A DNA stretch of 22,218 bases, from positions 1 to 22,218 of the IMG/VR virus record IMGVR_UViG_3300044491_003731. One strand, 5' to 3'. The DNA is from a virus. The notes beneath the pieces were generated by a model. It did not search any database, had not been told where the DNA came from, and saw nothing but the letters and a program-made list of their open reading frames with translations. This document shows positions 1 to 22,218 of this stretch, piece by piece; within the stretch, counting starts at the first letter, position 1; every line of letters begins with the position of its first letter. The translations under genes and the position numbers were made by a program.

Positions 1-701
1 ACAAACACAAAGATGACCCTGTGGCAAATGGAGAACTCCAAGAGATACCCGGAGGTGTGCGACGTCCTGTTGAATTACAAACTAAGGGAGGTGCTGATAA
101 GAACAAAGGCTCATTCCTTTGGGCCGCAGTGAGATTCGCCAACAAAGTATTCTGTGTGGTGAATGCTATCAGAAATTCAAAGGATTATGACTACGTGGTA
201 TGGATAGACGGTGATACTTTCACATTCAGACCCGTACCTATAGACTTCTTTGAAAAGTTACTCCCCAAGGAAACCATGTTGACATATCTAGGTAGAGAGA
301 ATCCAAACCTAAACGACGGGGGTAAGTACCCCGAATGCGGTTTCGTAGGATACAATATGCGACACCCTGAAATACAGAATTTTATAAACGACTGGGAAAG
401 ACTCTACATCACAGACGAAGTCTTCAAACTCCTGGAATGGCACGACAGTTATGTGTTCTGGCACCTGTCAAAGATTTACAGGAAAGAAAGAGGCATAGCA
501 GTCAACGACATTGGATATTGGAAAGGGGTCAAAGGTCATCATGTGTTCGTCAACAGTGAACTAGGCCTCTACATGGATCACCTCAAAGGCAAAAGGAAAA
601 AGTTAGGCACATCGGCCAAGAATGATTTACGTGCCAACTCAAATGCTCCAGCGGACATAAGATCCATTGACTACTGGACGAAAGCACCGCCCACGCTATG
701 A
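1..701 (+). CDS. Glycosyltransferase-like protein, 5' end outside window
   Basis: The reading frame is open back to base 3 with no stop, so the GTG at 21 is probably an internal valine and the gene starts upstream of the window. The visible part (about 230 aa) carries the segment WIDGDTFTFRP, an acidic D-x-D preceded by hydrophobic residues. This is typical of GT-A fold glycosyltransferases, where the aspartates bind the metal and the nucleotide-sugar. A later CGFVGYN stretch fits an acceptor-site loop of the same fold. The stop overlaps the next start by 4 nt, and the next two genes also look like sugar-transfer proteins, so the three probably act together. The sugar and acceptor cannot be told. 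Gene reality is certain; the family call is good but not proven. Confidence 0.7.
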   Translation, partial: KHKDDPVANGELQEIPGGVRRPVELQTKGGADKNKGSFLWAAVRFANKVFCVVNAIRNSKDYDYVVWIDGDTFTFRPVPIDFFEKLLPKETMLTYLGRENPNLNDGGKYPECGFVGYNMRHPEIQNFINDWERLYITDEVFKLLEWHDSYVFWHLSKIYRKERGIAVNDIGYWKGVKGHHVFVNSELGLYMDHLKGKRKKLGTSAKNDLRANSNAPADIRSIDYWTKAPPTL

Positions 702-1570
702 AATTAGAACTTTGGACAGAACACGGACCTTTAAATTCAAAACCTATATTTGATGCTTTCATAAAAAGCCTGCATGATGCGGGGGACCAAGTTTACGTAA
801 ACAGATCAGCCAATGCCGACGTGGCTGTGATATGGAGTGTGCTATGGCGTGGCCGGATGCAGGGATACAAAAAGATATGGGATGAGTATAAAGCAAAAGG
901 CAAGCCAGTGATCGTGATCGAGGTTGGGGGACTGAGGAGAAACCAGAGTTTCAAGATAGGGATCAATGGCATAAATCGTGATGCCGATTTCGCCAATCAG
1001 GAGTTTGATGATAAGAGGTGGCCGTTGTTCAAACACACACTGCAACCATGGAATCCGTCCGGAGAGCTGATAGTTATATGTGGACAGCACGACGCCTCAG
1101 AACAATGGCGAGGAATGCCTAAGATGGAAAATTGGATCAAACAACAGATAACAGAGATAAGGAAATACACAACGCGACCAATATTGGTCAGACCACATCC
1201 AAGGAATCAAATACAATTCAAAGAAGAAGATTTCGAAAATGTCAAAGTTAGATTTCCAAAACGAGACCATAAGACCTATGACGACACTGATTTCCGTGTT
1301 ACCTTGGAGAGAACGTGGGCAGTAGTCAACCATAGTTCCAACCCAGCGATAGAGGCTGTAATACGAGGAATACCGGTTTTCGTGTCGGCATCCAGTCTGT
1401 GTCATGACGTGGGCAACACAGAGTTGCGTGACATAAACACGCCCGCCATGCCAAAAAGATCCAACTGGGCACACCAACTGGCATATACCGAATGGTTTAA
1501 GGACGAGATAGAACAGGGACTGCCATGGGCAAGAATCAAGAAGAGACTCGAGGAGAAATACATAAAATGA
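698..1570 (+). CDS. KpsC/KpsS-like capsule polysaccharide transferase (putative)
   Basis: 290 aa, starting with ATG inside the end of the preceding gene (ATGA overlap). The C-terminal half holds RPHPRN (about 167-172) and, about 50 residues later, NHSSNPAIEAVIRGIPVF (about 212-229). In the KpsC/KpsS Kdo-transferase family and related GT-B enzymes, an HP motif and an S...EA...G.PV motif mark the nucleotide-sugar site. The N-terminal half has an alternating Rossmann-like pattern with no clear motif. Position between two other glycosyltransferase-like genes supports a role in glycan synthesis or decoration. The long reverse-strand open frames across it are shadows. A polysaccharide-related function is likely; the exact reaction is inference. 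Confidence 0.6.
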   Translation: MKLELWTEHGPLNSKPIFDAFIKSLHDAGDQVYVNRSANADVAVIWSVLWRGRMQGYKKIWDEYKAKGKPVIVIEVGGLRRNQSFKIGINGINRDADFANQEFDDKRWPLFKHTLQPWNPSGELIVICGQHDASEQWRGMPKMENWIKQQITEIRKYTTRPILVRPHPRNQIQFKEEDFENVKVRFPKRDHKTYDDTDFRVTLERTWAVVNHSSNPAIEAVIRGIPVFVSASSLCHDVGNTELRDINTPAMPKRSNWAHQLAYTEWFKDEIEQGLPWARIKKRLEEKYIK

Positions 1571-2316
1571 AAGAGGTAAAAATAGGAAAACAAAATGACA
1601 TACAGCCAATAGAGTGGCAACCATACAACGGTGAAACAGTCGTCAGGAATACCATAATCAGGAAAGGCAAAAGAATACAAGAGACTGAATATCATGAAGA
1701 CAAGGTTAAGGCAGTGCCACGTGGGAATGCCTACTGCATAGGAAATGGACCGTCCCGTAAAGACTTTGACTTAAACAAACTAAAATACACAGGCCAGACA
1801 TATGGATGTAATGCGCTTTACAGAGACTTCCTACCAGATTTCATATTTTCGGTGGATACTAAAATGACTGTGCAGATGTGCGAGGACCATGTTGGTCTGA
1901 AAACAGTCCATTACGCTCCAAGTCTAGAAGTCAACAGGAAACAGAACAATGGCATGTTACATCTCATACCACACAATCCGCACTGGATATCCGGCAATGC
2001 CGCATTCTGGACGGCAGGTGTGCACGGACATAAGGATATATATCTACTTGGATATGACTTCAGGGAGTACGGTAAGGATCAATTGAATAACATATATCAA
2101 GGAACTGATTGCTATGGCGAGCGTAATGAAGACAAAGTATTTGAGGGATGGTTGAAACAGTTCAGAGATATGTTAAAAATGCGGCCGTATGTGAATTACA
2201 CAATCGTTCACGATAATCCACCAAGTTACCTAAACTACCTGCAAACAGGAACTGATTTAGGAAATAGCAAAGTAATCACTTATAAGGAATTTGAAACTGT
2301 ATTAACACCTAGATAA
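1567..2316 (+). CDS. GNGPS-motif glycosyltransferase-like protein (DUF115/GT42-like)
   Basis: I chose the ATG at 1567, which overlaps the previous stop (ATGA), over an in-frame upstream ATG at 1525 buried in the previous gene. The protein is about 249 aa. Near residue 60 it has CIGNGPSRKDFDL followed by YGCNALYRDFLPDF, and later IYLLGYDF. A GNGPS loop, a downstream asparagine and a G.DF motif are the marks of DUF115/MptE-like proteins and the CMP-sialic acid transferases of family GT42, both of which bind nucleotide-linked substrates. It is the last of three sugar-related genes on this strand. Its 3' end overlaps the convergent SprT-like gene by 15 nt. The fold assignment is moderately sure; the substrate is unknown. 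Confidence 0.6.
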   Translation: MKEVKIGKQNDIQPIEWQPYNGETVVRNTIIRKGKRIQETEYHEDKVKAVPRGNAYCIGNGPSRKDFDLNKLKYTGQTYGCNALYRDFLPDFIFSVDTKMTVQMCEDHVGLKTVHYAPSLEVNRKQNNGMLHLIPHNPHWISGNAAFWTAGVHGHKDIYLLGYDFREYGKDQLNNIYQGTDCYGERNEDKVFEGWLKQFRDMLKMRPYVNYTIVHDNPPSYLNYLQTGTDLGNSKVITYKEFETVLTPR

Positions 2317-2778
2317 GCCTAGTCCGGCCAACCTAAACTTATTCTTCCAAGCGAAGAAGTTCTTGTTGTGGTTGCTGTAAGGATCCTTCAGCCAAGTCAT
2401 CTGGTACAAGTGAACCATCTCGTGTGCCAGTGTTTCAACGAAATCCTTCCAAGTGGGAAATTTACAGTGTAGTTCTATGTAGAATTCCACATCAATGTGA
2501 TAAGGTATAACCCTTTGGTCAAACTTGCCTTTGGGAGTCTTCCTGTTGTCCCAGTTGGCCACACACCTGCCCCAGTCCTTGTTTAGTTTACGAACACGCA
2601 ACGGCACAGACGGCAATCTGCCGTTAAACAATCCACGATTGAGCGTCCTGAACCAATGATACATCTGCTCTTGCGTGGGCTTGAACCCTTTGGTGTTCTT
2701 GTATCTGGTAATTGTGTTCTCCAACTGGATTTTGAGTTGTTTCCTCACATTTACCGTTTTGTTTTTCGTTTTTTTCAT
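2302..2778 (-). CDS. SprT-like zinc metalloprotease
   Basis: 158 aa from the ATG at 2778; a TTG 18 nt further upstream is open but less likely. The signature is ETLAHEMVHLYQ, an HExxH zinc site with glutamate as catalytic base (about residues 119-123), followed by NHNKNFFAW, which supplies the third histidine seen in SprT/Spartan proteins (HExxH...H..F). The N-terminus is lysine-rich, which suits DNA or nucleoprotein binding. SprT-domain proteins cut proteins cross-linked to DNA, and from memory they are found in marine T4-like phages; the precise job here is inference. It is transcribed away from the replication operon and shares the 65-bp intergenic region with the sigma70-like promoter of that operon. 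Confidence 0.85.
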   Translation of the reverse strand: MKKTKNKTVNVRKQLKIQLENTITRYKNTKGFKPTQEQMYHWFRTLNRGLFNGRLPSVPLRVRKLNKDWGRCVANWDNRKTPKGKFDQRVIPYHIDVEFYIELHCKFPTWKDFVETLAHEMVHLYQMTWLKDPYSNHNKNFFAWKNKFRLAGLGLSRC

Positions 2779-2780
2779 GG

Positions 2781-2808
2781 TTGACTGTTTTACCAATTGT
2801 GCTATAAT
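2781..2808 (+). promoter_or_regulatory. Sigma70-type promoter of the UvsW operon
   Basis: TTGACT at 2781-2786 and a perfect TATAAT at 2803-2808 are separated by 16 bp. Transcription would start near 2815, about 28 nt before the ATG at 2843. It lies between divergent genes and is the only clear promoter ahead of the overlapping gene series that ends at 8425. It should be read by the host polymerase, so the operon is likely early or middle. Confidence 0.75.
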
Positions 2809-2842
2809 ATACTAATAATTATCTAAATTACCAGGTATCAAA

Positions 2843-4177
2843 ATGCAGTCAGATTTGCCAAAAACCATAAACGAAGCACTCAAAATACTAGCATATAATG
2901 ATTATTTCTGGCCAGATCACCGTACGAACCCGATTAACCCACACCCAAAGGACAGGGAAACAGTGAGATCGTTGGCGGAATCGCAGTACGCATGGACTGA
3001 GAAACAGGCACGACTAGCAGTGGTTATCCTAAAGCGATACCTTTCCAAATTCCAGGCAAACCACATGGACATCAAGTCTTTGCTGGATAACCCTGTGTAT
3101 GAGGACGATTTCAGAGTGATAAGTTTTGACAAGAGCATAGAGAAATACACCGACGAGGTCGGTGTGGACAAGATCGAACTGAAATTCCCGTATGACAAGA
3201 AGATAATACAACTGATACGTTGCCTCAAGGATAAACGTGATCTGCCTGGCATGTATGCATTATATGCCGGAGAGGACAAGAAATGGACGTTCAAGCACAC
3301 GGATGTTACCGCGTACTATCTCACACTAATAGCGGTGCGTTATGATTTCAAATTCCTTACACCAAAACTGTTAGATGATTTTGATGCTGTAAGGAAACAG
3401 GTAGTGGGACACAGACAGCCCACCGCTAGACAAACGGAAGACGGAATTATTATAGACAATGCCCCGGAGTCCTTGAAGGAACACTGGTCAGAACAAGTTT
3501 CAAAACTACCGTTACTACAGCAAGTGGACAGTCTGAAAAACTTTGCTATTTCATCTAGGGGAATATCAGTATCCGCTGATTCTAAATTGGCCGGGCGCAT
3601 AGCACACCATGACTATCATAAACTGTGGATCAACTCAGTGGCATGTACCAAGAATGAAGTTGTACAGGCATTAATAGAGCTGGATGCTTTCCCTTTGCTG
3701 ATGCCATGCCACAGCGACGTGCATGAAGAAAAAGAGATAAAGGAATTCTGGGAATGGTTGAAGATTTTTGAATCACACGGCATAGACATGATGAAACAGT
3801 GTGCTTGGGGTTTTGATCTCAAGGAACCGGTTTACAGGAAAGAGGAAAGGGGCTACAGTCCAAGGACAACAGTGATAGACGACAAGAAACCCAGGGAGTT
3901 CTTTGAAAATCTCTACGAGTTACACCAGATGAGCAAACAGTTCAAGTTCATAGACGACACCACAAAGATCATTTTCGTCAGGAACAGAATTCCGAGGGCG
4001 TTGATTAAGAGCAAGGTAAAACTAAGGGCTTCGTTAATTGCTTTGGGAGGTGGATACTACGCCACTGGCACCGACAACCTAAAAAGACTGCTTGAAAATC
4101 TTCCAAAAAAGTTGTATTATAGTGATCACCAACCCAGCAGTTGGGATTGGCACGATCACGTAATAGAACAGGTATAG
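2843..4177 (+). CDS. Unknown 444-aa protein, first gene of the UvsW operon
   Basis: I do not recognise a family. The protein is soluble, with no signal peptide or membrane segment. The N-terminal quarter is rich in basic and aromatic residues and looks helical. The middle holds HSDVHEEKEIKEFWEWLKIF. The C-terminus has a glycine cluster (ALGGGYYATGTDN, about 397-409) and ends in a histidine/tryptophan-rich tail (SSWDWHDHVIEQV). It is the first gene behind the sigma70-like promoter, and its stop lies one base before the UvsW start, so both are almost certainly translated from one message. That placement suggests a replication or recombination partner of UvsW, but nothing in the sequence proves it. 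The coding call is firm: long, uninterrupted, with codon use like its neighbours. Confidence 0.9.
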   Translation: MQSDLPKTINEALKILAYNDYFWPDHRTNPINPHPKDRETVRSLAESQYAWTEKQARLAVVILKRYLSKFQANHMDIKSLLDNPVYEDDFRVISFDKSIEKYTDEVGVDKIELKFPYDKKIIQLIRCLKDKRDLPGMYALYAGEDKKWTFKHTDVTAYYLTLIAVRYDFKFLTPKLLDDFDAVRKQVVGHRQPTARQTEDGIIIDNAPESLKEHWSEQVSKLPLLQQVDSLKNFAISSRGISVSADSKLAGRIAHHDYHKLWINSVACTKNEVVQALIELDAFPLLMPCHSDVHEEKEIKEFWEWLKIFESHGIDMMKQCAWGFDLKEPVYRKEERGYSPRTTVIDDKKPREFFENLYELHQMSKQFKFIDDTTKIIFVRNRIPRALIKSKVKLRASLIALGGGYYATGTDNLKRLLENLPKKLYYSDHQPSSWDWHDHVIEQV

Positions 4178-4178
4178 A

Positions 4179-5642
4179 ATGAGCAGTTGTAAACTAGTAA
4201 TTAAAGACGAAGTGAATGTGAAATTCGAGAACCTCAGCCTTGAATGGAGGAAACGACTTTCCAATAAATTCAAATACGAGATACCTTACGCAAGACACTT
4301 GCCTGCAGTCAAACTGGGCAGATGGGACGGCAAGGTCAGTTTCTTTGGACTGGGCGGCACGACATACCTCAATTTAGTTGATCAAATACTGCCAATATTG
4401 GAGGATGGTGGGGTGTACGTGGACTTCGAGGATCACAGGGAACAACATAACTATGAATTCAAGGCGGTGGACAAGGACTACCTAGCACACATCACATGGC
4501 CTGACAACCATCCTTGTGCAGGACAACCCATACAATTGAGAGACTATCAGGTAGAGACTATAAACAAATTCATAGAGAATCCACAGTGTATACAGGAGAT
4601 AGCCACAGGAGCAGGTAAGACCATAATAACCGCGGCTTTGTGTCAACTAGTAGAACCCTACGGTAGGACACTGACTATTGTTCCAAATAAAAGTTTGGTC
4701 ACACAGACCGAAGAAGACTTCCTCGCTTGTAATCTCGACGTTGGTGTGTATTACGGAGATAGGAAAGAACTAGGCAGGTTCAACACAATAGCCACGTGGC
4801 AAAGTCTAAACGTGCTAGAAAAAAAAGCGAAGGACGAACACACAACAGAATTCCTCGAGGCCATACAGGGCATCAACACCATCATCATAGATGAGGTTCA
4901 CATGGCTAAAGCGGACGTGTTGAAGAGATTGCTCACAGGACCATTCGCACACTGTGGCATACGCTGGGGACTGACGGGCACCGTGCCAAAGGCGGACTAC
5001 GAATTCATGGGATTGAAATGTAGCATAGGCGAAGTGGCCAACAGGATACAGGCCAGTGAACTACAAGATAAGGGAGTGTTGGCAAACTGCCACGTCAATG
5101 TTTTACAGACACAGGACCACCCGCAATTCAAGACCTACGGAGAGGAACTTAAATGGCTAACAACAGATCAAACACGGATGACGTGGGTGGCGCAGACTAT
5201 CCAAAGCATAGCCACATCAGGCAACACACTGATACTAGTGGACAGAATATCCGCTGGAGAGATACTTGAGAAGAAAATCAAAGACGCGGTGTTCGTGTCT
5301 GGAGCAACCAAGAACACAGACAGGAAGGAGCAATATGATGAAATATCTACTGCGACAAATAAGGTTATCATTGCCACATATGGAGTTGCCGCTGTTGGCA
5401 TTAACATTCCTAGGATTTTTAATCTTGTTCTCATAGAGCCTGGCAAGTCATTCGTTCGGGTGATACAGAGCATAGGACGTGGGATCAGGAAGGCAGAAGA
5501 CAAGGACAGCGTACAGATCTGGGACATTACCAGCAGTTGCAAGTTCGCGAAAAGACACCTAGGGGCAAGGAAAAAGTTTTACAAAGAGGCCAATTACCCG
5601 TATAATATAGAAAAGATAGATTATGAAAATCCTTACACTTGA
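4179..5642 (+). CDS. uvsW: UvsW-like RNA-DNA/DNA-DNA helicase
   Basis: 487 aa, close to the roughly 500 aa of T4 UvsW. Superfamily 2 helicase motifs appear in order: LRDYQVETI (Q/Ia region), ATGAGKT (Walker A, about 141-147), IIDEVHMAKAD (DExH box, about 236-246), GLTGTVP (motif III, about 264-270) and QSIGRGIRKA (motif VI, about 430-439). The N-terminal stretch KLGRWDGKVSFFG matches the small domain that precedes the helicase core in UvsW. In T4, UvsW unwinds R-loops and branched DNA and drives the switch from origin-dependent to recombination-dependent replication. It is the second gene of the operon and overlaps the next gene by 20 nt. The identification is secure. Confidence 0.95.
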   Translation: MSSCKLVIKDEVNVKFENLSLEWRKRLSNKFKYEIPYARHLPAVKLGRWDGKVSFFGLGGTTYLNLVDQILPILEDGGVYVDFEDHREQHNYEFKAVDKDYLAHITWPDNHPCAGQPIQLRDYQVETINKFIENPQCIQEIATGAGKTIITAALCQLVEPYGRTLTIVPNKSLVTQTEEDFLACNLDVGVYYGDRKELGRFNTIATWQSLNVLEKKAKDEHTTEFLEAIQGINTIIIDEVHMAKADVLKRLLTGPFAHCGIRWGLTGTVPKADYEFMGLKCSIGEVANRIQASELQDKGVLANCHVNVLQTQDHPQFKTYGEELKWLTTDQTRMTWVAQTIQSIATSGNTLILVDRISAGEILEKKIKDAVFVSGATKNTDRKEQYDEISTATNKVIIATYGVAAVGINIPRIFNLVLIEPGKSFVRVIQSIGRGIRKAEDKDSVQIWDITSSCKFAKRHLGARKKFYKEANYPYNIEKIDYENPYT

Positions 5643-6126
5643 CGACAGGTCCTACAGACTGGAAAAGATCCCAGAATGGGTGGATGAGAAATTGAGATTC
5701 GCTGTGTTGGACAATTCTGACCCAGCTAATCCAGACTTCTTCTACATACCACTAATTTTCCTGGAAAGTTTCAATGCACCCGCGGCGGTGTTAGAAATAG
5801 GTGATCACAAGATCAAAATGCCACTGGACTGGAAGATGTTGATCGGCGAGGCCGGACAATCAGAGATGCATGTGCTACCAATCACCAGTCTAAATGACAG
5901 GGGATTTGATGCGTTTACATTCAATCCTTTGTCTAGCACCAAACCAGAATTCATGCCCATAGATGTGGTTGACATCTACACAGAAGTCAAGTGGTACTTC
6001 CCTAAGATTAAATCAGGACAGATGTTAGCGGTGCCACTGACCAACGGACGTAGACCCATGTGTGCCTATTTCGTCAAGGACATATCCAGGCAGTGTGAAC
6101 AGGTGGACTATGGCTCAGTCTGGTAG
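5623..6126 (+). CDS. Unknown 167-aa protein following UvsW
   Basis: The ATG lies 20 nt inside the end of uvsW. The protein is acidic and beta-rich in appearance, with no membrane segment and no catalytic motif I can name. Characteristic stretches are IPLIFLESFNAPAAVLEIG, TSLNDRGFDAFTFNPL and TEVKWYFPKIKSGQ. From memory, proteins with this pattern are widespread beside uvsW in marine T4-like phages, but I know of no assigned function. Tight translational coupling to UvsW suggests a link to replication or recombination. The gene call is firm; the function is open. Confidence 0.88.
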   Translation: MKILTLDDRSYRLEKIPEWVDEKLRFAVLDNSDPANPDFFYIPLIFLESFNAPAAVLEIGDHKIKMPLDWKMLIGEAGQSEMHVLPITSLNDRGFDAFTFNPLSSTKPEFMPIDVVDIYTEVKWYFPKIKSGQMLAVPLTNGRRPMCAYFVKDISRQCEQVDYGSVW

Positions 6127-6343
6127 ACGAACCATAACCATAGACGCACCGGTCATGATTACCAGCAACAAGATAGCGGTATGGATGGACGAGCATTGGA
6201 TGAGGGATTTTTTTGATTGGTTAAGGAAAAATAAATTCAAGATTTCGGCTATGAATCACCGGCAAAAGAAAATAAAATTAACTTTCGTAGATGCCAAAGA
6301 GTGCACTATGTTTGGATTGAAATATGCCAGCAAAAAAAAATAA
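6110..6343 (+). CDS. Unknown 77-aa basic protein
   Basis: I chose the ATG at 6110 (MAQSGRRTITID) instead of an upstream ATG at 6062, because it gives a 17-nt overlap with the previous gene, matching the 17-20 nt overlaps elsewhere in this operon. The protein is small and basic, with an alternating hydrophobic N-terminal half (MITSNKIAVWMDEHWMRDFFDWL) and a lysine-rich end. No family is recognised. It sits in an unbroken chain of overlapping genes between UvsW and the DnaE-like protein. Confidence 0.75.
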   Translation: MAQSGRRTITIDAPVMITSNKIAVWMDEHWMRDFFDWLRKNKFKISAMNHRQKKIKLTFVDAKECTMFGLKYASKKK

Positions 6344-6806
6344 CACCAAGAAATTTTTTGATCTCATGAACGGACTCAAGGCCGTTGATTATAGGAACAA
6401 AAGTTATTTCGATAGGATAGACGATAAAGAAAAATCCCTGTATTCACCCTACATGCTGATGAGATATGTGTCTTCTACAAATCATAGAAATAAGGATATA
6501 CAAGAATGGTACTTACTAAAAACAAACGAAAATATAAACAAACATTTGTTTACATTATCTAATAAACACAAAAAACTTTGTTGGATATTGACTGCTATGT
6601 GTGGAGTTAATTCAGAAGAGCTTGGACTTAATGAAAGAATTTTTCATCCATGGATCAAACCCATGAAGCGTGTACCAAATAAGAGCCTAAAAAAACTACA
6701 AGAGATCTATCCCACTTGGAAAGAAACCGATCTCGAAACTTTAGATAAGGTGATCACAGACAGAGAACTAGAGGAACTAATGGAGGCACATGGCATCGAC
6801 AAATAA
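6324..6806 (+). CDS. Unknown 160-aa protein, possibly clamp-loader (gp62) related
   Basis: It starts 20 nt inside the previous gene. The protein is helical and basic. Recognisable stretches are YSPYMLMRYVSST near residue 50, WYLLKTNENINKHLF and KHKKLCWILTAMCGVN in the middle, and an acidic, leucine-rich C-terminus (ELEELMEAHGIDK). From memory, similar proteins occur in marine T4-like phages, and some annotations attach them to the small clamp-loader subunit gp62. I cannot confirm that: T4 gp62 itself does not align convincingly by eye, and no gp44 or gp45 gene is adjacent. The DNA is visibly more A+T rich than the neighbouring zinc-finger gene. The gene is certain; the gp62 idea is only a suggestion. 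Confidence 0.85.
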   Translation: MPAKKNNTKKFFDLMNGLKAVDYRNKSYFDRIDDKEKSLYSPYMLMRYVSSTNHRNKDIQEWYLLKTNENINKHLFTLSNKHKKLCWILTAMCGVNSEELGLNERIFHPWIKPMKRVPNKSLKKLQEIYPTWKETDLETLDKVITDRELEELMEAHGIDK

Positions 6807-7473
6807 GTGCACATACTGTGGCAAGGAATTTGCAAAGGAACGTACTTTACAGGTGCATCTGTGTGAGCCAAAACGTAGATACCTACAGCGAGACGAGAAG
6901 TGGGTAGTCAACGCGTTCATGGTGTTCCAGAAGTTCTACAAGATACATCAGCACAACGCCAAGGAAAAGACCTATGATGATTTCGTCAAGAGTCCTTACT
7001 ACAATGCTTTCGTCAAGTTTGGCAGATACATCATGCACATCAACCCTTTGTATCCAGACAAGTACATAGACTTCGTTTTGAAATCTAAGATCAAACTGGA
7101 CCACTGGGCCAGGGATGACCTGTATGAGGAGTACCTAATAGAAACATTGAAGACCGAACCAGTAGAGTCCGCACTACAGCGTAGTATAGCCACCATGATG
7201 GACTGGGCCACAGAACAACACGCACAGTGGTCGGACTACTTCAGGTTGGTCAACACCAATAGGGCGGTACAACACATACAACAGGGCGCCATCAGTCCAT
7301 GGCTGTTGCTAGGTTGCGAAGCAGGCAAGAAGATGTTAAAATCATTTAATGACGAACAACTACAGATGATTGAGAGATTCATAAATCCAAGTTTTTGGCC
7401 CAGCAAGTTGAAGAGCTACCCAGCCGACCTTATGCTGGTAAGGGAGACTGCGAAGGAGGCCAAGATTGTCTAA
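6790..7473 (+). CDS. Zinc-finger protein of unknown function
   Basis: 227 aa, overlapping the previous gene by 17 nt. The N-terminus reads CTYCGKEFAKERTLQVHLC (residues 7-25), a C2H2-like zinc finger with C-x2-C, the usual phenylalanine and leucine, then H-x-C. The rest is helical and carries KSPYYNAFVKFGRYI, KIKLDHWARDDLYEEYL and GAISPWLLLGCEAGKKML. From memory, this arrangement is found in marine T4-like phages without a known function. A single zinc finger on a helical body suits nucleic-acid or protein binding, and the operon context (UvsW, DnaE-like protein) makes a replication or transcription role plausible. The finger is seen directly; its partner is unknown. Confidence 0.88.
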   Translation: MASTNKCTYCGKEFAKERTLQVHLCEPKRRYLQRDEKWVVNAFMVFQKFYKIHQHNAKEKTYDDFVKSPYYNAFVKFGRYIMHINPLYPDKYIDFVLKSKIKLDHWARDDLYEEYLIETLKTEPVESALQRSIATMMDWATEQHAQWSDYFRLVNTNRAVQHIQQGAISPWLLLGCEAGKKMLKSFNDEQLQMIERFINPSFWPSKLKSYPADLMLVRETAKEAKIV

Positions 7474-7699
7474 GATAGATCTAGAGATAGCGGACAATTT
7501 GGATTTCGAAGACGGGGATTGTGCCGTGGTAATAAAAGAGGACGGATCGATAGGAAGGGTGATCATGCCAGACATAAACAGGAATGTTCTTGATTCAGAG
7601 GGATACAGGAAACTGCTGGACATACTAGAAGTGTTACAACCAGGCTCACGTGACAAGATGATACAACACGCCGAAAAAGGCAAAGGGAGTATGCACTAA
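7466..7699 (+). CDS. Unknown 77-aa acidic protein with TTG start
   Basis: The reading frame has no suitable ATG. The TTG at 7466 is preceded by an excellent ribosome binding site, AAGGAGG at 7453-7459, six bases upstream, and overlaps the previous stop by 8 nt, so I take it as the start. The protein is small and acidic: an N-terminal stretch rich in aspartate and glutamate (KIDLEIADNLDFEDGD), a central part that could form a short beta hairpin, and a basic tail. Its stop shares a base with the ATG of the DnaE-like gene, so the two are translated together and might interact. No family is recognised. Confidence 0.8.
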   Translation: MSKIDLEIADNLDFEDGDCAVVIKEDGSIGRVIMPDINRNVLDSEGYRKLLDILEVLQPGSRDKMIQHAEKGKGSMH

Positions 7700-8289
7700 T
7701 GCCTGACGTGGACATAGACTTCTTTGACCGGGACGGAGTGCTGAAACTTTTCAAGCACACACCAGCATCAATCATCAAAGACGGCAAGACCGAGAAACAC
7801 AAGACCGGAGTGTATTTCCATGCAGTGCCTGAACACCCAGTAACGGGGAATTCTTCGTTAGACTACAAGAAGGCAGAGGACAGAGGCTACTTCAAGATCG
7901 ACATGTTGAATGTGAACATCTACAAAGAAGTCAAATCAGAGCAGGAACTAGTCGAACTGATGATACAGGAGCCCAATTGGGACATGCTGAAAGATCCAAA
8001 AATCGTGGAGAACCTGTTCCACATCAACGGGCACTTCGACATAGTGTCCAAACTGGAGCCAAGGAACATCGAGCAACTGGCCGCTGTGTTGGCCATAATA
8101 CGTCCCGCGAAGAGACAGTTGATGTACAAGGACTGGCAGGACATAATGAGGGAGGTGTGGACAAAACCCACAGACGGCTCATACTTCTTCAAGAAGTCAC
8201 ACGCTATAGCCTACGCACAGGCCATAGTGGTACAGATGAATCTGATCGCGAGGGCTAAATATAGTTTTGATGCTACATCAAAAACCTAA
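7699..8289 (+). CDS. Reduced DnaE-like (DNA polymerase III alpha) palm/fingers protein
   Basis: 196 aa against well over 1000 aa for bacterial DnaE. Four DnaE landmarks occur in the right order. PDVDIDF (2-8) corresponds to the PDxDxDF motif with the first two catalytic aspartates. HKTGVYF (34-40) corresponds to H-A-A-G-V. DYKKAEDRGYFKIDML (55-70) corresponds to the K-x-D-F-L-G segment with the third catalytic aspartate (D68). IEQLAAVLAIIRP followed by FFKKSHAIAYA (164-172) corresponds to EDLxALxALYRP and FxKSHAAAYA. About 100 residues present in DnaE between the first and third aspartates are missing, as are the PHP, little-finger and C-terminal domains. Whether it still polymerises is unclear; it could be a structural or regulatory relic. 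From memory, homologues exist in cyanophages as hypothetical proteins. Confidence 0.8.
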   Translation: MPDVDIDFFDRDGVLKLFKHTPASIIKDGKTEKHKTGVYFHAVPEHPVTGNSSLDYKKAEDRGYFKIDMLNVNIYKEVKSEQELVELMIQEPNWDMLKDPKIVENLFHINGHFDIVSKLEPRNIEQLAAVLAIIRPAKRQLMYKDWQDIMREVWTKPTDGSYFFKKSHAIAYAQAIVVQMNLIARAKYSFDATSKT

Positions 8290-8425
8290 AAAAAAGACAC
8301 CCAAACATCCTAGTAAAAAACATCGCAGTCCAACTCGCTCTGAGCTCGGATCATATCAAGCAGATAATCCATTGACCAAGTACGTGGAAAGAGTGAATGG
8401 TATAAACTGTACTGAAAAGAACTAA
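8270..8425 (+). CDS. Small basic protein, 51 aa
   Basis: An ATG at 8270 lies 20 nt inside the end of the DnaE-like gene, the same overlap used repeatedly in this operon. It opens a 51-codon frame ending in TAA at 8423-8425. The product begins MLHQKPKKKTPKHPSKKHR and continues to NPLTKYVERVNGINC. The N-terminal half is strongly basic, which suits nucleic-acid binding. Its last bases overlap the stop of the convergent gene by 4 nt, leaving no gap. No family is recognised. It fills an otherwise empty 130-nt stretch with a properly overlapping frame, which is the main support. Confidence 0.65.
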   Translation: MLHQKPKKKTPKHPSKKHRSPTRSELGSYQADNPLTKYVERVNGINCTEKN

Positions 8426-8796
8426 ACGGGTTTTCTTACCAATTGGATTGTTCTACGCTTGACGCGTTTCTTTGAGATATCAGAAAGTCTCACTGTTGGT
8501 CCATGAACTATCTCAACATCTTTAGAGTTCAAAGTCACTAATGTTGTACGGAAATACCTGAACTCACCTTTAAGGAATATATTGATGGGCAGTTTACGAT
8601 TGGACTCGTGCCACCAAGTCTCACCACACTTAAGGAACTTCATCTTGTCCTGTGGTAGCATCAACCTACCATAATCGTAGAAACTGATCACATTGGCATC
8701 CTCGTTCTGTACTATGCCCACATACTCCAAGTCGCCCTTTCTTATAAGGCTTAAAAATGGAAATTTGTCCCTCAGCGTGTTAAAAATCTCGTTCAT
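8422..8796 (-). CDS. Unknown 124-aa phage protein
   Basis: The ATG at 8796 opens a 124-aa frame. Notable parts are FPFLSLIRKGDLEYVGIVQN near the start, GETWWHESNRKLPINIFL in the middle and a basic C-terminus (KKRVKRRTIQLVRK). There is no signal peptide or membrane segment and no known catalytic motif. From memory, proteins with the WWHESNRKLPINIFL-like stretch occur in marine T4-like phages without assigned function. It is the only minus-strand gene between the UvsW operon and the structural gene, and it meets the operon tail to tail. Confidence 0.85.
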   Translation of the reverse strand: MNEIFNTLRDKFPFLSLIRKGDLEYVGIVQNEDANVISFYDYGRLMLPQDKMKFLKCGETWWHESNRKLPINIFLKGEFRYFRTTLVTLNSKDVEIVHGPTVRLSDISKKRVKRRTIQLVRKPV

Positions 8797-8804
8797 CTTA
8801 TATC

Positions 8805-8812
8805 CATAAATA
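8805..8812 (+). promoter_or_regulatory. T4-type late promoter box, CATAAATA
   Basis: CATAAATA differs from the T4 late consensus TATAAATA at one position and ends 16 bases before the ATG of the structural gene at 8829. In T4-like phages this box is read by gp55 sigma and drives virion genes, which matches the downstream product. Confidence 0.65.
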
Positions 8813-8828
8813 CTGTTAAATATGTATT

Positions 8829-9866
8829 ATGCAAACAGTTTCAAGGTATTTACTCACACAGTTGGTAATCGCCTACATAAATGGTTATCATGGAAGGAAT
8901 TCAAAGGTGTACGATAGACGCTTAACACTACACAGGGGGGTCAATAACCCTATAACATTCACGTTCAAGAACGAGGATCAGAAGGCACAGGACATCACAA
9001 CCAAGACCTACGAACTAAACATAATTGACAGTGAGTCGAAAAAATCAGTACTGTCGAAAGAATTAATTAATCTAAACACTACACAAGCAACCAGTCTAAC
9101 TATAGAATCAGACGGATCCTCTACAGGAACCACTGCTAGGGCAACTGTTACAAACTCGAATGTGACTGGTAGTTTTAAAGTTGGGTTCTTACTAGGTGGG
9201 ACTAGCATATCAGGCCCTGTTGAAATCACCAATGTCAATTCCACTAACAACGCAGGTACATCAACAATATTAAATTTAAAATTTACTCAACAGACTATTC
9301 CTTCAGAGACTGTGAATGTAACAGCAGGACCAAAAGGGTCAGCAAACTGCACGATTACAGAAGGCGAATTACTACCACTGGATGCCAAGTTCTACAACTT
9401 CGCAGTGCGTGAAGTCAAGTCGGACGGTAGTCGGGAGATCACATACTCAGACACAGGATACGCGGCCGCGGGCACAATAGAACTGTTAGACGGTGCGTAC
9501 CCAGAGTTCGTCGCCAGTACAGAAGTTTCAAGTTTCACAGCAGTGGGCGGACCACTGACCTACACGTCAGGATCCACGGATGCCGGACCGGGCATCAACA
9601 ACAACAAGGCACTGCACACGATCGCGGTGTACACCAAGAACTTCTCGGGCACACTGAGGGTTCAAGGCACCATGAGCGCCAGTCCGGGGTCAAGCGATTG
9701 GTTTGATATTACCATGGATGGTGCGGCTTCTACCGCCAACACTTTCTCCAGTTCCACCACAGTTACCAACTACAACTTCTACGGTGTCTATCACAGTGTG
9801 AGATTCAGTTGGGGCAACGACAGTGGTAACACTGGTGTGATTGACAAAATCCTATATAGACAGTAA
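8829..9866 (+). CDS. Putative virion structural protein (tail or baseplate associated)
   Basis: 345 aa. After a short N-terminal region the protein is low in charge, rich in threonine, serine, glycine and asparagine, and looks beta-stranded throughout, as in phage tail, baseplate or decoration proteins. The segment LHRGVNNPITFTFKNEDQK (about 34-52) resembles the N-terminal part of BppU-type baseplate proteins, where an R-G-x-x-x-P pattern precedes beta strands. The C-terminal part (FSGTLRVQGTM...VYHSVRFSWG) looks like a jelly-roll or carbohydrate-binding fold. The late promoter box just upstream fits a late virion gene, which is otherwise isolated between replication genes. The structural role is inferred from composition and promoter type; the exact position in the virion is unknown. 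Confidence 0.65.
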   Translation: MQTVSRYLLTQLVIAYINGYHGRNSKVYDRRLTLHRGVNNPITFTFKNEDQKAQDITTKTYELNIIDSESKKSVLSKELINLNTTQATSLTIESDGSSTGTTARATVTNSNVTGSFKVGFLLGGTSISGPVEITNVNSTNNAGTSTILNLKFTQQTIPSETVNVTAGPKGSANCTITEGELLPLDAKFYNFAVREVKSDGSREITYSDTGYAAAGTIELLDGAYPEFVASTEVSSFTAVGGPLTYTSGSTDAGPGINNNKALHTIAVYTKNFSGTLRVQGTMSASPGSSDWFDITMDGAASTANTFSSSTTVTNYNFYGVYHSVRFSWGNDSGNTGVIDKILYRQ

Positions 9867-9876
9867 AATATAGTTT

Positions 9877-10890
9877 ATGAACCTGATCCAGAACACAATT
9901 CTGACGAGCCTGCCTGCGGGCAGGAAGAAGACCCCGAGTGGGTGGATATCATTCAACGCACCCTGTTGTGTTCACAACGGCGAGACTGCTGACAGGAAGA
10001 AGCGTGGTGGCATTATGACCAGTGCGGACGGAACTGTAAGCTATCACTGTTTCAACTGTGGCTTCAAGACCAGTTACGTGATCGGACGAAAGTTGACCTA
10101 CAAGATGCGACAGTTCATGGGCTACATAGGAATACCTGAAGACACGATAAAGAAACTGGCCATAGAGGCCATGCGTGAAGAAGAGAGTGACATCAAGTAC
10201 GAGAAAAAGAAATTTGTAACTTTCAAGAAGAAAGCACTACCTAAGAACACACACAAACTAGACGTGTGGTTAGAGAAGTACGTGGCCAATGACCTAACAG
10301 AACCACAATGGAAACGGATCGATGGACTACTGAAATACCTCGAAGGCAGGGGCATTGGAGCAGACTGGTATGACTTCATGTACTCACCAGACAAGATGTG
10401 GGACATTTATCAGAGACTATTAATTCCATTTTATTGGAAAGGTGAAGTGGTAGGTTACACGGGCAGAATATTCGAGGAATCACGTGCTGTCAAATACTAC
10501 ACAGACGTGTGGCCGGGATACGTGTTCAACATGGACGCACAGGATTGGACGAGGAAATTCGTGTTGGTTACAGAAGGACCATTTGATGCCATCGCGGTTT
10601 CTGGCGTGAGCATATTAGGGTCGGAGGTGAATGAAGCACAGAGAGAATTACTAGACGGTTTAGGCAGACAAGTGATAGTGGTACCTGACAGGGACGCCCC
10701 TGGACAGAAGTTAGTAGATCAGGCCACAGAGTTTGGATGGAGTGTGGCATTTCCGGAATGGGACAAAACTGTTAGCGATGTGGCCGAAGCCGCGCAAAAG
10801 TATGGTAGGTTGTTCACCCTGAAATCGATACTGAATTCAACTGAGAAGTCGAAATTGAAAATAGATCTCAAAAGGAAGATGTATGGTTAA
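9877..10890 (+). CDS. 61: DNA primase, T4 gp61-like
   Basis: 337 aa, near the 342 aa of T4 gp61. The N-terminal zinc site is visible as APCCVHN (C30, C31, H33) and YHCFNCGF (C58, C61), the DnaG-type zinc-binding domain that recognises the template. A TOPRIM domain follows, with VTEGPFDAIAVSG (about 231-243; the glutamate is the acid-base residue) and VVPDRDAPG (about 268-276; the two metal-binding aspartates). Primase makes the short RNA primers for lagging-strand synthesis and works in a complex with the gp41 helicase, encoded two genes downstream. Its end overlaps the inserted radical SAM gene by 8 nt. Confidence 0.94.
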   Translation: MNLIQNTILTSLPAGRKKTPSGWISFNAPCCVHNGETADRKKRGGIMTSADGTVSYHCFNCGFKTSYVIGRKLTYKMRQFMGYIGIPEDTIKKLAIEAMREEESDIKYEKKKFVTFKKKALPKNTHKLDVWLEKYVANDLTEPQWKRIDGLLKYLEGRGIGADWYDFMYSPDKMWDIYQRLLIPFYWKGEVVGYTGRIFEESRAVKYYTDVWPGYVFNMDAQDWTRKFVLVTEGPFDAIAVSGVSILGSEVNEAQRELLDGLGRQVIVVPDRDAPGQKLVDQATEFGWSVAFPEWDKTVSDVAEAAQKYGRLFTLKSILNSTEKSKLKIDLKRKMYG

Positions 10891-11791
10891 CTTTCATATA
10901 GAACCAACTAGTAAATGCACATTGGAATGTCCTTTGTGCGATAGGACATGGTTATATAAAAGATTTAAAAAAAGAAATCTCCACGAAATAAACATAAACC
11001 ACATCACAGAATTTGTTGGGACAAACGCGAGTGTGACCATGTGTGGCAATAATGGCGATCCCATATATCATTCACAATTCATAGATCTGTGTAGGAGATT
11101 TAAAGATAACAACTGCAGAATTTCTATCATTACAAACGGATCAGCAAAATCAAAAAAATGGTGGAAGGAATTGAACAACCTACTCGACCAGAACGATAAG
11201 ATCACATTTTCTATAGACGGTCTAGAAGACACAAATCACATATACAGGAAAAATGCCAAATGGAAATCTATAATAGATGCTGTACAGACCCTAGAGAAAA
11301 GAAAATGTCACATGGAGTGGAAATTTATAGTGTTCAAACACAACCAACATCAAATTCAAAAGGCTAAAAATTTGTCAGTCGATATGGGCTTTAATCACTT
11401 CCGGTTAGAACACAGTGATAGATGGCTGGGAGAAAAAGAACTTATGCCGGACAGTGAATTTGTTGATGCGGTCTATCAGCAACAAAAAGAGATTCTAATA
11501 AATCCAGAATTCTCAACGACAATGGTCCCAAAATGTTTACAAAATGGCAAACCTCAAAACGACCTTTACATAGATGCAGAAGGAGATTTTTATCCTTGTT
11601 GTTGGATGGGCACACACAGGTACAAGTTCAAAAGTATGTATTCTCCAAAAAATAAATCATTTAACATTAGTAAAAAAACGCTAGACAGTATATTGAATAA
11701 CAGTGAGGTAAAACAGTTTTTTGAATCAACAAAACAATTTACTTCTGCCCATGAATGTTGTAAAATAAAGTGCGGAGTAAGAAATGGCTGA
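10883..11791 (+). CDS. Radical SAM protein with C-terminal cysteine cluster (SPASM-like)
   Basis: 302 aa. The radical SAM motif C-x3-C-x2-C is seen as CTLECPLC (C12, C16, C19), which binds the 4Fe-4S cluster that cleaves S-adenosylmethionine. TMCGNNGDP near residue 52 fits the glycine-rich SAM-contact motif, and ITNGS and FSIDGLEDTNHIYR match later strands of the barrel. The C-terminal part has DAEGDFYPCCW and HECCKIKC, cysteines typical of a SPASM or twitch auxiliary cluster. It overlaps both the primase and the helicase by 8 nt, so it is translated within the replication operon, yet its DNA is visibly richer in A+T. That suggests a later insertion. The substrate is unknown; peptide or sugar modification are the usual roles in this family. 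Confidence 0.85.
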   Translation: MVNFHIEPTSKCTLECPLCDRTWLYKRFKKRNLHEININHITEFVGTNASVTMCGNNGDPIYHSQFIDLCRRFKDNNCRISIITNGSAKSKKWWKELNNLLDQNDKITFSIDGLEDTNHIYRKNAKWKSIIDAVQTLEKRKCHMEWKFIVFKHNQHQIQKAKNLSVDMGFNHFRLEHSDRWLGEKELMPDSEFVDAVYQQQKEILINPEFSTTMVPKCLQNGKPQNDLYIDAEGDFYPCCWMGTHRYKFKSMYSPKNKSFNISKKTLDSILNNSEVKQFFESTKQFTSAHECCKIKCGVRNG

Positions 11792-13223
11792 ATACACATT
11801 TGATGTACAAAAACTTTATATAGAAATGCTACTAGCAGATGCTGAGTCATTCGCTAGGGCACAGAACATATTCAAACCGGAATCGTTTGACAGGAAACTA
11901 CAACCAATAGCCAAGTTCGTCAAAGACTACATGGACGAATACAAAGTGATGCCAGATGTTGAACAGGTCAACGCTAAACACGACATCAAGTTGAAGTCAG
12001 CGAAAGATTTAGATCCAAGCCACTTCAACTGGTTGCTGGACGAGTTCGAGACATTCTCGAGACACAAGGCGCTGGAGCACGCCATACTGCAATCAGCGGA
12101 TCTTCTAGAGAAGGGAGACTATGCTCCTGTTGAGGACATGGTCAAGGAAGCGGTCAGCGTGGGACTCACACGTGACCTAGGCACGGACTACTTCGAGGAT
12201 CCGAAAGGCAGACTGACTGCCCTCAAGGACAACAACGGTCAGATCAGCACAGGCTGGGCCAACCTCGACAAGAAACTGTTTGGTGGATTCAACCGGGGAG
12301 AACTAAACATCTTTGCAGGTGGATCAGGCGCAGGTAAGAGTTTGTTCTTGCAGAATCTCGCGGTGAACTGGGCCACTGCCGGTCTCAACGTGTGTTACAT
12401 TTCTTTCGAATTGAGTGAACAACTGACGGCAATGAGGTTGGATGCCATGATGACCAACATACCAACACGTAAGGTGTTCCCAGAGATAGACAATGTGGAG
12501 ATGAAGGTCAAGATGATGGCGAAGAAGTCCGGGATACTACAGATCAAGTACCTGCCAAGTGGTAGCAACGTTCTAGACGTGAGAACATATCTCAAGGAAC
12601 TAGAACTAAAGGCAAAGAAGAAGATAGACTGCATACTGATCGATTACTTGGATCTCATGATGCCAAAGAGCAAGAAGATATCGCCAGCAGACTTGTTCAT
12701 CAAAGACAAGTATGTGAGTGAGGAACTGAGGAATTTGGTGGTTGAGAAACAGTGTGTGTTGGCAACAGCATCGCAGTTGAACCGGGCATCTGTAGAAGAG
12801 ATAGAGTTTGATCACAGTCACATATCAGGTGGACTGTCCAAGATACAGACAGCGGACAACGTGATAGGTATATTCACTTCAAGAGCCATGAAAGAACGTG
12901 GCAGATATCAGATACAGTTCATGAAGACCAGATCCAGTTCGGGTGTGGGACAGAAAGTAGATCTGGAGTTTGATGTGGACAGTCTGCGTATCAGAAGCCT
13001 GGACGAGGATGAGTCACAGAGCTACAATCAGCAGGGCAAGAACAAGATTTATGATTCATTGAAGCAGACATCCAAGGTCACGGGCAATGAACAAACAGAT
13101 GCTAGATCGGAAGTGCCGGATCCCCGTAAAGGTGATGCACTAGGAGTCAAAGTCAAGGCCACTGTTGAAGGCGGTAAACTGAGACAACTTCTCAACGAGT
13201 TGCACTCAGACGAAGAACAATAA
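11784..13223 (+). CDS. 41: Replicative DNA helicase, T4 gp41-like
   Basis: 479 aa, like T4 gp41 (475 aa). The N-terminal domain (about 1-150) is helical, as in DnaB-family helicases. The RecA-like core has GGSGAGKS (Walker A, about 179-186), YISFELSE, IDCILIDYLDLM (Walker B), ATASQLNR (motif H3) and SHISGGLSKIQTADNVIGI (H4 region with DNA-binding loop). It forms a hexamer that unwinds DNA ahead of the leading-strand polymerase and recruits the gp61 primase. It starts 8 nt inside the radical SAM gene, and its TAA shares a base with the ATG of the methyltransferase gene. The identification is secure. Confidence 0.95.
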   Translation: MAEYTFDVQKLYIEMLLADAESFARAQNIFKPESFDRKLQPIAKFVKDYMDEYKVMPDVEQVNAKHDIKLKSAKDLDPSHFNWLLDEFETFSRHKALEHAILQSADLLEKGDYAPVEDMVKEAVSVGLTRDLGTDYFEDPKGRLTALKDNNGQISTGWANLDKKLFGGFNRGELNIFAGGSGAGKSLFLQNLAVNWATAGLNVCYISFELSEQLTAMRLDAMMTNIPTRKVFPEIDNVEMKVKMMAKKSGILQIKYLPSGSNVLDVRTYLKELELKAKKKIDCILIDYLDLMMPKSKKISPADLFIKDKYVSEELRNLVVEKQCVLATASQLNRASVEEIEFDHSHISGGLSKIQTADNVIGIFTSRAMKERGRYQIQFMKTRSSSGVGQKVDLEFDVDSLRIRSLDEDESQSYNQQGKNKIYDSLKQTSKVTGNEQTDARSEVPDPRKGDALGVKVKATVEGGKLRQLLNELHSDEEQ

Positions 13224-13888
13224 TGAAAAAAGTATATGACTGGTTCCTGCCAGACTATGACAGCCATTATGAGAAATGGATGACTCTCAACAACGAAAAA
13301 ACTTATCAACGATTGCAAAGAGAGTATGCGCTCAATCAGGTTAAACATTTCCGTACAGCAGTAGACATAGGCGGTAACCTAGGTTTCTGGAGTAAAGACT
13401 TCTGTAAGCAATTCGACAATGTGACAATTTTTGAACCCGAACCATCAAATATAGAATGTTTGAAAGAGAATCTAAAAATGCATTCAAACTTCACACTGCA
13501 CGAAGTAGGACTAGGTAGCAAAGAAGAAATAAGAGAATTTTACACATCATTAACTACATCAGGAGGACATAGTTTCTATAGGGATCAGATTTTTGAAAAC
13601 GAAGTTAACAAGACTATGTTACCTATTAAAAAACTTGATGATTACAATCTAACAAATATAGATCTCATCAAGATCGACACACAAGGTAGTGAGTACGATA
13701 TACTGCTAGGTGGGAAGCAGACCTTGATCAATAACGATGCTGTGCTGAATATTGAGATAGAACACAAGAACGAGGGACATAAAAAGCGTGCCAAAGAAAT
13801 CATAGACTTCTTATCAAGCGTGGACTACAAAGAGTATGGCAGATCCCGTAGGAAAGAAGTAGTCTTCAAAAAAGAGCGTAAAGCGTAA
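13223..13888 (+). CDS. FkbM-family SAM-dependent methyltransferase
   Basis: 221 aa. AVDIGGNLGFWSKDF (about 46-60) is the glycine-rich SAM-binding motif I, and TIFEPEPSN (about 71-79) carries the acidic residue that holds the SAM ribose. NIDLIKIDTQGSEYDILLGG (about 145-164) is the FkbM hallmark, in which I-K-I-D-x-x-G-x-E precedes a conserved strand. FkbM enzymes methylate hydroxyl groups of sugars and small molecules. The gene is coupled to the gp41 helicase (TAATG overlap), but nothing ties it to replication; it reads as another accessory gene in this operon, more A+T rich than gp41. The tail ends in KKERKA, and its stop lies in the AGCGTAAA repeat region. Confidence 0.88.
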   Translation: MKKVYDWFLPDYDSHYEKWMTLNNEKTYQRLQREYALNQVKHFRTAVDIGGNLGFWSKDFCKQFDNVTIFEPEPSNIECLKENLKMHSNFTLHEVGLGSKEEIREFYTSLTTSGGHSFYRDQIFENEVNKTMLPIKKLDDYNLTNIDLIKIDTQGSEYDILLGGKQTLINNDAVLNIEIEHKNEGHKKRAKEIIDFLSSVDYKEYGRSRRKEVVFKKERKA

Positions 13889-13941
13889 ATTACCAGAGAT
13901 AGCGTAAAAAAGAAATAACGCGAAGCGTTAAAAAGCGTAAA
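13875..13941. repeat. Four copies of AGCGTAAA around a hairpin
   Basis: AGCGTAAA occurs at 13875-13882, 13882-13889, 13901-13908 and 13934-13941, the first two inside the end of the methyltransferase gene. A related GCGTTAAA lies inside the hairpin. The cluster fills the gap between two convergent genes. The copies could come from local slippage or could be protein binding sites. Confidence 0.6.
13903..13930 (-). terminator. Putative rho-independent terminator of the porin gene
   Basis: TAACGC-GAA-GCGTTA at 13916-13930 forms a 6-bp stem with a 3-base loop. Read on the minus strand it is followed by a T-rich run (ATTTCTTTTTT, about 13905-13915), the layout of a rho-independent terminator about 60 bases after the porin stop. 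The stem is short, and on the plus strand it is followed by purines, so the signal points to minus-strand transcription. Confidence 0.5.
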
Positions 13942-13988
13942 GCCGACCTTGACCTCTTCAGATCTCCGCCGGCTCCACAGTGTTTAGA

Positions 13989-14927
13989 TTAGAATGTGAA
14001 CTTGATTCCAGCCGCGGCATCTTGTGTGTCAACACCTGATGTAACGTCTGTCATTTCAAAGGCACCATACACGCTGAAGTTCTCACCGATCTTCTTCTCG
14101 GCTCCCACTGTTGTGTATGCGTTGCCATCCTTGATCTTGCCATAACCCACCGAGTACGTTGTGTCTTCGATAACATGCGAAGCAACGAATTCGTTGGCTT
14201 TGGTGTCAAGGTTGGTCGATTCCACTGTCTTGATTGTGTGGTTGTAACCGATCGAAGTGGCATCTGAGATGTCAAATGATGCACCAACACCCTTGTACTC
14301 GATGTTGTTCACTTTGTCATCCGTGTAGGCGATACCCACGTTTAGGCCGTCGCTCACGTCCATCGAGGCCGCAGTCTCGTAAACGTCAACACCCGACTTA
14401 CCAGTTGTACCGTCAACTTTTACCAAGTTGTCGATCTGGATCGCACCGAACGTGTTCGAGTAGATCACTGTGTGTGAGTCTCTGCTGAACAGTTTCTGTG
14501 CGGCACTTCCGCCGTATTCTGGGAACACATCTGTCTTAGATGTAACAGCACCCTTGAACACAGAGTTCTGTCTTCCTGCTGATAGCACACCTGTTCCACC
14601 CATGTCAACGCCGGCGAAAGCCAGTTTTGAATCGAACGGTGTGGAACCAGAGTCATCCGCGTCGATGTCCACTTCTAACTTGGCGAACCCGTCGATGCCC
14701 TCTGATAGGTTGCTCGAGAAGTCAACACCGATGTTGGAACCATTGTTCTCTGCTTTAGATGTTGAAACGCCGTTGGCGTCCTCGTTGTTAGAAAGCATAT
14801 AGTTCAGTGAACCGTAAACTTTCATATCAGCCGCTTCTGCTGGTGTTGGTTTCATCAACCACCCAATCACCACAAGCGCGATTATAATTGCCGCACCTAT
14901 GGCTGTCTTCTTCTTTGTCATTTTCAT
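13989..14927 (-). CDS. Gram-negative outer-membrane porin homologue carried by the phage
   Basis: 312 aa from the ATG at 14927, chosen because AGGAG lies 10 bases upstream; a longer GTG-started frame exists but lacks such a site. Residues 1-32 form a signal peptide: MKMTKKK, a hydrophobic core AIIIALVVIGWLM, then PAEA as a likely cleavage site. The mature part opens with MKVYGSLNYML, the usual first strand of Gram-negative porins, continues in alternating amphipathic strands with acidic loops, and ends in IKFTF, the terminal phenylalanine required for BAM-mediated insertion. Porins form trimeric channels for small solutes. In a phage this could change nutrient entry or block adsorption of competing phages. 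A late box (GATAAATA) lies about 86 bases upstream. Confidence 0.85.
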   Translation of the reverse strand: MKMTKKKTAIGAAIIIALVVIGWLMKPTPAEAADMKVYGSLNYMLSNNEDANGVSTSKAENNGSNIGVDFSSNLSEGIDGFAKLEVDIDADDSGSTPFDSKLAFAGVDMGGTGVLSAGRQNSVFKGAVTSKTDVFPEYGGSAAQKLFSRDSHTVIYSNTFGAIQIDNLVKVDGTTGKSGVDVYETAASMDVSDGLNVGIAYTDDKVNNIEYKGVGASFDISDATSIGYNHTIKTVESTNLDTKANEFVASHVIEDTTYSVGYGKIKDGNAYTTVGAEKKIGENFSVYGAFEMTDVTSGVDTQDAAAGIKFTF

Positions 14928-15012
14928 TATAGATTGTCTCCTATATCTTTTTTTTTCTATAAGGTTTATAAATGCGATCACTGGCCTTGTGACCGCTCCG
15001 GATTGTAAGGCA

Positions 15013-15020
15013 TATTTATC
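15013..15020 (-). promoter_or_regulatory. Late promoter box for the porin gene, GATAAATA
   Basis: On the minus strand the sequence reads GATAAATA, one change from the T4 late consensus, about 86 bases before the porin ATG. Within the 14928-15107 intergenic region I see no other clear promoter for either neighbour. Confidence 0.5.
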
Positions 15021-15107
15021 TAAAAAGCAACACTTAATAGTTGCGTTTGGTAAACTTTATCCACACAGTTCCAAACAAATAATTACAATTGAACAGGAGG
15101 ATGGATC

Positions 15108-15275
15108 ATGGGCATACACTACGACTACAAGAGCACCCGGGGTGCGAAGAAGATGCAGAAGCAACAGGAACGTGAACAGCGAAGGCGGCGTAAGAAATCA
15201 CAACAGATGCCCGCACCGAAATCCAAGGAGAGTCAACCCTTGACACTGGACATGATCACCGATCCTACGAAATGA
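15108..15275 (+). CDS. Small lysine/glutamine-rich protein, 55 aa
   Basis: ATG at 15108 is preceded by a perfect AGGAGG at 15095-15100, seven bases upstream. The 55-codon frame ends in TGA overlapping the ATG of the radical SAM gene (ATGA), so the two are coupled. The product is highly charged: MGIHYDYKSTRGAKKMQ, then a glutamine/arginine/lysine-rich helix, then a proline-rich linker and TLDMITDPTK. It has no membrane segment. A short peptide coupled upstream of a radical SAM enzyme with SPASM-type cysteines raises the possibility of a modified-peptide precursor, but it lacks an obvious leader/core split, so that is speculative. An overlapping longer frame in another register has no ribosome binding site. 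Confidence 0.75.
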   Translation: MGIHYDYKSTRGAKKMQKQQEREQRRRRKKSQQMPAPKSKESQPLTLDMITDPTK

Positions 15276-16309
15276 TCAACGAACGACTGTTCAAGCACTA
15301 CCATATAAGCACTTCTAAGGACCTACAGATAAAAAACAGGTGTCCCAGACCATTTGACACCGTCCTGATAGACAAGCGTGGATCGTGTTTTGCCTGTGAA
15401 TGCCAGTCATGGTTGCCACAGAGCATAGGCAACCTGCAGGTGAAACCCTTGGCAGATATAGTGGGCAGTGACATGCACAGGCACCTGCAGACAAGCATAG
15501 AGGACGGTTCATATCGCTACTGCAACGAGCACCAGTGCAGTTACATAAAGGGAGGCCTGATGATGGACAGCAGGGCCACACACCTACGACACATCAGGCT
15601 TGCCATTGATGACAGTTGCAATCTCAGATGTCCCAGTTGTAGGAAAAGCATGATATTCCACAAGGAGGGATCCGCCCATGACCTTGGCGTGAGGTTGGCA
15701 GACAAGATAAATGATTGGTTGCACAACTACGATCATCCAATACAGGTGCACATAGGATCAGATGGTGATCCCTTCGCATCACACGTGTACAGGCACTTCA
15801 TGGAACAAACGCCTCACAGAGACAACATAAAATACTCCATACTCACAAACGGATTGATGTTCAAGGAATTCCACGACAGAGTTCCTTACGTGATCGGTAA
15901 CTTGAAAGAATTAGGAGTAAGCATAGACGGAGCCACCAAAAACACCTACGAGAAGTTGAGGCTAGGTGGTCGTTGGGAGAAGATGTTAGAGGGATTGGAA
16001 TGCATGGCAGAACAAAAGCAAAAGCATGGCTTCCGATTCATACTGCACTTCGTTGTGCAACGAGACAACTACCACGAGATGGGAGACATAATAGACCTGG
16101 GAGAACGGTACGGTGCCGACAGGGTATGGCTCAATCGAATCAAGGATTGGGGCACAATAGACGACTTCGGTGCGCAGAATATCTGGAACACTCCCGACTA
16201 TCAGGAGCATCTGTCCAACCTGATCGCACGTATCCGCAAACGCGATGATAGGTTTATCGAGTGTCCTACCCTAGTAAGTGAAGAGGTTCGTCGTAAAAAC
16301 AGAAGCTGA
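15272..16309 (+). CDS. Radical SAM protein with N-terminal SPASM/twitch-like domain
   Basis: 345 aa. The radical SAM motif CNLRCPSC is at residues 116-123 rather than near the start. It is preceded by a cysteine-rich region (C24, C39, C42, C44, C84, C89) including GSCFACECQSWLPQSIGNL and CNEHQC, the pattern that normally follows the barrel in SPASM proteins. After the radical SAM motif come HIGSDGDP, ILTNGLMF, VSIDGATKNTYEKLR and FVVQRDN, all typical barrel strands. Enzymes of this layout carry auxiliary iron-sulfur clusters near the N-terminus. It is coupled to the 55-aa gene, and its 3' end overlaps the convergent oxygenase-like gene by 44 nt. Substrate unknown; peptide or sugar-linked modification is likely from the family. 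Confidence 0.87.
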   Translation: MINERLFKHYHISTSKDLQIKNRCPRPFDTVLIDKRGSCFACECQSWLPQSIGNLQVKPLADIVGSDMHRHLQTSIEDGSYRYCNEHQCSYIKGGLMMDSRATHLRHIRLAIDDSCNLRCPSCRKSMIFHKEGSAHDLGVRLADKINDWLHNYDHPIQVHIGSDGDPFASHVYRHFMEQTPHRDNIKYSILTNGLMFKEFHDRVPYVIGNLKELGVSIDGATKNTYEKLRLGGRWEKMLEGLECMAEQKQKHGFRFILHFVVQRDNYHEMGDIIDLGERYGADRVWLNRIKDWGTIDDFGAQNIWNTPDYQEHLSNLIARIRKRDDRFIECPTLVSEEVRRKNRS

Positions 16310-16748
16310 ATTGAAGTCTGGGGTAACGAGCTCGTTTTCCAATTTCAACCGAATGAGGTATATCTGAACGGAAAACCAGCGGGCGGTCACACTCTACCCT
16401 GTCAATTTCTATTCCATTGTCGTCATACCAAACATTATAGGTATCCAGTGTGTTCAAGACAGGAAAATTTATTTTTGCTATCACAGGTGGATCATCTTTG
16501 TGGATGCTGGTTTGAATATGCTGGTTATAAATGGTGAAACTCATGTCTCTGACCTTGAGTCCTAGCTCGGTGAACCAACTTTGGCAAGGGTTATTAGCGA
16601 TTGAAAAATAGTTTTGTATTTGGTGCCTTTGTAGGTTGTTCCAGAATTGTGTTGGTTTTGTGTTTGCTGTGATTCCTAGGTAATAACCGTACAGACTATC
16701 TGCTATCTTTGTCTGATGTTGGCAATCCAGGATAAAGTAAGATTTCAT
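16266..16748 (-). CDS. 2-oxoglutarate/Fe(II) oxygenase-like protein
   Basis: 160 aa from the ATG at 16748. The iron facial triad is visible as HKD (H83, D85) and H132 in SDIPHSVEIG, and R141 or R144 (ARYPRLQFSF) is placed to bind 2-oxoglutarate. Between them are alternating hydrophobic strands of a double-stranded beta-helix (AKINFPVLNTLD, NVWYDD, PLVFRSDIPH). Such enzymes hydroxylate proteins, sugars, nucleobases or small molecules. It has no visible ribosome binding site, and its end overlaps the radical SAM gene tail to tail by 44 nt, unusual even here. The family is likely; the substrate is unknown. Confidence 0.7.
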   Translation of the reverse strand: MKSYFILDCQHQTKIADSLYGYYLGITANTKPTQFWNNLQRHQIQNYFSIANNPCQSWFTELGLKVRDMSFTIYNQHIQTSIHKDDPPVIAKINFPVLNTLDTYNVWYDDNGIEIDRVECDRPLVFRSDIPHSVEIGKRARYPRLQFSFCFYDEPLHLLG

Positions 16749-16756
16749 TTTGACTA

Positions 16757-16764
16757 TTTAAATA
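16757..16764 (+). promoter_or_regulatory. Possible late promoter box, TTTAAATA
   Basis: TTTAAATA lies inside the palindrome TATTTAAATA (16755-16764) between divergent genes, nine bases before the ATG at 16774. One base differs from the late consensus. The short distance would leave almost no leader, so this is weaker than the other boxes. Confidence 0.3.
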
Positions 16765-16773
16765 CCGTTGATT

Positions 16774-17292
16774 ATGAAAATAGCAATTACTGGACACAAA
16801 AGAGGAATAGGTGAACAATTCGCAGAGCAACTGTACTCTCGTGGACACCAGATCGTTGGAATATCCAGGAGTGATGGTGAGAACATAAGACGCACAGTGC
16901 ACACGGCCTCACTCATAGAACCATGCGACATGTTGATCAATAACGCCATCAGCATGTACGCGCAGACCGAACTTTTATTTGAAGTCTGGCATCGCTGGCA
17001 ACACAGCAACCAACAACATATCATTTGGAACATTTCAACACGCATATGCGAGCAAGACGAGGACAGACCGATCAATGGCCTATCTCTCAGAGAAGCCATG
17101 CAGTACAGAAATCAAAAGATGTCCTTAGAACTTGCACATAGGCAACTGGATGCTCAGCCTAGCAAAATCCATATGCTATTGATTAGACCGGGAGCAGTGA
17201 ACACACAAAAATTCAGTGCACCTGACAGTGTGTCTGCGCAGGAATATGTGGACGGTGTGTTGGAACAGTACGGGCAACACCATGCGCTATAA
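16774..17292 (+). CDS. Short-chain dehydrogenase/reductase
   Basis: 172 aa from the ATG at 16774 (a TTG two codons upstream is open but unlikely). TGHKRGIG (6-13) is the TGxxxGxG nucleotide-binding motif, INNAIS (55-60) corresponds to NNAG, S88 in NIST and YRNQK (Y111, K115) supply the catalytic Ser-Tyr-Lys set, and RPGAVNT follows at about 138-144. All key residues are present although the protein is shorter than the usual 250 aa. It would oxidise or reduce a hydroxyl or keto group with NAD(P), probably on the same sugar or small molecule treated by its neighbours. Its end overlaps the sulfotransferase-like gene by 11 nt. Confidence 0.85.
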   Translation: MKIAITGHKRGIGEQFAEQLYSRGHQIVGISRSDGENIRRTVHTASLIEPCDMLINNAISMYAQTELLFEVWHRWQHSNQQHIIWNISTRICEQDEDRPINGLSLREAMQYRNQKMSLELAHRQLDAQPSKIHMLLIRPGAVNTQKFSAPDSVSAQEYVDGVLEQYGQHHAL

Positions 17293-17809
17293 TTGGTCAA
17301 GTTTGGTTACCGCCGAATGTCGAGTGGTCAAAATAGGTAACAACACGGTCTATCCAATATTCCGTAACGGATCTACGAGTCTATTCATGGACGCGGACAC
17401 TGTTTACACAAACCATGAGATAACCGGATGTTCGGAAATAAAAATCTTGTGGAGACGCCCCGAAGATCGTTTTGTAAGTGGTTTAAACGAATACTGCAGG
17501 CAAAATAATCTAGAGGTGAGCGAGACCTGGAAGAAAGTAAAGGAAGGGACTTTAACCGACAGTCATTTCGCACCTCAATACTTCTGGATACTCAATCTTT
17601 ATAGATTTTACAAAGAGACCGTCACGCTGGTACCATTTGAACAGATAGGAACACTAACTAACAAACGTGCCAGGTCTATAGACGAAATAATTCCTGTGAC
17701 GGTCATAGACGAATATGTTTATGTAGACAAAATAATATCAAAAGACCTAATGGGCAAAAGTGTGAAGATAAAACACATAGTAGAAAGATATAAGAATGAA
17801 TTGCCCTAG
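17282..17809 (+). CDS. Sulfotransferase-like protein
   Basis: I chose the ATG at 17282 (MRYNWSSLVTAE) instead of one at 17216 buried in the dehydrogenase gene; this gives 175 aa. VYPIFRNGSTSLF near the start resembles the 5'-phosphosulfate loop of sulfotransferases (K/R-x-G-S/T-T-S), and ILWRRPEDRFVSGLNEYC resembles the 3'-phosphate motif with its arginine and serine (R-P-x-x-R-F-x-S). TVTLVPFEQI fits the next core strand. The protein is short but has both PAPS-contact motifs. It overlaps its neighbours on both sides, so it belongs to the modification cassette. Transfer of sulfate to a sugar is the best guess; the acceptor is unknown. Confidence 0.65.
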   Translation: MRYNWSSLVTAECRVVKIGNNTVYPIFRNGSTSLFMDADTVYTNHEITGCSEIKILWRRPEDRFVSGLNEYCRQNNLEVSETWKKVKEGTLTDSHFAPQYFWILNLYRFYKETVTLVPFEQIGTLTNKRARSIDEIIPVTVIDEYVYVDKIISKDLMGKSVKIKHIVERYKNELP

Positions 17810-18785
17810 GCTTGATCATTTTGTTAGGATGAACAGCGACGGATCCTTGAGCCCCTGTGGACACATGGTGAGACCCAAGCAATTCGAATCATTTGAAGAT
17901 TTACAAAACAGCAAATGGATAGACGGGATAAAGAAAAAATTTTCGTCTGACCAATGGCCAGAAGAATGTGCTAGGTGTCAACAATCCGAAGGGACCGGTA
18001 ACAAGAGCATAAGGATGCATAGTATAGATCGCGACAAACTTCTCAAAGCGATCAAAAAAGATTACCTGGTCGTGGGAGGAGTTTTGGACAATGTCTGCAA
18101 CAGTGCTTGCCAAACATGTAACGCATCTCTGAGCACAAAGATAGGAAGTCTGCAGTCAAAAAACTACATAAGGGTCGACAACTACGTAAAATTTTGGGAA
18201 CTGCCACAGAAAAGGATTATAGAGTTAGATGTTAGTGGTGGTGAGCCAACGGCAAGTAAAAACTACAAAAGGATCTTGGAAAATTTACCATCTAACACTA
18301 AAATAATCAGAATGAATACTAATTGTTCAAGAATCATTCCCGAAATAGAAACCGTTCTTTCTAATGGAATCAAAGTAATAATCACTGTCAGTCTAGACGG
18401 CTTAGGCAAAACACACGACTACATCAGATGGCCGATCACGTGGAAACAATTTGAAAAAAATTTCAAATTTTACAAAAACCTCGAGGCAAGGCACAAATTA
18501 CTCGAGTTGGATTGTTGGTCTACTATTAGCTGTTTGAATTTACATGATTTTGATAATATTTTAGAATTTGCTAGGATAAACAAAGTACAACACGGATGGG
18601 CATTCTTGAGCGAGCCCGAGGTATTGAATGTCAAGTACTCAAATCCATTCACAATCCCTTATCAACATCTCTTCCCTGATAAGATCGCCGTGGGAGAGGA
18701 CAATTCGACCCAACTCAAAAACTTTCTAAGTCAACAAGACAGCCTGAGATCGATAAAGATCAATGACTATCTGAGTTTCGCGTGA
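17796..18785 (+). CDS. Radical SAM protein with N-terminal twitch domain
   Basis: 329 aa, starting 14 nt inside the previous gene. The N-terminus is a twitch/SPASM-like region: CPRLDHFVRMNSDGSLSPCGH (C3, C21) and ECARCQ (C58, C61). The radical SAM motif follows as CNSACQTC (C101, C105, C108). Downstream are ELDVSGGEPTASKNY (the GGEP SAM-contact motif), RMNTNCS and TVSLDGLGKTHDYIRWP. This order, auxiliary-cluster cysteines before the barrel, defines the twitch domain-containing radical SAM proteins and is shared with the gene at 15272, although the two differ clearly in sequence. Its end overlaps the SGNH-like gene tail to tail by 19 nt. The enzyme class is secure; the substrate is not known. 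Confidence 0.87.
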   Translation: MNCPRLDHFVRMNSDGSLSPCGHMVRPKQFESFEDLQNSKWIDGIKKKFSSDQWPEECARCQQSEGTGNKSIRMHSIDRDKLLKAIKKDYLVVGGVLDNVCNSACQTCNASLSTKIGSLQSKNYIRVDNYVKFWELPQKRIIELDVSGGEPTASKNYKRILENLPSNTKIIRMNTNCSRIIPEIETVLSNGIKVIITVSLDGLGKTHDYIRWPITWKQFEKNFKFYKNLEARHKLLELDCWSTISCLNLHDFDNILEFARINKVQHGWAFLSEPEVLNVKYSNPFTIPYQHLFPDKIAVGEDNSTQLKNFLSQQDSLRSIKINDYLSFA

Positions 18786-19486
18786 AAACACTCAAGAAAC
18801 AATTTGGCAAATCTCTCATGATGTTCTATTCCGTAGTGTTCGCCGTCGTGAGCAAAACTCGGTAATACGAAGTGTTGTCTCTGATCTAACTTGCTCCAGT
18901 ATGGCCAACAATTTTTTATGGTGTACTCTTCCAAAACATTTAAGCCGGTAATGTGTTCATGATAAGATTCTTGTGCGAAACAATGAAAAGTTGTACAACC
19001 GTTTTGTTCAGCAAATTTTTCAACAAAAAAAACATTCTTCAAAAAGTTATTCCTGTCGGTGTGTTCATCTTCTCCACTGAGCCTTTGGTCGGTACTGATA
19101 ATATTTTCAGCGAGTTGCCCGAGCCTTTCCCTACGACTCCAAGCAGGCCAACAAATGATAATCATTTTCGGATTCAGTTTTTTTTGAGTTCCGTATAATA
19201 TGCGCACAATTTTATCACTGCTGGATCCTGGCTGTCCAAGATTCCAGTATCTCAATCTATCGGTGTTGTGTTGAGATAAAAAATGAACCCAGTGTTCATT
19301 TTCTTTATTGCCTTGCCCAAAAGTATGACTGCATCCGAGCACTACCACATTTTTCTTCCCATCGGGCATAGGTTCCCATTCGGGGCAACGATAGCCGTGC
19401 GAGTTCAATTTATAGTCTTTAAAAAATTGATGACCGTTGGCATCACTATCCGGCAATTGTCCGTCAGCATAAAAACCAAACTTCAT
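18767..19486 (-). CDS. SGNH/GDSL hydrolase-like protein
   Basis: 239 aa. VVVLGCSHTFGQGN (about 47-60) matches block I with the nucleophile serine, NLGQPGSSSDKIVRIL (about 82-97) block II with the conserved glycine, and HDGEHYGIEHHERFAKLF near the C-terminus block V with the catalytic aspartate and histidine. MIIICWPAWSRRE occupies the place of block III, where the usual GxND asparagine is not obvious. There is no signal peptide, so it acts in the cytoplasm or virion. Members of this fold add or remove acyl groups on glycans. The ATG overlaps the stop of the upstream 100-aa gene (TAATG). A role in trimming or esterifying the product of the adjacent cassette is inferred. Confidence 0.7.
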   Translation of the reverse strand: MKFGFYADGQLPDSDANGHQFFKDYKLNSHGYRCPEWEPMPDGKKNVVVLGCSHTFGQGNKENEHWVHFLSQHNTDRLRYWNLGQPGSSSDKIVRILYGTQKKLNPKMIIICWPAWSRRERLGQLAENIISTDQRLSGEDEHTDRNNFLKNVFFVEKFAEQNGCTTFHCFAQESYHEHITGLNVLEEYTIKNCWPYWSKLDQRQHFVLPSFAHDGEHYGIEHHERFAKLFLECFHAKLR

Positions 19487-19788
19487 TATGAACTACCTTT
19501 CGCCAATGACAGCTTCTTCTTGATCAATCTACTGATGTACAGTTCCATGAAGCCCATCCTGGCACGGTTCTCGAACACGTCCTTGTACTTCATCCTAGCC
19601 AGCATAAGATATTTCTCGTCAGCGTACAGGTCCAGCCTGTTGCGTGACTTGACGAATCTAAACTCCAGTGCCTGGTTGTTGTTGAGATATCGAATCATAG
19701 CGGATTCCTCCTTGAGCATCTGCTGTGCCACCGCGGTGGGTATGAACTCTTTGTAATGTTTTAACCTTATGCTATAGAATCGTTTCAC
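19486..19788 (-). CDS. Unknown 100-aa basic protein
   Basis: Starts with GTG at 19788; the first internal ATG would remove a quarter of the protein. The product is basic and helical, with MKRFYSIRLKHYKEFIPTAV at the start and ISRLIKKKLSLAKGSS at the end. It lies 20 bases downstream of the tRNA cluster on the same strand, so it is probably on the same transcript, and it is coupled to the SGNH-like gene. No family is recognised. Confidence 0.75.
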   Translation of the reverse strand: MKRFYSIRLKHYKEFIPTAVAQQMLKEESAMIRYLNNNQALEFRFVKSRNRLDLYADEKYLMLARMKYKDVFENRARMGFMELYISRLIKKKLSLAKGSS

Positions 19789-19808
19789 ACAATTAATTAT
19801 TGCGGTTA

Positions 19809-19885
19809 TGGTGGACCTGACAGGATTCGAACCTGTGGCCTTGGGTTCCGCAAACCCACGCTCTATCCAACTGAGCTACAGGTCC
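19809..19885 (-). tRNA. tRNA-Arg (anticodon GCG)
   Basis: Complete cloverleaf on the minus strand: acceptor GGACCTG/CAGGTCC, D arm GCTC..GAGC with the Arg-typical A20, anticodon stem TGGGT/ACCCA around TTGCGGA, and T arm ACAGG-TTCGAAT-CCTGT. CCA is encoded. It reads CGC and CGU. Most bacteria use an ACG (inosine) tRNA for these codons, so GCG is unusual. Confidence 0.93.
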
Positions 19886-19891
19886 TTTTTT

Positions 19892-19968
19892 TGGCGTGCC
19901 CGGCAGGATTCGAACCTGCGACCCCAAGTTTAGGAAACTCGTATTCTATCCAACTGAACTACGGGCAC
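19892..19968 (-). tRNA. tRNA-Arg (anticodon CCT)
   Basis: Acceptor GTGCCCG/CGGGCAC, D arm GTTC..GAAT, anticodon loop TTCCTAA, T arm GCAGG-TTCGAAT-CCTGC, discriminator G, CCA encoded. It reads AGG, a codon used often in the genes of this window, so it likely supplements a host poor in this tRNA. Confidence 0.93.
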
Positions 19969-19976
19969 ATATTTGT

Positions 19977-20051
19977 TGGCGGTCCCTAGGGGAATCGAAC
20001 CCCTCTTTCGAGGATGAAAACCACGTGTCCTAACCGATAGACGAAGGGACC
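19977..20051 (-). tRNA. tRNA-Glu (anticodon TTC)
   Basis: Acceptor GGTCCCT/AGGGACC, anticodon loop TTTTCAT, T arm AGGGG-TTCGATT-CCCCT, discriminator G, CCA encoded. The anticodon stem CGTGG/CCTCG holds one T-T mismatch in its middle; the rest is regular. It reads GAA and GAG. Confidence 0.92.
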
Positions 20052-20053
20052 TC

Positions 20054-20127
20054 TGGTGGAGGATAGGAGAGTCGAACTCCTGACTCATCCATGCCATGGA
20101 TGCGTGATCCCACTTCACCAATCCCCC
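20054..20127 (-). tRNA. tRNA-Ala (anticodon GGC)
   Basis: Acceptor GGGGGAT/ATCCTCC contains the G3-U70 wobble pair that identifies alanine tRNAs, confirming the GGC anticodon in loop ATGGCAT. D arm GTGA..TCAC, T arm AGGAG-TTCGACT-CTCCT, discriminator A, CCA encoded. It reads GCC and GCU. Confidence 0.93.
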
Positions 20128-20199
20128 AAACTGACCAATCACATGCGAGACCATTGACTTCTTTGGTGTATATGGTAATTCTGGCATAATTGGTTCTTG

Positions 20200-20275
20200 T
20201 GGTGCCGCTTCACGGATTCGAACCGCGGACCTACTGATTACAAATCAGTTGCTCTACCGGCTGAGCTAAAGCGGC
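20200..20275 (-). tRNA. tRNA-Thr (anticodon TGT)
   Basis: Acceptor GCCGCTT/AAGCGGC, D arm GCTC..GAGC, anticodon stem ACTGA/TCAGT around TTTGTAA, T arm CGCGG-TTCGAAT-CCGTG, discriminator A, CCA encoded. It reads ACA chiefly. It is the first tRNA of the cluster; 72 bases without a recognisable gene separate it from tRNA-Ala. Confidence 0.94.
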
Positions 20276-20308
20276 GTCACAGTTAAAATAGTACACTACA
20301 AACCGCGT

Positions 20309-20449
20309 TATGTCTACCTGTTAAACGCACACAGACGCCTTTATACGCATGGTAAAACTGATCTTGGACAAGTTGTACATCTGCCTGTAATACACGCACA
20401 TAAAGACAGGTATGTAATAATAGCATATCTGACCTGTTGACAACGCATA
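20309..20449 (+). repeat. Three imperfect direct repeats in the tRNA/late-gene divergent region
   Basis: Units at 20309-20331, 20376-20400 and 20424-20449 share the pattern TAyrTCTr(A)CCTGTwA followed by ACGCA. A partly inverted copy, GACAGGTATGTA, lies at 20405-20416 and could pair with the second unit as a stem. The third unit runs directly into the late promoter box at 20446. This 196-bp gap between divergent transcription units holds no gene I can support. Confidence 0.55.
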
Positions 20450-20465
20450 AATAATCTTATACAAT
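20437..20465 (+). promoter_or_regulatory. Overlapping sigma70-type and late promoter elements
   Basis: TTGACA at 20437-20442 and TACAAT at 20460-20465 are 17 bp apart, a near-consensus sigma70 layout. Inside the spacer lies CATAAATA (20446-20453), a T4-type late box. The late box would start transcription near 20460; the sigma70 pair would start it at about the ATG at 20472, giving a leaderless message. The late box is the more likely of the two. Confidence 0.5.
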
Positions 20466-20471
20466 AGAATT

Positions 20472-20654
20472 ATGAGAGACACAAAAACAATAACAGCATA
20501 CGCCCAGAAGATGATGCGTGAGGCCAAGGAGAAATTGCTCTTCAAGAGCCTGCGTAAGGAAGTCAACGTGGGTGCCAACGGCACACAGGATTACGTGATC
20601 AAGAACGGTGGAAATGCTGGTAAAGTGGCATTGAACGCCAACAAGTTCCAATAA
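20472..20654 (+). CDS. Unknown 60-aa protein
   Basis: ATG at 20472, 18 bases after the late promoter box; no ribosome binding site is visible. The product has a basic, helical N-terminal half (TITAYAQKMMREAKEKLLFKSL) and a glycine/asparagine-rich C-terminal half (NVGANGTQDYVIKNGGNAGKV). There is no membrane segment. No family is recognised. Promoter type suggests late expression, so a minor virion or assembly role is possible. Confidence 0.75.
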   Translation: MRDTKTITAYAQKMMREAKEKLLFKSLRKEVNVGANGTQDYVIKNGGNAGKVALNANKFQ

Positions 20655-20688
20655 CATTTTCTATCCAGATCATCCATTCATTGACTGG

Positions 20689-20696
20689 TGTAAATA
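20689..20696 (+). promoter_or_regulatory. Possible late promoter box, TGTAAATA
   Basis: TGTAAATA has one change from the late consensus and ends six bases before the ATG at 20703. The distance is too short for a normal leader, so the call is weak. Confidence 0.25.
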
Positions 20697-20702
20697 ACCG
20701 GT

Positions 20703-20984
20703 ATGAATAAAAAACTAGAATGGTTGATAATCATCTTCATGTTGGTTATACTCGTGACATTAGGTTCACGTAAGGCATCAGCCGATCACGGAACACCACA
20801 CCAATCAGACAAAGAATACCAGGCGGAGATCACCAAGGAGATGGAAGTGATAGACGATGAGTTATCCGACAAGGGTGACAGCATATCAAACCTTCAGGGC
20901 GTGGCCAACGGGGTGGTCTGTGTGTTCGCACCGGAGCAGTGCCAGGAGAATGCTGTACTCACTCCACCAAAAGAAAATCAATAA
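20703..20984 (+). CDS. Small exported protein with signal peptide
   Basis: 93 aa. Residues 1-28 form a classic signal peptide: MNKKLEW, a hydrophobic core LIIIFMLVILVTLG, then RKASA before DHG as the likely cleavage site. The mature part is about 65 aa, acidic, with a predicted helix (EYQAEITKEMEVIDDELSD) and two cysteines (VVCVFAPEQC) that could form a disulfide in the periplasm. In a phage such small periplasmic proteins often belong to lysis or superinfection-exclusion functions, but no motif decides this. Its stop overlaps the next late promoter box. Confidence 0.8.
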   Translation: MNKKLEWLIIIFMLVILVTLGSRKASADHGTPHQSDKEYQAEITKEMEVIDDELSDKGDSISNLQGVANGVVCVFAPEQCQENAVLTPPKENQ

Positions 20985-20987
20985 ATA
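20980..20987 (+). promoter_or_regulatory. Late promoter box, AATAAATA
   Basis: AATAAATA is one base from the T4 late consensus and overlaps the TAA stop of the preceding gene. It lies 25 bases before the ATG at 21013, leaving room for the GGGGAG ribosome binding site. Confidence 0.55.
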
Positions 20988-21012
20988 CCATTACCAATAA
21001 CGGGGAGACAAC

Positions 21013-21123
21013 ATGTTTTTAACAATTGGATTAGTGATCGGTTTCATAGCGGGCTGGTGGGTCAACGAAAAGTTCGAGGACATCGCCGAGGCTAGCAACA
21101 AACTGAAGTTCTGGAAGAAGTAA
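21013..21123 (+). CDS. Small single-pass membrane protein, 36 aa
   Basis: ATG at 21013 follows GGGGAG at 21002-21007, five bases away. The product starts with a hydrophobic segment (MFLTIGLVIGFIAGWWV) and continues with a charged cytoplasmic tail (NEKFEDIAEASNKLKFWKK). One membrane span with an N-out, C-in layout is predicted by the positive tail. No family is recognised. The promoter box upstream marks it as late. Confidence 0.75.
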   Translation: MFLTIGLVIGFIAGWWVNEKFEDIAEASNKLKFWKK

Positions 21124-21145
21124 TCACAATGACGGAGGGTGGCCA

Positions 21146-21304
21146 ATGTTCGATTGGATTAGAAGACTGTGGAAACGGTATGAGAAATTTACACTTGAAC
21201 AGTATGACGTGTCACCCGTCGTCTACCGCATAGGCACTAAGAAGTATATCAAGAAGAAAGCATTCAGCAAAGGACCTGTCCCTCGCACAAGATACGAAAA
21301 GTAA
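21146..21304 (+). CDS. Small basic protein, 52 aa
   Basis: ATG at 21146 follows GGAGGG about six bases upstream. The product MFDWIRRLWKRYEKF... is strongly basic and aromatic, with an amphipathic N-terminal helix and a lysine-rich end (KKYIKKKAFSKGPVPRTRYEK). An amphipathic helix of this kind could bind membrane or nucleic acid. Its stop abuts the stop of the convergent gene at 21305 with no bases between. No family is recognised. Confidence 0.72.
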   Translation: MFDWIRRLWKRYEKFTLEQYDVSPVVYRIGTKKYIKKKAFSKGPVPRTRYEK

Positions 21305-21526
21305 TCAAACCCAATACTTCTTGTTTAGTTCAATTGTATCAAACAGTCGCTTCTGAGATTGTTTGTAAGAACAGCCGTTCCACCAATCTTGACTTTCTAT
21401 GTCCATGCGACACAGTTCACAGTCACCTATCACCCATGAGGGATCGTACCAGACTGGATTGCCGCGCCATGGAGTTATGCAGTGCGTGTGGTACCACACC
21501 GGCTTGCGTGTCATGATGTAGATCAT
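21305..21526 (-). CDS. Unknown cysteine/tryptophan-rich small protein
   Basis: Several starts are possible. I prefer the ATG at 21526 (73 aa), because GGAG lies nine bases upstream; the ATG at 21550 (81 aa) lacks a ribosome binding site, and the open frame back to 21655 overlaps the 48-aa gene. The product has YHTHCITPWRG, DCELCRMD and WWNGCSYK, so four cysteines and two histidines could form a metal site. No family is recognised. Confidence 0.65.
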   Translation of the reverse strand: MIYIMTRKPVWYHTHCITPWRGNPVWYDPSWVIGDCELCRMDIESQDWWNGCSYKQSQKRLFDTIELNKKYWV

Positions 21527-21591
21527 CTTGCGTTTCTCCACAGTGTACATAAAAATATTTACACCGCGGAAACGCAAGAAATAGTTTGCTA

Positions 21592-21738
21592 TTAATTGAA
21601 TGTCTTCTGTGATCCGAAGAACCTGGCGATCCTTGTGTACAGTTTGGATACCCACTCCGGTCTAGGCACTGCCCAGGTCACCGCTATAGCACTGACAAGC
21701 AATCCCAGTTCCATTAACTCATGTAGTAAAAAGCTCAT
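21592..21738 (-). CDS. Small membrane protein, 48 aa
   Basis: ATG at 21738 follows AGGAG seven bases upstream on the minus strand. The product begins MSFLLHELMELGLLVSAIAVTWAVPRPEW, one hydrophobic span, followed by a basic tail (SKLYTRIARFFGSQKTFN). It stands in a gap between two larger minus-strand genes and is directly preceded by the 9-bp hairpin at 21752. No family is recognised; size and layout resemble small phage membrane proteins. Confidence 0.72.
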   Translation of the reverse strand: MSFLLHELMELGLLVSAIAVTWAVPRPEWVSKLYTRIARFFGSQKTFN

Positions 21739-21751
21739 GTATTTCTCCTAG

Positions 21752-21774
21752 TTGCGAATAGTTATTATTCGCAA
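21752..21774 (-). other. Perfect 9-bp hairpin just upstream of a ribosome binding site
   Basis: TTGCGAATA and TATTCGCAA are exact inverted repeats separated by five bases. On the minus strand the hairpin ends two bases before the AGGAG of the 48-aa gene and lies 24 bases after the bL33 stop. There is no T run, so it is not a normal terminator; it may protect or process the message or control ribosome access. Confidence 0.55.
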
Positions 21775-21798
21775 GTACTTATGGGTGTGTGAATTTGG

Positions 21799-22014
21799 CT
21801 ACTTGGAATGTGGTGGCAGTTTCTTCTCCACCCACCAGATGTGCTTACGCGTGACGGGATCGTACTTCCTCACACGTAGTTTCTGGTTCTGCTTCTCGCC
21901 CTTGCCTGGCTTCATGGCGTAGTAGTAGAACGCATGGTCCTTCATCTTGGAGTCCTCAGGAACCAATCTGACTTTTACATAGGGTTTCTTTGATTTGCTT
22001 TTCTTGTCGGCCAT
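21799..22014 (-). CDS. rpmG: Ribosomal protein bL33 homologue
   Basis: 71 aa against the usual 50-55. After a basic N-terminal extension (MADKKSKSKKP) it follows bL33: VKVRLVPED aligns with the first strand (I-K-I-R-L), HAFYYYAMKPG with the F-Y-V/T-T-K-N strand and QKLRVRKYDPVTRKHIWWVEKKL with the C-terminal M-x-V-R-K-Y-D-P-V-x-R-K-H-V-x-F-K-E-x-K of alphaproteobacterial L33. There are no cysteines, so this is the zinc-free form. bL33 sits near the E site of the large subunit. The ATG lies 7 bases after the clpP stop without its own ribosome binding site, so the two are probably coupled. Confidence 0.82.
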   Translation of the reverse strand: MADKKSKSKKPYVKVRLVPEDSKMKDHAFYYYAMKPGKGEKQNQKLRVRKYDPVTRKHIWWVEKKLPPHSK

Positions 22015-22021
22015 CTATAGA

Positions 22022-22218
22022 CTAGTTAGTCTGATCGTCGTCGGCCCTGCTGGTGATCACCCGGTCCACTAGCCCGTAGGCCACGGCTTCTTCGGCGTTC
22101 ATGAACTTGTCACGTTCCATGTCCGCTTTCAGTTTTTCCAGTGGTTGTCCGGTTGTCTTCTCATAGATCTCCGTCAGCTCTTTCTTCCAACGTAGCAGTT
22201 CGTTCGCCCTGATCTCCA
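22022..22218 (-). CDS. clpP: ClpP protease, C-terminal part (continues past the window)
   Basis: The last 64 residues of a minus-strand gene. They match the C-terminus of Clp[27 protein letters not shown] corresponds to the helix that ends in the H-T-G-Q motif, and [24 protein letters not shown] corresponds to the D-x-x-R-D-x-F-x-x-A-x-E-A-x-x-Y-G-L-I-D block, in which the second aspartate (ERD) completes the Ser-His-Asp triad. The serine and histidine are outside the window. ClpP forms a barrel-shaped protease that works with an AAA+ unfoldase; phage versions may process virion or host proteins with a host ClpX or ClpA. Identification is secure. Confidence 0.92.

Follow-up and report, generated by a model that had tools for sequence, protein, structure and literature searches.

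What is a fragment of a DNA polymerase III alpha subunit doing among the replication genes of a T4-like phage? The question is raised by a 22,218-nucleotide stretch of viral DNA (IMG/VR record IMGVR_UViG_3300044491_003731; "the window" refers to this whole stretch), in which an ATG-initiated open reading frame (ORF) of 196 amino acids lies close to genes for UvsW-, gp61- and gp41-like proteins. A preliminary description had taken the ORF for a DnaE-type catalytic core in reduced form and the genome for that of a T4-like phage, two assignments that our analysis upholds. It had also called such a gene unexpected, and had offered a C-family relic, a minimal polymerase and a decoy for host clamp or tau as explanations. 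The genes that frame the locus are as follows; we refer to the 196-aa protein as the C-half.

4179..5642, plus strand: UvsW-like helicase, upstream of the C-half and on the same strand
7466..7699, plus strand: 77-aa ORF whose stop codon overlaps the C-half ATG by one base (TAATG)
7699..8289, plus strand: C-half of a split minimal DnaE, phrog_11778, 196 aa, with the metal-binding palm strands and shortened fingers
8422..8796, minus strand: convergent 124-aa ORF, phrog_11637
9877..10890, plus strand: gp61-like DNA primase, downstream of the C-half
11784..13223, plus strand: gp41-like (DnaB-type) replicative helicase, downstream of the C-half

Homology and architecture of the C-half

Searched against PHROG, the C-half matches phrog_11778, annotated as 'DNA polymerase', with an E value of 9.7e-68 and coverage of residues 3-187. 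A profile built from 27 relatives retrieved Pol III alpha chains (E 0.0017-0.15) from among solved structures, with no other match up to E 1; these fall into four co-linear pieces, which correspond to DIDID, the strand of the third aspartate, the fingers as far as the IRP motif, and FKKSH. Alignment of the C-half to E. coli DnaE by hhalign extended from HKTGV through IRPAK (E 1.4e-4). The AlphaFold model of the C-half (mean pLDDT 84.6, pTM 0.73) likewise found Pol III alpha in all of its top 14 PDB matches by Foldseek, at E values of 0.0017 to 0.38. A single-sequence phmmer search of the PDB gave no DnaE match, an NCBIfam search returned nothing relevant, and Pfam reported for the C-half alone just a sub-threshold match to a finger model (E 0.019), the same model being matched by 20 of the 27 relatives.

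The DnaE landmarks named in the preliminary description are all present in the ORF and in the order given there, including KHKTGV at residues 33-38 and IEQLAAVLAIIRP at residues 124-136. Those with assigned E. coli equivalents are:

7702..7722, plus strand: PDVDIDF, residues 2-8; D3 = E. coli DnaE D401, D5 = D403, D7 = D405
7891..7908, plus strand: FKIDML, residues 65-70; K66 = E. coli K553, D68 = D555 (third metal ligand)
8095..8115, plus strand: IIRPAKR; R135 = E. coli R639 (fingers)
8185..8202, plus strand: FFKKSH, residues 163-168; K166 = E. coli K758, H168 = H760 (fingers)

Across the C family D401, D403 and D555 are absolutely conserved, and the position of D405 is occupied by Asp in DnaE and by Asn in PolC (Timinskas et al., PMC3919608). 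The C-half contains the whole triad, as D3, D5 and D68. Two acidic residues had been noted in PDVDIDF, and these are indeed the equivalents of D401 and D403, but the motif holds a third aspartate, D7, and because this residue is Asp at the position of E. coli D405 the protein is of the DnaE type and not of the PolC type.

Around these motifs the protein is drastically shortened. D5 and D68 are separated by 63 residues, compared with 152 between D403 and D555 in E. coli DnaE, which indicates that the thumb has been lost; R135 and K166 are 31 residues apart as against 119 for R639 and K758, and only 28 residues follow H168 where 400 follow E. coli H760; nothing lies beyond the FKKSH helix. No PHP match was found in the 196 residues, and clamp-binding and C-terminal domains are missing as well. 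The preliminary description was right to list the PHP, most of the fingers and the C-terminal domains as absent, and to these must be added the thumb and the first part of the palm, since the C-half starts at the DxD motif, past the strand and helix that carry the nucleotide-binding GRGS sequence. The 77-aa ORF immediately upstream does not contain the missing GRGS part.

Relatives of the C-half were found by tblastn in 90 records of a phage database, and those listed are nearly all jumbo phages of about 280-490 kb, among them Atu_ph07, Phosso, PA5oct, Paride, XacN1, SCTP-2, RaK2 and PBECO4. At least 571 IMG/VR stretches also carry a relative, the best 80 sharing 85-97% identity. In Atu_ph07 (NC_042013.1, locus 6073, L081:5993-6567) the RefSeq start seems to be placed too far downstream; translation from the ATG at 5993 begins with MKNIPDIDIDF and so includes the DxD motif, which is absent from the annotated protein.

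A separate gene for the first part of the palm

A Pfam DNA_pol3_alpha search revealed a second, separate ORF in each of seven cultured jumbo phage genomes. These N-half ORFs, of about 170-180 aa, match only positions of about 16-98 of the model and belong to phrog_11127 (about 173 aa). At their C-terminal end they read ...GVGRGSSVASYVLYLIGVHKxxSIxYxLDxxEFL(K/R), followed by a stop codon; the GRGS segment thus lies in a different chain from the metal-binding aspartates. N-halves align to residues 320-393 of E. coli DnaE and no further, and C-halves start at residue 400, so the two genes are complementary, with no more than about 7 residues between them. For the first 100 residues of the N-half Pfam gave no match better than chance, and a Foldseek search with the N-half model gave six top matches that are all Pol III alpha, though weak.

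Compared with E. coli and Thermus DnaE, the phage system thus shares the catalytic Asp triad, the equivalents of D405, K553, R639, K758 and H760, their order and the fold, and differs both in the loss of PHP, thumb, clamp-binding and C-terminal domains and in having a palm that is divided between two genes just before the DxD motif. This division bears directly on the proposal that the 196-aa protein by itself is a self-sufficient minimal polymerase. The presence of all three metal ligands in one fairly confidently modelled chain speaks for it, but the GRGS strand and helix are absent from that chain and are encoded by a second gene elsewhere in these genomes, and we regard the proposal as very improbable.

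DnaE is also encoded in two pieces in cyanobacteria, where a split intein joins them (PMC3919608), and this precedent could suggest that the phage fragments are likewise joined in trans. The ORF ends were compared at the junction and no intein sequence was seen: the stop codon of N-half ORFs comes within 0-3 residues of EFL(K/R), and only a few residues precede PDxDxD in C-half ORFs. Since both ORFs end or begin at the junction itself, there is no room for intein halves, and joining by an intein is scarcely credible here. Unlike the cyanobacterial pieces, moreover, the phage pieces are reduced rather than full-length.

Co-occurrence and gene neighbourhoods

Both halves are present in all seven cultured jumbo phages examined, and they share a contig in 23 metagenomic viral cases from IMG/VR, which brings the phages or contigs with both on one record to 30. 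Among 20 contigs of at least 200 kb picked for their N-half, 17 also carry a C-half, while in the other three the C-half found no match. The phage database holds the N-half in 87 records and the C-half in 90, with near-identical host counts. Over 25 genomes the N-half and C-half distance matrices correlate with r 0.57, the best of 2000 permutations reaching 0.38, although part of this correlation could be explained by shared ancestry alone. A family B polymerase accompanies the pair in 7/7 cultured genomes and was found in six of the seven N-half contigs searched, the exception being an 85-kb fragment. A search of 84,980 bacterial and archaeal genomes found the C-half nine times, in metagenome-assembled genome (MAG) contigs assigned to unrelated taxa, the pattern that binned phage contigs would produce.

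The order uvsW, C-half, gp61-gp41 recurs in most of the cultured phages viewed and is partly visible in XacN1 and SCTP-2. In all seven the C-half is followed by a short ORF on the opposite strand, directly in six and one gene later in XacN1. In RaK2, Paride and contig G018 (loci L677, L678 and L107) only a few genes separate the N-half from the gp44 clamp loader gene downstream of it, and with the C-half beside gp61-gp41 the two subunits are therefore encoded in separate clusters of replication genes.

Some close relatives of the window possess a third polymerase gene, which encodes a DnaE of 565-576 aa with a complete palm and fingers and no PHP (Pfam DNA_pol3_alpha, E 8e-43). It is found at L097:1396-3126 and L098:1402-3132 (contigs G013 and G001), and also in G048, G061 and G067. 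Its position in G001 is about 6 kb downstream of the C-half, where it comes after gp41 and a gene for an endonuclease III-like protein; in the window a methyltransferase gene follows gp41 in place of this arrangement. DnaE proteins of the phrog_405 type, which are known from other phages and include this PHP-less form, have the C-family catalytic core in common with the split pair, but are single chains with a complete palm, encoded by a separate gene that can adjoin the C-half. It is conceivable, though we hold it with some doubt, that in certain members of the lineage the split pair is one of two C-family enzymes, beside the PHP-less DnaE.

The window carries several further genes, some of them among or near the replication genes:

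2302-2796, minus strand: SprT-like metalloprotease (Pfam, E 3e-8)
10883-11791, 15272-16309 and 17796-18785: radical-SAM/SPASM proteins, among or after the replication genes
13223-13888: FkbM methyltransferase
13989-14981, minus strand: phage-encoded Gram-negative outer-membrane porin near the replication genes (Pfam Porin_1, E 5e-10)
19809-20275, minus strand: cluster of five tRNA genes (Arg, Arg, Glu, Ala, Thr)

Genes similar to the radical-SAM/SPASM and FkbM set are also found at the end of contig G001 (L304).

Conservation and selection

The three metal-binding aspartates are the same in every sequence examined. All 28 aligned C-halves keep D3, D5, D7, H34, G37, K66 and D68, and all keep R135, P136, K138 and H168; K165 and K166 show a few K/R/Q changes. 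GRGS is retained in all 41 N-halves. The window gene is under purifying selection, with a median dN/dS of 0.033 against 34 relatives. This value and the invariant active site speak against a relic or a decoy, and the idea of a C-family relic, put forward in the preliminary description, finds no support.

A catalytically dead regulator or decoy, which would bind a replisome protein of the host or the phage, might be suspected from the small size of the protein and the loss of most DnaE domains. Clamp and tau contacts of DnaE reside in its C-terminal domains, and these contact-bearing parts are absent here. A decoy would also have no need of an invariant active site, and yet the catalytic aspartates and GRGS are unchanged in both subunits across very divergent phages, and the halves occur together. 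We consider this explanation improbable.

The likely partner in the marine lineage

The N-half is absent from the 22 kb of the window and from all contigs of its lineage, of which the longest measures 91 kb. N-halves of one distinctive type, represented by L588 and L594, which are 61% identical to each other, occur in two MAGs whose C-halves are 87% and 77% like that of the window; 75 IMG/VR loci belong to this type. Samples with the C-half lineage account for 22/66 of those with the L588/L594 type, compared with 12/62, 0/25 and 1/40 for other sets of N-halves. Inspection by eye showed that genes of this type are followed by a small protein and then by a GroES-like co-chaperonin, as in G018. 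Co-binning, shared samples and gene order make the L588/L594 type the likely partner of the window lineage; a distance-profile test of the pairing did not single it out. One of the MAGs, G153, contains two quite different N-halves, L587 and L594, which suggests either that two phages were binned together or that a single phage has two N-subunits.

Other routes to a partner were pursued and abandoned. A marine cluster of 44 N-halves, first taken as the partner, was rejected, since the C-halves found on its long contigs are no more than 52-54% like that of the window. L370-type and related N-halves are paired with other C-halves wherever a pair can be seen. Nucleotide overlap between N-half contigs and those of the window lineage yielded no real link, and overlap of the major capsid protein, which had seemed to connect contigs, was discarded as a criterion: with 65-83% identity of this protein throughout these phages, it cannot tell them apart.

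Discussion

The locus is less anomalous than it first seemed. A split minimal Pol III alpha in T4-like jumbo phages was described in 2021 by Iyer et al. for phages of 'group 2.2' (PMC7824862), and the C-half was already represented as phrog_11778. The system is the same in its C-terminal unit and, as seen in the cultured relatives, in its separate and distant N-terminal unit and its T4-like setting with a family B polymerase; the authors proposed that it might cooperate with the family B enzyme or act in repair, and that it might represent an ancestral state. The window differs in representing an uncultured marine lineage whose protein is at most about 54% identical to those of cultured phages. 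Junction coordinates, conservation counts and selection estimates do not appear in the text of PMC7824862, and our literature search found no experimental study of split Pol III alpha. The present work adds a map at the level of residues, the site of the junction, figures for selection and co-occurrence, and a likely type of partner.

We propose that the ORF probably encodes the C-subunit of a naturally split, minimal DnaE-type nucleotidyltransferase, the palm of which is completed by an N-subunit of phrog_11127. The C-half would provide the three metal-binding aspartates and shortened fingers, and the N-half the GRGS strand and helix that hold the dNTP triphosphate. We infer that the halves associate non-covalently, rebuild a single palm active site and transfer nucleotides as a heterodimer. 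Because thumb, clamp-binding and PHP domains are lacking, the enzyme is predicted to be distributive and to have no proofreading activity of its own, properties that would best fit short-patch, primer or repair synthesis, and such a role beside the family B replicase is probably the one it plays. The position of the C-half between uvsW and gp61-gp41, and of the N-half near gp31 and gp44, suggests that the short-patch work takes place at the fork, where it may consist of primer extension, gap filling or repair.

The main rival to this proposal accepts an active nucleotidyltransferase composed of both halves, but one that works without a template and adds nucleotides, for example, to the ends of DNA or RNA or to some other target. 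Such an activity could account for the loss of the thumb and of the domains that grip double-stranded DNA in a protein whose metal- and nucleotide-binding residues are invariant. The palm of DnaE has the Pol beta-like nucleotidyltransferase fold, which supports many reactions (general knowledge and PMC7824862). Retention of the equivalents of R639, K758 and H760 (with few substitutions at K166), as well as the location of both genes within replication gene clusters, argues against such an activity, and we judge the rival unlikely, if less so than the alternatives weighed above. A more specific idea, which we put forward tentatively, is that the two subunits, about 370 aa in total, make up a working C-family polymerase with a dedicated task at the T4-like fork, one left undone by the family B replicase. 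We know of no smaller C-family enzyme.

The puzzle of why a T4-like phage should carry a C-family 'relic' is thereby answered: the gene is one half of a conserved split system, already described and predicted to be an enzyme. With the exact junction, the invariant residues and a likely partner at hand for an abundant marine lineage, a direct test of the two proteins becomes simple. Should the pair prove active, it would serve as a minimal model in which to study the C-family palm and how it arose, and would explain the retention of two polymerase families by some T4-like phages.
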